DNA from: Prochlorothrix hollandica PCC 9006 = CALU 1027
Lineage (GTDB): Bacteria; Cyanobacteriota; Cyanobacteriia; Prochlorotrichales; Prochlorotrichaceae
Length of the DNA stretch: 64,000 nt
Reading direction: 5' to 3'
Assembly (NCBI RefSeq): GCF_000332315.1
Contig: NZ_KB235933.1
Location: forward strand, 933,290-997,289
Below, in pieces: positions 1-64,000 of the stretch (its first letter is position 1; each line of letters starts with the position of its first letter). The notes below the pieces were generated by a model. The model was not told the origin of the DNA and searched no databases. It was given only the letters and a program-made list of their open reading frames with translations. Made by a program: the position numbers and the translations under genes.

Positions 1-122
1 CGCTCCAGTTGCTCCGTCGTGAACTGGTAGTGACAGGATTTACACTTAAACCGCTGAGTTTCCCCAACAAACCCATTTTTCACAAAGTGAGGGTGATCAC
101 ATTTCGGGCAGCACTTAGGCAT
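1..122 (-). CDS. Transposase N-terminal zinc-ribbon fragment (cut by window edge)
   Basis: The reverse strand opens with an ATG at 122 and reads MPKCCPKCDHPHFVKNGF and onward for 40 codons to the window edge. Two CxxC pairs (CCPKC and CKSC) form a zinc ribbon, followed by a basic stretch. This is the usual start of IS1-like (InsA-type) or related cyanobacterial transposases, where the ribbon binds DNA. The rest lies outside the window, so completeness and IS family cannot be judged. It diverges from the chemoreceptor gene. Confidence 0.6.
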   Translation of the reverse strand, partial: MPKCCPKCDHPHFVKNGFVGETQRFKCKSCHYQFTTEQLE

Positions 123-236
123 GAGACTCTCCTTTACGCTAAACTCCGTAATCTATTTTAGCTCATCATTATCTGATTGAAACTCTCAAAAATTCTGTAT
201 AGACTGGGAGGGGTTGTAAAATTCTATATAAAAGCC

Positions 237-2111
237 ATGTTAAAAAGAACTCTGACTAACGTTCAAGCTAAAATGCTCACTCTGTTAGTGGGCAGTACGG
301 TGATTCCAGTGGCCCTAGTGGGCGGTTATGGTATTTATTCTTCAACTCAAGCCCTATTTCAGGCTGCTGTTGCTGAACAACAAGCCCATGTCCATGAACA
401 AGGCCAAAAAGCATCTGCCTTTCTCCAGGGTGTTGATTTCGATCTCAACTTCCTCGGCCAAGTTCCCCCCATCCAAGGCATTGTCCGTGCCCGTGCCAAC
501 AATGGGATTGATCCCCTCGATCGATCCAGTTATGACCTGTGGGTACAACGTCTCGACGTGATCTTTTTGGCGATGGTGGAATCTAAACCCTATTACTTTA
601 AGTTGCGTTACATTGACGAAGTGGGCCAAGAAATGAGTTCGATTGAGCGAATTAATGGTCAGTCTGTGGTTTCATCCCAACGATACAATGTCCAATCAGA
701 AACCTATTTTCAGGAAGCTCTCAAATTAGCTCCCGGCAAGATTTATGTGAGTCCGATTTTCCTATATCGAGACAATGGTCGGTTGGTTGAACCCCATCGT
801 CCTGTGATTCAATACGCCAGTGTGATTTTTGACCCTGGGGGTGTACGGCGGGGTGTGTTGGTCATTGATGCGGAAGCCAATGAATTTATTGATTTAGTGC
901 GTCAGGCCAATGTTAATGCGGCCACAGAAATCCTGATGACTAACCCAGCAGGTTACTACATTTCTAATCCCGATAGTCGTAAGCAATGGGGAGGGGAGTT
1001 GGGCACTGAAGTGAAGCTAACTTCGGACTATCCTGAGGCTGTAGCTTCCCAGATTTTGAATGAAGAAGAAGGTTATATTTCTCGGGTTGACGGTGATATT
1101 CTGGCCTTCACGACCTTTTATACTGATACTGATACTGATCAGAAAAATGCGTTTAAGATTATTTACAAAACCCCCCAAAAAGTTGTCTTGCGTTCGCTGG
1201 ACTCTTTTAAGTTGTTTTCCGTTCTTATTCTCATTGTGTCTAGTGGGCTGTCGTTAGCCATTTGTTTATGGAGAATGCGGCAAATCCAAACAGCGGTTCA
1301 GCAGTTAATTAACCAGGTGGCCAGTGCGTCCCAGGAAATTGTGACAACCATGGTGGAACAGGAAACAGTGGCGGCTAACCAGTCTACGGCGGTGCAGGAA
1401 ACCACCAGTACCATGGCCCAACTGAATACCGCTTCACGGCAGTCGGAGCAACAGGCGGCGATCGCCGTCCAGACGGCCCAGAATGCGTTAGACACGGCAG
1501 AGGAGGGCAACCGATCGGTGGGGGAAACCTTGGCGGGGATGGTGGAGGTGACCGATCGGGTCAACACGATCGCCAACGGCATCACAGGGCTGAGTGGCCA
1601 AGCTCGCAAAATTGGTACCATTTCTCAACTGGTGTCGGAAATTGCCAACCAAACCAATATGTTGGCCCTCAATGCGGCGGTGGAGGCGGTGCGGGCGGGG
1701 GACAATGGTAAAGGCTTTGCGGTGGTGGCTTCAGAAATTCGCCTCTTAGCCGATGAAAGTCGCCAATCTGCCGACGATATTAGTCAGATTGTGTCTACGA
1801 TCCAAAAGGAAATCCAGGCCACGGAATTAGCCACGAAAGAAGGAAAAAAGACCGTGGAGTTCAACATGGAAGTTGCCCAACGCACGGCTCGATCCTTTGC
1901 GGGGGTGACGGCGGGTTTAAGTGATGTGGCCTTTGGGAGTCAACAAATTGCCCTGAGTTTGAAGCAACAGGCCAATGCCATCCAGCAGGTGGTGGAGGCT
2001 ATGGGGATGCTTAATGCGGGGGCGAAGGAAACCGCCATGGGTTTAGGTCAGACCCGCGTGGGTACGGAGCAACTGAATGAGGCGGCGGGTCAACTCCAGG
2101 ATATGTTTTAG
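237..2111 (+). CDS. Methyl-accepting chemotaxis protein with extracytoplasmic Cache sensor
   Basis: A membrane chemoreceptor expected to sense a small ligand outside the cytoplasm and signal to a CheA-type kinase. From the chosen ATG it has 624 residues. A first membrane helix lies at about 13-35 ([19 protein letters not shown]). A Cache-like sensor follows at about 40-320, then a second helix near 330-350. No clear HAMP domain is visible. The cytoplasmic signalling helix carries the conserved hairpin tip ([17 protein letters not shown], then [15 protein letters not shown]). The frame is open back to a TTG at 177, but the ATG at 237 gives a standard short N-terminus. No che genes lie beside it. 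Family assignment is secure; the ligand is unknown. Confidence 0.9.
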
Positions 2112-2112
2112 G

Positions 2113-2162
2113 GCTGACCGCTGCCAGCGGGACAAGACTAACAGGACAGTGATCCCAGCTTA
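2113..2162. repeat. R4 repeat fragment
   Basis: This matches one end of the R4 family seen complete at 39123, 47770 and 51911: CGCTGCCAGCGGGACAAGA, then a GGACAGTG block. Only about 50 bp remain directly after the chemoreceptor stop codon. Confidence 0.5.
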
Positions 2163-2164
2163 GG

Positions 2165-2214
2165 TCGATCGCCGTGGTCGATCGCCGTGGTCGATCGCCG
2201 TGGTCGATCGCCGT
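2165..2214. repeat. 13-bp tandem repeat built on a HIP1-like core
   Basis: Four successive units of TCGATCGCCGTGG, the last one incomplete. The unit contains CGATCGCC, close to the HIP1 octamer. No coding frame is supported here. Confidence 0.85.
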
Positions 2215-2232
2215 TTGAGAGGGGTGGGCGAC

Positions 2233-2310
2233 TACAGCAGTCCGAGATGGGTTGTGTGGTATGCCCCCGGAGGGGGCGCACCACGTAAGGGGTTTCAGCG
2301 ATCGAGATCC
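2233..2310. mobile_element. R1 element, truncated on its right side
   Basis: It begins TACAGCAGTCCGAGATGGG and follows the R1 consensus through the central GC-rich hairpin to GATCC. It stops where an R2 end (GTAACCGTTCAGG) begins, so about 25 bp including the right terminal repeat are missing. Confidence 0.7.
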
Positions 2311-2618
2311 GTAACCGTTCAGGGGGGGTACGAAGTTAGGTAACTATTCAGGGGGAAAGTGAGTAGGGTTTCAGCCCCACGATCGCCGGTCAGAGCCGGA
2401 TCAACGGGGTGCATTTCACCTGGGAACCCTCGACCTCGGGTAGGGTTCTCGCCCCCGTGCCGACCCTCTTGGGGACCCCCAACCGGGGCAACCACGGGGG
2501 GATTGCCCCTACCAACATCGGTAAACTCACCCCAGGGAAATGGACCCTCTCAAATCGCCTAAGGTCTGTTATCTAGAGCCTGAAACCCTCATTCTCCTGT
2601 GGATCCCTGAATAATTAC
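2311..2618 (+). mobile_element. R2 element copy A, preceded by a duplicate R2 left end
   Basis: The full element spans 2340-2618. It starts GTAACTATTCAGGGGG and ends CCCTGAATAATTAC, with the family interior between them. Immediately upstream, 2311-2339 is a second 29-bp left-end sequence (GTAACCGTTCAGGGGGG), so two left ends sit head to tail. No transposase is encoded. No flanking duplication is visible for this copy. Confidence 0.75.
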
Positions 2619-4148
<1,530 letters not shown>

Positions 4149-4270
4149 TACTAGGGAGATTAGCCCCTGGAATCTGGGTTCTAATCTTCACGTTGCCCTA
4201 GCATCCCCTTCGATCTATCCCGGTTATCTAGCCGCTGGGTGGATGTCGGGTTTGTCCTAGGGTTGAGATG

Positions 4271-4307
4271 AAGGCGGTGAGGGTCTGTGGATTACCTCAT
4301 CGCCTTT
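4271..4307 (+). terminator. Possible rho-independent terminator of enolase
   Basis: AAGGCGGTGAGG pairs with CCTCATCGCCTT across a 12-nt loop. This gives a stem of about 12 bp with one G-T wobble, and a short T-run overlaps the 3' arm. It lies 122 bp after the stop codon, so the assignment is tentative. Confidence 0.45.
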
Positions 4308-4338
4308 GTGCATTCAACGTCTGACGTAGAACCGTTTC

Positions 4339-4653
4339 AGGCAAGGGTCTTATGCTTCAAATAAGGAGCTTAAGATTTAACTAAACCTCAAATAAGCAGT
4401 TTAAGCTGCAAAAAAGGGGTTTAATCTGCAAATAAGCGGTTGACACTTCAGGCAAGGGGTCGGCGCTTCAGGCAAGGGGTTTAAAGCCCTTGTCCAAGGT
4501 TTTCCCGATCCTTAAATAAGGGGTTTAATCTGCAAATAAGAGGCTTACGCTTCAGGTCAGGGGCTTAACCTTTAGGCAAGGCGCTTAATCTTTAAATAAA
4601 GAGCTTCATCTTCAGACAAGGGGCTTAAGCTTTAGGCAAGGGGCTTAAGCCCC
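4339..4653. repeat. 20-bp tandem array, 14 units
   Basis: Fourteen degenerate units of exactly 20 bp, with a consensus near AGGCAAGGGGCTTAAGCTTC. Unit starts are 4339, 4359, 4390, 4410, 4430, 4450, 4470, 4514, 4534, 4554, 4574, 4594, 4614 and 4634. Only an 11-bp gap (4379-4389) and a 24-bp gap (4490-4513) break the phase. Several units contain the palindrome GCTTAAGC. Similar GGCTTAAGCCC pieces recur around 55400-55445 and 55733-55790. It encodes no plausible protein. Confidence 0.9.
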
Positions 4654-4733
4654 TTGTCTAAGGTTCCCCCAGTCCTAGGATCGAGGGTGCTATCCCCCAG
4701 TAGCGGGAGTCCTTGCTAAGATTGAACGAAGTT

Positions 4734-4836
4734 TACAGCAGTCCGATATGGGTTGTGTGGTGTGCGCCCTCCGGGCGCACGCCATACCAAGGGTTTCAGC
4801 CATCGAGATCCTTACAACTGATTTAGGATTGCTGTA
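4734..4836. mobile_element. R1 element, complete 103-bp copy
   Basis: Runs from TACAGCAGTCC to GGATTGCTGTA, so the two ends are imperfect inverted repeats. The centre is a strong GC hairpin (GCGCCCTCCGGGCGC). It is non-coding and lies between the 20-bp array and the GGDEF-EAL gene. Confidence 0.8.
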
Positions 4837-5050
4837 TAGCATGGGCCTCATGATTTACCCTCAATGCCTGCCCTGGGAGGTTTAGTGTTGGATTGGTGGG
4901 TATTTTGTTTGCGTTAAGGGTTAGACAGCCCCTGGGTTGGTCTAGATCCCCAGCAGATTGCCTGAGGTGTTGGTCTAAACCCATCGTTACTGGCCAGAGA
5001 TTGCCCGTCTTCCGACTGGTATTGCCCCTAATTGTGGATCTTAGAAGGAA

Positions 5051-8000
5051 TTGGTTCAGCCCCCCGTGAGCAATCTTAGCCCCAGCCCTGGGTGTGCAAC
5101 GTCCCCCCTTGCTTTCCCGGATCCCCCGCCTCTGTTTGTTGCCAGCTTTGTGGTGAACTATGCACCGCGATCGACGGCCTTTCCCTGGCGTATCACCGAG
5201 GCTGACTCCACCGCCCAACTGCTGTTCCAGTGTTTTCCAGAACCGGGCGGTTCTTTCCCCTTGGCTGCCCTGGGGTGGGAATTGGCTCCCCCTCTGTTGC
5301 GTTGTCTTCAGCAATGCCTCTGGCATAACCGAACCCTGTCCTTTAGCCCAGGGTGGTCTACAGCCCTACCTGATATGACCCTAATCCTTAGTCCCCAACC
5401 CAACCCAGACGCTTCCCAGTCCGGCTCTTTGAGTAGTCTAGGAGCCAGAACCCAGGTGACCGGCCATCTCTACAGCCATAGTGTCCTCTACCACGGCTTG
5501 GGCACGGGTGGGTCTGGGGGGTTGGTGGGTGGTCTGGGATCCCAGCGAGTCAGTAATTTTTCCAGTCTCAAGTTTGTAGCCGAAATGGCCTTGGCCATTG
5601 CTGCTGCTCCCACCGCCGATCGTGCCCTATCCCTAGCCCTGGAGTGCATTTGTCAGTTCACCGGCTGGCACTATGGGGAGGTGTGGCTGCCCCAAGCGGA
5701 TCAGACCTTAGCCTCCAGCGCCCCGATCCTCACCTGTAGTCCCATTTGGCATAGTCACGATCCCCTCTATTGGCAACAGTTTCGTCAAGTCAGCCTCCAA
5801 ACCACCTTTGTTCAGGGGGAAGGGTTGCCCGGTCGGGTCTGGCAGGCGCAACAGCCGGAATGGATCCGTGATGTGGGTTTAAACTCCCCCGCCTTTTTTC
5901 TGCGGGCTAACATCACCAAAATTACGGGGTTGCGATCGGGCTTGGGAGTCCCCATTTTAGGGGATGGGCAGGTGCTGGCGGTGATGGTGTTTTTCATGCT
6001 GGATCAGCGCCAGGAAGATGAAGATTTGGTGGCGTTGGTGTCTACCTTGGCCACCCACATTGGCAGTGTCGTCCAGCGGAAACAGGTGCAAATGATTCTG
6101 CACACCAGTGAAGCCCGTCTCCAGTCTCTGTTTGCCTCCTTGCCCGGTTTTGTCTTTCGCCGCAGTGTGACGGATCTAGGGATGATGCAATACCTGAGCC
6201 AGGGCTGTTTGGAGCTAACGGGCTATGAACCGGAAGTTTTGATAGCCCGCACCAGTGCTGGAGATCAGCCCGCTTACCAACAGATCGTTCACCCGGACGA
6301 TCGCCCCCTCATTGCCGCCACCATTCAGGGGGTCCTGGGTAGCAAGGATTGTTATGTGGTGGAATATCGGATTCGCACGGTGCAGGGCCAAGAACGGTGG
6401 TTTTGGGAAAAGGGGTGTTGTTGTTTTGCTGACCAGGGGGAGGTGGTGAACCTGGAGGGGTTCATTACGGATATCAGCGATCGCAAACAGGCCGAACTGA
6501 CCCTGCAAAATCAACAGGCTTTTTTGCATTTGGTTCTGGATACCATTCCCCAGGCAGTATTCTGGAAGGATCGGCAGTCGGTGTATCTGGGGGGTAACCG
6601 CCAGTGGCTCCAGGATGTGGGGCTAGCCAACTCGGGCGCGGTGCAGGGTAAAACCGATGGGGATTTCCATCCGCCGGCGGTGGCCCAGCAGTATGTGGCC
6701 AACGATCAACGGGTCATGGCGACGGAAACGCCCCTGCTCCATCAAGTCCGTAGCTATCGCCGCAGTGATGGCCAAATTATTTATAAGGACACCTCTAAAG
6801 TTCCCCTCTATGATGCGGCCCAAAATTTACTGGGGATCCTGGGTACCTATGAAGATATTACGGAACGCCGCCAAGCGGAGTTGGCGTTGGTACAGCGGGA
6901 ACGTTATATGGCCACCATTGTGCAGGTGCAAACCCTACTGTTGAACCTAGCCACCAATCCCATTGCCCACCATCAAATCCTCCAATCCCTGGGGCAGGTG
7001 AGCGGGGCCGATCGGGCCTATTGGGTGGAAGTGCAGTGGGATGATGACTATAACCCCGTCATGGATCCCCAGGGCCTGTGGGTCGCTGCTGCCGTTGGGG
7101 AAAATGCAGCCCTAGGGGATGCCTTGGACCTCCCGGATCTCGCGCTTCCCCCCCTAAGCCGCCCAACCTGTCCCCTGGAGTGGGACGCGGTGGCCCAGCA
7201 AATCTGCTCTTTAGTCCAGGGCCAACCCATTAATTGCGCCGTGGTCGATCTGATCGCAGAGGGGGTGATCCGCCCGGGTCAGTCGGCTTGGCAACCTGGG
7301 GAGATCCAGGCCGTTCTCCTGTTGCCCCTGATGGTGCATGGTCAGTTTTTCGGGTTTTTGGGGTTTGAAAATCACCGGGAACCGACCCCCTGGCCAGAGG
7401 CAGAAGTCCACATCCTCCAAGCTGCCGCCCTGTCCGTTGCCCTGATGCAGGAACATAACCAAGCCCTAAAATCCCTAGGCAAAGCCGAAGCTAAATACCG
7501 CAGTATTTTTGAGAATGCCGTGGAGGGAATTTTTCAAAGTACCCCTGAGGGCAATTACTGTACCGTGAACCCCATGTTGGCTAACCTCTATGGCTACGAT
7601 TCCCCTGAGGAATTGGTGGCTCAAGTGCAGGATGTGGGGGCACAACTGTATGTGAATCCTGAGGATCGCCAGATGTTTGTGGCCCAGATGCAGCGGGATG
7701 GGCTGGTGCGGGGGTTTGAAGCGCCGGTGCGCCGTAAGGATGGCCAGGTGATCTGGATCTCGGAATATGCCCGCGCCATCCATGACGATCGAGGGCAGAT
7801 TGTGGGCTATGAGGGGACGGTGCAGGATATTACCGATCGCAAACAAGCTGAAGATAATCTGCGTAACCGCGATCGCCTGCTCCAAGGGTTGGCCCAGGCC
7901 ACCCAATGCCTGCTGACTAATCCGGAGATAGCGGTGGCGATGCCCATGGTGCTCCAGGTGTTGGGGGAGGCCACCGATGCCGATCGGGTTTATCTCTATG

Positions 8001-9727
8001 AAAACCACCCCCATCCCCGCACCCACGAACCGGCCATGACCCTGCGCTATGAGTGGTGCGCCCCCGGCATTGCCCCCAGCATCACCCAACCCCACTGGCA
8101 GAACTTGCCCTACAGCAGCTTTGGTCTAGACCGGTGGTATCAGCAGTTTGAGGCGGGACAGATCGTCAGTGGCTCTGTCAAAGATTTCCCCCTCCCTGAA
8201 CAAACCCTCCTCAGCCGGGATCAGATCCTGAAAATTTTGATGGTGCCGGTGTTTGTGGATGAGGGGCTGTGGGGCTATATCGGCTTTGATGACTGCCGGG
8301 GAGATAAGGATTGGAATACGGGGGAGGCCACCATCCTCACCACCCTGGCCGCTAGTTTGGGGGTTGCGCTCAAGCGCCAGGAAACGGAACAAACCATGGA
8401 GTATCAAGCTTTCCATGATGATTTAACGGCGTTGCCGAACCGGGTCTTTTTTAACCAAAGCCTGCCCCTGGCCCTGGAGCAGGCGCGGCAGCGCCAAGAA
8501 CTAGTCGCTGTGATGTTTTTGGATCTCGATCGCTTTAAGACCATTAACGATAGTCTGGGTCATGCCATTGGCGATCGCTTGCTGCAACAGGCCACTAGCC
8601 GTATTCTCTCAGTTTTGCGCAAAACAGATGTGATTGCTCGCTGGGGCGGCGACGAGTTCACCCTCTATCTCCCAGATATCCAGTCCCCCGCACAAGTGAG
8701 CACCTGTTGTCGCCGTCTGCTGGAGGTGCTGCGTCCCTCCATTTTCATCGATCACCACGAACTCCACATCAGCGCCAGCATTGGCATCGCCCTCTATCCC
8801 CAGGATGGTGCCGACGCGGCCATTCTCCTCAGCCATGCGGACATGGCCATGTATCGGGTCAAGGAACAGGGGCGCAACCATTTCCAGTTTTTCCAAGGGG
8901 GCATGAACTCCCAAGCCTCGAAGGAACTGATCCTAGAGCAGGATCTGCACCAAGCCCTGAAACATCACCAGTTTCACCTGTGTTATCAACCCAGGGTTGA
9001 TGCCCAAACGGGGAAAATCCTGCAAATGGAAACTCTGTTGCGCTGGACTCATCCAAAATCAGGTGTAGTTTCTCCAGGCACTTTTATTAAGCTGGCAGAG
9101 GCTAATGGCTTAATGGTGCCCATTGGGGAGTGGGTGTTGCGATCGGCCTGTGCCCAAGCCCAGCGCTGGAACGCCATGGGTTTTGGGGTGCGGGTGGCGG
9201 TGAACCTGTCCCCTCGCCAGTTCCGAGATACCCAACTGGTGACTACGATTTGCCAAATCCTGGCGGAAACGGGTTTAGATCCGGTCTGCTTAGAGCTAGA
9301 AATCACAGAATCGATGGTTATGGCTGATACTAAGTTTACGGTGGCTGTTTTACAGGAATTAGAGGAAATGGGGGTGCGCTTGGCTCTGGATGATTTTGGG
9401 ACGGGGTATTCGGCCTTAAGCTGTCTCAAACAGTTTCCCCTCCACACTCTCAAAATCGATCAGTCGTTTGTCCAGGGGTTACCCGGTGATCCGAAGGATA
9501 TGGCGATCGTCTCGACGATTATCGCGTTGGGCCAGGGGTTGGGGTTGCAGGTGGTGGCGGAGGGGGTGGAAACTCCCGATCAGTTGCGCTGTCTCCAGAC
9601 TCTGGGCTGTGAGGAGTTGCAGGGCTTTTTGCTCAGTCCCGGTCTCCTGGCGGCGGAAGCCACCCAGTTACTGCGGGAAACGGAGGGCTATCTACCGCTG
9701 GCAACAGAAATACTAGACCAGGCTTGA
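5051..9727 (+). CDS. Multi-sensor GGDEF-EAL protein (c-di-GMP cyclase/phosphodiesterase)
   Basis: A 1558-residue cytoplasmic signalling protein. After a glycine-rich N-terminal region come GAF (about 180-345), PAS (355-480), PAS (485-610), GAF (615-800), PAS (810-940), GAF (945-1110), GGDEF (1115-1280) and EAL (1300-1550). The cyclase active site RWGGDEF is intact, and RKTD five residues upstream is a proper inhibitory I-site. The EAL domain has ETLLRW in place of EALLRW but keeps NLSPRQF, the ELEITES glutamate, LALDDFGTGYS, KIDQSFV and VVAEGVET, so phosphodiesterase activity is plausible. The start is uncertain: TTG at 5051 abuts an AGAAGGAA, and GTG at 5066 would give better spacing. The signals sensed cannot be read from the sequence. 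Confidence 0.9.
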   Translation: MVQPPVSNLSPSPGCATSPLAFPDPPPLFVASFVVNYAPRSTAFPWRITEADSTAQLLFQCFPEPGGSFPLAALGWELAPPLLRCLQQCLWHNRTLSFSPGWSTALPDMTLILSPQPNPDASQSGSLSSLGARTQVTGHLYSHSVLYHGLGTGGSGGLVGGLGSQRVSNFSSLKFVAEMALAIAAAPTADRALSLALECICQFTGWHYGEVWLPQADQTLASSAPILTCSPIWHSHDPLYWQQFRQVSLQTTFVQGEGLPGRVWQAQQPEWIRDVGLNSPAFFLRANITKITGLRSGLGVPILGDGQVLAVMVFFMLDQRQEDEDLVALVSTLATHIGSVVQRKQVQMILHTSEARLQSLFASLPGFVFRRSVTDLGMMQYLSQGCLELTGYEPEVLIARTSAGDQPAYQQIVHPDDRPLIAATIQGVLGSKDCYVVEYRIRTVQGQERWFWEKGCCCFADQGEVVNLEGFITDISDRKQAELTLQNQQAFLHLVLDTIPQAVFWKDRQSVYLGGNRQWLQDVGLANSGAVQGKTDGDFHPPAVAQQYVANDQRVMATETPLLHQVRSYRRSDGQIIYKDTSKVPLYDAAQNLLGILGTYEDITERRQAELALVQRERYMATIVQVQTLLLNLATNPIAHHQILQSLGQVSGADRAYWVEVQWDDDYNPVMDPQGLWVAAAVGENAALGDALDLPDLALPPLSRPTCPLEWDAVAQQICSLVQGQPINCAVVDLIAEGVIRPGQSAWQPGEIQAVLLLPLMVHGQFFGFLGFENHREPTPWPEAEVHILQAAALSVALMQEHNQALKSLGKAEAKYRSIFENAVEGIFQSTPEGNYCTVNPMLANLYGYDSPEELVAQVQDVGAQLYVNPEDRQMFVAQMQRDGLVRGFEAPVRRKDGQVIWISEYARAIHDDRGQIVGYEGTVQDITDRKQAEDNLRNRDRLLQGLAQATQCLLTNPEIAVAMPMVLQVLGEATDADRVYLYENHPHPRTHEPAMTLRYEWCAPGIAPSITQPHWQNLPYSSFGLDRWYQQFEAGQIVSGSVKDFPLPEQTLLSRDQILKILMVPVFVDEGLWGYIGFDDCRGDKDWNTGEATILTTLAASLGVALKRQETEQTMEYQAFHDDLTALPNRVFFNQSLPLALEQARQRQELVAVMFLDLDRFKTINDSLGHAIGDRLLQQATSRILSVLRKTDVIARWGGDEFTLYLPDIQSPAQVSTCCRRLLEVLRPSIFIDHHELHISASIGIALYPQDGADAAILLSHADMAMYRVKEQGRNHFQFFQGGMNSQASKELILEQDLHQALKHHQFHLCYQPRVDAQTGKILQMETLLRWTHPKSGVVSPGTFIKLAEANGLMVPIGEWVLRSACAQAQRWNAMGFGVRVAVNLSPRQFRDTQLVTTICQILAETGLDPVCLELEITESMVMADTKFTVAVLQELEEMGVRLALDDFGTGYSALSCLKQFPLHTLKIDQSFVQGLPGDPKDMAIVSTIIALGQGLGLQVVAEGVETPDQLRCLQTLGCEELQGFLLSPGLLAAEATQLLRETEGYLPLATEILDQA

Positions 9728-9816
9728 AATCCGCATCGGGTTCGGGTCTGGCTCAGAATTCCTAACCTTTGGTTGCTTGGGTTAAACTAGGGAAAGTATG
9801 TTGGGGGAAGTTTCTG

Positions 9817-12801
9817 ATGGTAGCTACTGGGTCTAATGCTGGTGTGGGAGCAGAGAGGAGTGGGCAGCTTGGGCCGGGGCTGGAAGCGCTGATTCAGCAA
9901 GGCAAAGCTTTGGAGAAGGGGGAGCAATATGATCAGGCGTTGGTAGTGTTGGAACAAGCGGTTGCTTTAGCGCCAAACTGTGAAGAGGTTACGACAGCAT
10001 ATCGAAAGGCTGTCTCGCACTATACAAAGAAGCTGGCACGTCAGCAGCAACACCAGAAAGCGTATGAGATTTTAGACCATGCTCTAATAGTGTTGCCCAA
10101 CAACTGTATTCTTCTCAATAGTTATGGTAATGCAGCCGCCAGAGCCGGAGATTTCATTAAAGCATTTAAGTTTTTTGAACAAGCTCTCAAGCTCGACGAT
10201 CGTGATGTAATTACTCTCAACAGCTATGCGCAAATTTTAATCAAGCAGGGGAACGAGGAAAAGGCGGCTCAACTGTTTGAACAGTCTCTCAACCTCGACG
10301 ATCGTAATATCATCACTCTCAACAGTTATGCGCAACTTCTGATGAAGCAGGGGAATGAGGAAAGGGCGGCTCAACTGTTTGAAAAATCTCTCAAGCTCGA
10401 CGATCGTAATGTCCTAACTTATATTAGCTACGCGCAACTTCTGATGAAGCAAGGGAATGATGAAAGGGCGGCTCAATTGTTTGAACAAGCTCTCAATCTC
10501 GACGATTGTAATGTTATCACTCTTAATAGCTACGCACAGCTTCTGATGAGGCAAGGGAATGATGAAAGGGCGGCTCAATTGTTTGAACAAGCTCTCAATC
10601 TCGACGATCGTGATGTAATTACTCTCAACAGCTATGCGCAAATTTTAATGAGGCAGGGGAATGAGGAAAGGGCAGCTCAACTGTTTGAAAAAGCTCTCAA
10701 TCTCGACAATTATCATGTGCCAACTCTCAACAGCTATGCGCAATTTCTGATGAGGCAGGGGAATGAGGAAAGGGCAGCTCAACTGTTTGCACAATCTCTT
10801 AATCTCGACGATCGCAATATCCCAACTCTCAACAGGTATGCGCGACTTCTGATGAGACAGGGGAATGAGGAAAGGGCAGCTCAACTGTTTGAACAATCTC
10901 TCAATTTCGACGATCGCAATGTCATCACTCTCAGAAATTATGTTCAGCTACTGATCAAGCAAGGGAATGAGATAAAAGCAAGCCAACTTTTTGAAAGACT
11001 CTCAAGTTTAAACGGTCATGATGTTGTGACTCTGACTCAGTATTCAAAAGTGTTGTCTAAGCGAGGTGACTTTACTCAAGCACTGGTAGTTATAAAACAG
11101 GCGTTAGCATTAGACGATCAAGACATTATCACTCTCACTAGTTATGCTCAGCTTTTAGTCAAGAGTGACTATGATGATCAAGCCGCTCAAATTTTTCAAC
11201 AGGCTCTAGAACTTGATGGAGAGAATATAATTGCTTTAAGTAACTATGCACGTTTATTAGCTAAAAGTGGTTGTAATCAGCAAGCTGCTCAACTGTTTGA
11301 AAAAGCCTTGAAACTCAGTCCTTCCGATATGATTACCTTAGGTCGGTATGCCCAATTCTTAATCAAACAAGGAAACTATCAACAGGCTTGTAATTTATTG
11401 GATCAAGTTGTTGCTAATGAACTTGTTCATTTTTCTAGTCGTGATACCCACGCCTACTCCAGCTTCAAACACGCCCAAACCCTTGAAGCCGCAGGCCGCT
11501 ACCCACAAGCCCTCGATCGACTTCTGAAAATTGATCTCAGTCAACAGCAGCCCTACCATGCCAACATCATCCGTCTTAACCTGGGTAGACTCTACTACCT
11601 CCTGGGGCAAGCCCAAACCGGCCAAGACTATTTCAACACCGCGATCTACCTAGCCGACGATCCCGACCAAACCCGCCTCTACGCTGCCCGCAGCCTCCTC
11701 GTCCATCGCCTCGATCTGGATACCGCCATCGACCTCCTCCAAAGCATCGATGAAGATTCCCCCCGCTACGCCAACGCCCGCCATACCATTGCTCTCAACG
11801 CCTCTGCCCAAACCGCCTATGGTCTCTTCAGTGAACCCAATCAAAGCGGCATCGACCCCGAACTGCTCTATCGGGCCATGTACCACAAAATCGGTAATGA
11901 AGTTGCCATCCTCAAAAGCATCGCCCAACGGTTACTGCGAAAAATCCAAGGTGAGCATCCCCTCGTGGCTGAAATTGTCGCCAACCTTGATACAATGCAA
12001 GCCAGCATCATCCAAGAACGCAGCAGCCAACAAGCCGCGATCGAGCAACTCTCCAGCCCTAACTATACAAAAACACTCCAAATTATCGCTGAAACCGCCC
12101 ATAACGTCTCCGATTGGGTCAACAATGAACTGGCCGTCATCGAGTCCAAAACCCGCCGCGCCCTCCGCAAACTCGACTCCAAAAGTCCCCATGCTGACCA
12201 CTTCAACCGCCTTCTCTACCAACTTGAATTGACCCAAGCCGCCCTCAGCGATCTCAAATCCATCAGCGAGGGAATGCCGATCCAACATCGCCGCTTTCCC
12301 GTCTGTCGCCTCTTTGAAAAATGGCAACCGGAACACTGGTCTAGCACCCCCCGCATCCAAAAAGCTAGAGTTCGGCTTTTTATTGACAATCCCGACTCAG
12401 AATTTGATGGGGACGAGGAAAAAATCAAAAGCATTCTCAACGAATTGGTGGAAAACTCCCTCAAGCACAATGCCAACCATCGGGATCTGCTGATTCGGAT
12501 TTACTCACGGGATCTGCTCAATCCCACTGACATTGCTGCTCCCACTATCCCCGGCGATCGGCGCTATCTTTATCTCCAATTTATTGACAACGGGCAGGGC
12601 ATTCCCCAAGATAAAAAAGACTGGATTTTCCAACCACTACATACCACCTCTTCGGATGAGAAGGGCAGCGGTTTGGGTCTTTTCATTATTCGTAAGACAA
12701 TTCAACAAATGGGCGGCTTTATTCAAGAAGTTGGCGAACCGGATCAAGGGGTTCGCTTCCAAATCTATCTGCCCTATCCCTCTGATTCAGATATCCCCTA
12801 G
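9817..12801 (+). CDS. TPR-repeat sensor histidine kinase
   Basis: A soluble kinase of 994 residues. Residues from about 20 to 600 are TPR motifs of 34 residues; nine central copies (10189-10990) are nearly identical in DNA with a 102-bp period (QGNEERAAQLFEQSLNLDDR). A second helical region follows, then a phosphoacceptor-like helix (MYHKIGNEVAILKSIAQRLL, near 687). The C-terminal HATPase has an N-box (LNELVENSLKHNAN), a G1-box (FIDNGQGIP) and a G2-box (GSGLGLFIIRKT). The ATG at 9817 has GGGGGAAG about 6 nt upstream; the open frame to 9769 lacks such support. The stop is 26 nt before the next gene, a receiver protein, so the two are a probable cognate pair. Confidence 0.88.
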   Translation: MVATGSNAGVGAERSGQLGPGLEALIQQGKALEKGEQYDQALVVLEQAVALAPNCEEVTTAYRKAVSHYTKKLARQQQHQKAYEILDHALIVLPNNCILLNSYGNAAARAGDFIKAFKFFEQALKLDDRDVITLNSYAQILIKQGNEEKAAQLFEQSLNLDDRNIITLNSYAQLLMKQGNEERAAQLFEKSLKLDDRNVLTYISYAQLLMKQGNDERAAQLFEQALNLDDCNVITLNSYAQLLMRQGNDERAAQLFEQALNLDDRDVITLNSYAQILMRQGNEERAAQLFEKALNLDNYHVPTLNSYAQFLMRQGNEERAAQLFAQSLNLDDRNIPTLNRYARLLMRQGNEERAAQLFEQSLNFDDRNVITLRNYVQLLIKQGNEIKASQLFERLSSLNGHDVVTLTQYSKVLSKRGDFTQALVVIKQALALDDQDIITLTSYAQLLVKSDYDDQAAQIFQQALELDGENIIALSNYARLLAKSGCNQQAAQLFEKALKLSPSDMITLGRYAQFLIKQGNYQQACNLLDQVVANELVHFSSRDTHAYSSFKHAQTLEAAGRYPQALDRLLKIDLSQQQPYHANIIRLNLGRLYYLLGQAQTGQDYFNTAIYLADDPDQTRLYAARSLLVHRLDLDTAIDLLQSIDEDSPRYANARHTIALNASAQTAYGLFSEPNQSGIDPELLYRAMYHKIGNEVAILKSIAQRLLRKIQGEHPLVAEIVANLDTMQASIIQERSSQQAAIEQLSSPNYTKTLQIIAETAHNVSDWVNNELAVIESKTRRALRKLDSKSPHADHFNRLLYQLELTQAALSDLKSISEGMPIQHRRFPVCRLFEKWQPEHWSSTPRIQKARVRLFIDNPDSEFDGDEEKIKSILNELVENSLKHNANHRDLLIRIYSRDLLNPTDIAAPTIPGDRRYLYLQFIDNGQGIPQDKKDWIFQPLHTTSSDEKGSGLGLFIIRKTIQQMGGFIQEVGEPDQGVRFQIYLPYPSDSDIP

Positions 12802-12827
12802 TCTCTCCAGGAGTGCAACACCCAACA

Positions 12828-13916
12828 ATGTCAAAAGCAGATGTCCACATTTTCGCCATTGAAGACAGTCCCCGCTACCTGGAGGAACTCCTAGAATGGC
12901 TCCGAGACTTCGGCTATAGCAATATTCTGACTGCTACTACCGCCCCAGAAGCCCAAGAGAAATTGGATCCCGCCAAACATAGGGTTTGTGATGTCATTAT
13001 TGCCGATATGCGTCTCGGTAAAGACGACAGCGGTGGTTTTGCGATTCTAGATTGGGTGAAAGCCCAAAACCTCTCAGCCGTCGTGATTATCCTCACGGCC
13101 AACGCCACTGTCCCCGATTGCCGTCGTGCTTTCCGCAGTGGAGCCTGGGACTACATCGCCAAAGATGCCCCTGGTAATAATTTTGAAGATTTAGATCAGT
13201 CTATTGAAGCTGCGATCGCCTACCTCAATCGTTGGGGCAGTCAGCCCAACCAACAATGGTTTAGTGAACATCAAACTGAACTGGAAAACCAATATTGGGG
13301 CCAGTGGTTGGCGATCGCGAACCAAACCGTCATCGAAACCGCAGATACCCAACAGGAACTGGAACAACGCCTCGAAGAACGCAAACTGCGCCGCTTTACC
13401 GTCACTCTTAAACAAATCGGTGACTTCCGCCCCATCAAGAATCTGATTCAGGAGTCCGAGCGCGAAGATCTGGAGTTCAAAAGTAGTTTTCAGTGGGATG
13501 TGCGGGAAAACAAGCAAAATAAAGATCTGTGCATTGCTGTTCTCAAGACGATCGCTGCTTTTCTCAATACCAAAGGCGGCACCCTCTTAATTGGCGTTGA
13601 AGATGATGGCACCCTATGTGGTTTAGCCTCAGATCTCAGTTGTTTCAGTACGACACCCACCCTTGATCAGTTTGAACGACATCTACGCCAGACCATTAGT
13701 AATGCGATCGGTGCGAAATTTTTGCCCTATCTGTTTATTCGTTGTGAGAACTTAGACGGTAAAGATATTTGTGCTGTATACGTCCGACCTGCCCCCATGC
13801 CCGCTTTTCTGAAGGCTAAACCTTCCCATTCTGATGTCACTTTTTTCATCCGACCGGGCAACGAGACCAAAGCCCTGACGATCCCTGAATGCTATGACTA
13901 CTGGAGTCAGAAATGA
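12828..13916 (+). CDS. Response regulator with AlbA_2 (Schlafen-type) output domain
   Basis: 362 residues. The N-terminal receiver (1-130) has acidic residues IEDSP, the phosphoacceptor D60 in VIIADMRL, the LTANA threonine and the YIAKDAP lysine. A helical linker (135-205) leads to an AlbA_2 domain, marked by EREDLEFKSSFQWD and the signature FLNTKGGTLLIGVEDDGT. AlbA_2/Schlafen domains are nucleic-acid-associated, found in putative transcription factors, helicases and RNases. It follows the TPR kinase in the same direction. AGGAG at 12809-12813 precedes the ATG; a GTG at 12813 is the alternative start. Receiver plus AlbA_2 is an uncommon output combination, and whether it acts as regulator or nuclease is unknown. 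Confidence 0.85.
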   Translation: MSKADVHIFAIEDSPRYLEELLEWLRDFGYSNILTATTAPEAQEKLDPAKHRVCDVIIADMRLGKDDSGGFAILDWVKAQNLSAVVIILTANATVPDCRRAFRSGAWDYIAKDAPGNNFEDLDQSIEAAIAYLNRWGSQPNQQWFSEHQTELENQYWGQWLAIANQTVIETADTQQELEQRLEERKLRRFTVTLKQIGDFRPIKNLIQESEREDLEFKSSFQWDVRENKQNKDLCIAVLKTIAAFLNTKGGTLLIGVEDDGTLCGLASDLSCFSTTPTLDQFERHLRQTISNAIGAKFLPYLFIRCENLDGKDICAVYVRPAPMPAFLKAKPSHSDVTFFIRPGNETKALTIPECYDYWSQK

Positions 13917-13960
13917 CCGGCAAAATCGTAGCGGTGGGTAGCGAAATGTGCCCGATTTGC

Positions 13961-14866
13961 TTAAGCGGCTTGTTCTAAGTCGAGGCGGGTGAAGTGTTTG
14001 ACTAGCTTGATTAGTTGGGTTTCATAGTTATTTTCCTCCAGTTGCATCATCGTGGCATGGGCCAAATCTAAAACCCGGTTGAACTTGAGGTGCCAAATAG
14101 ACGACTGACAGCGGTGGAGCCGTTCCAGGAACGGTTGGCCGAGACTGTTGCCGATCGCCCGATCGCTCTCGCTCGTCACCAACAAAGCCGGGGGCGATTG
14201 ACCTTGGCTGGCTTGACTGAGCACCGTTTCCCCCAACTCAAAAAACAGTTCCAAACTGCGTTGACTGAAGCCACTGTAACAAGGCAGAGGAATAGCTTTG
14301 CGGGGCGTAATCCAGTGGTAATACTGCTGTTGGGCCTGGGCAAACAGATCGATCGTGCCTTGGCTGTCGGGCCAATAGGGAGCCAGGAGCAGCGATCGGT
14401 CGATCTGGCTGGGATAGGCCAAACTGAGCCAAGTGGCCAAGGTGCCCCCGCTACCAATGCCCCCCACGATTAACTGGCGACCTAACACCCGCGATCGCTT
14501 CAACCAGCGCACCGCAAAATCCTGGTAATCCCCCTGGGAGGTGGGCAAAGGCGGCGGATTCTGGGCATTCCAGCGTCCTGCCAGACCATGACCGGGCAGC
14601 AGGGGCACCAGCACGTTATAGCCATCCTGAAACAGGGCATGGGCGATGCGGGCAAACTGGTAGGGGGCGGCGGTGAACCCATGGAACAACAGCAGAACCT
14701 TGCCCGTGGGACGGTTGTGGCAAAAGAAGAGGGATCGACACTGTTCATTGCGCAGGGGTAGCTCCGCTTCCTTGGCGCGGGCTTCTTCAATGAGGGCTTG
14801 GGTGATTTGGGAATAGTCGAATTTCATAGGGGTGCGGCGGCGATCGGGCAGGGAAGAATCCGCCAT
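13961..14866 (-). CDS. Alpha/beta-hydrolase family protein
   Basis: 301 residues with an alpha/beta-hydrolase layout. An oxyanion-side motif LLLFHGFTAAPYQF and GHGLAGRWN precede the probable nucleophile serine in GGIGSGGTLATWL, where the usual first glycine of GxSxG is isoleucine. The probable acid is in TSESDRAIG and the histidine in DLAHATMM. It resembles carboxylesterase/lysophospholipase-like proteins; the substrate is unknown. The start at 14866 is favoured because AGGAAG lies 8 nt upstream. A second ATG at 14827 is possible. It is convergent with the response regulator, 44 bp apart. Confidence 0.8.
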   Translation of the reverse strand: MADSSLPDRRRTPMKFDYSQITQALIEEARAKEAELPLRNEQCRSLFFCHNRPTGKVLLLFHGFTAAPYQFARIAHALFQDGYNVLVPLLPGHGLAGRWNAQNPPPLPTSQGDYQDFAVRWLKRSRVLGRQLIVGGIGSGGTLATWLSLAYPSQIDRSLLLAPYWPDSQGTIDLFAQAQQQYYHWITPRKAIPLPCYSGFSQRSLELFFELGETVLSQASQGQSPPALLVTSESDRAIGNSLGQPFLERLHRCQSSIWHLKFNRVLDLAHATMMQLEENNYETQLIKLVKHFTRLDLEQAA

Positions 14867-14918
14867 GGACGTGGCTTCCTATGCTATTCCCCCAGCCCCA
14901 AGGGGAAGCAGGATAGAG

Positions 14919-14975
14919 CCTCAATTTTTTTACCTCAATTTTTTTTACCTCAATTCTTTTACCTCAATTCTTTTA
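14919..14975. repeat. 14-15-bp tandem repeat
   Basis: Four units of CCTCAATTCTTTTA, the first two with longer T-runs, just upstream of the hydrolase start. T-rich and non-coding. Confidence 0.8.
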
Positions 14976-15124
14976 TCTCCCGATGAACATCCCCCTAGTA
15001 GACTGAGGCTTAAGTTGGCATACCCTAACGACAAACCATGGGGCGCATGTCAGGGTTGGGGGGGTGCATCGTAGGGGCGAAGCATGGGCGGCAAAACTTG
15101 GGGCGATCACCCAGAGAATACCTG

Positions 15125-15196
15125 CGCCCATGCTTCGCCCGTACCCAAAATGGGGGCATTCGCCCATGCTTCGCCCGTACCCAAAATGGGGGCATT
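15125..15196. repeat. 36-bp direct duplication
   Basis: Two consecutive identical 36-bp units beginning CGCCCATGCTTCGCCCGTAC. A related CATGGGCG piece occurs just upstream in opposite orientation near 15080. Confidence 0.85.
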
Positions 15197-15275
15197 GACC
15201 TCCCCTGATTTCAATCCGATCCTGCCCCCCAATGACGAGATGCGCCCCAAACCATGGCCTTAAACAGTTCCCCCT

Positions 15276-15379
15276 CGTTCGTAATAACGACTTCAGTCGT
15301 TCCCCTCCCCGGAGTTACGGGCGAGAGCGACTGAAGTCGCTACTACAAACCTGAGCGACTGAAGTCGCTACTACAAACC
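15276..15379. repeat. R5 repeat cluster
   Basis: Three units of a small palindromic motif: one as TAACGACTTCAGTCGTT and two as GAGCGACTGAAGTCGCTACT followed by ACAAACC. Each has 7-bp arms around a 2-bp centre. The same family recurs at 18452-18616, with a fragment at 47247-47256. Confidence 0.8.
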
Positions 15380-15401
15380 GAAGTTAGGCCGAGACGTTAG
15401 A

Positions 15402-17144
15402 TCAAATTTTGCCTGAGAACCCTTGGCAGTTGAGTTCCCCGGCACAGATCGGTTCTGGGAATGAGAAGCGGTGTAGGATTTCCGGGTGGATTTCGCCGAA
15501 ATGGCCGATGGGTTGCCCCGCCACCACCACCCACGCCGATCGCCCCTGGAGATAAAGAGCCAGATCGCAATCCGCCAAGGTATAGGTAATGTCTAAACCT
15601 TGGAGCAGGGTCTGCACATAGGACTTGGCCTGGGCAAAGGAGGCTTTGGAGCCTAACCGGGCAAACCCCCAATGCATCTCTTCCTGCACGAGACCGGCAG
15701 GTTGGATCAACCCAGGGTTTTGGGGTGGCTCCTGGCTGGCACTGGTCTCTGGTCGTGGTGCCAACCGCTGTAGCACCTCCCCGATTTCATAGATCTGGAT
15801 CGGTTTAGGGGCGGTGATGTGGTGGGCCAAAATATCCAGCAATCCCGGCAGGAGAGTGGTGCGGGTGACGCTGTGGCTTTGGCTCCGGGCATTGGCGGTG
15901 TGGATGGCTTCGCCGGGGAAGCCCTGGAGCAGTTGGGGATCCGTGAGAATATAGCTCTTCACTTCCGTTAGGCCCAGGCGCTGGGAGAATTCCCCAAGGC
16001 GGTGGGCTAGGGTTTTGAGGGGGTTGGGGGTGCCGTTATAAAACTGGAGATGGGAGCGATCGGCCTGCAACTGGTCAATGCCCACCGCCACCAACAAATC
16101 CCCCGCCACATCGCTTTGGCTGAGGATGTCGGTGCGATAGCTGGGCACCTGGACACAATCGCCCCCCTCGCCCCCCGTGACGTGTAGATCCATGCGGGCG
16201 AGGTAACGGTGCAGATCCCCCTTGGCGATAAAGGTGCCCACCACTTCATTGAGAAACTTGGCGGCAAAGGGCACCGGGCGGGGGCAGAGGTTGGGGGTCA
16301 GGTGGGAGCCGTCGGCGGTGATGATGGTGACGGTTTTGACGATCGCGCCCCCATCCAAGACATTGTGGGCGACGATGTTGGCTAATCCCGCTACCCCTTG
16401 GGCCGAAGTACCGGTGACTTCCACTAGGATTCGCTGGGTTTCTCCCGTAATATAGCTTAAGTCAGCCACATTAACCAGGGGTGGAATGCATAAAATGGCT
16501 CCCGCCCCATCCCGCAGGACAGGCAGCAGATCTGGGGTCGGTAGAGGTTGTCCTGGGGGGAAGGTTTGGGCCTGTTCCGTCAGGATTTCTGCGGCGGTGC
16601 GGGGCCGATCGTGGTCCAGGGTCATCAACTGCACCTGATCTCCCGGCACTAAGCCATAGACTAAATCACCTTGGACTTGATCCAAATCATAGAAACCCAG
16701 GGCTAGCTTTTGCCGGTGTCGCCCATGGGTTTGGGTCACCTTGTCCCGGAACTGGAGCAAGGCTTCTAGCCCCTCTGCCCCTAAGCCAGGGGTTTCCACC
16801 ACCAAGGCGGCAATGTGGGGACGTAGGGGGGGAGATTGGGGCAATACCTGAATCGATCGGCCAGACGGAGGGAGGGGGTCGGGGTGCGATCGAGGTTGGC
16901 CATTAGCTTGGCCGTTAGCTTGGCCATTAGCTTGGCCGTTAGCTTGGCTATTATAAATATTCAGGGCACGGGCAAACCCTTCAGGGGCCAGCAAGTCCGG
17001 ACGATCGGCGGTTACCTCCACCTCTAAGCTATGGCCCACCAGGGTGGCATCTAAACCATAGTCAAAGGCTTGTTGCACCAGTTGCTGGGGGCTAGCGGTG
17101 GTCAGGCGACTGAGATAGGCCAGGGGAAAGGTGGCGGTGGGCAT
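15402..17144 (-). CDS. Archaeal/eukaryotic-type phenylalanyl-tRNA synthetase beta-like protein
   Basis: 580 residues, far shorter than the roughly 800-residue bacterial PheT. The order follows archaeal PheT: an N-terminal module (LEVEVTADRPDLLAPEGFAR), a B3/4 region with IPPLVNVADLSYITGETQR and LVEVTGTS, B5 (VQVPSYRTDILSQSDVAGDL), and a catalytic-core-like C-terminal domain. There is no EMAP/tRNA-binding N-terminal domain or anticodon-binding B8 domain. In heterotetrameric PheRS the beta subunit edits Tyr-tRNA(Phe) and supports the alpha subunit, but no alpha subunit is in this window. A tetrapeptide repeat (NGQA, four copies, about residues 69-85) interrupts a loop. Activity and the identity of a partner are inference. 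Confidence 0.75.
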   Translation of the reverse strand: MPTATFPLAYLSRLTTASPQQLVQQAFDYGLDATLVGHSLEVEVTADRPDLLAPEGFARALNIYNSQANGQANGQANGQANGQPRSHPDPLPPSGRSIQVLPQSPPLRPHIAALVVETPGLGAEGLEALLQFRDKVTQTHGRHRQKLALGFYDLDQVQGDLVYGLVPGDQVQLMTLDHDRPRTAAEILTEQAQTFPPGQPLPTPDLLPVLRDGAGAILCIPPLVNVADLSYITGETQRILVEVTGTSAQGVAGLANIVAHNVLDGGAIVKTVTIITADGSHLTPNLCPRPVPFAAKFLNEVVGTFIAKGDLHRYLARMDLHVTGGEGGDCVQVPSYRTDILSQSDVAGDLLVAVGIDQLQADRSHLQFYNGTPNPLKTLAHRLGEFSQRLGLTEVKSYILTDPQLLQGFPGEAIHTANARSQSHSVTRTTLLPGLLDILAHHITAPKPIQIYEIGEVLQRLAPRPETSASQEPPQNPGLIQPAGLVQEEMHWGFARLGSKASFAQAKSYVQTLLQGLDITYTLADCDLALYLQGRSAWVVVAGQPIGHFGEIHPEILHRFSFPEPICAGELNCQGFSGKI

Positions 17145-17532
17145 GGGGGGATTGTAGAGGGGGGCAGGAGGAAAATTACGGTGTTTCCCATCATAAGTTA
17201 CAAAACCTGATTGAAACCTTTATGAATATGTCCGAGTCGGTGGGATCCGCTAAGGTATTTAATAAAGTGGGACATCATACGGAAACGTGGGTGTTGGGAA
17301 ACCATGGGATGAATTCGGGCTGAAAACCCGATACCCTCATTCGGTTTCACCTTGGGATTGACCAACGCCGAAACGTGGGACATGGGACAAACCCATCACG
17401 GTCTCGATTCCCTCTCGCTTCACGATCGGGGTGAGGGCTTGGGTCAAGGCCATTGACGTGTTTTATCCCCTCTTGCTGCGTCTCACTCTTCTCCTCGACT
17501 GAATTCACTAACCCTATACACCCTTTAAATCC
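17145..17532. other. Intergenic region, divergent promoters
   Basis: A 388-bp spacer between two divergently transcribed genes. A 61-codon reverse frame (17198-17383) has no recognisable features and is not called. I see no repeat family or clear promoter motif. Confidence 0.4.
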
Positions 17533-18423
17533 ATGACTGAATCCATTAACGAACTCGTCGATAAACTACCCCAACGCAACATTACCACCATGGCCCTAGA
17601 AGCCTTGGATTTTGTGATACCGGGGGAATGGGACAACACTATTGGCTGGAATAATACCATTACGGTGCTGACCGGTGCCCAGGGCCGCGATGCCATGGCC
17701 ATTAGTGCTAAAGCCATGGAAATCTATGCTAACGAACGCAATGGCTATCAAACCGCCATGTGGTTATATGAAAGTCTCGACAATGCTGATACAGCCCTGG
17801 GGGTGGCGGCCCTGGCGGATAAGGTGGGGGGTCGGATTCCCCTGTTTGGTGGTTTGATCGATCGTCTCACCCCCAAGGCAGATACGGTTCAGTCCTTGGA
17901 TTTAGCCCTGAAAATTGCTGTAGAAGTCATTGCCTACTGCAAAATAAACGGACTGGCGGAGGCTAGCATTGGTAGCTTTACGAATGCTCTGCGCACTGAA
18001 TATAGTGGACCGTCTTTGATCCGGGCTGCTGCTTTGGTCTGCTTTGATGGTTTAGTGCCCCTGGGACCTGATTTCCTTGATGTCATCACCCGCAATTTAA
18101 ATACCTTAGATACGGGTCATCTGAGCAATAATGGTGTTTTCAAAACCGTGAGCCGTGTTATTCCGGGGGGAGGCGTTGACGATAAGTTGAATTTTATTTC
18201 CAATAGTGTGACTGGTGTGCGGGGGTGGATGAGTAATTTGATTACCAGTCGGGGATTGAGTCCCCAAAAGGTCACCGGTAATCTGCAAAAGTTCGTTGAC
18301 ATCAGTGATGATAAGTTGGACTACTTGGCCGCTTTTCTGGACATGAGTACTAATTATTTTGAACACACAGGAACCCAAAGCGTGGCCCGCCACTTAATCC
18401 TCCGTGCCCAACGGGAACTTTAA
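17533..18423 (+). CDS. Conserved hypothetical protein, alpha-helical
   Basis: 296 residues; I do not recognise the family. It is soluble-looking, without signal peptide or membrane segment. It begins MTESINELVDKLPQRNITTM and contains alternating hydrophobic helices, a short glycine-rich turn (VIPGGGVDD) and a C-terminal stretch ending AQREL. Codon use and composition match the chromosomal genes around it. The frame, ATG start and length make it a convincing gene, but its role is unknown. Confidence 0.7.
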   Translation: MTESINELVDKLPQRNITTMALEALDFVIPGEWDNTIGWNNTITVLTGAQGRDAMAISAKAMEIYANERNGYQTAMWLYESLDNADTALGVAALADKVGGRIPLFGGLIDRLTPKADTVQSLDLALKIAVEVIAYCKINGLAEASIGSFTNALRTEYSGPSLIRAAALVCFDGLVPLGPDFLDVITRNLNTLDTGHLSNNGVFKTVSRVIPGGGVDDKLNFISNSVTGVRGWMSNLITSRGLSPQKVTGNLQKFVDISDDKLDYLAAFLDMSTNYFEHTGTQSVARHLILRAQREL

Positions 18424-18451
18424 AGGGTCGGTTCTCACGTTTGCCCATTCT

Positions 18452-18616
18452 TAGTCAGAACTTCAGTCGCTACTACAAACCAGAGCGACTGAAGTCGCTA
18501 TTACAAACCATGAACTTGAGCAGTTCCTCCTCGTTCGTAGTAACGACTTCAGTCGTTGCCCTCCAGAGAGCGACTAAAGTCGCTACTACAAACCAGAGCG
18601 ACTTCAGTCGCTACTA
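18452..18616. repeat. R5 repeat cluster
   Basis: Five R5 motifs (AGCGACTGAAGTCGCT-type, both orientations, some as GACTAAAGTC) separated by ACAAACC linkers. They occupy the gap after the hypothetical gene and stop just before R2 copy B. Confidence 0.8.
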
Positions 18617-18640
18617 GGGTGGCTAAGGTTAGCCTGAGGA

Positions 18641-18935
18641 GTAACTATTCAGGGGGGGAAGAAGTTAATAGGGTTTCAGCCCGACGATCGCCGGTCAGGA
18701 CCGTCTCAAAGGGCTTCAGTTTCCTGGGGAACCCTCGACCTCGGGTAGGGTTCTTGCCCCCGTGCCGACCCTCTTGGCGACCCTCTTGGCGACCCACAGC
18801 CGGGGCAACCACGGGGGGATTGCCCCTACCAAAATCGGGGAATCTGCCAAGGTGAAATAGACCCTCTCAAATCGCCTCAGGTCTGTTTTCTGAAGCCTGA
18901 AACCCTCATTCTCCCGTGACCCCCTGAATAATTAC
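18641..18935 (+). mobile_element. R2 element copy B with 9-bp target duplication
   Basis: Starts GTAACTATTCAGGGGGGG and ends CCCCCTGAATAATTAC. The 9 bp before it, GCCTGAGGA, are repeated exactly after it (18936-18944), the footprint of transposition. The interior matches the other R2 copies; no transposase is encoded. A small internal insertion (a repeated ACCCTCTTGGCG piece) makes it longer than most copies. Confidence 0.88.
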
Positions 18936-18965
18936 GCCTGAGGACATGAACCTTCCTGTGAAGCT

Positions 18966-19610
18966 GTGGATAATGATACTTTTCAACAATTAGTAACCCT
19001 GTCCCAAACCACGATCGGGGAACCTTTTCCCATTTTTATGGGATTCATTGGTTTTTTATGGTTACTGAACCTGATTAATATCGGTATTACCCATGGAGCC
19101 TTAAAACGCCATGGCATTTTACCCCGCAGTCGCGAGGGATTGGTGGGGATTCTGTTTGCTCCCTGTCTCCATGGCAGTTGGCAGCATCTGCGCAATAATA
19201 CCTGGCCCTTGCTCCTGTTAGGGACCTTTGTGATGGTGCAGGTGGGTAATTATTTTTATGGGGTGACCTTAACGATTTGGGCGATCGGGGGCATAGGGGT
19301 TTGGATCTTTGGCCAGGATGGGGTGCATTTAGGCGCTAGTAGCTTAATTTGGGGCTACTGTGGCTTTATTCTGCTCCATGCCCTATTTTCCCCCACGGTG
19401 CTGTCGGTGCTGTTGGCGGCGATCGTGGTTCTTAGCTATGGGGGGATGATTGCCGCCGGGGTGACCCTCCAGCCCCAGGAGCAGCGTGTTTCTTGGCAGA
19501 GCCATCAGTTTGGGTTTGCGGGGGGATGGCTGGCGGCGCGATATAGTGCCGAAATTCAACAGGGACTAGGACGGGTGCTGGACTCCCTCGGTCAACTCCT
19601 GGGGTTCTAG
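18966..19610 (+). CDS. Rhomboid-family intramembrane serine protease
   Basis: 214 residues, mostly membrane helices. Rhomboid hallmarks are in order: a conserved His/Asn segment (CLHGSWQHLRNNTWPL), the catalytic serine region HLGASSLIWG (GxS), and the histidine in the last helix (WQSHQFGFAGGWLAAR). The protease cleaves substrates within the membrane; targets are unknown. It starts with GTG at 18966, since the nearby ATG at 18973 is out of frame. It begins 30 bp after R2 copy B, so that insertion may lie in its promoter region. Confidence 0.85.
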   Translation: MDNDTFQQLVTLSQTTIGEPFPIFMGFIGFLWLLNLINIGITHGALKRHGILPRSREGLVGILFAPCLHGSWQHLRNNTWPLLLLGTFVMVQVGNYFYGVTLTIWAIGGIGVWIFGQDGVHLGASSLIWGYCGFILLHALFSPTVLSVLLAAIVVLSYGGMIAAGVTLQPQEQRVSWQSHQFGFAGGWLAARYSAEIQQGLGRVLDSLGQLLGF

Positions 19611-19639
19611 GTCGTGATTCCTGAGGGAACTCCACTCTT

Positions 19640-19724
19640 TTATTTCGCCAAGATCCTTATTTCGCCAAGATCCTCATTTTACCAAGATCCTCATTTTACC
19701 AAGATCCTTATTTTGCCAAGATCT
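19640..19724. repeat. 17-bp tandem repeat, five units
   Basis: Units start at 19640, 19657, 19674, 19691 and 19708, of the form TTATTTCGCCAAGATCC. The fifth unit is the last 17 bp of the downstream reverse-strand gene (its AAG-ATC-TTG-GCA-AAA-TAA end). The array therefore looks like outward amplification of that gene's 3' end. Confidence 0.9.
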
Positions 19725-20587
19725 TCCTCGCTGGCGTGACCTTTGATCCTTCAGCTTGGCTTAGAAAACGATCGAACTGCCGCAACGTCACAATCACCAC
19801 CCCAGTCATCACTAACGACAACACCCCCATGGAAACCATCCGCTGATCCAAGAGAAAGATCATGTAGGTGAATAACGAGGTGTAGATGACCAGAATCGGC
19901 AGATACCAATGGCGGGGAAAGTAGAAAAAGAAAATGATAGACAGCACATCTGCGGTATAGAAATAGCGTTCATGCATCTTCGGTAAACAGTAGGGCATCA
20001 GCAAACAGGAGAGGAACGATAGTTGAATCAAGAGATCGGGATTCAAGGGGGCGGAACTGCGATAGACCCGCAGGATCAAGAGTCCCAGAACCACCAGGGT
20101 AAACCCCAACCCCAGGGGCAGCAACGTATAGGGAAAAGGGACACCAGGCCACCACGGCAGTACACCATTGGGCGAGGCGGGGTCCATGGCTTTGGTCAAC
20201 CCAGCGGTACACCACCAGGAGGGCTGCTAAAAAGCCCCCATTATTGATGACCGTGCCCACCACTTCAAAGGGGAGATGGGTGCTAGCCATGGCCAGGTGA
20301 ATCAGCAGGGGCAGCAGGGGGAAAAAGGCCAGACGGGGATCCAACTGATCCGTATCGGAATAGCCGGAGGTGACAATGGCTTGGTAGAGATGACTATCCC
20401 AGGCGGAGAACACCCCCCAGCCCCATTGGGCGGCGATGCCCCCAGGGGGTTCCGGTAAACGGGGGGCAATGACCAACAGGCCCAGGAGAATCAGGGCGCG
20501 ACTGCTGAGCCACATGGCCAGGGGAAAGGTGAGGCGGGGATGGGATCCCCAGGAGTCTAAGACGGGCAGCGCGGGTTTAAAGGTCAT
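19708..20587 (-). pseudogene. Disrupted PIG-V-like mannosyltransferase (multi-pass membrane protein)
   Basis: Two overlapping reverse frames carry the two ends of one membrane glycosyltransferase. The N-terminal part (20587 to about 20140) has a helix, then SAWDSHLYQAIVTSGY and FFPLLPLLIHLA. The C-terminal part (about 20160 to 19708) has MPYCLPKMHERYFYTADVLS, typical of this family's end. Related proteins are roughly 400 residues. Here the central part is missing and the frame shifts near 20150, so an internal deletion plus frameshift is likely. The first ATG overlaps the stop of the upstream HlyD-type gene (ATGA), so it was translationally coupled. A sequencing error could explain the shift but not the missing middle. 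Confidence 0.7.
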
Positions 20588-21915
20588 GGATCTGGGGTAA
20601 TCTGCACGCGATCGCCGTCCTTCAGATAACCCGCCCCTTCAACGACTACCTGATCGCCGGGGTTGAGACCCTGGAGAATTTCCATGCGGGCCTGGGTGGG
20701 ATCGGCGCTATCCATCACCTGGCCGACGGTGACGACTTGCAGGGCCACCTGATCTGAACCCAACCACCGGTAAACCCCGTTGCTGCCATCGGGCTGGGTT
20801 AACACTGCCGCTGCTGGTACCGTGAGGCCCGTTTGGTTCGACAGCACCACCGCTGCTTGCAAAAACATACCGGGGCGCAATTTGCTACTGGGGGGGAGAT
20901 TGACCTTGATGCGGGCTTGGCGGGTGGCGGGATCCACCAGGGGCGCGATCGATGCCACGCTGCCCTGGAGTTGAAGGCTGGGGTCACTGTCGGAGCGAAT
21001 GTTTACCCTGGCTCCCACTTTAACTTGGGGCAGTTGGGTTTCCGGGAGGGAGATTTCCAGTTCCAGTAACCCATCCCGAATCACGGAAAAGAGGGGATCG
21101 CGATCGGAGGCTAAATTCCCCACCCTGGCAAAACGCTCGGCTACAATGCCTGCGGTGGGAGCCTTAACCTGAGTGCGATTCAGGGTAATGGTGAGCTGAT
21201 TTAACTGGGCCTGTTGACTTTGCACCTCTGCCTGGGCACTGGTGATGTTGGCCTGGGCCAGTCGCACCGATTCCTGGGCGGTCAGTACTGTGGTCGATCG
21301 GGTTTCCAGTTCCTGGGCACTGATGGCCCCATCTGCGGCTAAAGCTTGGAACCGTTGCAGATTGCTTTGGGCTTCCTTTAAGGTGGCTTGGGCTTGGGCT
21401 AAGCTGGCCTGTTGTTGTCGCACCCTCGCTTGGGCCGAGGCCAGTTGGGCTTTGCCCTGTTGGATCTGGGCCTGAATGGTGGTGCTATCCAATACCACCA
21501 GCACCTGGCCGGGGCTAATGGCATCCCCCTCATCCACCCGCACCTCTTGGATTTGCAGATTACTGGCCTGGGCCGCGATGGGTAGCAGATCCTGGGCCTG
21601 GACAGTCCCCGTGGTGTCCAGGCGGCGGCTAATGGCTTGGCTTTGGACAGGGGCTAAGGTCACCGCCTTGGCGGGTACCAGGGCTGGGGTCTCCGGTGCT
21701 GCTGCCGGTTCTCCTGGGCTTCCTCCCCGCCAGACCACGATGCCCCCAATCAGCAGGATCCCCCCCAGGGCGATCGCCCCCAAGCGCCATGTTTGGCCAG
21801 GGGACTGGGAGCTGGCAAACGGGGCTGGGGGGCTGGCTGGCTCAGCCTGGGCCAGGGGGGAACTGGGGTAACTAGGGGGGGAAGAGTCGGGGGCGTTGAC
21901 AAAATCCTGGGTCAC
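20584..21915 (-). CDS. HlyD/RND-type periplasmic adaptor (membrane fusion) subunit
   Basis: 443 residues from a GTG at 21915. A single membrane helix lies at about 42-63, then a lipoyl half-motif, a long Ala/Gln-rich coiled-coil hairpin (about 150-260), a second lipoyl half (APTAGIVAERFARVGN), a beta-barrel region (LRPGMFLQAAVVL) and a C-terminal membrane-proximal domain. Such adaptors link an inner-membrane RND or ABC pump to an outer-membrane channel. No pump or channel gene lies beside it, so the partner is unknown. It overlaps the broken glycosyltransferase by 4 nt. Confidence 0.88.
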   Translation of the reverse strand: MTQDFVNAPDSSPPSYPSSPLAQAEPASPPAPFASSQSPGQTWRLGAIALGGILLIGGIVVWRGGSPGEPAAAPETPALVPAKAVTLAPVQSQAISRRLDTTGTVQAQDLLPIAAQASNLQIQEVRVDEGDAISPGQVLVVLDSTTIQAQIQQGKAQLASAQARVRQQQASLAQAQATLKEAQSNLQRFQALAADGAISAQELETRSTTVLTAQESVRLAQANITSAQAEVQSQQAQLNQLTITLNRTQVKAPTAGIVAERFARVGNLASDRDPLFSVIRDGLLELEISLPETQLPQVKVGARVNIRSDSDPSLQLQGSVASIAPLVDPATRQARIKVNLPPSSKLRPGMFLQAAVVLSNQTGLTVPAAAVLTQPDGSNGVYRWLGSDQVALQVVTVGQVMDSADPTQARMEILQGLNPGDQVVVEGAGYLKDGDRVQITPDP

Positions 21916-22064
21916 GGTGATCTCTCAAAGGGGTAGACAAACAGATGGGTTTAGGGCTGGTTGACTGACAAAAGAAGGTCGCTCTACCCTTCGATCGGAG
22001 GGTAACTCCAGAGCTTGCCTGACCTTGTTGCATTTCTTCATCATTTCTTAAGTTTAATTATAGA

Positions 22065-22268
22065 TACAGCAATCCTAAATCAGTTGTAAGGATCTCGATC
22101 GCTGAAACCCTTGGTGTGGTGTGCCCCCTCCGGGCGCACACCACACGACCCATTTCGGACTGCTGTACAGCAATCCTAAATCAGTTGTAAGGATCTCGGT
22201 GGCTGAAACCTTTTGGATCGTGTGCCCCCTCCGGGCGTACACCACACGACCTATGTCGGACTGCTGTA
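22065..22268. mobile_element. Two tandem R1 elements sharing a TA
   Basis: Copy one is 22065-22167 and copy two is 22166-22268, each 103 bp. Each runs TACAGCAATCC to GGACTGCTGTA. The last TA of the first is the first TA of the second, as expected for insertion at a TA dinucleotide. They lie between the adaptor gene and the HAD phosphatase. Their central hairpins could also act on transcription. Confidence 0.88.
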
Positions 22269-22297
22269 GTAATGGGAGGGTATAGGAGAGGGAACTC

Positions 22298-22912
22298 ATG
22301 CTATTGAACTTTGACTATGACGGGGTGATTGCCGACTCCTTGACGGCTTTGGTGGCCATTGCAGCCCAGGCCCAAGGGGAACTGGGGTTAGGGCGATCGC
22401 CCACTGCCGCCGACTTTGCCCAATTGGAAAACCTCACCTTTCCCGATCTGGCCCAGCATTTGGGAATTCCGGTCTCGGCGATCGACACCTATGTGCAGCG
22501 GGTTTTCCAGCTCCAACACGCCCTCCCCCCCCAACCCCTATTTGCGGGCATAGTCCCCATCCTGCACCACTTGGCCCAAGACCATACCTTGGTGGTGATC
22601 ACCTCCAGCCAGGGCACAGCGGTCACCGCCGCCTTGGCTCACCAGAGGCTAGGGACTGTGATGACGGCAGTGTTGGGGGGGAATCTGGGTCTGACGAAGG
22701 CCGATCGCATTGTCCAAGCCCAGATGTTAACCGGATTCGATTCCCAGGACACCTATATGATCGGCGATGCGGTCAGCGATGTGCGCCAGGGCAAGGCAGC
22801 GGGGGTTAAAACGGCGGCGGTGACCTGGGGCTTTCAGTCCCGGCAACGGTTAATAGCAGAACAACCGGATTGGATCTGCGATCGGCCCCAGGATTTATTG
22901 GCGTTGCTGTAA
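22298..22912 (+). CDS. HAD-superfamily phosphatase
   Basis: 204 residues. HAD motif I is FDYDGVIADS (nucleophile and acid/base aspartates), motif II is in LVVITSSQGT, motif III is the lysine in GLTKADRI, and motif IV is YMIGDAVSDVRQGKAAG. A cap region lies between motif I and about residue 90. The fold matches phosphoglycolate-phosphatase-like hydrolases; the substrate is unknown. A clear AGGAGAGGG precedes the ATG by about 5 nt. It begins 30 bp after the R1 pair. Confidence 0.88.
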   Translation: MLLNFDYDGVIADSLTALVAIAAQAQGELGLGRSPTAADFAQLENLTFPDLAQHLGIPVSAIDTYVQRVFQLQHALPPQPLFAGIVPILHHLAQDHTLVVITSSQGTAVTAALAHQRLGTVMTAVLGGNLGLTKADRIVQAQMLTGFDSQDTYMIGDAVSDVRQGKAAGVKTAAVTWGFQSRQRLIAEQPDWICDRPQDLLALL

Positions 22913-22916
22913 TTTA

Positions 22917-22953
22917 GGGTTACCGCTTCAGCGGGACAAAATTAGCGGGGAAG
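22917..22953. repeat. R4 repeat fragment
   Basis: TTACCGCTTCAGCGGGACAA and the following AATTAGCGGG resemble one end of R4. Short and degenerate. Confidence 0.4.
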
Positions 22954-22986
22954 CGGGGCGCACACACCCAAGAGGTCGTTGTGATC

Positions 22987-23090
22987 CGTCTCGGCTGTCC
23001 CTGAGCGGTTGAGGTCAAGGCCGATCGATCGCTGGTGTTGGGGTTTCATGGGCCGGGGGTGCGGCAATATCTGGAGTTTGCGATCGCCTA
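22987..23090 (+). pseudogene. Scar of a toxin-antitoxin cassette (leader piece joined to a tail piece)
   Basis: This carries GAGGTCAAGGCCGATCGATC, part of the leader shared by several genes in the island (see 25183, 26255, 29113). It is joined directly to a tail that reads GFHGPGVRQYLEFAIA and stop. The same tail recurs at 26613-26665 and, shortened, at 28310-28334. No start codon precedes it, so it is a remnant rather than a gene. It marks the left edge of the island. Confidence 0.6.
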
Positions 23091-23205
23091 GGCTCCGTTC
23101 ACCCCCATCAATCGCCGTATCCTGACCGAGATGACCCTGGTTTACTGCTATTCTCAGTGAAAGCTCAGAGCGGATAGCGATCAGTTTTTGAGGAGTGAAG
23201 CTGCT

Positions 23206-24144
23206 ATGGATACCCACAAAATTCCTGAGTCAGGGGTTTGGCCCGATCGCCTGCCCAGTAGCGAAGAACTGCCCCATACCGACGATACTCCCGTGGATAA
23301 CGAAGATCAGAACCTACTGCCCAACTGGCTGTTTGCTGCGCTGGAGGAGATGTGGATCGATCGGCGCGATTGGTATTTTGCGGTGGATATGGCGGTTTAT
23401 GACCGGGAAGGGCAACGTCGCCGCACGCCGACCATTATTCCCGATGGTTTTCTGGCGCTGGGTGTGCCGCGCTATCGCTATCCCGATCGGGGGCGGTTGA
23501 GTTATGTCATTTCCGAAGAAAGCGATGTGGTGCCAATTTTGGCTCTAGAGCATGTGTCCCATAAGTACGGGGGCGAGTACGATCGCAAGTTTGAGATCTA
23601 CGCCCAGTTGGGGGTGGTGTACTACGTCATCTACAACGGTCAGCGACGGCACAAGCGACGCAAGCAGCGCTATGCAGGGGGGGCGGTGCAGTATTCTGAA
23701 CTGGCAACGGGGACGAATGGCACAACGGGATCACCTGGAGCAACTGGAACAGCGGGAAGCAATGGAGCAGTGGGAAGCAATGGCAACACGGGATTGCAAC
23801 CCTTAACGGTTGATGCCCTAGAGGTGTATCGGCTGGAGGCGGGGGTCTACCGTCGCATTGCGGGGGATCCGGTGTGGATGCCGGAGGTCGGGCTAGGGAT
23901 TGGCTGTGTGCAGGGGGAATTGCAGGGGCGACAGCGGGAATGGTTGGCCTGGTTTAATGAGTTGGGGGTGGCCTATCCGTTAGTGCAGGAGCGGGCGGAG
24001 CAGGAACGACAGCGGGCGGAGCAGGAGCGACAGCGGGCGGAACAGGAGCGACAGAGGGCGGAACAGGAACGGCAAGCTCGGTTACGCCTGTTGGATCAGT
24101 TACGGCAAATGGGGATTGATTTGAGCCAATTTGAGGAGAATTAA
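23206..24144 (+). CDS. Uma2-family (DUF820) putative restriction endonuclease
   Basis: 312 residues from the ATG at 23206, which has AGGAG 10 nt upstream. The Uma2 fold has a PD-(D/E)XK-like site: PDGFLALGV, the acidic ILALEHVSHKYGGEYDRKFEIYA region (quoted in part) and VVYYVIY. A stretch at about residues 168-198 is a collagen-like Gly-X-Y insertion (GTNGTTGSPGATGTAGSNG), and the C-terminus is a charged coiled coil of repeated RAEQERQ. Uma2 proteins are abundant in cyanobacteria, often near mobile and TA genes, with unclear function. Confidence 0.85.
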   Translation: MDTHKIPESGVWPDRLPSSEELPHTDDTPVDNEDQNLLPNWLFAALEEMWIDRRDWYFAVDMAVYDREGQRRRTPTIIPDGFLALGVPRYRYPDRGRLSYVISEESDVVPILALEHVSHKYGGEYDRKFEIYAQLGVVYYVIYNGQRRHKRRKQRYAGGAVQYSELATGTNGTTGSPGATGTAGSNGAVGSNGNTGLQPLTVDALEVYRLEAGVYRRIAGDPVWMPEVGLGIGCVQGELQGRQREWLAWFNELGVAYPLVQERAEQERQRAEQERQRAEQERQRAEQERQARLRLLDQLRQMGIDLSQFEEN

Positions 24145-24196
24145 CCTCAGGGGAGTGCCTCATCCTGACTTGCGAGGCACTCGCGGGGGTTGGGGG

Positions 24197-24300
24197 GCGA
24201 TCGGGGGGTGTTAGGATGGGGAGGTGTTAGCGTTTATGTTTTGGGGAGTTGAGATGCAAAGGATACAGTTGCAGGTTGAGGTGAAGGACGATCGATCGCT
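24197..24300 (+). repeat. Seam repeat copy 1 (leader half only)
   Basis: Shared leader GCGATCGGGGGGTGTTAGGA, then the ATG and first codons of the antitoxin gene (MQRIQLQVEVKDDRS). The same block heads copies at 25125, 26192, 27587 and 29060. It probably carries the promoter and ribosome site of each cassette. Confidence 0.8.
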
Positions 24301-24535
24301 GACGATTCCGTTACCGCCTAATGTGGCGGCGGGGCTGTATGAAGTTGTTGTGGTGATGCAGCCGCAGTCTGAGGTGAGGACGACAAGCCAAGACTGGGAG
24401 CAATATTGGGAGAATTTGGCGGTGTTTCGGGCCAAGATTGCAGAGCGGTTTGGCTGTAGCGATCGGGATTGGGTGGCTGAGGCACGGGTCGATCGAGAAA
24501 CAGATTTAGGGCAGTGGCTGGGATTGATAGAGTGA
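24254..24535 (+). CDS. Antitoxin of PIN toxin-antitoxin module (copy 1)
   Basis: 93 residues starting MQRIQLQVEVKDDRSLTIPL. A beta-rich N-terminus (LPPNVAAGLYEVVVVMQP) precedes an acidic/tryptophan C-terminal tail (QDWEQYWENLAVFRAKIAER). Its stop overlaps the start of the PIN gene (TGATG), the normal order for an antitoxin that neutralises and coregulates its toxin. It is duplicated at 27641 with a 4-nt deletion. The exact antitoxin family is not certain. Confidence 0.75.
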   Translation: MQRIQLQVEVKDDRSLTIPLPPNVAAGLYEVVVVMQPQSEVRTTSQDWEQYWENLAVFRAKIAERFGCSDRDWVAEARVDRETDLGQWLGLIE

Positions 24536-24969
24536 TGAAAATTGTTCTGGATGCGAATATCACGTTGGCGTTAGTGTTGTCGCTACCGGCTACGCCCCAA
24601 GCCGTCCAAAAGGTTTCAGATTGGCAAAAGCAAGGCTATCAATTTTTTGTGCCGACTTTGTGGTGCTATGAGGTTATTTCGGCGTTACGGAAAGCGCGGG
24701 TTGCTGGTTTTTTGGATGCCGTAGCAGTTAAGGAGGCTTTCGATCAGCTTTTGGGCTTGCCGATCGAGTGGGTTGATCCAACTCCGACATTGATGGAGCG
24801 TAGCCTATATTGGGCTGAGATTTTGGGGCAACGGGTTGCCTATGATGGGGCTTATTTGGCAGTGGCAGAGGCAATTGAGGCTGAGTTCTGGACGTTGGAT
24901 CACAAGCTGATTCGGGCAATTTTGCCGTTAAACCTGGGTTGGATTCATGCTCTAACGGCAGAGGACTAA
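24535..24969 (+). CDS. PIN-domain (VapC-like) toxin, copy 1
   Basis: 144 residues. PIN acidic residues are visible in KIVLDANITLAL, LWCYEVISAL, VAYDGAYLAVAEA and FWTLDHKLIRA, giving the metal site of a VapC-type RNase, which usually cleaves tRNA or rRNA. It ends LNLGWIHALTAED, a normal C-terminus with the last beta strand. It is translationally coupled to the antitoxin by TGATG. A near-identical second copy is at 27918. Confidence 0.88.
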   Translation: MKIVLDANITLALVLSLPATPQAVQKVSDWQKQGYQFFVPTLWCYEVISALRKARVAGFLDAVAVKEAFDQLLGLPIEWVDPTPTLMERSLYWAEILGQRVAYDGAYLAVAEAIEAEFWTLDHKLIRAILPLNLGWIHALTAED

Positions 24970-25027
24970 ATAAGTTAGGCTTATGGGGTGTGAGGGAGAT
25001 CGCTTAGGATTTAGCTGGGGAGAGGAG

Positions 25028-25227
25028 CGATCGGGTGATCGCTGTGGCGGGAGGGGCGGGGGTTGGTGGTGCGGTATCTGGAGGGTTTGTTGTGGCGGGA
25101 GCGGGGGTAGCTTGATTTGGGTGGGCGATCGGGGGGTGTTAGGATGGGGAGGGACTAGCGTTTATGTTTCGGGGGGGTTGGGATGCAAACGATTCAATTG
25201 CAGGTTGAGGTCAAGGGAGATCGATCT
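25028..25227 (+). repeat. Seam repeat copy 2
   Basis: The left half is an orphan version of the DUF4926 gene tail (GGCGGGAGGGGCGGGGGTTG to the GAGCGGGGGTAG stop). The right half is the shared leader and the codons for MQTIQLQVEVKGDRS. The tail is out of context here, as no gene precedes it. Confidence 0.8.
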
Positions 25228-25449
25228 CGGTTAGCCATTTTGCGGGAAAGGCGGGCGGAAATTTTGGCGATCGCGGCTCACCATGGCGCTGATCAGGTGC
25301 GGGTGTTTGGGTCGGTGGCGCGGGGGGAAGAGGGTCCGGAGAGTGATGTGGATTTTTTGGTGAGTTATGACCCGGAGCGGGTAACGCCTTGGTTTCCGGG
25401 GGGGTTGTTGATGGATTGGGAGGAGTTGTTGGGGTGTCGGGTGGTTTAG
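25183..25449 (+). pseudogene. Truncated MNT-type nucleotidyltransferase (copy 1)
   Basis: 88 residues beginning with the island leader MQTIQLQVEVKGDRS, joined to a minimal nucleotidyltransferase domain. The active-site motif GSVARGEEGPESDVDFLV is intact. Relative to the copy at 26255 it diverges after LLGCRV and stops one residue later, losing about 22 residues. It may be nonfunctional. MNT proteins of this kind act as antitoxins that AMPylate HEPN toxins; no HEPN gene is present. Confidence 0.7.
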
Positions 25450-25522
25450 CTTAGGAGGGGGGGACGATCCCAACAGGTGCTGAGGTGGGTTAGGATTCAG
25501 ATCAAACAGCATTGAAGGTGTA

Positions 25523-25846
25523 GTGACTTATCTCCCTCAGCCGATCGTGATTGATGAGGCTAAAATTACTCAATACCTGCTTGTTCCATTGGCTAAGGAC
25601 GATAAATCCAAGTTTTTAGCGCGAGGGGGCTATGGGCAGGAAAGTTGGCAACGGCTTCGGGCAGACTTAATGGCGCAAGCCCTTAACCAGTCTGCTGAGT
25701 TTTTGGTGACGACTCCCTATGGCGATAAGTATCAAATTCGCGGGGCTTTACCGGGTGTTAATGGAGTTTGCTTAAATGTTCTATCTGTGTGGATGGTTGG
25801 CAATCAGCAAACTCGGTTTATTACTTTAGTTCCTGATAAGTTGTAA
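25523..25846 (+). CDS. DUF6883-like small protein, probable TA partner
   Basis: 107 residues from a GTG. Visible segments are KITQYLLVPLAKDDKSKFL, GGYGQESWQRLRADL, an ITTPYG-like turn (LVTTPYGDKYQIRGALPG) and a C-terminal WMVGNQQTRFITLVPDKL. This matches my recollection of DUF6883, which commonly precedes DUF4926 in cyanobacteria. It is followed 12 nt later by the DUF4926 gene, with AAGGAGG between. A toxin-antitoxin role is inferred from pairing and context only. Confidence 0.65.
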   Translation: MTYLPQPIVIDEAKITQYLLVPLAKDDKSKFLARGGYGQESWQRLRADLMAQALNQSAEFLVTTPYGDKYQIRGALPGVNGVCLNVLSVWMVGNQQTRFITLVPDKL

Positions 25847-25858
25847 GGAGGTTTAAGG

Positions 25859-26182
25859 ATGGTGCTGTTGATTTCGGAGCCTTATGCTTTGTTTTCCCAG
25901 GCGGTTTTGTTGCAGGATGTTCCAGAGTATGGGCTGAAGCGGGGGGCGATCGGGACGATCGTGGAGCATTATCCGATGCCGGAGGGGGTGGCGGATGGGT
26001 ATAGTGTGGAGGGGTTTGGGGTGGTGGGGGTGACGATCGAGGTGGATGAGTTGCAGATTTTGCCGGTGGTGGGTTTGGTGGAGGAGTTTGGAGTGATTCA
26101 GAGGTTGCGATCGCTGTCGCGGGAGGGGCGGGAGTTGTTGGAGCGATATCTGGAGGGTTTGTTGTGGCGGGAGCGGGGGTAG
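25859..26182 (+). CDS. DUF4926-like small protein, probable TA partner
   Basis: 107 residues. The core QAVLLQDVPEYGLKRGAIGT and IEVDELQILPV match DUF4926, an SH3-like small domain. An extra C-terminal tail (QRLRSLSREGRELLERYLEG and on) is encoded by the island seam repeat; orphan versions of that tail occur at five other places, four of them without the DUF4926 body. A strong AAGGAGG precedes the ATG. It probably pairs with the DUF6883-like gene just upstream. Confidence 0.7.
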   Translation: MVLLISEPYALFSQAVLLQDVPEYGLKRGAIGTIVEHYPMPEGVADGYSVEGFGVVGVTIEVDELQILPVVGLVEEFGVIQRLRSLSREGRELLERYLEGLLWRERG

Positions 26183-26299
26183 CTTGATTTGGGTGGGCGA
26201 TCGGGGGGTGTTAGGATGGGGAGGGACTAGCGTTTATGTTTTAGGGGGGTTGGGATGCAAACGATTCAATTGCAGGTTGAGGTCAAGGACGATCGATCG
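26071..26299 (+). repeat. Seam repeat copy 3 (in its likely original context)
   Basis: This includes the genuine 3' end of the DUF4926 gene, the spacer, the leader GCGATCGGGGGGTGTTAGGA and the start of the MNT gene. It looks like the source arrangement from which the orphan seams derive. Confidence 0.75.
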
Positions 26300-26587
26300 C
26301 GGTTAGCCATTTTGCGGGAAAGGCGGGCGGAAATTTTGGCGATCGCGGCTCACCATGGCGCTGATCAGGTGCGGGTGTTTGGGTCGGTGGCGCGGGGGGA
26401 AGAGGGTCCGGAGAGTGATGTGGATTTTTTGGTGAGTTATGACCCGGAGCGGGTAACGCCTTGGTTTCCGGGGGGGTTGTTGATGGATTGGGAGGAGTTG
26501 TTGGGGTGTCGGGTGGATGTGTTGACGGAGGAGGGGATTAGTCCGTTGATTCGGGAGCGGGTTTTGGCGGAGGCTAAGCTTTTATGA
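26255..26587 (+). CDS. MNT-type nucleotidyltransferase (complete copy)
   Basis: 110 residues. The first 15 (MQTIQLQVEVKDDRS) are the island leader peptide. The rest is a minimal nucleotidyltransferase with GSVARGEEGPESDVDFLV and a full C-terminus (DVLTEEGISPLIRERVLAEA). In MNT/HEPN systems the nucleotidyltransferase AMPylates and silences the HEPN RNase. Here the sequence after the stop is only a short tail scar, so the HEPN partner seems to have been lost. The leader fused to the MNT body is unusual. Confidence 0.8.
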   Translation: MQTIQLQVEVKDDRSRLAILRERRAEILAIAAHHGADQVRVFGSVARGEEGPESDVDFLVSYDPERVTPWFPGGLLMDWEELLGCRVDVLTEEGISPLIRERVLAEAKLL

Positions 26588-26730
26588 CCCACGGATGGGG
26601 GAGGAGATTGTGTTGGGGTTTCATGGGCCGGGGGTGCGGCAGTATACGGAGTTTGCGATCGCTTAAGGGGGAATTGAGGGGGGCGATGAAGGTGTTGGTG
26701 AGGGTACTGGAGAGGAGTCCGGGGGAGAGG
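26588..26730. other. Composite scar between cassettes
   Basis: Forward, 26613-26665 repeats the GFHGPGVRQYTEFAIA-stop tail. Reverse, 26670-26730 reads SPGLLSSTLTNTFIAPL, clearly related to TPGLLSGTLSNAFFDPL in the antitoxin at 28729-28923. Remnants of at least two lost modules are therefore fused here. No complete gene is present. Confidence 0.6.
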
Positions 26731-27156
26731 TTAGGGCAGTAAGGCAAAACTGTTACAGTGTTGGGGGCGATAGAGGCTAAAATCACGACGATCGAGGGTT
26801 AACACTGTGCTGAGTTTGTGATGCTCTGCTAAAGCCATGACGGAGGCATCTACAAAATCAATACGACTATCCTGATATTGCTGCAAAATTGCGGCGGTTC
26901 GGGAAAGCGCGACATTGTTGAGACCCATGAGTTCAAATTTGCTAAATTTGAGGGATTGAAGAAATTGAATCACGATGGCAATTCCTGCATCGCGGGTAAG
27001 GAGATAGGCGACCTCAGCCAAAACGGTTTGAGGCAGTAGGATTTTGGACTGCTCCCTGTACACTTGTATGCTGGCCTGGTGGTGTTTGTCATTACGGTTG
27101 GTTAGGGCAACGACAAAGCCTGTGTCTGTGATGGCGCTTAGGCTTTCCATGTCCAA
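26731..27156 (-). CDS. PIN-domain toxin
   Basis: 141 residues. PIN metal-site acids are visible in AITDTGFVVAL, VLAEVAYLL, RIDFVDASVMALA and LTLDRRDFS. It is a likely VapC-type RNase. Its start overlaps the end of the DUF2281-like antitoxin gene by up to 19 nt, which couples translation. M3 (27150) is an alternative start. Confidence 0.85.
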   Translation of the reverse strand: MDMESLSAITDTGFVVALTNRNDKHHQASIQVYREQSKILLPQTVLAEVAYLLTRDAGIAIVIQFLQSLKFSKFELMGLNNVALSRTAAILQQYQDSRIDFVDASVMALAEHHKLSTVLTLDRRDFSLYRPQHCNSFALLP

Positions 27157-27413
27157 CCCGATTCGCCCAAGTTCGCCGCTAGAATGTCTTCGGCTTGCTC
27201 AGAAAGGTTGGGGCTACCGGAGTAGAGACCCACGATCGGATCTAAGTCAGGCCGATCGATGTGGGGGAGTTGCTCTGCGGGGGGGTGGGGGGCTGGAACA
27301 AAGGGGATTTTGTACTGTTGCTTGAGGAAGCGTACAAAGTCGAGGATTTGCTGGAGGAGGGAGGGCGGGGTGTTGCGGAGTTCTTGAAGGAGTTGATCTT
27401 GAAGGGAGGTCAT
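27138..27413 (-). CDS. DUF2281-like antitoxin
   Basis: 91 residues starting MTSLQDQLLQELRNTPPSLL, a leucine-rich helix (QQILDFVRFLKQQY), a proline-rich linker and a C-terminal tail ending GESGWTWKA. This is the form of antitoxins paired with PIN toxins in cyanobacteria. It overlaps the downstream toxin. A remnant of an equivalent start codon and first codons survives in reverse at 29800-29822. Confidence 0.7.
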   Translation of the reverse strand: MTSLQDQLLQELRNTPPSLLQQILDFVRFLKQQYKIPFVPAPHPPAEQLPHIDRPDLDPIVGLYSGSPNLSEQAEDILAANLGESGWTWKA

Positions 27414-27457
27414 GGGGAGATGGGGGGGGGTTGCGGGGGGTGGCTCTTCTTAGTTTA

Positions 27458-27685
27458 GGGTTTGGTGGAGGAGTTTGGGGTGATTCAGAGGTTGCGATCG
27501 CGGTGGCGGGAGGGGCGGGGGTTGGTGGTGCGGTATCTGGAGGGTTTGGTGTGGCAGGAGCGGGGGTAGCTTGATTTGGGTGGGCGATCGGGGGGTGTTA
27601 GGATGGGGAGGTGTTAGCGTTTATGTTTTGGGGAGTTGAGATGCAAAGGATACAGTTGCAGGTTGAGGTGAAGGACGATCGATGA
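27458..27685 (+). repeat. Seam repeat copy 4
   Basis: Contains the orphan tail (EFGVIQRLRSRWREGRG to the GAGCGGGGGTAG stop), the spacer and the leader with MQRIQLQVEVKDDR. The upstream GGTGGCTCTTCTTAGTTTAG piece is shared with copy 6. Confidence 0.8.
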
Positions 27686-27918
27686 CGATTCCGTTACCGC
27701 CTAATGTGGCGGCGGGGCTGTATGAAGTTGTTGTGGTGATGCAGCCGCAGTCTGAGGTGAGGACGACAAGCCAAGACTGGGAGCAATATTGGGAGAATTT
27801 GGCGGTGTTTCGGGCCAAGATTGCAGAGCGGTTTGGCTGTAGCGATCGGGATTGGGTGGCTGAGGCACGGGTCGATCGAGAAACAGATTTAGGGCAGTGG
27901 CTGGGATTGATAGAGTGA
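27641..27918 (+). pseudogene. Antitoxin copy 2, split by a 4-nt deletion
   Basis: Identical to the gene at 24254 except that GATCGATCGCTGACG has become GATCGATGACG. The frame ends after 14 codons at TGA (27683-27685). That TGA overlaps an ATG (27682, ATGA), from which 78 residues of the antitoxin body (MTIPLPPNVAAGLYEVVVVM) remain open to the TGATG junction with the toxin. It may therefore still be made by reinitiation. Whether the shortened form neutralises the toxin is unknown. Confidence 0.8.
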
Positions 27919-28334
27919 TGAAAATTGTTCTGGATGCGAATATCACGTTGGCGTTAGTGTTGTCGCTACCGGCTACGCCCCAAGCCGTCCAAAAGGTTTC
28001 AGATTGGCAAAAGCAAGGCTATCAATTTTTTGTGCCGACTTTGTGGTGCTATGAGGTTATTTCGGCGTTACGGAAAGCGCGGGTTGCTGGTTTTTTGGAT
28101 GCCGTAGCAGTTAAGGAGGCTTTCGATCAGCTTTTGGGCTTGCCGATCGAGTGGGTTGATCCAACTCTGACATTGACGGAGCGTAGCCTATATTGGGCTG
28201 AGATTTTGGGGCAACGGGTTGCCTATGATGGGGCTTATTTGGCAGTGGCAGAGGCAATTGAGGCTGAGTTCTGGACGTTGGATCACAAGCTGATTCGGGC
28301 AATTTTGCCGCATACGGAGTTTGCGATCGCCTAG
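27918..28334 (+). CDS. PIN-domain toxin, copy 2 with swapped C-terminus
   Basis: 138 residues, nearly identical to the toxin at 24535, with substitutions around DPTLTLTERS. All PIN acids are kept. After RAILP the normal end is replaced by HTEFAIA and stop, the same tail seen at 22987-23090 and 26613-26665. The last beta strand is lost, so folding or activity may be affected. It converges with the next reverse gene with a 4-nt overlap. Confidence 0.8.
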   Translation: MKIVLDANITLALVLSLPATPQAVQKVSDWQKQGYQFFVPTLWCYEVISALRKARVAGFLDAVAVKEAFDQLLGLPIEWVDPTLTLTERSLYWAEILGQRVAYDGAYLAVAEAIEAEFWTLDHKLIRAILPHTEFAIA

Positions 28335-28726
28335 TGGGGAATGGTTTGGATGAGGCCCGTCTGAAAGGCTGGATCATGGGTGAGGATTGGCAAGTTTTCG
28401 AGTTCGGCCTGGGCCATGAGCATTCGATCGAAGGGATCCCGATGGGCGATCGGAAGGTTTCCGGCACGGAGGGCGTGGAGAGTAGTGATGGAAAGTTCTG
28501 TAAACCTGGCTTTTTCTAAGGTTTGGGGGTATTTCTGGAGAAGTTCTGTGGCTTCTGGCAGTTTACCAAGGCGGTACTTTGTGGCGATTTCCCAGGCTGA
28601 AGCACTGCTGACAAAAATTGAGTTTTCAGGGTTTCTGATGATGCTATGGCAAGTTTTATCAAGTTTGGGGTCATTAAAGAGCCACCAAAGCAAAATATGA
28701 GTGTCTAGCAGGTAGCTTGTCGTCAT
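28331..28726 (-). CDS. PIN-domain toxin (Sll0205-like VapC)
   Basis: 131 residues from the ATG at 28726. The start SYLLDTHILLWWLFNDPKL is typical of this PIN subgroup. Other acids lie in SASAWEIATKYRLGK, AHRDPFDRMLMAQA and ILTHDPAF. It starts 2 nt after the antitoxin stop. A GTA-coded upstream ATG at 28738 is possible but would overlap the antitoxin. Confidence 0.85.
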   Translation of the reverse strand: MTTSYLLDTHILLWWLFNDPKLDKTCHSIIRNPENSIFVSSASAWEIATKYRLGKLPEATELLQKYPQTLEKARFTELSITTLHALRAGNLPIAHRDPFDRMLMAQAELENLPILTHDPAFQTGLIQTIPH

Positions 28727-28728
28727 TT

Positions 28729-28923
28729 TTACTCCCACTGTTGCAGTTCTGTTTCGGGGAGGGGGTCAAAGAAGGCGTTGCTGAGGGTGCCGGAGAGGAG
28801 TCCGGGGGTGCGGGGTTGGGGGGTGGGGGTGAGACCGAGGCGAAAGTGGTGGATGAGGTCGTAGAGGAGGGGGAGTTTGTGGGGGGGGATGGCTTGGAGT
28901 TCGTGGATAATTTGCTGGAGCAT
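28729..28923 (-). CDS. Small antitoxin partner of the Sll0205-like PIN toxin
   Basis: 64 residues: MLQQIIHELQAIPPHKLPLL, then a short helical part and TPGLLSGTLSNAFFDPLPET, ending with QQWE. The layout (leucine-rich helix followed by a proline/acidic C-terminus) is that of DUF2281-like antitoxins. It sits directly upstream of its toxin. Confidence 0.7.
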   Translation of the reverse strand: MLQQIIHELQAIPPHKLPLLYDLIHHFRLGLTPTPQPRTPGLLSGTLSNAFFDPLPETELQQWE

Positions 28924-28969
28924 GGGGCTAGAGGGGGGTTAGGCAATGGGTTGGCCAGATTGTAACATT

Positions 28970-29160
28970 GCGATCGCTGTGGCGGGAGGGGCGGGGGTTG
29001 GTGGTGCGGTATCTGGAGGGTTTGTTGTGGCGGGAGCGGGGATAGCTTGATTTGGGTGGTCGATCGGGGGGTGTTAGGAGGGACTAGTGTTGATGTTTCG
29101 GGAGGGTTTAAGATGCAAACGATTCAATTGCAGGTTGAGGTCAAGGCCGATCGATCGCTG
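28970..29160 (+). repeat. Seam repeat copy 5
   Basis: Orphan tail, spacer and leader, then ATG at 29113 with codons MQTIQLQVEVKADRSL. The reading frame then runs antisense into the DUF5615 gene and stops at 29247, so the leader has no matching gene body. Confidence 0.8.
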
Positions 29161-29165
29161 GTTAA

Positions 29166-29528
29166 TCATTGTGGATGTGGGGCATTGGCAAATCGCACTT
29201 TGTCCTCTGTCACAACTACAAAATTATTCGGTAGCCGATCGAGATAGTTCTGAAGCAAAGCATCCAAAACAGCAATTTTATTGTTGGCTGTTTCGTTCTG
29301 TAACCGCATGAAAATTACACCTTTGTGGGGGGAGTTTTCACGGTATACCTTAGTCCCAAAGTCTTTGTCATTGGTGATGAGGATTCGTGACTCACGATCG
29401 GCTTGTTGAATGACGGTTTCATCGTCGAGTCCCCGTGCTTGTTCATACACTGAAAACACGTCATGACCTGCTTCCCGCAGCCATTGGGCCACTCTTGGCC
29501 CGGTACATTCATCAACTAAAAAGCGCAT
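29166..29528 (-). CDS. DUF5615 PIN-like toxin
   Basis: 120 residues: MRFLVDECTGPRVAQWLREA, then a conserved acidic region GLDDETVIQQADRESR and ILITNDKDFGTKVY, the PIN-like core of DUF5615 (Mut7-C-like) proteins. Its start overlaps the DUF433 stop (TAATG). It is the presumed RNase toxin of a DUF433/DUF5615 pair. Confidence 0.88.
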   Translation of the reverse strand: MRFLVDECTGPRVAQWLREAGHDVFSVYEQARGLDDETVIQQADRESRILITNDKDFGTKVYRENSPHKGVIFMRLQNETANNKIAVLDALLQNYLDRLPNNFVVVTEDKVRFANAPHPQ

Positions 29529-29782
29529 TAGGCAACTTTATCCCAAAATTGCTCAGATTCTATGTTTTCTAGGGTTTTTGCAGCAAATAAAAGGCAGGCG
29601 AGGATGTCTTCGAGGGTTTGTTCTTGGTATTCTGCCAAAATGTCCTCTGGGGTTGAGCCGTGGCCAAGCAGGTTGAGGATATATTCTACGGTTAGCCGGG
29701 TGCCTTTGATGGTGGGTCGTCCGGCCATGATGTCAGGGTTGATGGTAATGCGTTCGAGTAAGGGGGATGGGGTGAGTTGCAT
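29528..29782 (-). CDS. DUF433 antitoxin
   Basis: 84 residues: RITINPDIMAGRPTIKGTRL, the DUF433 signature, with the helix-turn-helix-like TVEYILNLLGHGSTPEDIL and EYQEQTLEDILACL. It is upstream of and coupled to the DUF5615 gene; such pairs are common TA modules in cyanobacteria. Confidence 0.9.
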   Translation of the reverse strand: MQLTPSPLLERITINPDIMAGRPTIKGTRLTVEYILNLLGHGSTPEDILAEYQEQTLEDILACLLFAAKTLENIESEQFWDKVA

Positions 29783-29815
29783 GGCTATGGTCGGGGCTGA
29801 GTGTCAAGATGAAGG

Positions 29816-29968
29816 GAGGTCATGGGGATGTTGCGGGGGGTGGCTCTTCTTAGTTTAGGGTTTGGTGGAGGAGTTTGGGGTGATTCAGAGGTTGCGATCG
29901 CGGTGGCGGGAGGGGCGGGGGTTGCTGGTGCGGTATCTGGAGGTTTTGTTGTGGCAGGAGCGGGGGTA
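29816..29968 (+). repeat. Seam repeat copy 6 (tail half only)
   Basis: Begins with a reverse-strand remnant of an antitoxin start (ATGACCTCCCTTCA in reverse), then GGTGGCTCTTCTTAGTTTAG and the orphan DUF4926 tail to its TAG stop at 29966. The leader half is absent. It marks the right edge of the island. Confidence 0.75.
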
Positions 29969-30036
29969 GGGGGCGATCTATATTCTGCAAGGCTGAATTC
30001 AGGATGATCTCGCCAAGGAAACTCAATGATGGTAAC

Positions 30037-30852
30037 CTAGGCAAACCTATCAACACCCAACTCGAAAAAGTTTTTTACTGAGTCTCCAAAATCTGCACCT
30101 TCTCTAATGCGATCAAGATCATCAAAGATATCGCTACTGGGGGGCTTATGTGTTAATATCTCTCGTTGAAGGGTATAAAAATGAGTATAAACACCTTCAG
30201 TTTCTAGAGAAGCAGTTACGACTTGAAAACCTTGAGAACCTAGATAATTCAGAAAATCATGAAAGGTTGCAGTTCTAGGTCTTACTCTTTTTCCGTTAAC
30301 ATAAAGACTCATGATTTCATTTGTCATACCTCGACCTAGCAGTTGCACTCGAATCTGAATAAATTGATAAGTCTTCCTTGCCTGTTGTGAGTTGTCTATG
30401 TTAGTTTTTGAAGGCAGAGAAGTAATGAGATCATTATCTCGATATTCCCGCTTAATAGGCAACTTCTCCTGATTTTGGCTCTTATCCTGAGAACTTGACT
30501 GACTGAGATCCATAAATGGGTTGTTGTCAGGTTGATACTCATGGCTCAGGTCTTCCTGATCAAAGCCTTCAACTACAATAGGCTCCGGCAGTCTTTGTAC
30601 ACTTCTCCAACAGGGCTGCTCACCTTCTTCTCTACCATAAAATTGAACAGTCTTAATACCAACTAAGTTAGCATCCATTAAGATATTCATTGCTTCTAAT
30701 GCAACCTTTTCATAACTTTGCTTATCCAAATTAGAGCCTTTTGAACATGTAATAACAACATTGAGTAGTGACGAGGTTGCCTTAAGTTGGAAACTAATAT
30801 TGTCACTAGGCTTGACAGAGTTAAGCTGCTGAAGAATTTTGTGAGTGTCCAT
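30037..30852 (-). CDS. Uncharacterised protein, third gene of EcsC-TerB operon
   Basis: 271 residues from the ATG at 30852. Residues 1-90 form a compact domain (MDTHKILQQLNSVKPSDNIS, LLNVVITCSKG, TVQFYGREEGEQ). An acidic Ser/Gln-rich linker follows (about 100-160), then a second alpha/beta part (TYQFIQIRVQLLGRG, VTASLETEGVYTHFYTLQRE). There is no signal peptide or membrane segment. I recognise the FYGR-containing N-terminal segment only as something seen in cyanobacterial hypotheticals. It lies 72 bp after the hydrolase gene on the same strand. Confidence 0.65.
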   Translation of the reverse strand: MDTHKILQQLNSVKPSDNISFQLKATSSLLNVVITCSKGSNLDKQSYEKVALEAMNILMDANLVGIKTVQFYGREEGEQPCWRSVQRLPEPIVVEGFDQEDLSHEYQPDNNPFMDLSQSSSQDKSQNQEKLPIKREYRDNDLITSLPSKTNIDNSQQARKTYQFIQIRVQLLGRGMTNEIMSLYVNGKRVRPRTATFHDFLNYLGSQGFQVVTASLETEGVYTHFYTLQREILTHKPPSSDIFDDLDRIREGADFGDSVKNFFELGVDRFA

Positions 30853-30924
30853 ACTTATTCCATAACTAATAGAACAATTGAGTAAAAAGCTGCAATGTAC
30901 CATGCTATATTTTGTCTATAAGCA

Positions 30925-31830
30925 TTATCCAAAGGATCGAATCATGTCATCTATCGCTTTTTGAAAATCTGCTGAATGAATCCAGCCAACAAAGCCCGAA
31001 TACTCGCATTTTCCATATTGATTAGCAATAAATATATGCTTGACTCCTACAAGATTAGTCCAAGTGCGAATGCTAACTCCGTTTTGAAATGAATAAATAA
31101 CATGAGACTGGGAAAAATCCCGTTGACTGGCATCAGTCATACCTGGAACTGAACGGAAGTAGGCTATCAATTCTGTGAGTAGATTACGTGGAGGATCTGG
31201 TATTGGCTGTCTTGGCTCAGACCAAAATTCTTGGATTGCTTTTATAACAGCCGTGTGACTTTTTAGAGCAACATGATCGACACCATCTAATTGGGTAAAG
31301 TGAGCATAACGTAATTTTGTAGATTCAATAGGTACAACACCATCCCCTCCACCGGTTGTGTTTCCTGCCACTACTAGAGTTGGAATACTTGCTGAGATTT
31401 CCTCGGCTAAAACTCGATGATTTTGACCTAAGTATTTAGCGATACCAATACCCCATCCAAACGGATCAACGATTCTAGCTAAATCTGCACCCCCAACAGG
31501 AGAACCCAACAAAATTAAGGACTCAAATCTTTTCCACCAGTCTGTATGCCTAGATAGGACTTCTAACCAGATAACGCCACCTAGGGAAGTTGCAATAATT
31601 CTAGCGGGTATATTAGGATAGCATCTTAATGTCTGTTCAGCAGCATTCTCCAACTGATTAATTAACGACTTGCTATCAAGATATGTTGCAAGAAAATCGA
31701 GTTTTGGAGCTACAACATAAGATTTAGTCGGAGCAACTTTATGAGCAAGACTTGCCATATCTTTGTTGTCATCACTCATCCCATGTTGAGAAAACAGAAT
31801 GAGATTAATTTGATTGGTAGTAGACATCAT
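30925..31830 (-). CDS. Alpha/beta-hydrolase (lipase-like), second gene of EcsC-TerB operon
   Basis: 301 residues. The start region NLILFSQHGMSDDNKDM replaces the usual HG oxyanion segment. The nucleophile serine is in ARIIATSLGGVIWLEVLSR, the acid probably in GGGDGVVPIES, and the histidine in DGVDHVALKSH. A C-terminal extension of about 80 residues (VIYSFQNGVSIRTWTNLVGV) is not part of the core fold. It begins 11 nt after the EcsC-TerB gene stop, so cotranslation is likely. The substrate, perhaps a lipid or ester, is unknown. Confidence 0.8.
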   Translation of the reverse strand: MMSTTNQINLILFSQHGMSDDNKDMASLAHKVAPTKSYVVAPKLDFLATYLDSKSLINQLENAAEQTLRCYPNIPARIIATSLGGVIWLEVLSRHTDWWKRFESLILLGSPVGGADLARIVDPFGWGIGIAKYLGQNHRVLAEEISASIPTLVVAGNTTGGGDGVVPIESTKLRYAHFTQLDGVDHVALKSHTAVIKAIQEFWSEPRQPIPDPPRNLLTELIAYFRSVPGMTDASQRDFSQSHVIYSFQNGVSIRTWTNLVGVKHIFIANQYGKCEYSGFVGWIHSADFQKAIDDMIRSFG

Positions 31831-31841
31831 AAAATTCAAGT

Positions 31842-32891
31842 TTAAACGACGACTGACATCATTTCTTCCACATCTGCCGCGTCGAGATTAAGAGCCTGAC
31901 CGACTTGCTTAATGTACATTTTCTCCGTGATATGAAAATTACCATCACGCTTAGCTACAGAAACGAGATCAACCATAAGGCTGACAACCTCATCAGGATG
32001 TTTTGCTAGAACCTTAAAATCTACAGGAAGTTTTGACTTGGACTGCAAACTCTCACGGATTTGTGAGATCTCATCTTTGGATAAAGAGGCATTTTGTAGC
32101 ATATTTTTGAAAAAGATTCGCTCTTCTTCTTCAATCACTCCGTCAGCCCTAATTAAGTTAATAATAGCTTTTACACGCAAGAACTCAATATTCTCAGATT
32201 CACCACTAGAAGAAGAAAGATCTAAGTCCTCTAAAACATTATCACTAGGCGTTGTATTATCTTCCAAATCGTCACTAGGCGTTGTATTACCTTCCCAAGA
32301 AATTTCTTTCTCAAAAATTTCCTTTGCTTGTTTACCAATTTGTCGAGTCATATAGTAGGACCATGCAGCAATGGCAACGGCTCCGACTCCCGGTAACCAT
32401 TTACCGATCGCAGACTTTAGAGCCTGTTGAGTAACACGACCTGAAAGCTGAGCAATAACTCTCTGAAAGGTACTTAATGTTGCACGTTTGACTAATATAG
32501 TACTACCTTTCATGACAAGTAAAGAAGCGGCTCCTGTTCCAGTTGCACCAATGACAACACCAAGCAGTACCTCTTTAGTAATCACTGTTTCCTTTCCGTA
32601 GGAAGCACCAATATCATAAACCATAGATATTTGGTTGTGCATGATTTTCAGAATCTCAGGTAGAACTGCCAGCATACCCATTGGTCCAGGAATTAAGCCC
32701 ACAGTACCTGAGATTACAGCATTCCCATTAGAGTAAGAGCCAATAATAGAATCAGCACTTTGCTGAGCAAGACTTGGATTTGATCGGTGTACAACTTTTC
32801 TTTCTTGCATGACACTTTCAAACAAACCCATCATTTGCTCTGACAGTTGTGCTTGAATCTTATCTGTCAAACTTTGCTCTTTTTGGCCCAT
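31842..32891 (-). CDS. EcsC-like/TerB-like two-domain protein
   Basis: 349 residues from the ATG at 32891, which has AAGGAAG about 10 nt upstream. The N-terminal part (about 50-190) resembles EcsC/DUF697-type membrane-associated helices: GLIPGPMGMLAVLPEILKIM, VYDIGASYGKE, VVIGATGTGAASLLVMKG, and LPGVGAVAIAAWSYYM. A linker with a duplicated EDNTTPSD motif (205-225) leads to a TerB-like helical domain (240-349: INLIRADGVIEEEERIFF, VAKRDGNFHITEKMY) with acidic metal-binding-type residues. TerB domains occur in tellurite/stress and some defence-linked systems. The role here is unknown. Confidence 0.75.
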   Translation of the reverse strand: MGQKEQSLTDKIQAQLSEQMMGLFESVMQERKVVHRSNPSLAQQSADSIIGSYSNGNAVISGTVGLIPGPMGMLAVLPEILKIMHNQISMVYDIGASYGKETVITKEVLLGVVIGATGTGAASLLVMKGSTILVKRATLSTFQRVIAQLSGRVTQQALKSAIGKWLPGVGAVAIAAWSYYMTRQIGKQAKEIFEKEISWEGNTTPSDDLEDNTTPSDNVLEDLDLSSSSGESENIEFLRVKAIINLIRADGVIEEEERIFFKNMLQNASLSKDEISQIRESLQSKSKLPVDFKVLAKHPDEVVSLMVDLVSVAKRDGNFHITEKMYIKQVGQALNLDAADVEEMMSVVV

Positions 32892-32912
32892 AGTGTTGTA
32901 TCTTCCTTGCAA

Positions 32913-33175
32913 CTTTGAAGGGAACGCTTTAGTTGCGTAATATAATTTTATCCAGAAAAACAGATCAAAGAGATTAAGTAGTGGATTACCAATAGAAGTA
33001 TGAATCTTTAATCTTGTTTATTAATATCTTTGATAAAGTAGCTGAAATCAAGACGGGAGAAGGCGGAAAAAGACGGGAGTATTGTGAAGGTTTGTAAAAA
33101 AGGCGGATAAAGACGGAGAAAGGCGGGTGAGCTGGCTAGAATATAGCGCAACCATTGCATTTCTCCCCCCGCCCC
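32913..33175. other. AT-rich divergent promoter region with short direct repeats
   Basis: This separates the EcsC-TerB operon (reverse) from the vMAP gene (forward). Between 33049 and 33128 the motif AAGACGGGAGAAGGCGG recurs in four variants (AAGACGGGAG, AAGGCGGA, AAGACGGAG, AAGGCGGGTG). These could be regulator binding sites; this is inference. Confidence 0.45.
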
Positions 33176-33697
33176 ATGGATGTTAAACCCCTCATCGATC
33201 GCCTAAACACCCTCATCCACCACCACACCGGCCACCACCTCGACACCCTCCAAATCGCCATCCTCCAAGGAGTCCTCCAAGGCCACAAATACGCCGACAT
33301 CGCCCAAACCTGCCAGTGTACCGAAGGCCACCTCAAAGACAAAGCCTACAGCCTTTGGAAACACCTCACCCCCATCCTCGGCGAACCCATCAAAAAAACC
33401 AACGCCAAAGCCGCGATCGAACGCTTCGTTATCCACAACACTAACTCACCCATTTTCGAGAACAACCCCCCCCTGAGCCTGAGCACCCTCAACCTCTGCC
33501 CCTACCCCGACCCCACCGCCACCGCCCTACACCAAGCCCAAACCCGCGCCCAAACCACCCCCTCCAGCTACCACAGCCGCGCCATCCTCAAACTCCACCA
33601 CCACGGCCTTGAACCCACCGCGATCGCCGACAGCCTCGAAATCCCCCCCGCATTCGTCCACATCACCCTCCACCCACACACCAGCCTCACCCCCTAG
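33176..33697 (+). CDS. Stand-alone vMAP-type N-terminal HTH protein
   Basis: 173 residues. The first 90 (VKPLIDRLNTLIHHHTGHHL, LQIAILQGVLQGHKYADIAQ, then TEGHLKDKAYSLWKHL) match the vWA-MoxR-associated (vMAP) N-terminal helix-turn-helix that usually heads large NB-ARC or WD40 effectors in cyanobacteria. Here no effector follows. A second HTH-like helix pair is at the C-terminus (SRAILKLHHHGLEPTAIADS). The ATG at 33176 gives the family start; a TTG at 33155 is less likely. Its stop shares CTAG with the convergent DUF2283 gene. Confidence 0.78.
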   Translation: MDVKPLIDRLNTLIHHHTGHHLDTLQIAILQGVLQGHKYADIAQTCQCTEGHLKDKAYSLWKHLTPILGEPIKKTNAKAAIERFVIHNTNSPIFENNPPLSLSTLNLCPYPDPTATALHQAQTRAQTTPSSYHSRAILKLHHHGLEPTAIADSLEIPPAFVHITLHPHTSLTP

Positions 33698-33951
33698 CCC
33701 CCCGCCCGCAACATCGCCACCACCGGCACAAATATCGGCTCCTGCGCCGCCAACCGCCGCGACCAAAAGAAAATCTCGATCGCCTCGATCGCCCCCGTCT
33801 CCGGATTCAGCCGCACCAACAGATCATCCCCCAACTCCTCCGTTTCCTGTTCCGTATAAATAGGACATAACCTCACCATCAGGCTATCCCCGATCGGATC
33901 ATAATCAAACGTCAACCCCCGATCGGCCACCGCCCCTAATGCCTTGACCAT
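33694..33951 (-). CDS. DUF2283-family small protein
   Basis: 85 residues: TFDYDPIGDSLMVRL and GDDLLVRLNPETGAIEAIEI are the DUF2283 pattern (YDxxaDaLyi...). Proteins of this family are small, often in TA-like pairs with unknown function. A strong AGGAGGAATCC precedes the ATG. The 3' 116 bp are duplicated at 34529-34644. Confidence 0.85.
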   Translation of the reverse strand: MVKALGAVADRGLTFDYDPIGDSLMVRLCPIYTEQETEELGDDLLVRLNPETGAIEAIEIFFWSRRLAAQEPIFVPVVAMLRAGG

Positions 33952-34052
33952 TCCTGGATTCCTCCTGTTTTATCAATCGCTCAAAATAATCGCTAAAAAT
34001 AACAGTACCCCCTCAATCCCCCCTAACCCCCATCCACACCAGTCCCCCTCCC

Positions 34053-34421
34053 ATGACCCAAACCCTCACCCTCCAAATTCCCGATCGGCTCTATGACCAA
34101 CTCCTCACCACCGCCCAAGCAACCCAACAATCCCTTGATGCCATTCTCCTCCGTGTCCTCGAAGTTGGCAGTCCCCCCCAAGTGACCGACGCGCCCACTG
34201 CCGTCCAAGTCGAACTCATGGCCCTCAATGAACTAAGCAACGAAGCACTCTGGCAACAGGTCTATCCCCCTCATCTCACCCCCACCGTCCCTCCCATCTC
34301 ACCAGACCTAAGCCACGAAGAACAGCTACAGGCACAGGCAGAGATCGATCGGGCAGTCCTCCGTAGAGCACACGCTGCTGCCATTTTGCGCTGGCGCGGT
34401 TGCATAGTTCCTTTACCCTAG
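34053..34421 (+). CDS. Cyanobacterial HNH-partner protein (antitoxin-like)
   Basis: 122 residues. The RHH-like start (MTQTLTLQIPDRLYDQLLTT, then AQATQQSLDAILLRVLEV) and the later EALWQQVYPP and RRAHAAAILRWRG resemble a small cyanobacterial protein that normally precedes an HNH endonuclease gene. The usual C-terminal IP-x-LxEL end is replaced by CIVPLP. The gene downstream is a truncated HNH fragment. Confidence 0.65.
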   Translation: MTQTLTLQIPDRLYDQLLTTAQATQQSLDAILLRVLEVGSPPQVTDAPTAVQVELMALNELSNEALWQQVYPPHLTPTVPPISPDLSHEEQLQAQAEIDRAVLRRAHAAAILRWRGCIVPLP

Positions 34422-34432
34422 GGGATCTACCG

Positions 34433-34531
34433 GTGTCAGACTATATCCCCGTTGCACTCAAACTCCAGCTTGAACAGGTTGATCAGAATCGCTGTTGCTA
34501 CTGTCTCACCACTGCTGCTAACGGTTTTTAG
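34433..34531 (+). pseudogene. Truncated HNH endonuclease, N-terminal 32 codons
   Basis: GTG start, then SDYIPVALKLQLEQVDQNRC and CYCLTTAANGF, stop. The CCYC zinc-knuckle start and the position after the partner gene identify an HNH nuclease, but everything after residue 32 (including the HNH site) is gone. The truncation falls exactly where the 116-bp duplicate of the DUF2283 3' end begins. Confidence 0.75.
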
Positions 34532-34644
34532 CCCCCCGCCCGCAACATCGCCACCACCGGCACAAATATCGGCTCCTGCGCCGCCAACCGCCGCGATCAA
34601 AAGAAAATCTCGATCGCCTCGATCGCCCCCGTCTCCGGATTCAG
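34529..34644. repeat. 116-bp duplicate of 33695-33810
   Basis: Both copies start at TAGCCCCCCGCCC and end CCGGATTCAG, with a single difference seen (CGACCAAAAG versus CGATCAAAAG). It duplicates the 3' part of the DUF2283 gene and terminates the HNH fragment. Recent recombination is likely given the near identity. Confidence 0.9.
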
Positions 34645-34656
34645 GAGTTTTTCCGG

Positions 34657-36999
34657 TCACGATCGAGGCAAAGATAAGTGCTGAATCAAGGCTGGAATCA
34701 CAGGACAGGGGGACTGTCGGTCTAGTTTCTCAGGTTTTTTCCAATTAAAGGGGGCTTGCTGGGCCGCACTGAGCCACAGCAGCTTTTTAGCCCGGGTTAA
34801 AGCCACATAGAGCAGGCGGTATTCCTCCGATCGCTTCCGATAGGCCGCCTCTTCCCAGGCTTGGGTTTCACTCAGCAACACCCCCTCCCACTGCTGGGGC
34901 AACCCCTCCCCAGGGCGGTAAACCTGGTGCAAGCCGTGGCGAATTTGGGTGCGGGCCACCTCCCCCAGGGTGAAATCCCCCAGGAACTGGGCCTGCTGGG
35001 GCACCCACATCTGACCGGGGATCACATTGGCCTGGAGAAAGGGCACAAACACATAGTCCCAATCCAAGCCCTTGGCCTTGTGCATGGTGATAATGGTGAC
35101 CTGACCCTTGCGGCCATAGAGGGATTCGGGATCCTCCGTGTCCACCGGATCGAAGCGCTCTGAACTGACGATCTCCCCTAAGGCCCGTTCCAATGCTTCC
35201 AGGGAACGCTCCCCCCCCATGCGTTGGAGGGCTTGATCAATGAGTTTATCGGCGGTGGCTAGTTCCCCTTGGCCATAGGCGAGGCTAGAGGCCAGAAACC
35301 CCAACAAATCCCCCAGGGGTAGCTCCAGTCTGGCCCGCAGCAGTTGGGTGCAGAGGCGTTGGGCGGGGGGACTGAGGGGCCGATCGAGGGGTCCGGGGTA
35401 GAGAAACTGCTCCGGGGCGATGGCCAAGGCATTGAAATCCTGGGGGGCAATGCGCTGGCGATCGGCCAAGACCGCCAACGCCGCTTTCAGAGCATCGGGG
35501 GAGTGGGGGCGCTGGAGAAACTGCACCAGTTGCCACAGTTCACGGGGCACATGGGATTGCCGCTGCTGTTGCCCCACTTCATAGAGACGCACCCCCAGTT
35601 CCGTTTCCAGATCCCCCAGGTGCTGGGCCAAAAATTGCCCCTGGCGGTTTTCCCGCACCAAAATGGCGATTTGGGGTTCCGGATCCTGGGCCACGATCGC
35701 CCCAATGCGCTGGCGAATCAGGGCAATGCTGTGGTCAATGGTGGGAGGTTGCAGAATTTCCACCCCCACGCCTAGGGGGGCAGGGTTGGCATCGGCTTGG
35801 GGATCCCCTGGATCCACGGGGCGAATGTCTTGGAGGCGGAAGGGCAGGCGCTCTGGGGAGATCTGGGGTTGGGGGCGATCGCGGCCCGGACCCGTTCCCA
35901 AGCCGGGGGGCAAGACCCGGTCATTGACCCAGTGAATCATCTGGTTGGCCACGGCCATCACCTGGGCGGTGCTGCGGCCCGCCTGATCCAGTTCCACCAG
36001 TCGCCCCTGACTTTGGCAGCGCTGACAAAAGCCTTGGAAAAAGCTGGGATCGGCGGGGGTAAAGGTGGAGTTAATGGCTTGGTTGGGATCCCCCACCCGC
36101 ACCAGGTTGCGATCGCCCTCAGCCGTGGTGGCCAAAATCTCCAGCAGTTCACTTTGGAGGGGGGTGGAGTCTTGGGCTTCGTCTTCAAAGACCCCAAACA
36201 CCTGATCTTGCCAAAACTGCCGCAGGGCTGGATCCTCCAGCACCCGTAGCGCCCCCAGGATCATATCTTCATAATCAATCAGATTTTGGCTTTGTAACTG
36301 GGTTTGATACTGGTCATAGAGTCCCGCCGCCACCGTGAGAATGTCGTAGCTCCTGCCCTGGGGATGGCCGTAGCTGCTGCTGCCCAGGGCGAGGGATCGT
36401 AACTGCTCCGGTCCCAGGCCGGAGCTTTTGGCTTCCCGAATCACCGTATGGGCCAAATCTGGCAATATTTCCGTGCGCAACACCGACTGTCGCCGCAACC
36501 GTTCCGCCTCTTCCCCATCAAAGGACTGACCTTCCAGAAGCTGCTGATAGAGGGGGGGATCGGCGGCAATCCAGCGATCGACGCAGGTGCGGATGAGGCG
36601 GTGGCTTTGGTTGGGGGCAATCAGGGTCACGGTGTCCAGATCCAAACCAGCGCGATCGCGGTGGCGGCTGGCAATTTGCAGGGCAAGGCCGTGGAGGGTG
36701 TTGACGCTGAATCCCAGGGGCGGTAACCCCAATTGGGCTAAATTGGCGCAAATTTTAGCTTTAAGATTATTAGTGGCCGATCGGGTAAAGGTGACCACCA
36801 CTAAATAGCGCCGCAGGTTCAGGCGCTGGCGGGCGACGGTGAGGGCTGCTGCCGCTGCCATGCCGGTGGATTTCCCCGCCCCCGGCACTGCCGACACCGC
36901 CAACTCCCCCCCGATCCACTCCCCCATGGCCCGCTGTCCGGGGCGCAGGCGATGGAGCAGGAGTTGGAGGCGATCGTCCAGGGCAGCAGCAGGTTTCAA
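34657..36999 (-). CDS. UvrD/PcrA-like superfamily 1 helicase
   Basis: 780 residues from a TTG at 36999. Helicase motifs are in order: Walker A AVSAVPGAGKST, motif Ia VVTFTRSATNNLK, motif II VFEDEAQDSTPLQ, motif III VRVGDPNQAIN, motif V ITMHKAKGLDWDYVF and motif VI LLYVALTRAKKLLWL. It is a 3'-5' DNA translocase type, probably for repair or recombination. No nuclease domain is seen. The gene starts 5 nt after the DUF457-like gene, so they share a transcript. Confidence 0.88.
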   Translation of the reverse strand: MKPAAALDDRLQLLLHRLRPGQRAMGEWIGGELAVSAVPGAGKSTGMAAAAALTVARQRLNLRRYLVVVTFTRSATNNLKAKICANLAQLGLPPLGFSVNTLHGLALQIASRHRDRAGLDLDTVTLIAPNQSHRLIRTCVDRWIAADPPLYQQLLEGQSFDGEEAERLRRQSVLRTEILPDLAHTVIREAKSSGLGPEQLRSLALGSSSYGHPQGRSYDILTVAAGLYDQYQTQLQSQNLIDYEDMILGALRVLEDPALRQFWQDQVFGVFEDEAQDSTPLQSELLEILATTAEGDRNLVRVGDPNQAINSTFTPADPSFFQGFCQRCQSQGRLVELDQAGRSTAQVMAVANQMIHWVNDRVLPPGLGTGPGRDRPQPQISPERLPFRLQDIRPVDPGDPQADANPAPLGVGVEILQPPTIDHSIALIRQRIGAIVAQDPEPQIAILVRENRQGQFLAQHLGDLETELGVRLYEVGQQQRQSHVPRELWQLVQFLQRPHSPDALKAALAVLADRQRIAPQDFNALAIAPEQFLYPGPLDRPLSPPAQRLCTQLLRARLELPLGDLLGFLASSLAYGQGELATADKLIDQALQRMGGERSLEALERALGEIVSSERFDPVDTEDPESLYGRKGQVTIITMHKAKGLDWDYVFVPFLQANVIPGQMWVPQQAQFLGDFTLGEVARTQIRHGLHQVYRPGEGLPQQWEGVLLSETQAWEEAAYRKRSEEYRLLYVALTRAKKLLWLSAAQQAPFNWKKPEKLDRQSPCPVIPALIQHLSLPRS

Positions 37000-37004
37000 T
37001 GGGA

Positions 37005-37583
37005 TTAGCGAATAAATAGCAAATAATAAGCAAACGGGAGCATATAGGCAAAATACAGCACACTAACCACGCTAATGGTAATTTTGCCCTGCCGGGAATC
37101 ATAGGCCCGCCAGAGAAAAATCCAACTGCCCAGCATCAACGCCATTTCCAAGGCGGTCACGATCAGACCATGGTGATCCGGATCCCAGTAGGAGACGGGA
37201 CTGGCAAAGCGCCAATTGCTGAAGGGGAAAAAATGGCGGTGGCCATCATCATGGTGCAGGGGCAAATCCCCCAAGCCATGGATCATCATGCTGCCAAACA
37301 AAAGTTGGCCCCAGCGGGACACCCCCCAGGTGGTGAGGGCTAACCCCAAGAGCATTAGGGGAAAGGAGTTAAAAATATCAAAAAAGTTTTGCCACCTGTC
37401 CGCAAAGTAGGATTGGCCCCAAATAATCTCCTCAGGAATGCCCCGTACCTTTTCAATGCCATAAAACAGAAACATGGGGGCATCGGGTAGCAGCGAACCG
37501 ATCACTAGGGGAGTCAGGGTATTGGCCCGATCGCACCGCCCCAAACACAACAGACTCAGAGACACATGGGCGGGGGTGTTCAT
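37005..37583 (-). CDS. DUF457-like membrane protein (YbcI-type metal-dependent hydrolase family)
   Basis: 192 residues with about four membrane helices. Conserved polar motifs face the membrane: MNTPAHVSLSLL, GSLLPDAPMFLFYGIEKV, SMMIHGLGDLPLHHDDGHRH and YWDPDHHG. The His/Asp clusters are those of inner-membrane metal-dependent hydrolase-like proteins. Substrate and role are unknown. It is followed by the helicase gene 5 nt later. Confidence 0.75.
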   Translation of the reverse strand: MNTPAHVSLSLLCLGRCDRANTLTPLVIGSLLPDAPMFLFYGIEKVRGIPEEIIWGQSYFADRWQNFFDIFNSFPLMLLGLALTTWGVSRWGQLLFGSMMIHGLGDLPLHHDDGHRHFFPFSNWRFASPVSYWDPDHHGLIVTALEMALMLGSWIFLWRAYDSRQGKITISVVSVLYFAYMLPFAYYLLFIR

Positions 37584-37622
37584 GGGGATAGTCCTTGATC
37601 AGGGTGCACAAGCAAAAAACCC

Positions 37623-37865
37623 TCAGTCCTCAAAGGGTAAACGGGGACTGGGGCGCGGCGGGGGCGTGGGTAGGGGCGGCGGGGGTTCGGGCTTGGCGAT
37701 AGTTGGACGGAGGGGGCGACGGTTGGAGGCGATCGCCAGCACCAGACCCCCCACCAGCATCAGGGGAGAGGGCAGGAACCCCTGGGGATCTAGATCCAAT
37801 AAAAAGATCAGCCCCCCCAGCAGCACCAGACCCACGATCCAGCGTTGCACCATCAGGTCAGACAC
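37623..37865 (-). CDS. Small membrane protein, proline-rich C-terminus
   Basis: 80 residues from a GTG. Two hydrophobic stretches (WIVGLVLLGGLIFLLDL and SPLMLVGGLVLAIA) precede a proline-rich cytoplasmic-type tail (PEPPPPLPTPPPRPSP). I do not recognise a family. It lies between the TPR gene and the DUF457-like gene on the same strand, consistent with one operon. Confidence 0.6.
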   Translation of the reverse strand: MSDLMVQRWIVGLVLLGGLIFLLDLDPQGFLPSPLMLVGGLVLAIASNRRPLRPTIAKPEPPPPLPTPPPRPSPRLPFED

Positions 37866-37877
37866 GGAATGCCCTAC

Positions 37878-38435
37878 CTAAAACAGCCACTGTTTAACCC
37901 GCTGCAAGCTCTTCCAGTCGGGCTTGCGCTTTAGCCCTTCTTCAATGTTCTCCACAATTTCTTGGCGCAGTTCATCAATTTCGATCAACTGTTGCACTAG
38001 CTCGATGTGGGGACGCACCCCCTTTTGCCCACTGTCCAACATGGCCACCACTAGGTTAACCCGTGCCTGGGGATCCTTAGAGTTGAGCTTAGTGGCCTTT
38101 TTAGCGGCTCGGTAGGCGGCATCGGCCTTGTCCGTCAGGAGGTAAACCCAGGCAAGACACGTCCAGGCGGGGCTACTTTTGGGGGCAAGGTCGCAAATGT
38201 CTTTAAACACCGGCACTAAGGTGGCGGCCTCTTCCCCGGCTTGGTAACGGGCCACGGCTTCGTTAAACAGTTGCTCCGTGGGGGAGAGGGGGGGAGCATC
38301 GGCGGCGGAATCAATGATAGCGGAATCGGGGGTAGCGGAATCAATGATAGCGGAATCAATGATAGCGGAATCGGGGGTAGCGGAATCGGGGGTGGTGGGT
38401 TCAGAAAGTAGGGGCATGGCAGGAACTAAAGGCAT
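37878..38435 (-). CDS. TPR-containing protein with minisatellite-encoded N-terminal repeat
   Basis: 185 residues. The first 45 hold repeats of PDSA/IIDSA encoded by 15-bp DNA units (38310-38400). TPR-like helices follow (LFNEAVARYQAGEEAATLV, AWTCLAWVYLLTDKADAAYR, DPQARVNLVVAMLDSG), then a charged C-terminus. A role in protein interaction is likely, and the partner is unknown. The start may be 38435 or the ATG at 38417. Confidence 0.7.
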   Translation of the reverse strand: MPLVPAMPLLSEPTTPDSATPDSAIIDSAIIDSATPDSAIIDSAADAPPLSPTEQLFNEAVARYQAGEEAATLVPVFKDICDLAPKSSPAWTCLAWVYLLTDKADAAYRAAKKATKLNSKDPQARVNLVVAMLDSGQKGVRPHIELVQQLIEIDELRQEIVENIEEGLKRKPDWKSLQRVKQWLF

Positions 38436-38482
38436 CGATCGTCCAAAAATATTGACAACATCCGGGTCAACCGAACAGCGGC

Positions 38483-38854
38483 TTAAGCCGAGAAGGACTT
38501 ACCGCAGCCACAGGTTTGGGTGGCGTTGGGGTTAGTGAACTGGAAGCCGCCCCCAATCAGGGCGTTGCTGTAGTCTAGGGCCATGCCATAGATATAGAGC
38601 AGGCTTTTCTGATCGCAAACGACGCGGAAGCCATCTTCATAATCATAAAGCTCGTCATCGGCCCGAATGCCATCGGGTTCAATGAAGTCCATCATGTAGG
38701 ACATGCCGGAACACCCCCCTTGGCTGACCCCAACCCGCAGCAGCAGGTCTTTACCTTGCTGGATTCGTAGGGTTTTCAGTTGGTTCAGGGCGGCATCGGT
38801 CATCAAGATGCCCTTGGCTCCGGGTTTGGTGACGGGGGTAGCAGTTTGTGTCAT
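38483..38854 (-). CDS. A-type iron-sulfur cluster carrier (IscA/SufA family)
   Basis: 123 residues from the ATG at 38854, which has AAAGGA just upstream. The three conserved cysteines are in SQGGCSGMSY and the final CGCGKSFSA. The segment MTDAALNQLKTLR starts the core. It delivers or holds [Fe-S] clusters for apoproteins, including photosynthetic ones. A longer frame to 38953 exists but adds an unconserved extension. A cysteine desulfurase is encoded at 55862, about 17 kb away. Confidence 0.9.
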   Translation of the reverse strand: MTQTATPVTKPGAKGILMTDAALNQLKTLRIQQGKDLLLRVGVSQGGCSGMSYMMDFIEPDGIRADDELYDYEDGFRVVCDQKSLLYIYGMALDYSNALIGGGFQFTNPNATQTCGCGKSFSA

Positions 38855-39122
38855 GGATCCTTTACTCCCTGGGTGACGGAATAATTTGAGGGTTGAAGCT
38901 CTGCAATGCAAACCAGGGTCTGGGGTTGGCTCTCCCACCCCGGCCCAAGCCATCTCCTAGTCTATCCTACAGACCCTAAGACTGGGGCAGATCCGATCGT
39001 GACAGCGGCTGAGTCTCACCAGAATTTTTCCGGGATCGTGATGATCCAGAAGCAGAAAAGCCCCCGATCTCGGTGCATGACCCGTGCATCACAACCACGA
39101 TCGAGGGCGCTTAGAATTTTTA
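38855..39122. other. Intergenic region, A-type carrier to R4
   Basis: Nothing coding is seen. A near-palindrome (GCCCCCGATC...GATCGAGGGCGC, 39059-39112) could be a hairpin. The promoter of the Fe-S carrier gene must lie here. Confidence 0.35.
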
Positions 39123-39203
39123 GGGTATCAACCTAAGCCGGGACAGTCGGGCGCAGATCGCCTGACTGTCCTGTTAATTTTTTCCCGCTTTAAGCGGGAA
39201 CCC
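39123..39203. repeat. R4 repeat
   Basis: GGGTATCAACCTAAGCCGGG to the hairpin CCCGCTTTAAGCGGG. It matches copies at 47770 and (inverted) 51911. Confidence 0.75.
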
Positions 39204-39204
39204 G

Positions 39205-39240
39205 TTTTTTTGAGGGATTTTTTGAGGGATTTTTTGAGGG
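39205..39240. repeat. 12-bp tandem repeat
   Basis: Three units of ATTTTTTGAGGG (the first with one more T in place of A), downstream of the EF-G stop codon. Confidence 0.8.
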
Positions 39241-39260
39241 TAAAAAGCGGGGCTAGGGTC

Positions 39261-41348
39261 CTAAGACGCTGCCTGACGCTCCTTGGCTTCCTTGATCACC
39301 TCTTCCGCCACATTGCTGGGGCAAGGGGCATAGTGGGAGAACTCCATGGAGAACTGACCCCGACCCGAAGTCATGGTGCGCAGGTCTCCAATGTAGCCAA
39401 ACATTTCACTCAACGGCACATCGGCCTTAACCCGAATCCCCGTCGGACCGGGATCCTGGGACTTAATCATGCCCCGGCGACGGTTGAGGTCACCGATCAC
39501 ATCCCCCACATGATCATCGGGGCTGAAGACATCCACCTTCATCACCGGTTCCAGTAATTGGGGCTTCGCTTTGGGCATGGACTGGCGATAGGCCGACTTG
39601 GCGGCAATCTCAAAAGCCATGGCCGAGGAGTCCACCGGGTGGAATCCCCCGTCCGTCAGGGTGATTTTGAGGTCAACACAGGGGAAACCCGCCAAAGGAC
39701 CCTGGTGAATGCAACTGGAGAAGCCCTTTTGCACCGCAGGCCAATATTCCTTTGGCACATTACCGCCCGTAACCTTGGACTCGAACACAAAACCGCTGCC
39801 CGGTTCCCCTGGCTCCACGATGTAGCTGATCTTGGCAAATTGCCCCGAACCGCCACTTTGCTTTTTGTGCACATAGTCATCTTCCAGGCGCTTGGTGATG
39901 GACTCGCGGTAGGCCACCTGGGGTTTGCCCACTTCCACTTCAATGCCGTGGGTGCGCTTGAGGATGTCCACCTTAATATCTAGGTGCAATTCCCCCATGC
40001 CCTTGAGGATCACTTCGCCGCTCTCTTCGTCGGTTTCCACATGGAAGGAAGGATCTTCCTGCACCATTTTATTGAGGGCCAGACCCATTTTCTCGTCACC
40101 ACCCTTTTTCTTGGGCTTGACGGCGATGGAAATCACCGGTTCGGGGAAGACCATGGGTTCCAAGGTGGCGGGCTGCTTGGGATCGCAGAGGGTGTGGCCC
40201 GTCTGGACGTTTTTCATGCCCACGATCGCCACAATATCCCCTGCTTGGGCCGAATCGATTTCCTCGCGGGAGTCGGCGTGCATTTCCACCAAACGACCAA
40301 CGCGATCGGTCTTACCGGTGGCAGTGTTCAGCACTGTATCCCCTTTATTGAGGGTGCCGGAGTAAATGCGGGTAAAGGTGAGGGCACCGAAGCGATCGTC
40401 CATAATCTTGAACGCTAGGGCACGCAGGGGCCGATCGGCATCCACCAGGGCAAATTCACCGGTTTCATTCCCTTCGAGATCCACTTCCGGCTGGGGCTTC
40501 ACTTCCATGGGGTTGGGGAGATAATCCACCACCGCATCCAGCACCAACTGCACCCCCTTATTTTTGAAGGAGGATCCACAGTAGGTGGGGAAAAAGGCTA
40601 AATTACGGGTTCCCTTACGGATACAGGCTTTAAGCTCATCGATGCTCACCTCTTCCCCTTCCAGGTACTTCTCCATGAGGGCATCGTCCTGTTCCACCGC
40701 CAGTTCCACCAACTGTTCCCGGTAGGTTTCCACATCATCCGCCATGGCGGCGGGCACCTCTTGGATGGTGTAGTTCATGGGATCCCCCGACTCATCCCAA
40801 ATCCAAGCCTTACGGGTCAGGAGATCGACCACGCCGATAAAGTCCCCCTCTACCCCAACGGGTAGGGTCATGATGATGGGTTTGGCTGCCAGGATCGTAT
40901 CCACCTGTTTGACAACGCGGTAGAAGTCAGCGCCCATGCGATCGAGTTTGTTGACATAAATAATCCGGGCCACCTTAGAATCGTTGGCATAACGCCAGTT
41001 GGTCTCGGACTGGGGTTCCACCCCACCGGATGCACAGAATACGCCGATGCCCCCATCCAACACCTTCAGGGAGCGGTAGACCTCAATGGTGAAGTCAACG
41101 TGGCCAGGGGTGTCAATAATGTTGAGTTGGTGCTCTTTCCAGAAACAACTGGTGGCAGCGGACTGAATGGTGATCCCCCGCTCCTGTTCTTGCTCCATGA
41201 AGTCTGTGGTTGCTGCACCTTCATGGACTTCACCAATTTTGTGGATTTTGCCGGTGAGTTTGAGAATGCGCTCAGTGGTAGTGGTCTTGCCTGCGTCTAC
41301 GTGGGCGAAGATACCAATGTTGCGGTAGCGAGTGAGATCTTTCTTCAT
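39261..41348 (-). CDS. Elongation factor G paralogue
   Basis: 695 residues from the ATG at 41348 ([20 protein letters not shown]). GTPase motifs are complete: [13 protein letters not shown] (P-loop), GITI (switch I), [10 protein letters not shown] (switch II) and [10 protein letters not shown]. Domains II to V follow. The start and residues such as [20 protein letters not shown] fit a second cyanobacterial EF-G type, as I recall it from Synechocystis sll1098, rather than the str-operon fusA. There is no rpsL, rpsG or tuf beside it. It promotes translocation or ribosome recycling; which of these is not decidable here. Confidence 0.9.
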
Positions 41349-41647
41349 AACTGCTCTATAGTGTAGGGGCGGTAAACCGCTAGGGAAAAGGGACGGTAAA
41401 CCGCCAGGGAAAAGGGACGACACGCTGATGGGGGCTAAACTGAGACCGGAGCCTCAGCCGTTTCCCAACGAGGGTTGTCAGAGGGATGCTGCGCAAACAT
41501 TGGGGTAAACCGGGGGCAAAACCTGAGGTCAAACCGGGCGCGACATTACGCAGCAAAAACCGGGGATTGCAAAAGGAACCCCTGGGTGGGCTAGCTGCCG
41601 GATCCCATGGAACCATGGGAGGCTACGGACAAGACACAAGCCTACTT
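41349..41647. other. Region upstream of the EF-G gene
   Basis: It has an imperfect direct repeat (GGTAAACCGCTAGGGAAAAG and GGTAAACCGCCAGGGAAAAG, 41370-41415). No gene is supported. Confidence 0.4.
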
Positions 41648-41945
41648 TGACATGCTCCCCGACCTAAAGGTGCGGGGATTCTCCGGCTAGGCGAATAGTC
41701 CAAGCTGTTCGCTGTACGGCTGGCTAGACAAAGCAGTCGGATTGCCAGACATCCTGGTCTTACGTCCGTTCTTTGTCCATTTAGAGTCTTGGGTTAGCCC
41801 CAACCCAGACTTTGTGATATGCTAACCATGATAGCAAAGATGGGGAACAGAGAGAGAAGGCTATGACCCAGCTTGGGGAAGACTGGATAGATCGGTTGCA
41901 GGAAGAAAAGCCGTCCTAGAAGGACGGGGCTTTAGACCCAGATTT
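41648..41945. mobile_element. IS200/IS605-type relic or non-autonomous derivative
   Basis: The left part contains GACATGCTCCCCGACC and a GTGCGGGGA hairpin. The right part contains AAAAGCCGTCCTAGAAGGAC followed by GGGGCTTTAGACCC. These are the subterminal hairpins commonly flanking IS200/IS605 elements. There is no TnpA or TnpB gene, only an 18-codon frame (41863-41919, starting MTQLGEDWIDRLQEEKPS). The element looks internally deleted. Confidence 0.6.
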
Positions 41946-42029
41946 TCGGTGAGTACGTTTCGGATCTGAAAAATCTGCGCAGCCCATTAAGGACTGCTGC
42001 AATATGGAGTCCATCGTATTGACTGAGAG

Positions 42030-42650
42030 TTAAGCGTGAGACACTGGATATATCTTGTGATGTCTTTCCCACCAAACCAAATAAAAATGTCCTTGTAGTT
42101 TTACACCCCAAGCTCTAACAGTATTAGCAAACCTAAAACGAAAAGCCGTTTCGTACTCCTCTAAACCTATTTCAATCCACCTATTCTGAGCTTCTTTCAC
42201 CAAAGTTATTAGCTCTTGATCGTGATGCTTAGGTACACTTTTACCGCCCTTTGCAGGTGTCGTTTGCTCAAATAAAATTTCAGACCAAGTTAAGTTTTCC
42301 AATGAACTAAAGTTTGGAAGTATTTGAGTTTGCCATTCTTCCTCAGTCCAACACCTTTGCTCTCGCCATGACCACTCTCCGTTTAAATCAGATATGGTCG
42401 TACACCACGTCAGATGACAAGCTATTGAAAATGCTTGTTCGTTAGGAAGATATACAAACTTGTTTCTACTTGGCTGTTCCTGAACCTTAACTACCTTTAA
42501 GTCAAGATCAGGTATTGGCGCTATTTTTACAAGTTTAGTCGCCAAATTTTCCACACCAGAAGAAAATTTTAAGGACTTTGCTTTACGCAACTGGGCTTTT
42601 TCTTCTTGTCTTTGTCTCCTTCTCTCAGCTTTTGAAGGTTTATCCATCAT
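42030..42650 (-). CDS. Probable toxin of a Panacea (DUF4065) TA module
   Basis: 206 residues. The basic N-terminus (PSKAERRRQRQEEKAQLRKA) is followed by a tryptophan-rich middle (GEWSWREQRCWTEEEWQTQ) and a compact C-terminal domain (WIEIGLEEYETAFRFRFANT, then RAWGVKLQGHFYLVWWERHH). The RxxGxxxxxxFxlvWWxxxH pattern is recognisable in partners of Panacea antitoxins, but I cannot name the toxin fold. It overlaps the antitoxin gene by 4 nt (ATGA). This region is AT-rich, suggesting transfer. Confidence 0.65.
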   Translation of the reverse strand: MMDKPSKAERRRQRQEEKAQLRKAKSLKFSSGVENLATKLVKIAPIPDLDLKVVKVQEQPSRNKFVYLPNEQAFSIACHLTWCTTISDLNGEWSWREQRCWTEEEWQTQILPNFSSLENLTWSEILFEQTTPAKGGKSVPKHHDQELITLVKEAQNRWIEIGLEEYETAFRFRFANTVRAWGVKLQGHFYLVWWERHHKIYPVSHA

Positions 42651-43081
42651 AGACTGGAATAGTATTCATGCATTGCAGCTAAGGGGATAACCTCAGAACA
42701 CCTTTCTGTAGGTTTAAGATTGCCTCTAGCCTCTTTCCAAGGAGACTCCATGTGAGTTAACTCGCTTAACCACTGCCCACTCTTGTTTTGGAGTACCTCT
42801 AACACTTTTTCAACAGAGTCTTTCTGATTGGGCGTTAAAGCATCAACATCTCCATCAAAAAAGGTATCTTCATTAACCTTAAATTGACCTTTATGATAAT
42901 CATACAGAACTTGAACTACAGGCCCATTAGCCCAAGCCTGAATATCGTCCTCAAATAAGGGGCTTTCATCCCATACAAGAGACCACGCCTGACTGTAATA
43001 AACAAGCTTTTGAAGCTTCATCGCAGTCATTTCGCCTGTTTTGCTTAAAATATATTTCGCCACATCCACAGCGCGTGCCAT
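42647..43081 (-). CDS. Panacea-domain (DUF4065, SocA/GepA-like) antitoxin
   Basis: 144 residues: AVDVAKYILSKTGEMTAMKL and LQKLVYYSQAWSLVWDESPL, then IQAWANGPVVQVLYDYHKG, the hallmark of Panacea antitoxins, which neutralise many unrelated toxins. It is the first gene of the pair and is coupled by ATGA to the putative toxin. Same AT-rich composition as its partner. Confidence 0.85.
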   Translation of the reverse strand: MARAVDVAKYILSKTGEMTAMKLQKLVYYSQAWSLVWDESPLFEDDIQAWANGPVVQVLYDYHKGQFKVNEDTFFDGDVDALTPNQKDSVEKVLEVLQNKSGQWLSELTHMESPWKEARGNLKPTERCSEVIPLAAMHEYYSSL

Positions 43082-43162
43082 TTTGTCCCTCTCTTACCTT
43101 CTAGAGAACTAACTCTTGATTCTAGCACGCAAGAATATATATGCCAACAATGTCTTATGTTC

Positions 43163-43265
43163 TACAGCAGTCCGAAATGGGTCGTGTAGTGTGCGCCCGC
43201 AGGGCGCACACCACCCAAAGGGTTTCAGCCATTGAGATGCTTACAACTGATTTAGGATTGCTGTA
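43163..43265. mobile_element. R1 element, complete 103-bp copy
   Basis: TACAGCAGTCC to GGATTGCTGTA, with the central GCGCCCGCAGGGCGC hairpin. It separates the AT-rich Panacea pair from larB. Confidence 0.8.
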
Positions 43266-43353
43266 TGGTGTTGCAATGGGTCAGGGCTTTTCTTCAAAAA
43301 TGGGGATGTCCTCTACTTGAACACCTGTGTCACAGTCCTTAGCGTTGTTAAGC

Positions 43354-44136
43354 TCAGGGGGTGCGATCGCTTACGCGATCGGCGGTGCGGAGGATTTGGC
43401 CCGCTAATATGGCTGCCCCAAAGCCATTGTCAATATTGACCACTCCCACCCCCGCCGCGCAGGAATTGAGCATGGTCAGCAACGGCGCAATGCCACCAAA
43501 ACTGCACCCATAGCCAACACTGGTGGGCACCGCCACCACGGGACAGTCCGCCAACCCCGCCACGACACTGGGCAACGCTCCCTCCATGCCCGCCACCACA
43601 ATCAGCACATCGGCTCGATCGATCACCGATCGATTACTCAATAGGCGATGGATCCCCGCCACCCCCACATCCCAGAGCCGCTCCACCGTGAACCCCGATA
43701 GTTCCGCCGTGACCGCTGCTTCTTCCGCCACCGGCAGATCCGCCGTACCAGCGGTGAGGATGGCGATCGTCCCCCGTTGTTGCAGAGGAACCCCTGATTC
43801 CGGCACCAGGGCACAGATGCGGGCCTGGGGAAAATAGCGAGCCTCCCGCACCTGGCTGCGAATCTGGTGAAAAATATCCGAACTAACCCGCGTCGCCATC
43901 ACGACCGCCTGTTTTGTCCCTAAGGTCACCATAATTTGAGCAATTTGGTCAGGGGTTTTATCCTGTCCCCAGATCACTTCCGGAAAGCCCGTGCGCAAGC
44001 GGCGGTGGTGATCAACGCGGGCAAAATCCCCCACGGTTTCGCCGGTGAAGTTTTTGAGGTGGTCCAAGGCTTGATCGGGGGAGACCTGGCCAGTGGCCAC
44101 TTGGTTCAGCAAAGATTGGAGGGCTTCGGGCTGCAT
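43354..44136 (-). CDS. larB: Nickel pincer cofactor biosynthesis protein LarB
   Basis: 260 residues. LarB carboxylates and hydrolyses nicotinic acid adenine dinucleotide in nickel-pincer nucleotide cofactor synthesis. The C-terminal part is PurE/AIR-carboxylase-like: ILTAGTADLPVAEEA, VVAGMEGALPSVVAGL, and VAVPTSVGYGCSFGGIAPLL. The N-terminus (ALQSLLNQVATGQVSPDQAL) fits the family. LarC, LarE and LarA are not in this window. The last residues (DRVSDRTP) derive from a HIP1-like sequence. Confidence 0.92.
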   Translation of the reverse strand: MQPEALQSLLNQVATGQVSPDQALDHLKNFTGETVGDFARVDHHRRLRTGFPEVIWGQDKTPDQIAQIMVTLGTKQAVVMATRVSSDIFHQIRSQVREARYFPQARICALVPESGVPLQQRGTIAILTAGTADLPVAEEAAVTAELSGFTVERLWDVGVAGIHRLLSNRSVIDRADVLIVVAGMEGALPSVVAGLADCPVVAVPTSVGYGCSFGGIAPLLTMLNSCAAGVGVVNIDNGFGAAILAGQILRTADRVSDRTP

Positions 44137-44187
44137 GGAGGGGGAGGGCGGTTGATTTGCTCCGTTATTATGGGGGAAAACTGAACC

Positions 44188-44259
44188 GCTGAACGTTTTG
44201 CTGAACGTGTTGCTGAACGTGTTGCTGAACGTGTTGCTGAACGTGTTGCTGAGTCTGTC
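44188..44259. repeat. 12-bp tandem repeat
   Basis: Six units of GCTGAACGTGTT (first and last variant) between the divergent larB and lnt genes. Confidence 0.85.
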
Positions 44260-44270
44260 GCCGAACTTAT

Positions 44271-44371
44271 GGGTACCTTGATTAATTGGGGAACGCGGTG
44301 CTGTCGCCCGCTACAACCCTGATCCTGACGTTGACACCGGGACAATCCTGGATCTGATTCAAGGTGCCTTG
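44271..44371. repeat. R3 repeat, diverged copy
   Basis: GGTACCTTGATTAATTGGGG, then a hairpin around CGCGGTGCTGTCGCCCGC, ending ATTCAAGGTGCC. Ends are inverted (GGTACCTTGA / TCAAGGTGCC). Weaker match than the copies at 53018 and 54630. Confidence 0.6.
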
Positions 44372-44422
44372 ATCACTAAACTTATCACCAAACTTATCAC
44401 TAAACTTATCACCGAACCTGTT

Positions 44423-46315
44423 ATGACTAAACCGGGTCACCGTCTTGCGCCCCAACCCTTGCCTTTGGACCCGTTCCGCTTCCAGAGTTTCCGGGTTTCC
44501 CTCAGCCATGGGGCGATCGGGGCGATCGCCGGATTCATCACTGCCTTAGCGGCTCCCCCCACGAGCCTCAGTCCCCTGGCCTGGTTTGGTCTCATTCCCC
44601 TGTGGTTAGCGGTGTTGCCCGCCCCGGCTATTGTCCCAAAGGGGGTACTATCCCAGGCTTCCCCCCTGGGGCAGGAGCGCCGGGAGTCCACGGGTTTGGG
44701 ATCGTCCCCTGGGCGGCAGTTGAATCCAGGCCAGTTGAATCCAGGCCGGTCTAATGCAGGCCAGTTTAATCCAGGCCAGTTGAATGTAAACCAGTTGAAT
44801 GTAAACCAGTCGCAGGGTTGGTCTTTGGAGCAAATCGGGACGACCGCCGCCGCCAGCCTTGCCCTGGCGCTGGGATGGGGGTTGGCCTATTATGGCTGGC
44901 TGCTCCACTGGTTGACGGGACTCCATCCCCTCACCTGGATGGGAGTGCCCTGGCTGGGGAGTGTGGCCATTGCTGGGGGAGCCTGGGCGGTGGCGACGGC
45001 GTGGCAGGCGGTGGCGGTGGTGCTGTGGGTGGGGTTGTTGCGGTGGGGGATGTCTTGGATCCCGGTCTTGGTTACACGTGTCCCTGAACGTGTCCCTGAA
45101 CGTTTCTCTGAACGTCTCCAGAGCCGTCCCGTTGGGGTCTGGATTGTGGGGGGGGTGGCTCTGTGGAATGGCTTGCAAACCCTGCTCCATTGGACTCCCC
45201 TGGCCTGGGGATCCCTAGCTCTGACCCAAAGTCCCCACAATCTGCCCCTGTTGCATCTGGGTCAGATCAGCGGGCAATTAACCGTAGATGGGGCGATCGT
45301 GGCGGTCAATGGTCTCTGGGCCTGGGGTTGGCGGCAGTATGGCAGCGATCGCCAGGGTTCAGGGGTGCGGACGGCGGCGATCGCCCTGGGGCTGTGGCTG
45401 GGGGTGCAGGGGCTGGGGTGGGGGATGATGCAGCGGGCGATCGCCGATGATCCCCACGAGGGCATTCGGGTCGGCATTATTCAGGGCAATATTCCCACCC
45501 GCCTCAAGCTAACCCCGGAGGGCATCGCAGCGGGGGAAAAAGCCTATGTTGAGGGCTACCAGAGCCTAGGGGCAGCGGGGGCAGAGGTGGTCTTACTGCC
45601 GGAGGGGGGGATCCCCGTGGTCTGGGAAGGGCTGAACCGAGCCTACAGCAAATTTTACGGTACGGTGCGCCGGGGACAGATTCCGGCCTGGGTGGGCACC
45701 TTTCTCAGTCGGAGCCAGGGTCAGATCCGGGGCTATAGCCAAAGTTTGGTGGATGTGGCACCGGGGGGGCAGATTGCCGCCCGCTATGACAAGGTGAAAT
45801 TGGTACCCTTGGGGGAATATATACCCCTTACACCGCTGTTAGGGCGGGTTTTAGGGCGATTGTCCCCCATTGAGTCGGTGTTGCTACCGGGGACTCCTCC
45901 CCAGGTGTTCGAGACGCATTGGGGGGCGGCGGCGATCGCCATTTGCTATGAACCCTTTTTCCCCCATATTATGCAGCAGCAGGTGGCGGCGGGGGGGCGG
46001 TTTTTGTTGACTACGTCCAATCTGGATCCCTATGGAACGGTGCTGATGGCCCAACATGAGGCCCAGGATGTGGTGCAGGCCATTGCCCTCGATCGCTGGG
46101 TCGTGCGGGCCACCAATACGGGCTATTCGGGGTTTATCACGCCCCAGGGCCGTCGTTTGCGGCGATCGCAGCCCCAAGCCTATGCCACCCTCTTAGACAC
46201 CATTTATCCCCGCGATACCCAAACTCCCTATGGTCGCTGGGGGGACTGGCTCACTCCCACCCTAGTGGTGGTCGCTGGGGGAGCATGGCTTGGATTTTCT
46301 CGGGTATGGTATTGA
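44423..46315 (+). CDS. lnt: Apolipoprotein N-acyltransferase
   Basis: 630 residues from the ATG at 44423. It transfers a third acyl chain to the N-terminal cysteine of lipoproteins at the inner membrane. The first half is membrane helices. The second half is a nitrilase domain with the catalytic triad visible in VVLLPEGGIPV (Glu), YDKVKLVPLGEYIP (Lys) and AICYEPFFPH (Cys). Two in-frame minisatellite insertions, QLNPG-type repeats (about 100-130) and VPERVPERFSER (about 220), make the membrane half longer than usual. An upstream frame to 44369 is itself a repeat (ITKL). Confidence 0.88.
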   Translation: MTKPGHRLAPQPLPLDPFRFQSFRVSLSHGAIGAIAGFITALAAPPTSLSPLAWFGLIPLWLAVLPAPAIVPKGVLSQASPLGQERRESTGLGSSPGRQLNPGQLNPGRSNAGQFNPGQLNVNQLNVNQSQGWSLEQIGTTAAASLALALGWGLAYYGWLLHWLTGLHPLTWMGVPWLGSVAIAGGAWAVATAWQAVAVVLWVGLLRWGMSWIPVLVTRVPERVPERFSERLQSRPVGVWIVGGVALWNGLQTLLHWTPLAWGSLALTQSPHNLPLLHLGQISGQLTVDGAIVAVNGLWAWGWRQYGSDRQGSGVRTAAIALGLWLGVQGLGWGMMQRAIADDPHEGIRVGIIQGNIPTRLKLTPEGIAAGEKAYVEGYQSLGAAGAEVVLLPEGGIPVVWEGLNRAYSKFYGTVRRGQIPAWVGTFLSRSQGQIRGYSQSLVDVAPGGQIAARYDKVKLVPLGEYIPLTPLLGRVLGRLSPIESVLLPGTPPQVFETHWGAAAIAICYEPFFPHIMQQQVAAGGRFLLTTSNLDPYGTVLMAQHEAQDVVQAIALDRWVVRATNTGYSGFITPQGRRLRRSQPQAYATLLDTIYPRDTQTPYGRWGDWLTPTLVVVAGGAWLGFSRVWY

Positions 46316-46319
46316 CCAG

Positions 46320-46418
46320 GGCACATCGATTAATTGGGTTGGGCGGCAAAGCTGCCCGCCACAACCCCTATTTTGACGTGGGACACTGGGGGAAAATTGG
46401 AATTGTTCGAGGTGCTCA
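46320..46418. repeat. R3 repeat
   Basis: GGCACATCGATTAATTGGGT, hairpin GGGCGGCAAAGCTGCCCGCC, ending TTGTTCGAGGTGCTC. It sits between lnt and the following gene. Confidence 0.7.
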
Positions 46419-46444
46419 CCAGGGTCGATTAAAGGAGTTAGACG

Positions 46445-47194
46445 ATGAATTTCTGGATAATGGGGGCAATTTTATTGTCACCTCTGGCGTTGATCAATGG
46501 ACTGGCACCGCTGTTGGTTTTGAAGCAGGTCAAGCTAACGGCAAGGGTACACTTTGAGGTGTTGGATGAGGAGGCTTTTTTTGCCGATCGTGATGCTCGG
46601 TTCCATGCCCTGGATATGGAAATAAAATCCCTCGATTTTGAGTATGTGGGGGCTTCCCGATACCGAGATCTAACCACTACGTCCCATTTCTGTCTGTATG
46701 CTAACCACACCACGAGAACTGTGGCCACTTTGATTGTTATGACGACAGAAAGCAAAACATTAACCTATGCCGAATTTTCCCAACGCTGTGGGGATGAGGT
46801 GATTGTAGGGGTATGTAATGCAGATCAGGTCTCTATTTACCCACGGTTGCCCATCAAGGTTATGCTCCGCGATCCCAAAATTGACAGAATGGAGGAGTTA
46901 TATGCAATGCTGCTGCGTTTAAGGGATGCTTTGGGACGATATCCCATGGCATTACCTCTGGATCGCGATCGCTATTTTCAGGTGGTGGAAGAGTTTGTGG
47001 AGCGGGAGTCGGATGAGTTAGTGAAGTTGGGGTATTGTCAGGCCGCGATCGATGAGGCGGGCCGACGCTCCCTGACCGTCAAGGGGGCGTACTTATTAAG
47101 TTGGAAGCTGCTGTTTCCAGGAAACGTGATCAAGGGCTGGAGCGATCGCTGGTATAAACACCAGATGCTATCGGGTCGGAGACAGTTCAGGTAA
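46445..47194 (+). CDS. Uncharacterised membrane-anchored protein
   Basis: 249 residues; family not recognised. A single N-terminal hydrophobic helix (WIMGAILLSPLALINGLAPL) is followed by a soluble region with FEVLDEEAFFADRDARF and a helical C-terminus (YFQVVEEFVERESDELVKLG). AAAGGAG lies 7 nt before the ATG. The location after R3 and the lack of an operon partner give no functional clue. Confidence 0.65.
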   Translation: MNFWIMGAILLSPLALINGLAPLLVLKQVKLTARVHFEVLDEEAFFADRDARFHALDMEIKSLDFEYVGASRYRDLTTTSHFCLYANHTTRTVATLIVMTTESKTLTYAEFSQRCGDEVIVGVCNADQVSIYPRLPIKVMLRDPKIDRMEELYAMLLRLRDALGRYPMALPLDRDRYFQVVEEFVERESDELVKLGYCQAAIDEAGRRSLTVKGAYLLSWKLLFPGNVIKGWSDRWYKHQMLSGRRQFR

Positions 47195-47255
47195 TCCCAA
47201 CCCTGGACAGTCAGGAGACTCGGACAACTCCACTGAGGGGAGAAGGACTGAAGTC

Positions 47256-47538
47256 GTAACTATTCAGGGGGGGACGAAGTTAGTAGGGTTTCAGCCTGAC
47301 GATCGCCGGTCAGGACCGGATCAACGGGATGCATTTCACCTTGGAACCATCGACCTCGGGTAGGGTTCTTGCCCCCGTGCCGACCCTCTTGGCGACCCAC
47401 AGCCGGGGCAACCACGGGGGGATTGCCCCTACCCAAATCGGTGAACCCATCCTAGTGACATGGACTCTCTCACATCGCTTAAGGTCGGTTGTCTAGAGCC
47501 TGAAACCCTCATGCTCCTGTGGACCCCTGAATAATTAC
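47256..47538 (+). mobile_element. R2 element copy C
   Basis: GTAACTATTCAGGGGGGGAC to CCCTGAATAATTAC. The preceding bases GACTGAAGTC are an R5 fragment, so it seems to have landed in or next to an R5 repeat. No target duplication is seen. Confidence 0.82.
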
Positions 47539-47610
47539 ATCCCCAAATTTCCATGAATCACCCATTACGGGGGGAATATGGCTACTTGAAGGCTTTGTAC
47601 CAGGGTCAAA

Positions 47611-47682
47611 TGGGCGATACTGGATTTGAACCAGTGGCCTCTTCCGTGTGAAGGAAGCGCGCTACCCCTGTGCTAATCGCCC
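47611..47682 (-). tRNA. tRNA-Val (CAC anticodon)
   Basis: The 72-nt reverse-strand sequence folds as a cloverleaf. The acceptor stem GGGCGAT pairs with ATCGCCC, with discriminator A. The anticodon stem CTTCC/GGAAG encloses the loop TTCACAC (anticodon CAC, reading GUG). The T stem ACTGG/CCAGT encloses TTCAAAT. The D stem GCAC/GCGC has one mismatch. CCA is not encoded. Confidence 0.9.
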
Positions 47683-47769
47683 GAGTCTGTGAGTCTTGCT
47701 CTCAGGTCTCTTAGTATAGCAGACTTGCTATTTGTGTAAACCCCAAATTTTCTGTAAACCCCAAACTTA

Positions 47770-47850
47770 GGGTATCAACTGAAGCCGGGACAGTGGGGCG
47801 CGGAGCGCCCCACTGTCCCGTTAATCTTGTCCCGCTTTAAGCGTAAACCC
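47770..47850. repeat. R4 repeat
   Basis: GGGTATCAACTGAAGCCGGG, hairpin GTGGGGCGCGGAGCGCCCCAC, ending CCCGCTTTAAGCG. It lies between the tRNA and the adenylate cyclase gene end, and could also act as a terminator. Confidence 0.8.
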
Positions 47851-47893
47851 CAAACTGAACCTGGGCACGATCGCCCGCAGGTAATGGCTCGCC

Positions 47894-50077
47894 TTAGGTT
47901 GAGGCAGCACGGTCGCTGGTGTCGGTGGGCACCGTCAGGGATCCCGTTTCCGGTTCCTGGGGATTGGGCGGTTCTGGGGCATCAGGGGTATCGGTGTGGG
48001 GGGTAATATCCACCACAGCCCCAGACGCTTCCGCCGACTCTTGGGGACTGACGGCGGGGTTTTTCCCCAGGAGCCAATAGGTGGTCATATCCCCCCGACC
48101 TTTAATGAAAATCGTGCCTCGTGGTTCAAAGTGGTATTGATCCTTCAGGCGATCGTAGGTGCTTTGCGTCACCTGAATCCGCCCTGGATCCCCGTGGGAT
48201 TCCATACGGGCTGCAATGTTAACCGCATCCCCCCACAGGTCATAAATAAACTTCTTCTGACCGATAACCCCCGCAATCACCGGACCTGTATTGATACCAA
48301 GGCGCACTTGTAGCGATCGGTTTTGGGTCATGGTGTCGGATATGGTGTCGGCCAGTTTAAAATCCTGCATATAGGCTTGGATTGCCAAGGCCATATCGGC
48401 GATCGCGTGGCTGTGGTTATCCATGGCCACAGGGATGCCCCCGGCCACCATATAGGCATCGCCAATGGTTTTTATTTTTTCCAAACCATAGGTTTCCGTA
48501 AAGGTATCAAAAGCCGAAAAAATTGCATTGAGGGTATTAACCAAACTCAGGGGTTCCATTTCCGAAGCCATGGTGGTAAACCCCACTAAGTCCACAAATA
48601 AAATCGTCGCCTCTGCAAAATACTCCGCCGGAACTTCATGGGAGACCTTCAACTGTTTCACCAGTTTACTGGGCAGAATATTCAGCAGGAGCTGTTCCGA
48701 TCGCTCTTTTTCCTGACTGAGTTCGGCAGTGCGTTGGGTCACCCGATCCTCTAATTCTGCAAAAAACTGTTGCAGTTGGATGGCCATGGTATTAAAGGCG
48801 TTGGCAAGGCGATCGACTTCAATAATGACACTAGAACCCACTTGATGATTGAGATCTCCCGTTGCCACCTTTTCCGTCGCCATGACTAACTGATCAATGG
48901 GTTTTGTGATGAGTCTAGAGGTGAGGAGACTGGTTAAGATGACAGCCCCCAGTGTGGCCAGACAGAGGGCCATGGTGGTTTTATTGTTAGCGTCAATGCG
49001 GCCCATAAACGTGGATTCTGGCACCACCACCACAATCAACCAGTCCAACCCATAGGCATCAGAAAAGGGGGAAATCTGCATGAATTGGCGTTCGTCTTGA
49101 AAGTAAAACTCTAGCTGTTCATCAGTTTCAATATCATTGAGGTTACCAAATTGATCTTGCAGGGCAAGGGCGCTGGTTTGGATTCGCTGATTCTCGCTGG
49201 CCCAGGCTTTGATGCGATTGGCTGGACGATTGGGATTGCGTATATCTAAGAGTGGGATATTTGCTAAGGAGGTGGCTACTAAATTACCATCTCGTTCTAT
49301 AATATAAATCTCTCCCGATGTTGTGATATTGAGGGATTGCAAAAATTTACTGATTTGGTTTAAGCCCAGTTGGCAGGTCACAATGCCCAGGAATTCCCCG
49401 TCTTTTCCATAGAATGGGGAACTGCCGTTCATTTGCAGAATTGGGTAGGCAATATTAGTATAAATCGGACTCCATGTGGCCTTACCCGCTTTCTTGGCAA
49501 CGTGATAAAAGGGCCGGTTGCCCACATCATAGTTGTCGTTGATGACCTCCCCCTCGGTGAGGCGATCGCCCGTCTGGGGATCCAGTTCATAGAATGTGAG
49601 GATGCTGCCCCCTGGGGTCAGTTGCACCGCAGATTCCAGGGGCTGATCCGCCAACAGTCGATCGACCCACCCCACCCGTAAATATTGGTTTTTTTCAGTG
49701 GCAAATCCCACATAGCCAATGGATTCATGGTTAACGGCTTGGTGCCAGAAATAGGTTTCTGCTTTGGTGAAGTCCTGGACATCCAGCAACCCCAATTCAA
49801 TGGCTGTTAAGTTGATCCGATTGACCAACTGGGGCGCTTCCACATAGGTGCTGACCCGATCGCTGACATGGGTGATCACTTCTGCCCGCAGTTGTTGTGC
49901 CAGGTCTTGCACCGATTGCTCACCGCTGCGGAAAGATAACCACCCCACCAAACCCACGGCCCCGGTCAACTGAATCATAAAGGGTAAAAAGAGGGTGGTG
50001 CGCAGTCGAAATTTCCCCCGAAAGAAGGGCTTGGGCTGAGACGTTTGGGGGCTGCTGGGGGGCAAGGAGGAATTCAT
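47894..50077 (-). CDS. Class III adenylate cyclase with Cache sensor and HAMP
   Basis: 727 residues from the ATG at 50077. A first membrane helix (about 33-52), an extracytoplasmic Cache region (55-360: SPIYTNIAYPILQMNGS, GEIYIIERDGNLVA), a second helix (TTMALCLATLGAVILTSLLT), HAMP, a short coiled coil, and a class III cyclase domain. Metal aspartates lie in LFVDLVGFT and TIGDAYM. The substrate lysine (EKIKTIGD), an aspartate (YDLWGDAVN) and the arginine (NIAARMES) predict ATP rather than GTP. The C-terminal tail is Pro/Thr/Glu-rich. It makes cAMP in response to an unknown external signal. Confidence 0.9.
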   Translation of the reverse strand: MNSSLPPSSPQTSQPKPFFRGKFRLRTTLFLPFMIQLTGAVGLVGWLSFRSGEQSVQDLAQQLRAEVITHVSDRVSTYVEAPQLVNRINLTAIELGLLDVQDFTKAETYFWHQAVNHESIGYVGFATEKNQYLRVGWVDRLLADQPLESAVQLTPGGSILTFYELDPQTGDRLTEGEVINDNYDVGNRPFYHVAKKAGKATWSPIYTNIAYPILQMNGSSPFYGKDGEFLGIVTCQLGLNQISKFLQSLNITTSGEIYIIERDGNLVATSLANIPLLDIRNPNRPANRIKAWASENQRIQTSALALQDQFGNLNDIETDEQLEFYFQDERQFMQISPFSDAYGLDWLIVVVVPESTFMGRIDANNKTTMALCLATLGAVILTSLLTSRLITKPIDQLVMATEKVATGDLNHQVGSSVIIEVDRLANAFNTMAIQLQQFFAELEDRVTQRTAELSQEKERSEQLLLNILPSKLVKQLKVSHEVPAEYFAEATILFVDLVGFTTMASEMEPLSLVNTLNAIFSAFDTFTETYGLEKIKTIGDAYMVAGGIPVAMDNHSHAIADMALAIQAYMQDFKLADTISDTMTQNRSLQVRLGINTGPVIAGVIGQKKFIYDLWGDAVNIAARMESHGDPGRIQVTQSTYDRLKDQYHFEPRGTIFIKGRGDMTTYWLLGKNPAVSPQESAEASGAVVDITPHTDTPDAPEPPNPQEPETGSLTVPTDTSDRAAST

Positions 50078-50372
50078 GGATTGGGGGAATTGCAACGGGT
50101 CATAAGAGTGTGAACCACAGCGGGCAAGCTACTGGTTTCCCTAGGGTGTGAGACGTTCCAGATGGTCACTGATTATCGGGTTAAGCGATCGCCAGTTCAG
50201 CAAGTATCCTTTTCAGAGGTCACCCCATCTTACCCGGATCGGCGAGGAATCGTTGCCTGCGGTAACCTTGGTTTTGTTGCCTTACCCTCTCCCGTCACTG
50301 CATCGCCAACCCATCGCTGATTAGACCGTAGCTACCTCCCCATCCGTCACCATCCTTCAATACTGTTTTCAG
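50078..50372. other. Upstream region of the adenylate cyclase gene
   Basis: I see no gene or repeat family here, apart from a HIP1-type GCGATCGCC site. It probably contains the cyclase promoter. Confidence 0.4.
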
Positions 50373-50475
50373 TACAGCAGTCCTAAATGGGTCGTGTGGT
50401 GTGCCCCCGGAGGGGGCACACCACACCAAGGGTTTTAGCCGTCGCGATCCTTACAACTGATTTGGGATTGCTGTA
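50373..50475. mobile_element. R1 element, complete 103-bp copy
   Basis: TACAGCAGTCC to GGATTGCTGTA. It is flanked on both sides by ACTGTTTTCAG (50362-50372 and 50479-50489), perhaps a fortuitous or recombination-derived direct repeat. Confidence 0.8.
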
Positions 50476-50508
50476 ACTACTGTTTTCAGTAACTAATTTC
50501 TTTTTTTA

Positions 50509-50601
50509 GGGCACCTCGAAGAATCCAAATTCTCGCCCCCGTACCAACGCAAGAATAGGGGGTGTGGCGGGCGGCTTCGCCCCCCGCCACAATTAATTGA
50601 G
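50509..50601. repeat. R3 repeat, right end replaced by R2
   Basis: GGGCACCTCGAAGAATCC, hairpin GTGGCGGGCGGCTTCGCC and CCCCGCCAC, AATTAATTGAG; then R2 copy D begins. Confidence 0.7.
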
Positions 50602-50880
50602 GTAATTATTCAGGGGGTCACGGGAGACTGAGGGTTTCAGACTTCAGAAAACAGACCTGAGGCGATGGGAGAGGGTCTATTTCACCTTGGCAGATTCACC
50701 GATTTTGGTAGGGGCAATCCCCCCGTGGTTGCCCCGGTTGTGGGTCGCCAAGAGGGTCGGCACGGGGGCGAGAACCCTACCCGAGGTCAATTATTTCAAG
50801 GTGAAATGCACCCCGTTGATCCGGCTCTGACCGGCGATCGTGGGGCTGAAACCCGACTCACTTTCCCCCTGAATAGTTAC
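50602..50880 (-). mobile_element. R2 element copy D
   Basis: In reverse relative to copies A-C: GTAATTATTCAGGGGGTCAC to CCCCTGAATAGTTAC. It is followed by a short R1 end fragment (50882-50899, CTCGGACTGCTGTA). The same R1-fragment-beside-R2 arrangement occurs at 2233-2618. Confidence 0.8.
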
Positions 50881-50899
50881 CCTATCTCGGACTGCTGTA

Positions 50900-51061
50900 G
50901 GGGTTTCTCTTTAAGTTGATACCCCAAATTAGTGACACTGAGTGACTGACAAAACTGACCAGAACCCCACGCCACTGGCAGGGTCAGGTTTCCTGACCCC
51001 TACATCGACCAAAACCTGGTAGGGACTGGGTTTCCTCGCCCAATGCAGACTCTTTTGTCAG
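50900..51061. other. Intergenic region with no called feature
   Basis: Contains two loosely repeated phrases (CAGGGTCAGGTTTCCTGACC is a palindrome-like hairpin). Convergent with nothing; it follows the MlaE gene end. No gene supported. Confidence 0.35.
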
Positions 51062-51841
51062 TCAACCAGGGATGGGGGGGATGGCCAAGACTAGGGATAG
51101 GACTAAATCTGCTAGAAAGATGGCCACCCAGATATTGACGACGGCGGCGGTCGTTGACTGTCCCACCCCCTTGGCCCCGCCTCGGGTCGTCAGTCCCCAG
51201 CTACAGCCAATGAGGGACACCAAAACGCCAAACACGACAGCTTTTAAGACGATCGTCCACAGATCTTCTAATTTCAAGAAGAAGCGCACTGAATTGAGGA
51301 ATAGGTCGGGAGGTTGCCCGTAGACTTGATAGGCCACCAAAGCCCCGCTCCCCAGGCCGATGGTGATGGCAAAGGTGGTCAAAATCGGCACCATGACACA
51401 GCACGCCACCACCCTGGGGGTCACGAGGTAGTCCACGGGGTTGGTGCGCAACATGTGCAGGGCATCGATTTGTTCGGTGATTTGCATGACCCCCACTTCT
51501 GCCGCATAGGTGCCTCCCACCTGACCGGCCACAATCCCCGCCGTCAGCAGGGGTCCCAGTTCCCGGCAAAAGGCCAGGGCAAAGGCTCCCCCCATGGACT
51601 CGATCGCCCCATAACGGATCAGTTCTCGCCCCATTTGCATGGCACAAATCATCCCCGCCAAGCCGCTCATCAGCAGCACCGTCCCCAATGCCCTGGGACC
51701 TGCCACCCCCAGTTGTTCCGCCAGGGCGGCCCGCTGCAATTTGCCCCGCAACAACCGCACGAACACTTGCCCTGCCAACAGGAGGGTGACGGGGAAGCGC
51801 TGAAACCAGCGGTTCTGGTGAAAAAAGCGGGATTCAGACAT
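51062..51841 (-). CDS. MlaE/TGD1-family ABC transporter permease
   Basis: 259 residues from the ATG at 51841, with about five membrane helices. Signatures: GTVLLMSGLAGMICAMQMG, RELGPLLTAGIVAGQVGGTY, AAEVGVMQITEQIDALHML, NPVDYLVTPRVVAC. MlaE-type permeases move phospholipid or other lipids between membranes with an ATPase and an MCE protein, neither of which is in this window. The DUF3153 gene upstream on the same strand is a frequent cyanobacterial neighbour. Confidence 0.9.
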   Translation of the reverse strand: MSESRFFHQNRWFQRFPVTLLLAGQVFVRLLRGKLQRAALAEQLGVAGPRALGTVLLMSGLAGMICAMQMGRELIRYGAIESMGGAFALAFCRELGPLLTAGIVAGQVGGTYAAEVGVMQITEQIDALHMLRTNPVDYLVTPRVVACCVMVPILTTFAITIGLGSGALVAYQVYGQPPDLFLNSVRFFLKLEDLWTIVLKAVVFGVLVSLIGCSWGLTTRGGAKGVGQSTTAAVVNIWVAIFLADLVLSLVLAIPPIPG

Positions 51842-51857
51842 GGTTAAGGGCAGAATA

Positions 51858-51910
51858 AGGGCAAGAAAGCAAGGGCAAGAAAGCAAGGGCAAGAAAGCAA
51901 GGGCAAGAAA
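51858..51910. repeat. 14-bp tandem repeat
   Basis: Nearly four units of AGGGCAAGAAAGCA directly upstream of the MlaE start codon, so it may affect translation of that gene. Confidence 0.85.
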
Positions 51911-51993
51911 GGGGTTACCGCTGCCAGCGGGACAAGATTAACGGGACAATGGGGCATGGAGCGCCCCACTATCCCGGCTTCAGTTGATACCCA
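51911..51993. repeat. R4 repeat, inverted
   Basis: GGGGTTACCGCTGCCAGCGG, GACAAGATTAACGGGACAAT, GGAGCGCCCCACTATCCC, ending CAGTTGATACCC. It separates the DUF3153 and MlaE genes. Confidence 0.8.
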
Positions 51994-52010
51994 AAAAAAG
52001 CAAGGGCGGG

Positions 52011-52910
52011 CTACGGGGAGGGGGATCCTGGGGGGGGAAGCCAGCGGCGCACGGCCATGCCCCCTACTACCAGCAAGAAAACCCCGATCGCCCCAATGCC
52101 GAGGGGACTGGGGACCCAAAACACCGCCTCCACGTCTGTGACGGCTCCGGTGGGCAATAGCCAGACCACCCGTCGCCCCCGGTGCTGTTGGGGAACGCCG
52201 GCGGTGGCCCTGGCCCAATCTACTCCCCAGGGGGTGTCTAGCACAAAGGCTACCTGCAAGATTCCAGCGGTTGCCCCCACCCCTTGGCCCTGGGTTCGCC
52301 GCGAGCCTAGGGCTTGTAAATCGAGGCTTAGGTGGAGGTGGTTGCGGAAGGCCACCAGCCGATTATCTTGGCTGAGGGCGATGTCTCCCCCCAGGGCGGG
52401 CAGGTCTCCGTGCCAGGGGGGTTGGGTTCTAGGGTTGGGGCTAGGGGTCAGGGGGGAGGCAGACCGATCGACGGTTGCCGGGGAATTGGGGCTGGGCTGT
52501 AGTACCTGCTTAAATTTTCGCACTAGGTCAGTGGAGCCATAAAAGGGCACCGTCAACTGGTAACTCCCGGCATCCAGCCGTTGACCCCAACCGTCCAGGG
52601 GATTGATCTGATGGGCGAGGCGGGCGAACCATTGATCCCCTAAAACGGGGGTGAGGGCTTGCACATCGTCGCTGAGGGTAATGCGCTGGACGATCGCCCC
52701 TTCCGTCTGGCTAGTAAAGCGCAATCCTAGGTCATAGCGCACACAACCACTGAGACAACAGGCCAGTCCCAGCCACAGCCACAGCCTGACCCACCCAAGC
52801 CGTTGCCCCGGTTTACGGTGCTGGGAATTCCGGATCCTGGAGGAGGAGGGACGTTCCGGAGGGGTTCGGGGGTGGGGGGGAGAAGAAAACAGGGTCCAAG
52901 GTTGCCTCAC
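52011..52910 (-). CDS. DUF3153 lipoprotein
   Basis: 299 residues from a GTG at 52910. After a basic, proline-rich N-terminus comes a hydrophobic signal with a lipobox (LACCLSGCVRYDLGLRF). The body has QRITLSDDVQALTPVL and DAGSYQLTVPFYGSTDL. A C-terminal helix (LGIGAIGVFLLVVGGMAV) may anchor it. DUF3153 proteins occur in cyanobacteria and plastids. It is probably cotranscribed with the MlaE-type permease and could take part in lipid transport; this is inference. Confidence 0.82.
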   Translation of the reverse strand: MRQPWTLFSSPPHPRTPPERPSSSRIRNSQHRKPGQRLGWVRLWLWLGLACCLSGCVRYDLGLRFTSQTEGAIVQRITLSDDVQALTPVLGDQWFARLAHQINPLDGWGQRLDAGSYQLTVPFYGSTDLVRKFKQVLQPSPNSPATVDRSASPLTPSPNPRTQPPWHGDLPALGGDIALSQDNRLVAFRNHLHLSLDLQALGSRRTQGQGVGATAGILQVAFVLDTPWGVDWARATAGVPQQHRGRRVVWLLPTGAVTDVEAVFWVPSPLGIGAIGVFLLVVGGMAVRRWLPPPGSPSP

Positions 52911-53017
52911 GGGTTTAGGGGGAAGGATAGGGCAGGGGATATGCTAAAGGGGCAGAGATGGGGGGTAAAGCAACTATAGTAGCCCGATCGCCGTCACTAG
53001 CCTCCAAGACAATTGTT

Positions 53018-53117
53018 GGGGACCTCGATTAATTGTGGCGGGCGGCGAAGCCGCCCGCCACAACCCTGATTTTTGCCTGGGTTCCTGGACGAAAATTTGA
53101 ATTTTTCGAGGTGCCCC
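53018..53117. repeat. R3 repeat
   Basis: GGGGACCTCGATTAATTGTG, hairpin GGCGGGCGGCGAAGCCGCCC, ending TTTTTCGAGGTGCCCC. Clear inverted ends. Confidence 0.8.
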
Positions 53118-53189
53118 ATTGTTGTTTGGGTGCCCCATTGTTGTTTGTTTTTAATTGTTGTTTGTTTCTGTTGTGTCTGAAATCTTGCC

Positions 53190-54608
53190 ATGTCTTTAAC
53201 CTGTCCTTGGTTCTCCCTGATGTTGGGCGTTCTACTCTTGCCCCTGTCCCCGGCGATCGCTGGGGTGAATGCAGACGCTAACCCTAGGGATGAAGTCTTG
53301 GCGGTGGGATCGCTGGAGGAGTGGAGTCCCGCTGATTTGTTTTGGCCTAGCTCTCCCTCCTGGCCCGGTGGTGGATCCAGTGTGATTGCCGATCGTCCCC
53401 AGCTTTTCCAGGGGGGTGCGCTGGATTCCCTGACCGTCACCCAACCCCTGCATCTTGCCCAAACTCCAGACCCAGGGGCAGGTTTAGGGGCAGCAGAGGG
53501 AGACCCGCCCCCCCATGGTGCAACCCCCACAGGCGAAGTCCCGGATCCCCCAACCCAAGAGGGGCAAAATGAAGCTTTCAATCAAGCATTAGAAGAGACC
53601 GATGGGCAGACCGATGGGCAGATCGATGGGCAGACCGATGGGCAGACCGATGGGCAGACCGATGGGCAGACCGATGGGAAAATAGAGGGCACTGATAACC
53701 CTCAAGATTTGCCTGAATACACCATGGATAATTTAGTCCAAGCCGTTGTGGCGGAAATGAACCAGGTTCGCGCCAACCCCCAAAGCTATCTGCCCGTCCT
53801 CCGAGCTTGGCGCGATCGCTTCCATGCCGATGGTAAAACGGTGGTGTTGGACAACGGATCCCGGCTCTCCACCTTTGAAGGGTTGGCCGCAGTGGATGAA
53901 GCCTTAGGGTTTCTGGAACAAGCCCAGCCCGTGAGCGATCTGCGGTTAGTGTCTGGTCTCAGCCGTGCTGCTCAGGATCAGGTGGATGCCCAGGGAGCCA
54001 CGGGGGCCACCGGCCATGATGGCAGCAAGGGGGGAATGCGGGAGCGCATCGAACGCCATGGTACATGGCAGATCACCATTGGCGAGAATATTAGTTACGG
54101 TGCCACGACGGGGCAGCAGGTGGTGATGCAGTTAATCATTGATGATGGGGTGCCGGGGCGAGGGCATCGCACCAATATTTTCAACCCCAAATTCCAGGTG
54201 ACGGGGGTGGCCTGCGGTGACCATGCCAATTATCGAACCATGTGCGTGTTGACCTATGCCGGGGGGTATGTGAACAGTGAGGGGAGTGGTGAGGTGGCGG
54301 GGGATGCTGCGGCAACGGGGGAGACTGTTGCGACGGCGATCGCTGGGGCGATCGCCACGGATCATGTATTTACAGTGGAGCATCGCGGTACGGTTGCCCT
54401 GGACTCGCTCCGGTTTAATGATCAAGAATTATTACCCAATGGGTCTCTGAAGCCGGGAGAAACCCTGTCCCTGACGTTAACGACCTGTGAGGGCAACTTA
54501 CGACTACAACTGACGGGATATTCGGCGTTGCCTTGGAGTAATCTCAATCTCTGCCGTTTCAAAACGTTAATTATTGATGCGAACAACAGTATGCGTCTTG
54601 GTTCTTAA
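53190..54608 (+). CDS. Secreted CAP-domain (SCP-like) protein with Asp-Gly-Gln-Thr repeats
   Basis: 472 residues. An N-terminal signal peptide (MLGVLLLPLSPAIAG, cleavage after about 24). A low-complexity region at about 135-162 is a tetrapeptide minisatellite (TDGQ). The CAP domain spans about 175-360: LVQAVVAEMNQVRANPQSYL, ATGHDGSKGGMRERIE, ITIGENISYGATTG and GHRTNIFNPKFQVTGVAC. The C-terminal part is beta-rich with two cysteines. CAP proteins are extracytoplasmic; function in bacteria is unsettled. Confidence 0.85.
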   Translation: MSLTCPWFSLMLGVLLLPLSPAIAGVNADANPRDEVLAVGSLEEWSPADLFWPSSPSWPGGGSSVIADRPQLFQGGALDSLTVTQPLHLAQTPDPGAGLGAAEGDPPPHGATPTGEVPDPPTQEGQNEAFNQALEETDGQTDGQIDGQTDGQTDGQTDGQTDGKIEGTDNPQDLPEYTMDNLVQAVVAEMNQVRANPQSYLPVLRAWRDRFHADGKTVVLDNGSRLSTFEGLAAVDEALGFLEQAQPVSDLRLVSGLSRAAQDQVDAQGATGATGHDGSKGGMRERIERHGTWQITIGENISYGATTGQQVVMQLIIDDGVPGRGHRTNIFNPKFQVTGVACGDHANYRTMCVLTYAGGYVNSEGSGEVAGDAAATGETVATAIAGAIATDHVFTVEHRGTVALDSLRFNDQELLPNGSLKPGETLSLTLTTCEGNLRLQLTGYSALPWSNLNLCRFKTLIIDANNSMRLGS

Positions 54609-54629
54609 GGGTTAGGGTCTTAAGGGTTA

Positions 54630-54725
54630 GGGCACCTCAAAAAATCCATATTTTCGCCCAGTGACCCACGTAAGAATCAGACTTGTGGCGGGCGGCTCCG
54701 CCCAACCCAATTAATCGAGGTGCCC
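54630..54725. repeat. R3 repeat
   Basis: GGGCACCTCAAAAAATCC, partial hairpin GTGGCGGGCGGCTCCGCCC, ending AATTAATCGAGGTGCCC. Confidence 0.8.
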
Positions 54726-54758
54726 GTTAGGGTCTTAAGGGCTAGGTTTTGAAGGGTT

Positions 54759-54849
54759 GGGGCATGAGACTGGGGTATGAGACTGGGGCATAAGACTGGG
54801 GTATGAGACTGGGGTATGAGACTGGGGTATGAGACTGGGGCATGAGACA
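54759..54849. repeat. 13-bp tandem repeat, seven units
   Basis: Units GGGGTATGAGACT (variants GGGGCATGAGACT, GGGGCATAAGACT) starting at 54759 and every 13 bp to 54837. Non-coding. Confidence 0.9.
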
Positions 54850-55037
54850 GCGGACCGATAAACGCCGATCGCCCCCCAGTCGGATCAGGGTCACAGGCAA
54901 ATGGAAGATTTCAGGGCATCCTAAAGGGTAAGGCCCAATGGTTGGATTTCCTGGGTTTTCGTTTCTGAATTGTTGATTAGGCTGTTTTATTGGGCTGTTT
55001 TATTGGGCCTTTTGTTTGCTGTAGGACCTTGATTATT

Positions 55038-55310
55038 ATGCAACCTCTTCTAGACGACGATCGCGATCGCATAAACTCTAAAATCGCCCCTGAAAGCGCC
55101 TCTAAAAGCGCCGCAACTTCAGGTTCCCTAGAGTCCTCGATCTCCCCCCCCAACTGTTCGCCGCCCCAGGCTGTCCCTGGTGCAGTGGCTGATCGGTGGG
55201 AGTCTGGCCAGTCTCAAGCCCTGAGAAATGTCATGGCCGCTAGTCTACTGAGTCTCTACAGTGTGCCGCTGCTCCATAAACTTCAGCACCCCACCCCACC
55301 CCACCAGTAA
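55038..55310 (+). CDS. Possible small protein, unsupported family
   Basis: 90 residues from an ATG at 55038 (MQPLLDDDRDRINSK), Ser/Pro-rich in the middle, with a short C-terminal helix (LRNVMAASLLSLYSVPLLHK). No homologous family is recognised, and no ribosome site is obvious. It may be a real small cyanobacterial protein or a chance frame. Confidence 0.3.
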   Translation: MQPLLDDDRDRINSKIAPESASKSAATSGSLESSISPPNCSPPQAVPGAVADRWESGQSQALRNVMAASLLSLYSVPLLHKLQHPTPPHQ

Positions 55311-55394
55311 GGTTAGGCAACCTGACCCCCATCTCGTAACGAAATTGCAAGGGTTTCAGTAGATCTGTCAGTCAGGACCAACGCTAAAGTTAGC

Positions 55395-55446
55395 TAGACA
55401 AGGGGCTTAAGCCCCTTGTTCCTGATAGGCTTAAGCCCAGTGTTCC
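55395..55446. repeat. GGCTTAAGCCC repeat, left flank of R2 copy E
   Basis: CAAGGGGCTTAAGCCCCTTG and the following CTGATAGGCTTAAGCCCAGT. The piece CTTGTTCCTGATAGGCTTAA and its continuation to GTGTTCC (about 32 bp) is repeated exactly right of R2 copy E (55731-55762). It is related to the 20-bp array at 4339. Confidence 0.7.
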
Positions 55447-55730
55447 GTAATTATTCAGGGGGTCACGGGAGAATGAGGGTTTCAGGCTTCAGAAAACAGA
55501 CCTGAGGTGATTGGAGAGGGTCTATTTCACCTTGGCAGATTCCCCGATTTGGGTAGGGGCAATCCCCCCGTGGTTGCCCCGGCTGTGGGTCGCGAAGAGG
55601 GTCGGCACGGGGGCAAGAACCCTACCCGAGGTCGATGGTTCCAAGGTGAAATGCATCCCGTTGATCCGGCTCTGACCGGCGATCGTGGGGCTGAAACCCT
55701 ACTAACTTCGTCCCCCCCCTGAATAGTTAC
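55447..55730 (-). mobile_element. R2 element copy E
   Basis: GTAATTATTCAGGGGGTCAC to CCCCCTGAATAGTTAC. It is embedded between two identical 32-bp repeats (CTTGTTCC...AGTGTTCC), suggesting insertion at a junction of a tandem repeat rather than a simple short target duplication. Confidence 0.82.
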
Positions 55731-55861
55731 CTTGTTCCTGATAGGCTTAAGCCCAGTGTTCCTGACGGGTTTAAGTCCCTGAGGTGACGTAAACTCGTAA
55801 CGAATGCACCGGCTTCTATGTACCGACTCCTTAATGTACCGGCTTCTAGGTACCAACTCCT

Positions 55862-57031
55862 ATGCACCGACCCATTTACCTGGATGCCCACGCCACAACC
55901 CCCGTTGATCCCCGTGTCCTGGAGGTTATGGTGCCCTACTTTACGGAGCATTTCGGCAACCCCGCCAGTACGACCCATGCCTATGGTTGGGGGGCAGCAG
56001 CAGCGGTGAGCGCCGCCCGCGATCGCCTTGCCCAAGCCATCAACGCCAGCCCAGAAGAGATTATTTTCACCAGTGGGGCCACGGAAGCCAATAATTTGGC
56101 CATTAAGGGCATTGCAGAAGCCCAGATGACTAAAGGTCGCCACCTGGTGACGGTGGTCACGGAGCATCGGGCTATTTTGGATCCCTGCCGCTATCTGGAG
56201 GGGTTGGGGTTTGAGGTGACCTATGTGCCCGTGCAAGGGGATGGTCTGGTGGAGGTGGGGGATGTGGTGCAGGCGTTGCGATCGGACACGGTTTTGGTGT
56301 CGGTGATGGCCGCCAATAACGAAATTGGGGTGGTGCAACCCCTCGCCACCCTGGGGCGCATTTGCCACGACCATGGCATTCTCTTCCACAGCGATGCCGC
56401 CCAAGCCATCGGCAAAATCCCCCTGGATGTGCAGGCCCAGCACATTGATCTGCTGTCCCTCACGGCCCATAAGGTCTATGGTCCTAAGGGCATTGGTGCC
56501 CTCTATGTGCGGCGCAGCCATCCACGGGTGGTGCTAGCGCCCCAAAGCCACGGGGGGGGCCATGAACGGGGACTGCGATCGGGAACCCTCTACACCCCGC
56601 AGATTGTAGGCTTTGCCGAAGCGGTCACCTTGGCCCTGGGGGAGATGGAGGCGGAAGGCCAGCGGTTGGCTAGTTTACGCGATCGCCTGTGGCAACAACT
56701 CCAGGATTTGGGGGATATCCACCTCAATGGCCATCCCCAGCAGCGGCTTCCGGGCAACCTGAATATCAGTGTGGGGGGGGTGGATGGCTCAGCCCTGTTA
56801 CTGGGGTTGCAGCCGGTGGTGGCGGTGTCGTCGGGTTCTGCCTGTTCCTCTGCCCAGGGTTCGCCCTCCCATGTGCTGAAAGCCTTGGGGCGCAGTGATG
56901 GGCTGGCCTATGGCTCGGTGCGATTTGGGTTGGGGCGGTTCACGACGGCGGCGGAGGTCGATCGGGTTGCGGCCCATACACGGGCAACGATCCAAGGATT
57001 GCGGCGATCGGGCTTTGGGCGATCGGGCTAA
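55862..57031 (+). CDS. Cysteine desulfurase (NifS/IscS type)
   Basis: 389 residues. PLP enzyme that takes sulfur from cysteine for Fe-S and other sulfur pathways. Visible: YLDAHATTPVDPRVLEVM, FTSGATEANNLAIKG, the PLP lysine in LTAHKVYGPKGIGALY, and the persulfide loop cysteine in SSGSACSSAQGSPSHVL. The C-terminal RRSGFGRSG is coded by a 15-bp repeat that continues past the stop (57005-57064); in other units the TAA is TTT. The sequence before the start (55805-55861) is also repetitive. Confidence 0.92.
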   Translation: MHRPIYLDAHATTPVDPRVLEVMVPYFTEHFGNPASTTHAYGWGAAAAVSAARDRLAQAINASPEEIIFTSGATEANNLAIKGIAEAQMTKGRHLVTVVTEHRAILDPCRYLEGLGFEVTYVPVQGDGLVEVGDVVQALRSDTVLVSVMAANNEIGVVQPLATLGRICHDHGILFHSDAAQAIGKIPLDVQAQHIDLLSLTAHKVYGPKGIGALYVRRSHPRVVLAPQSHGGGHERGLRSGTLYTPQIVGFAEAVTLALGEMEAEGQRLASLRDRLWQQLQDLGDIHLNGHPQQRLPGNLNISVGGVDGSALLLGLQPVVAVSSGSACSSAQGSPSHVLKALGRSDGLAYGSVRFGLGRFTTAAEVDRVAAHTRATIQGLRRSGFGRSG

Positions 57032-57064
57032 GGGCGATCGGGCTTTGGGCGATCGGGCTTTGGG
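57005..57064. repeat. 15-bp tandem repeat spanning a gene end
   Basis: Four units of CGATCGGGCTTTGGG; the second has TAAG, which is the stop codon of the desulfurase. It is an in-frame RSGFG repeat. Confidence 0.85.
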
Positions 57065-57188
57065 GACTAGATCAAGGCTTTGGGGATTTGCTGACTTCGT
57101 TAACTAATACTTCGTTAAACGGACTACTGGGATTTCAGAAATAGTATGTCAAGATACAGATAAGGTAGGTTTAGCAGAGTTCAGGGCT

Positions 57189-57275
57189 ATGGCGTTGAGT
57201 TTTGCTACCTCCATTGTTACCTCCATTGTTACCTCACTTGTTACCTCGCTCCCGCAGAGACGACAAAATCCATGA
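57189..57275 (+). CDS. Possible 28-codon leader ORF upstream of DAHP synthase
   Basis: ATG at 57189 reads MALSFATSIVTSIVTSLVTS and ends LPQRRQNP at a TGA that overlaps the ATG of the DAHP synthase (ATGATG). It is built on a 12-bp repeat (ACCTCCATTGTT). It could couple translation, but it holds only one aromatic residue, so it is not a classic attenuator. Confidence 0.35.
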   Translation: MALSFATSIVTSIVTSLVTSLPQRRQNP

Positions 57276-58336
57276 TGCGCAAAACCCACGACCTTCACGT
57301 TGTTGAAACCCGTCCCCTCATTGCCCCCGCCACACTCCACGGCGAACTTCCCCTCAGCGAGACTGCTGCCACTTTAGTCAGCGAAACCCGCGATCGCATT
57401 CGCCATATCATGCGCAATGAAGACCAACGCTGTTTAGTGGTCGTCGGTCCCTGTTCCATCCATGATGTCAATGCCGCCTATGACTATGGCGAGAAACTGC
57501 TCAAACTGCGCCAGGAACTGGAAGATGACCTGGAAATCGTGATGCGGGTCTACTTTGAGAAACCCCGCACCTCCATTGGCTGGAAAGGGTTGATTAATGA
57601 CCCCCACTTGGACGATACCTACGACATCAATACGGGGTTACGCCTTGCCCGCAAATTGCTGTTGGACTTGGCAGAAACCGGGTTACCCGCCGCCACAGAA
57701 TTGTTGGATCCCATTATTCCCCAGTACATCGCTGATCTGATTTCCTGGACTGCCATCGGTGCCCGCACCACCGAAAGCCAGACCCACCGGGAAATGGCCT
57801 CCGGCCTGTCCATGCCCGTGGGCTACAAAAACAGCACCGATGGCAGTCTCCACGCGGCCATGAATGCCATGCTGTCCGCCAGCCACCCCCACCACTTCCT
57901 GGGTATCAACCACCAGGGAGCCGCCAGCATTGTCACCACGACGGGTAATCCTGACGGTCATTTAGTGTTGCGGGGGGGGAGCAGTGGTCCCAATTACGAC
58001 GCTAATGCCGTGGAGCAAGCAGCGCGGGAGTTGTCTCGCCTGGGTTTAACGAAGCGGGTGATGGTGGATTGTAGCCATGGCAATTCCAAGAAGGACTACC
58101 GACGGCAACCGGTGGCTCTCCAGGCCATTGCTGAGCAAATTGCCCAGGGTTCCCAACATATTCTAGGGGTGATGATTGAAAGCCACTTGCAGGAGGGTAA
58201 CCAACCTATTCCCCAGGATCTGAAGCAATTGGTCTATGGTCAAAGCATTACCGATGCTTGTGTTGATTTTGAGTCTACAGTGAAGATTTTACGGGAATTT
58301 GCGGCCACATCTCGCAAGTCCATGGTGACGGTGTAG
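57272..58336 (+). CDS. 3-deoxy-7-phosphoheptulonate (DAHP) synthase, class I
   Basis: 354 residues. First enzyme of the shikimate pathway, joining PEP and erythrose-4-phosphate. Signatures: VVVGPCSIHDVNAAYDYGEK, MRVYFEKPRTSIGWKGLIND, WTAIGARTTESQTHRE, GYKNSTDGS, GGSSGPNYD and VDCSHGNSKKDY. This is the AroF/G/H type. Feedback specificity cannot be read reliably. A second ATG (57275) is possible. Confidence 0.95.
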   Translation: MMRKTHDLHVVETRPLIAPATLHGELPLSETAATLVSETRDRIRHIMRNEDQRCLVVVGPCSIHDVNAAYDYGEKLLKLRQELEDDLEIVMRVYFEKPRTSIGWKGLINDPHLDDTYDINTGLRLARKLLLDLAETGLPAATELLDPIIPQYIADLISWTAIGARTTESQTHREMASGLSMPVGYKNSTDGSLHAAMNAMLSASHPHHFLGINHQGAASIVTTTGNPDGHLVLRGGSSGPNYDANAVEQAARELSRLGLTKRVMVDCSHGNSKKDYRRQPVALQAIAEQIAQGSQHILGVMIESHLQEGNQPIPQDLKQLVYGQSITDACVDFESTVKILREFAATSRKSMVTV

Positions 58337-58365
58337 CGGTTAATGGTGGCGGATACCCTAGGCCC

Positions 58366-60255
58366 ATGAACCCTCCCGGTCGTTACCAAAGCCACTTGTT
58401 TAATCTCTGCGATCGCCAACTGCGGCAGTGGCGCGATCGCAGTGGTGTGGCTTGGCGTAACCTGCGGCGCAGCCTCAGTTGGACGGCCCAAATCCTCCTC
58501 TATCCCCTCTATGTGTTGGCCCAAACGAGTCGCCGCGTTCAGCAACGGCTAGGATCCGGCGGCAGGGCCAAGGCCGGGGATTTGTCTGGTTCTGGGATTA
58601 GTGGCCCTGGGGTTAGCGGTTCTGGGGTTAGCGGTGCCCTGAGTCCTACCCCCATTCCCCTAAATCAAGTGCGGGGGATTGCCTGCGATCGCCACAGCCG
58701 CCATGTGGTGTTGGTGGATGGTCAAAACCAGGTGTTGCGCCTGAATCGGGAACTCCAGGGACGACGGACCCAGGCGTTGCTGTTGGATCTGGCTCTGTGG
58801 AGCTATGAACGGCAGTCGGACGCTTTGCCTTTGGTCTTACAGGGGGTGGTGCGGGTCAGCGATCGGGGTCAATGGGAGTCCTTGGGTCACTGGCTAGGGT
58901 TGGTGGTGGAGTGGATGGAAACCCAGGATCTGGCCATTGCCACCCATTTATTCCAAGAAACCCGCGCTTTACCACCCTCGCCTTGGCCTGCCTTCCCAAA
59001 AACTCCCCTAGCCGCTGTATTAATGCCTGTGGATCTGAGGGCTATGCCCGCTCCGTCCCGGTCTCAGCCCCGCCTGTTGCCCAGTCGGTTGCCGTCTTTG
59101 GATCAGGTGTTGCATCAGGTTTCAGATCAGGTGTATGGGCGATCGCTGCCTCGTTTGCTGGGGGTGATGGATCGCGGCTGGGCGGCAGTGGAACAGTCCA
59201 GCAGGGCGGGGGCTTTGGCTCCGGTGGTGCAAGGGTTTCATCAAGTCCAGCACCAAATCCGGCAGCAGGTTCAGCAGCAGGTTCAGCAGCAGGTTCAGAT
59301 GCAACGATCCCCAGGATTGCTGCAATTTGGGCGGGGCAGGATGCTAGCGGTTTTGGATCGCTATGTGTTTGGTCAATGGATTCCCCCCTTGCCGGGTGGG
59401 GGCGCAGCTCAGGTTAAGGGGGCGTTGCTGTTGGGGGAACCGCTGTCGGATGGTTGGGCCAGGGGATCCGGGGGGGTGGAGCAAACTGCTGGGGTTGGTG
59501 AGGGGGATCAAACCGACGGGGGAATCCATGGGGTCATTCATGGGGGAACCGATGGAGTTAGCGATCGGGGCCAAGACTGGTTGGATCGGTTTTTTGATGA
59601 GGTTGAGGTTATTGGATCTGAGGTTACTGGAGCTAAGGTTACTGGGACTGAGGTTCCTGGAATTGGGGAAGGCCAGGGGGTAGAGCATTATGGGGTTTCT
59701 GAGCTAGAGTGCTCTGCAATGCTAGACGGTGATTCTGGGGCTGCGTGGGAACTGGAGCGGTTTGGGGGGCGATCGGTCATCGGGTCAGCCCTCGATCGGT
59801 CGGTATTGCCCCGATCGCCAGCCCTGGTTAATTCTGGAGATCTAGGGGGAACCCCAGGGATGTCCAGGTTGCAGCCTATGCAAGTCCAGGGGGAGAGGGG
59901 CAATCGAACCCTGGGGAACCCAGATCTAGATGCCTCTCTAGATCCCTGTGTTGATAAAATGAATAACCCTGTCCTAGAAGAATCCCCATGGCTGAATCCC
60001 ACCCCAGAAACACGTCCAGGGCAACCGGTCTCTTCTTCTCCGCAACCGATGACTTTTCAGTTGTCCGATCGGGTAATAACCCAGCCGATGACTGAATCTC
60101 TTCCCCCAACCCTAGATCGGGAGGAGGAACCTTGGATTGAGATATCAGCGGTGCCCTTGGGGTATGAGCAGCACTTACTAGAACGGATCTTAAGGGGTTT
60201 AGATCGCCTTCTGGCCCGTTTGGAACAGTGGTTTTCTCGATTCTGGCATCGGTGA
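58366..60255 (+). CDS. Large cyanobacterial protein of unknown function
   Basis: 629 residues; N-terminal segment GRYQSHLFNLCDRQLRQWRD, then WRNLRRSLSWTAQILLYPLYVLAQTSRR, resembles a conserved cyanobacterial family without a known role. The middle (about 100-190) has RGIACDRHSRHVVLVDGQNQ. Low-complexity repeats (SGSGVSG, QQVQQQVQQQ, EVTGAKVTGTEV) separate a C-terminal helical end (LLERILRGLDRLLARLEQWF). It starts 30 bp after the DAHP synthase stop, so it may be in the same operon. Its last bases are unit one of a 15-bp repeat. Confidence 0.7.
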   Translation: MNPPGRYQSHLFNLCDRQLRQWRDRSGVAWRNLRRSLSWTAQILLYPLYVLAQTSRRVQQRLGSGGRAKAGDLSGSGISGPGVSGSGVSGALSPTPIPLNQVRGIACDRHSRHVVLVDGQNQVLRLNRELQGRRTQALLLDLALWSYERQSDALPLVLQGVVRVSDRGQWESLGHWLGLVVEWMETQDLAIATHLFQETRALPPSPWPAFPKTPLAAVLMPVDLRAMPAPSRSQPRLLPSRLPSLDQVLHQVSDQVYGRSLPRLLGVMDRGWAAVEQSSRAGALAPVVQGFHQVQHQIRQQVQQQVQQQVQMQRSPGLLQFGRGRMLAVLDRYVFGQWIPPLPGGGAAQVKGALLLGEPLSDGWARGSGGVEQTAGVGEGDQTDGGIHGVIHGGTDGVSDRGQDWLDRFFDEVEVIGSEVTGAKVTGTEVPGIGEGQGVEHYGVSELECSAMLDGDSGAAWELERFGGRSVIGSALDRSVLPRSPALVNSGDLGGTPGMSRLQPMQVQGERGNRTLGNPDLDASLDPCVDKMNNPVLEESPWLNPTPETRPGQPVSSSPQPMTFQLSDRVITQPMTESLPPTLDREEEPWIEISAVPLGYEQHLLERILRGLDRLLARLEQWFSRFWHR

Positions 60256-60285
60256 TTCTGGCATCGGTGATTCTGGCATCGGTGA
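60241..60285. repeat. 15-bp tandem repeat over a stop codon
   Basis: Three units of TTCTGGCATCGGTGA. The TGA of the first unit is the stop codon of the preceding gene. Confidence 0.85.
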
Positions 60286-60302
60286 ATTTGGTGCAATTAA
60301 AT

Positions 60303-60482
60303 GTAACCGTTCAGGGGGTAACGAGATAATTGGGGGTTGAGGCGGCTTGAGGCTACTGGAGGCTACTGGAGGCTACTGGAGGCTACTGGAGGCTAAAACC
60401 TGACCTCGTGAGGCTTACTTTTTGTCAATCTGGGGACAGAGATAAGGCTGAAATGCACTAACTTTATACCCGCCCTGAACGG
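60303..60482 (+). mobile_element. R2-related element with GTAACCGTTCAGG ends
   Basis: GTAACCGTTCAGGGGGTAAC at the left; CGCCCTGAACGG at the right, where it merges into R2 copy F. The interior differs from R2 and holds four 10-bp units of GGCTACTGGA (60351-60390). The 29-bp left end at 2311 belongs to the same variant. Confidence 0.65.
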
Positions 60483-60735
60483 GTAACTATTCAGGGGGGG
60501 ACGAAGTTAGTAGGGTTTCAGCCCGACGATCGCCGGTCAGAGCCGGATCAACGGGGTGCATTTCACCTTGGAATAATTGACCTCGGGTAGGGTTCTCGCC
60601 CCCGTGCCGACCCTCTTGGCGACCAACCACCGGGGCAACCACGGGGGGATTGCCCCTACCCAAATCGGGGAATCTGCCAAGGTGAAATAGACCCTCTCCA
60701 ATCGCCTCAGGTCTGTTTTCTGAAGCCTGAAACCC
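60483..60735 (+). mobile_element. R2 element copy F, right end lost
   Basis: GTAACTATTCAGGGGGGGAC and the usual interior to CTGAAGCCTGAAACCC, where it changes to TGCATTTCAGCGTTTGCG. The ATTAC end is missing. Confidence 0.75.
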
Positions 60736-60839
60736 TGCATTTCAGCGTTTGCGTTTCAGCGTTTGCATTTCATCAGTGTGTAGGCTGCAACCATAGCCCT
60801 GTCTGTGGTTCTCCCTAATCTCCTCGTCTTTGCCACCCT

Positions 60840-63680
60840 ATGACTACTGCTCCTCCCCCTTTGGCGGTCAACTGGCTGACAGACTTACTGCACAGTCCTG
60901 GGTTTCTCGTAATCCAAGGTTGGGTGATGGTCACGGATCCCGAATCGGCTAGGGGATCGTTGGATCCCACTGCCCCAGATCAGCCATGCCTCCGCCTAGA
61001 ATCCGCCTCTGGAGGGGTAATTTGGTATCCCCAGATCTTTGCTGGGGATTGTGTGGGGTTATTCGGTCATGATGCCGTAACACTCCAGACCTGTCCCCAC
61101 CTGTGGTTAGAGCAGATCCATGGGGACGATCGCCCGACCCTGGGGCACAACCTCTGCGAGGATTCCGCGCCTTTTCTGTTGCGGGTCAAGCAATTTCAGA
61201 GCGGCGATCGCTGGCTATCTGTCCACACAACACGGCATTCTCAGGGGGAGAAGTTTTGGGTCATCCTGTGGGCGATGGTCTTACCAGACGGGCGGGCTAC
61301 AGCGGATCACCGGAAAACCACCCTGGCTCCTGATGGGATCGGGTCTCCATCGGACTCCGCTATTGTTGCAGCCCCTGTTGCAGCCACCGTGACAGATCCA
61401 GTAGCCGACCTGTTCCAGGGAATCCAACTCCAGGCCCAGCAGTACCGGATCCTCTTTGAGCAAAACCCTAACCCCATGTGGGTACAGGATTGGGAGAGTT
61501 ATCGTTTTTTATCCGTCAATAAAGCCGCGATCGACCTCTATGGTTACCCTAGGGAAGAATTTCTAGACTTGAGCCTTCAGGATCTCCATGATCCAGAGGA
61601 GTGGGCTAGCCTGGTGGCTCAGTTACCCCAATTAGCGAATCATAGCCACTACCCGACCACCCAACGCGCTTGGCAACAGCGGCGGCGGGATGGATTGATC
61701 ATTGCTGTGGAACTGGCGGTTTATCAGGTGCAATGGGATCGGCGATCGGTGGCCCTCGTCTTAGCCAGGGATATAACGGCTAAACTTCAGGCCGAAACAG
61801 CCCTGTGGAAATCCCATCAACGCTATGAAGAATTAGTGAACTCCATTGATGGGATTGTCTGGGAGTTTGATCTACAAACCTGCCGTTTTACCTTTGTCAG
61901 TCACCAAGCCCAAGTGCTATTGGGCTATGCCGTTATTCAGTGGTTGGAAGAAGATAATTTTTGGATGAACCATATCCACCCTGATGATCAGGATTGGGTG
62001 TTTAGTCTCTGTCGGATGAAGGTCAGTAACTTCCAACGGCGCGATATTGAATACCGGATGATTACGGCTCAGGGGAATGTGCTATGGGTGCGGGATATTA
62101 TTAAGGTGGTGGAGGCCGAGGGCAAACCCTGGAAACTGCGCGGTGTGATGGTCAATGTCACGGAACAGAAAGAATCCTATGGGATGCTGCGGCAATATGA
62201 AAAGATTGTCTCTAGTACCAATGATGGCATTGCTCTCCTTGATTGTAATTATATTTATCGAGTTGTTAACCAGGCTTATTTGAAACGCCTTAATAAACAC
62301 TATAGCGATATTGTGGGTCACTCTGTAGATGAGATCTTGGGCAATTCAACCCAGTTCAAGGTGATTAAACAGAATCTCGATCGCTGTTTAGCGGGGGAAA
62401 CTGTGCAATATGAAACCTGGTTGGAGTATCCCTGCCCCGGCCACTATTTCTTGAGTATAACCTATACTCCCTATCGGGATCTAAAGGGGAATGTGGCTAA
62501 TATCATTGCTAGTATTCGAGATCTTACGGCTTTAAAACAAGCAGAAATTGCTTTTATAGAACAGGCCGATCGAGAACGATTTTTGCTAAGCATGATGAAG
62601 CGCATTCGCACCTCCCTCAGCTTAGACAGTATTTTGGATACGACTGTGGTGGAAGTACAACAGCTTCTCTACTGCGATCGGGTTTTGGTTTATGCTTGCC
62701 TGGATCAGGCTGAGGGTATTGTCCCCCTGGAAGAGGATGGGTTTAAGATTTCAACACCGCTGTGTTCTGCCCTAACCTTTCAGAGTCGTTTTGTGGCCGA
62801 GGCTGTGGCAGAAGGTTGGGGTGCCTTGCTGGATAACGAGACTGATGATCCCGTCTTGAATAAACTGGGGGCAAAGCAGGTTAGTAATGGGACTAAGATT
62901 CTCAATATTTCTGATATCGATCAAGCCAAATTAGACTCTGTTCATCGAGATTTTCTCGATCGCTATCACATCCGAGCTAAACTCGCTTTACCGATCATTA
63001 CCCACTCTAATCACCTGTGGGGTTTCTTGGTGGCCCACCATTGCCAAAGTTCCCGATTCTGGCGTGATACAGACATTGATTTATTGCAACAACTGACGGA
63101 ACAATTGGCCATTACTATCCAACAATCTCAACTCTATAGTCGCCTGGAATGTGCCAATGAGAAACTGGAATACTGGGCTAACCATGATGCCTTAACCCAG
63201 GTTCCTAACCGTCGCTTTTTTAACCACTACTTGACCCAGGAATGGCGACGGTTGAGCCGCGATCGAGGACAGCTAACCCTGGTGTTGTGTGATGTGGACT
63301 ATTTCAAAGCCTACAATGACACCTATGGCCATGTGGCAGGGGATGGCTGCTTGAAACAAGTGGCCCAGGCCATTCGTCGATCGGTCAACCGACCGGCGGA
63401 TCTGGTGGCCCGCTATGGGGGAGAGGAGTTTGTGATGGTGTTACCGGGGACTGATGCCCAGGGGGCGGTGATGGTGGTGCGCCAGGTGCAAACGGCGATC
63501 GCCCAGCTCCAGATTCCCCACCGTACCTCCCAGGTGAACCCCTATCTGACCGTCAGTTTTGGTATCGCCACCACCTATCCCACGGCTTCGGTCATGGCCC
63601 ATACTCTGATCAACCGTGCGGATCAAGCGCTGTATGAGATCAAACAACAGGGCCGTAATAGCTATGGCATTGCTCCGTAG
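60840..63680 (+). CDS. Multi-PAS/GAF diguanylate cyclase
   Basis: 946 residues. A unique N-terminal region (1-180), PAS (205-320), PAS (325-445), PAS (450-570), GAF (590-760) and GGDEF (775-945). The cyclase site is RYGGEEFVMVLP with an I-site (RPAD) five residues before it, so active synthesis of c-di-GMP with product inhibition is expected. The GAF resembles those of cyanobacteriochromes (LVAHHCQSSRFW) but lacks the usual bilin Cys-His pair (the site reads VHRDFLDRYHIRAKL), so a chromophore is unlikely. No EAL domain. Confidence 0.9.
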   Translation: MTTAPPPLAVNWLTDLLHSPGFLVIQGWVMVTDPESARGSLDPTAPDQPCLRLESASGGVIWYPQIFAGDCVGLFGHDAVTLQTCPHLWLEQIHGDDRPTLGHNLCEDSAPFLLRVKQFQSGDRWLSVHTTRHSQGEKFWVILWAMVLPDGRATADHRKTTLAPDGIGSPSDSAIVAAPVAATVTDPVADLFQGIQLQAQQYRILFEQNPNPMWVQDWESYRFLSVNKAAIDLYGYPREEFLDLSLQDLHDPEEWASLVAQLPQLANHSHYPTTQRAWQQRRRDGLIIAVELAVYQVQWDRRSVALVLARDITAKLQAETALWKSHQRYEELVNSIDGIVWEFDLQTCRFTFVSHQAQVLLGYAVIQWLEEDNFWMNHIHPDDQDWVFSLCRMKVSNFQRRDIEYRMITAQGNVLWVRDIIKVVEAEGKPWKLRGVMVNVTEQKESYGMLRQYEKIVSSTNDGIALLDCNYIYRVVNQAYLKRLNKHYSDIVGHSVDEILGNSTQFKVIKQNLDRCLAGETVQYETWLEYPCPGHYFLSITYTPYRDLKGNVANIIASIRDLTALKQAEIAFIEQADRERFLLSMMKRIRTSLSLDSILDTTVVEVQQLLYCDRVLVYACLDQAEGIVPLEEDGFKISTPLCSALTFQSRFVAEAVAEGWGALLDNETDDPVLNKLGAKQVSNGTKILNISDIDQAKLDSVHRDFLDRYHIRAKLALPIITHSNHLWGFLVAHHCQSSRFWRDTDIDLLQQLTEQLAITIQQSQLYSRLECANEKLEYWANHDALTQVPNRRFFNHYLTQEWRRLSRDRGQLTLVLCDVDYFKAYNDTYGHVAGDGCLKQVAQAIRRSVNRPADLVARYGGEEFVMVLPGTDAQGAVMVVRQVQTAIAQLQIPHRTSQVNPYLTVSFGIATTYPTASVMAHTLINRADQALYEIKQQGRNSYGIAP

Positions 63681-63715
63681 TTCTGCTGGTAGCGGTTCCT
63701 AGGCAGTTGCAACGT

Positions 63716-63884
63716 CCTGGGAGAGCCGACTTGTAGTCGGCTTTGGGTCGAGTACAACTCGACCCTCCCAGGCGATCGTGTGGGGGAGTGTGTTCTATTC
63801 TCCCTGGGAGAGCCGACTTGTAGTCGGCTTTGGGTCGAGTACAACTCGACCCTCCCAGGCGATCGTTTGGGGGAGTGGGTTCTA
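63716..63884. repeat. Two tandem 87-bp double-hairpin repeats
   Basis: Each unit holds GCCGACTTGTAGTCGGC and GGGTCGAGTACAACTCGACC hairpins, with CCTGGGAGA and CTCCCAGG at the ends. Units begin at 63716 and 63803. The reverse frame across them is periodic and not a gene. They could act as terminators after the cyclase gene. Confidence 0.8.
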
Positions 63885-63923
63885 TGGACGAGGAGCCGAT
63901 CGGGTTTTACAATTTTGTAGCAC

Positions 63924-63975
63924 CGAATCGTTAACACTAAACCGTTAACACCGAATCGTTAACACCGATCGTACC
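63924..63975. repeat. Short direct repeat
   Basis: CGAATCGTTAACAC and related ACCGTTAACACCGAATCG, three variants, near the window end. No gene seen from 63885 to 64000. Confidence 0.6.
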
Positions 63976-64000
63976 GGCGATCGGATTCACCGCGATCGGG

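Follow-up and report, generated by a model that had tools for sequence, protein, structure and literature searches.

An archaeal/eukaryotic-type phenylalanyl-tRNA synthetase encoded alongside the bacterial enzyme in Prochlorothrix hollandica and other cyanobacteria

The genome of the cyanobacterium Prochlorothrix hollandica encodes two full phenylalanyl-tRNA synthetase (PheRS) enzymes of different domain type. Bacterial PheS and PheT are complete, as are an archaeal/eukaryotic-type alpha and beta subunit, here termed PheS2 and PheT2 (together PheRS2), and two full enzymes are therefore encoded. The second pair is a system rather than a one-genome oddity: its genes are intact, inherited together, adjacent in some genomes, under purifying selection and conserved at functional residues, and they occur in cyanobacteria nearly all of which have kept the bacterial PheRS. 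We regard PheRS2 as probably an active second synthetase, anciently acquired and retained for conditions in which it stands in for the bacterial enzyme.

The pheT2 gene and its product

The gene for PheT2 lies in a 64,000-nucleotide stretch of contig C1, the whole stretch being referred to here as the window. An earlier note, made from the sequence of the window, had placed a 580-residue protein at 15402-17144 and read it as an archaeal-type PheT devoid of the extra bacterial-only domains. The open reading frame has exactly these bounds, and profile and fold matches agree with that domain type and with the absence of the bacterial extras. The strand, which the note did not give, is minus: the start codon is an ATG at 17144, and stops occur throughout the plus strand of the same interval. 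The features of the gene are as follows.

15402..17144, minus strand: pheT2, archaeal/eukaryotic-type PheRS beta subunit, 580 aa (open reading frame, pheT_arch profile, fold, orthologues)
16893..16937, minus strand: QANG-repeat linker, residues 70-84, specific to this PheT2, low confidence (sequence; pLDDT <50)
16389..16706, minus strand: B3/4 editing module, residues 147-252, bounds approximate (Pfam B3_4 weak, E 0.013; 2cxi_A, TMt 0.87)
16701..16703, minus strand: Ala148, editing-pocket entrance (Drosophila A158, P. horikoshii A141), invariant in 31/31 cyanobacterial PheT2
16470..16472, minus strand: Asn225, editing-site residue (human beta N238, P. horikoshii N217), invariant in 31/31 cyanobacterial PheT2
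16080..16268, minus strand: B5 domain, residues 293-355 (Pfam PF03484, 2.5e-10)
15429..16037, minus strand: core-like catalytic module, pairing with alpha, residues 370-572 (Pfam PF17759, 2.3e-33)

Bacterial PheT is about 800 aa long over the full TIGR00472 model, and archaeal/eukaryotic-type beta subunits are about 550-600 aa. PheT2 has the length of the latter and the beta-subunit order B1, B3/4, B5 and core-like, B1 and B3/4 being recognized through the fold match, since Pfam detects both weakly and under their cut-offs. Against NCBIfam pheT_arch (TIGR00471), PheT2 scores 256.1 bits over residues 34-574 of 580, about 27 bits short of the curated cut-off of 282.65, and its class is assigned here by architecture, fold and clade; the same cut-off is passed by 34 other cyanobacterial PheT2 copies, about 50% identical to this one. 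Against pheT_bact (TIGR00472), it reaches 116.8 bits, over the core only, where the cut-off is 402.65, and does not qualify as a bacterial PheT.

An AlphaFold model of PheT2, with 30 archaeal-type relatives in the alignment, has a mean pLDDT of 83.5. In a fold search against the PDB, the model best matches the beta subunit of human cytosolic PheRS (3l4g_B, E 3.9e-41); the N-terminal fragment of the P. horikoshii beta subunit (2cxi_A) fits it with a TM-score of 0.87 by 2cxi length. By sequence and fold alike, the nearest PDB relatives are the human, fungal and Plasmodium cytosolic PheRS beta subunits. Within the B1-B3 linker, four QANG units stand in tandem in a region that the model leaves disordered.

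Two other explanations were rejected. Truncation of a bacterial PheT is ruled out by how PheT2 scores against the profiles and by the genome's possession of a bacterial PheT elsewhere; contamination, by contig C1 (1.59 Mb), which bears both pheT2 and the bacterial pheS, and by the presence of the gene in 35 other genomes. The earlier note had set two readings against its own, a truncated form of bacterial PheT and the PheT universal to cyanobacteria; PheT2 is neither.

The alpha subunit and the bacterial PheRS

The earlier note saw no alpha subunit beside pheT2, which is correct, and called for a genome search; this recovered bacterial pheS and pheT as well as an archaeal/eukaryotic-type pheS, on another contig. 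Among the 5.65 Mb and 13 contigs of the host genome, there are two full matches to the PheS core: bacterial PheS (366 aa, contig C1) and PheS2 (485 aa, contig C5).

G000:C5:233618-235075, minus strand: pheS2, archaeal/eukaryotic-type PheRS alpha subunit, 485 aa (PF01409, 260 bits)

The class II core of PheS2 occupies residues 222-484 and is preceded by about 220 residues, giving the long N-terminal extension and the class II core with invariant motif residues that mark an alpha subunit; in the PDB, it comes closest to the cytosolic PheRS alpha subunits of human, fungi and Plasmodium. A suspected premature stop in pheS2, a TAG, proved to be the terminal one. The Prochlorothrix genome thus holds genes for both subunits, and hence for the whole archaeal/eukaryotic-type enzyme, next to a bacterial PheT that is itself complete (825 aa; TIGR00472, 754.8 bits over 798 of 798 positions, 1-798). 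The matching alpha subunit, the retained bacterial PheRS and the foreign phylogenetic position described below all support an acquired second PheRS, one of the options that the earlier note had raised.

Distribution in cyanobacteria

PheT2 was found in 36 of 390 cyanobacterial genomes (about one in ten), including Prochlorothrix; 34 of the 36 copies score above the curated cut-off, the two below it being that of P. hollandica and a fragmentary one in G375. PheS2 is present in 35 of the 36 carriers and in 0 of 20 non-carriers, the sole exception being an 86%-complete genome (Fisher p 2.7e-14, a value overstated by the non-independence of related genomes). PheS2 carriers include Nodosilinea species, Tildeniella torsiva, Leptolyngbya sp. 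FACHB-60 and others. In five genomes (G041, G172, G213, G239 and G312), pheS2 is followed by an adjacent and co-directional pheT2; the genes lie apart in Nodosilinea and P. hollandica.

The bacterial enzyme accompanies the second one. Full-length bacterial PheT was found in 17 of the 20 carriers searched, contig-cut pieces in G342 and G213, and none in the draft G375; bacterial PheS is likewise present. No complete carrier genome lacks the bacterial PheRS, G375, G213 and G342 being draft or fragmented. Mapped on the bacterial PheT tree, the carrier state requires 4 to 6 changes; losses or transfers of the system have therefore taken place among cyanobacteria. Searched against plasmids, PheT2 had partial matches of less than 60% identity, none of which covered 80% of the query. 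A contig scan with the single PheT2 protein found no relatives because the copies are only about 50% identical; a scan with the PheS2 alignment found the PheS2 carriers named above.

Phylogeny and origin

PheS2 and PheT2 each form a single cyanobacterial clade on a very long stem, and support for both clades is full or nearly so. In the PheS tree, the cyanobacteria join three eukaryotic sequences, six Asgard genomes and four Micrarchaea genomes (support 98/92), a branch set against all other archaea, and all of its members have the N-P-Y phenylalanine pocket. Its archaeal members are:

Micrarchaea: L286, L287, L293, L168
Asgard phylum: L305, L307, L309, L312, L315, L319

Where these Micrarchaea and Asgard PheS have the pocket Asn, almost every other archaeon sampled has F or Y. 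Inside the branch, both eukaryotes and Asn-pocket archaea stand as candidate sisters of the cyanobacterial PheS2 (p-AU 0.13 and 0.20 for the alternatives). In the phylogeny that the earlier note called for, PheT2 falls in its own cyanobacterial clade, and the PheT tree resolves no sister for it. A common origin with the planctomycete-type archaeal PheRS was rejected (p-AU 0.0017).

With unrooted trees and a long stem leading to the cyanobacteria, long-branch attraction may have acted; the eukaryotic rows are parts taken from PDB matches and spirochaete sequences are not included, and we therefore do not name a donor. Both one gain with losses and several transfers among cyanobacteria are compatible with the PheS2 and PheT2 trees. 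Separately, the contigs L136 and L141, binned as Bathyarchaeota, have PheS and PheT nearly identical to each other that group with Aenigmatarchaeota, possibly through misbinning or transfer.

Functional residues and selection

Phenylalanine selection in the human alpha subunit involves N410, Y412, F438 and A456 (PMC3275996, PMC4263187). Their equivalents in PheS2 are N412, Y414, F440 and A457, all invariant in the cyanobacterial set, as are R360 of motif 2 and R464 of motif 3. The eukaryotic-type pocket, which has Asn at position 410 and Tyr at position 412 of human alpha, is present as N412 and Y414 in 21 of 21 cyanobacterial rows; F stands at the N412 position in 63 of the 65 archaeal rows first sampled, and Asn also occurs there in the four Micrarchaea and six Asgard genomes. 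The editing site, which the earlier note had singled out for a check, is likewise preserved: Ala148 and Asn225 of B3/4, whose equivalents act at the entrance of the editing pocket (PMC4263187) and, as human beta N238, in editing (PMC3275996), are both present and invariant in the cyanobacterial set, and Asn225 is also invariant across all archaeal sequences compared.

Within Nodosilinea, dN/dS is 0.11 for pheT2, 0.10 for pheS2 and 0.074 for bacterial pheT. These low values place pheT2 and pheS2 under purifying selection, slightly weaker than that on the native bacterial pheT. The PheT2 of Prochlorothrix is the fastest-evolving row in its clade (end branch 0.63), which counts against the reading of an active enzyme.

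A single tRNA-Phe

Among 39 tRNA matches in the Prochlorothrix genome (RNA-family and ARAGORN scans), there is one tRNA-Phe (GAA). Some carriers and one non-carrier share it at 100% identity, and in other genomes, carriers and non-carriers alike, the identity is 92-99%; no special tRNA-Phe was seen in carriers among the genomes compared. PheRS-tRNA pairs of archaeal and of bacterial type are described as lacking cross-reactivity. By hand-assigned positions, the Prochlorothrix tRNA-Phe has the universal Phe set G34, A35, A36 and A73. Human PheRS uses the pairs G30-C40 and A31-U39, and position 20 is U in E. coli and G in yeast and Aeropyrum (PMC9976931); the tRNA here, again by hand-assigned positions, has both pairs and U20, as in E. 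coli and not as in yeast or Aeropyrum. In the reading favored here, PheRS2 would charge the cell's single, bacterial-type tRNA-Phe.

Carriers and non-carriers alike also have copies of the 3' half of tRNA-Phe, at distances of about 13-580 kb from the intact gene; those closer to it resemble the attachment sites of integrated elements. The paired positions are:

G133:C15:20707 and 72925
G268:C1:5616674 and 5036439
G188:C3:140321 and 124856
G002:C141:71637 and 84992

Gene neighborhood

An alpha/beta hydrolase and a 296-aa open reading frame (17533-18423, no Pfam match) flank pheT2. Further away are a TPR-histidine kinase, a response regulator with a Schlafen AlbA_2 domain, a rhomboid protein and an HlyD protein. 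The 1010-aa TPR-histidine kinase adjoins the response regulator fused to AlbA_2 (9769-13916), and the two are a two-component pair with an unusual output domain. A dispersed repeat, GTTTGTAGTAGCGACTTCAGTCGCT, occurs in five copies in the window, with 0 expected, two of them immediately downstream of pheT2. On another contig, a portion of this repeat unit is found about 175-200 bases upstream of pheS2 (L033). The copies in the window are:

15326-15350
15354-15378 (minus)
18484-18508
18533-18557
18569-18593

In the Prochlorothrix genome, neither pheT2 nor pheS2 is linked to other translation genes. No neighbor family of pheS2 or pheT2 recurs across genera, no biosynthetic cluster or resistance genes were found beside either gene, and Rfam scans of the window and of five pheS2/pheT2 neighborhoods returned no elements besides one tRNA.

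Functional interpretation

In the mechanism that we favor, PheT2 and PheS2 would form an archaeal/eukaryotic-type (alpha-beta)2 phenylalanyl-tRNA synthetase that charges the single tRNA-Phe (GAA) with phenylalanine, edits Tyr-tRNA-Phe and operates alongside the intact bacterial PheRS. A single ancient transfer would have brought a pheS-pheT unit into cyanobacteria from a donor lineage that falls toward the eukaryote/Asgard-like side of the PheS tree; its patchiness would reflect later loss or further transfer, and the operon would have been split in the Prochlorothrix genome and in Nodosilinea. PheRS2 would most likely serve as a conditional alternative, differing from the bacterial enzyme in its regulation or in how sensitive it is to stress or inhibitors, and neither the neighboring genes nor the Rfam scans for regulatory RNA point to a condition. 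More tentatively, a eukaryotic-type PheRS derived from near the eukaryotic stem may have functioned together with the bacterial PheRS from a time that predates the divergence of several cyanobacterial families, sharing one tRNA-Phe with it and dividing labor by condition or by resistance to PheRS poisons.

Resistance could also be the whole explanation, PheRS2 being an inhibitor-insensitive spare against a self-made or neighbor-made compound that blocks the bacterial PheRS. Eukaryote-type IleRS and MetRS confer resistance to other antibiotics, and such target duplication would suit a patchily distributed, deeply divergent enzyme with a eukaryotic-type pocket (N412, where nearly all other archaea have F) beside the native one. 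However, no inhibitor is known from these organisms, and the resistance or specialized-metabolism role suggested earlier finds no positive evidence in the gene neighborhoods, which hold no biosynthetic or resistance genes and are not conserved across genera; we consider it unlikely. A use outside translation, in which PheRS2 supplies Phe-tRNA or a related aminoacyl-tRNA for tRNA-dependent biosynthesis or sensing, would give the reason that a second synthetase with one shared tRNA calls for, and fits genes unlinked to other translation genes in Prochlorothrix. It is rendered improbable by complete catalytic and editing sites, by canonical Phe-selecting residues and by the absence of a linked transferase or peptide-forming enzyme beside pheT2.

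Replacement in progress or neutral redundancy, as in the archaeal-type-only lineages (spirochaetes, planctomycetes), has its parallels in the spirochaetes, which replaced their PheRS (PMC3191353), and in Thalassoglobus, other planctomycetes, Caldithrix and Eisenbacteria, which are without bacterial PheT above the cut-off. For the cyanobacteria, it is nonetheless a very improbable account, given that both enzymes are intact and constrained in deeply separated carriers and that the bacterial PheRS is lost in no complete carrier genome. The stand-alone editing or tRNA-binding paralogue also proposed in the earlier note, lacking any catalytic partner, would agree with the separation of pheT2 from an alpha gene in Prochlorothrix, but it is contradicted by a co-occurring, catalytically complete alpha subunit in 35 of 36 carriers, adjacent in five, and scarcely deserves credence.

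Comparison with known systems

PheRS2 matches the archaeal/eukaryotic cytosolic PheRS (TIGR00471; human FARSA/FARSB, 3l4g; P. horikoshii, 2cxi) in domain order, length and fold; the active-site and editing residues of both subunits are alike, and the PheS2 pocket is the human-type N-P-Y. The cyanobacterial enzyme differs in residing in a bacterium beside a bacterial PheRS, with a bacterial tRNA-Phe predicted to be common to both. Spirochaete PheRS (Borrelia, Treponema, Spirochaeta) is also archaeal-type, lies near Thermococcales and replaced the bacterial enzyme (Andam and Gogarten 2011, PMC3191353). Spirochaetes and cyanobacteria are thus alike in that a bacterium took both subunits together from outside bacteria; whereas the spirochaetes replaced their bacterial PheRS, the cyanobacteria keep both, and their alpha subunit groups with eukaryotes and the Asn-pocket archaea. 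The planctomycete, Caldithrix and Eisenbacteria PheRS (L148, L165, L169, L174, L176) are likewise archaeal-type enzymes in bacteria, but they form a separate clade near Euryarchaeota with F or Y at the N412 position, and no bacterial PheT above the cut-off was found in their genomes, whereas most cyanobacterial carriers retain it.

Two synthetases for one amino acid also occur in Anabaena, whose threonyl-tRNA synthetases T1 and T2 can form heterodimers, T2 being induced by low zinc (PMC4787780). T1 and T2 are both ThrRS, whereas the two cyanobacterial PheRS are of different domain types; by analogy, the conditional role that we favor for PheRS2 may be comparable to that of T2. In the open-access literature searched, we found no description of a bacterium keeping both PheRS types or of an archaeal/eukaryotic-type PheRS in cyanobacteria. 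The parts are familiar, unlike their coexistence, the apparent sharing of a single tRNA and the pocket of eukaryotic character. Two PheRS types appear to share one bacterial-type tRNA-Phe per cell, both kept under constraint, and their coexistence amounts to a natural test of tRNA identity, of aminoacyl-tRNA synthetase redundancy and of domain-type resistance, while the Asn-pocket PheS branch, which unites eukaryotes, one Asgard group, some Micrarchaea and cyanobacteria, bears on the origin of the eukaryotic PheRS.
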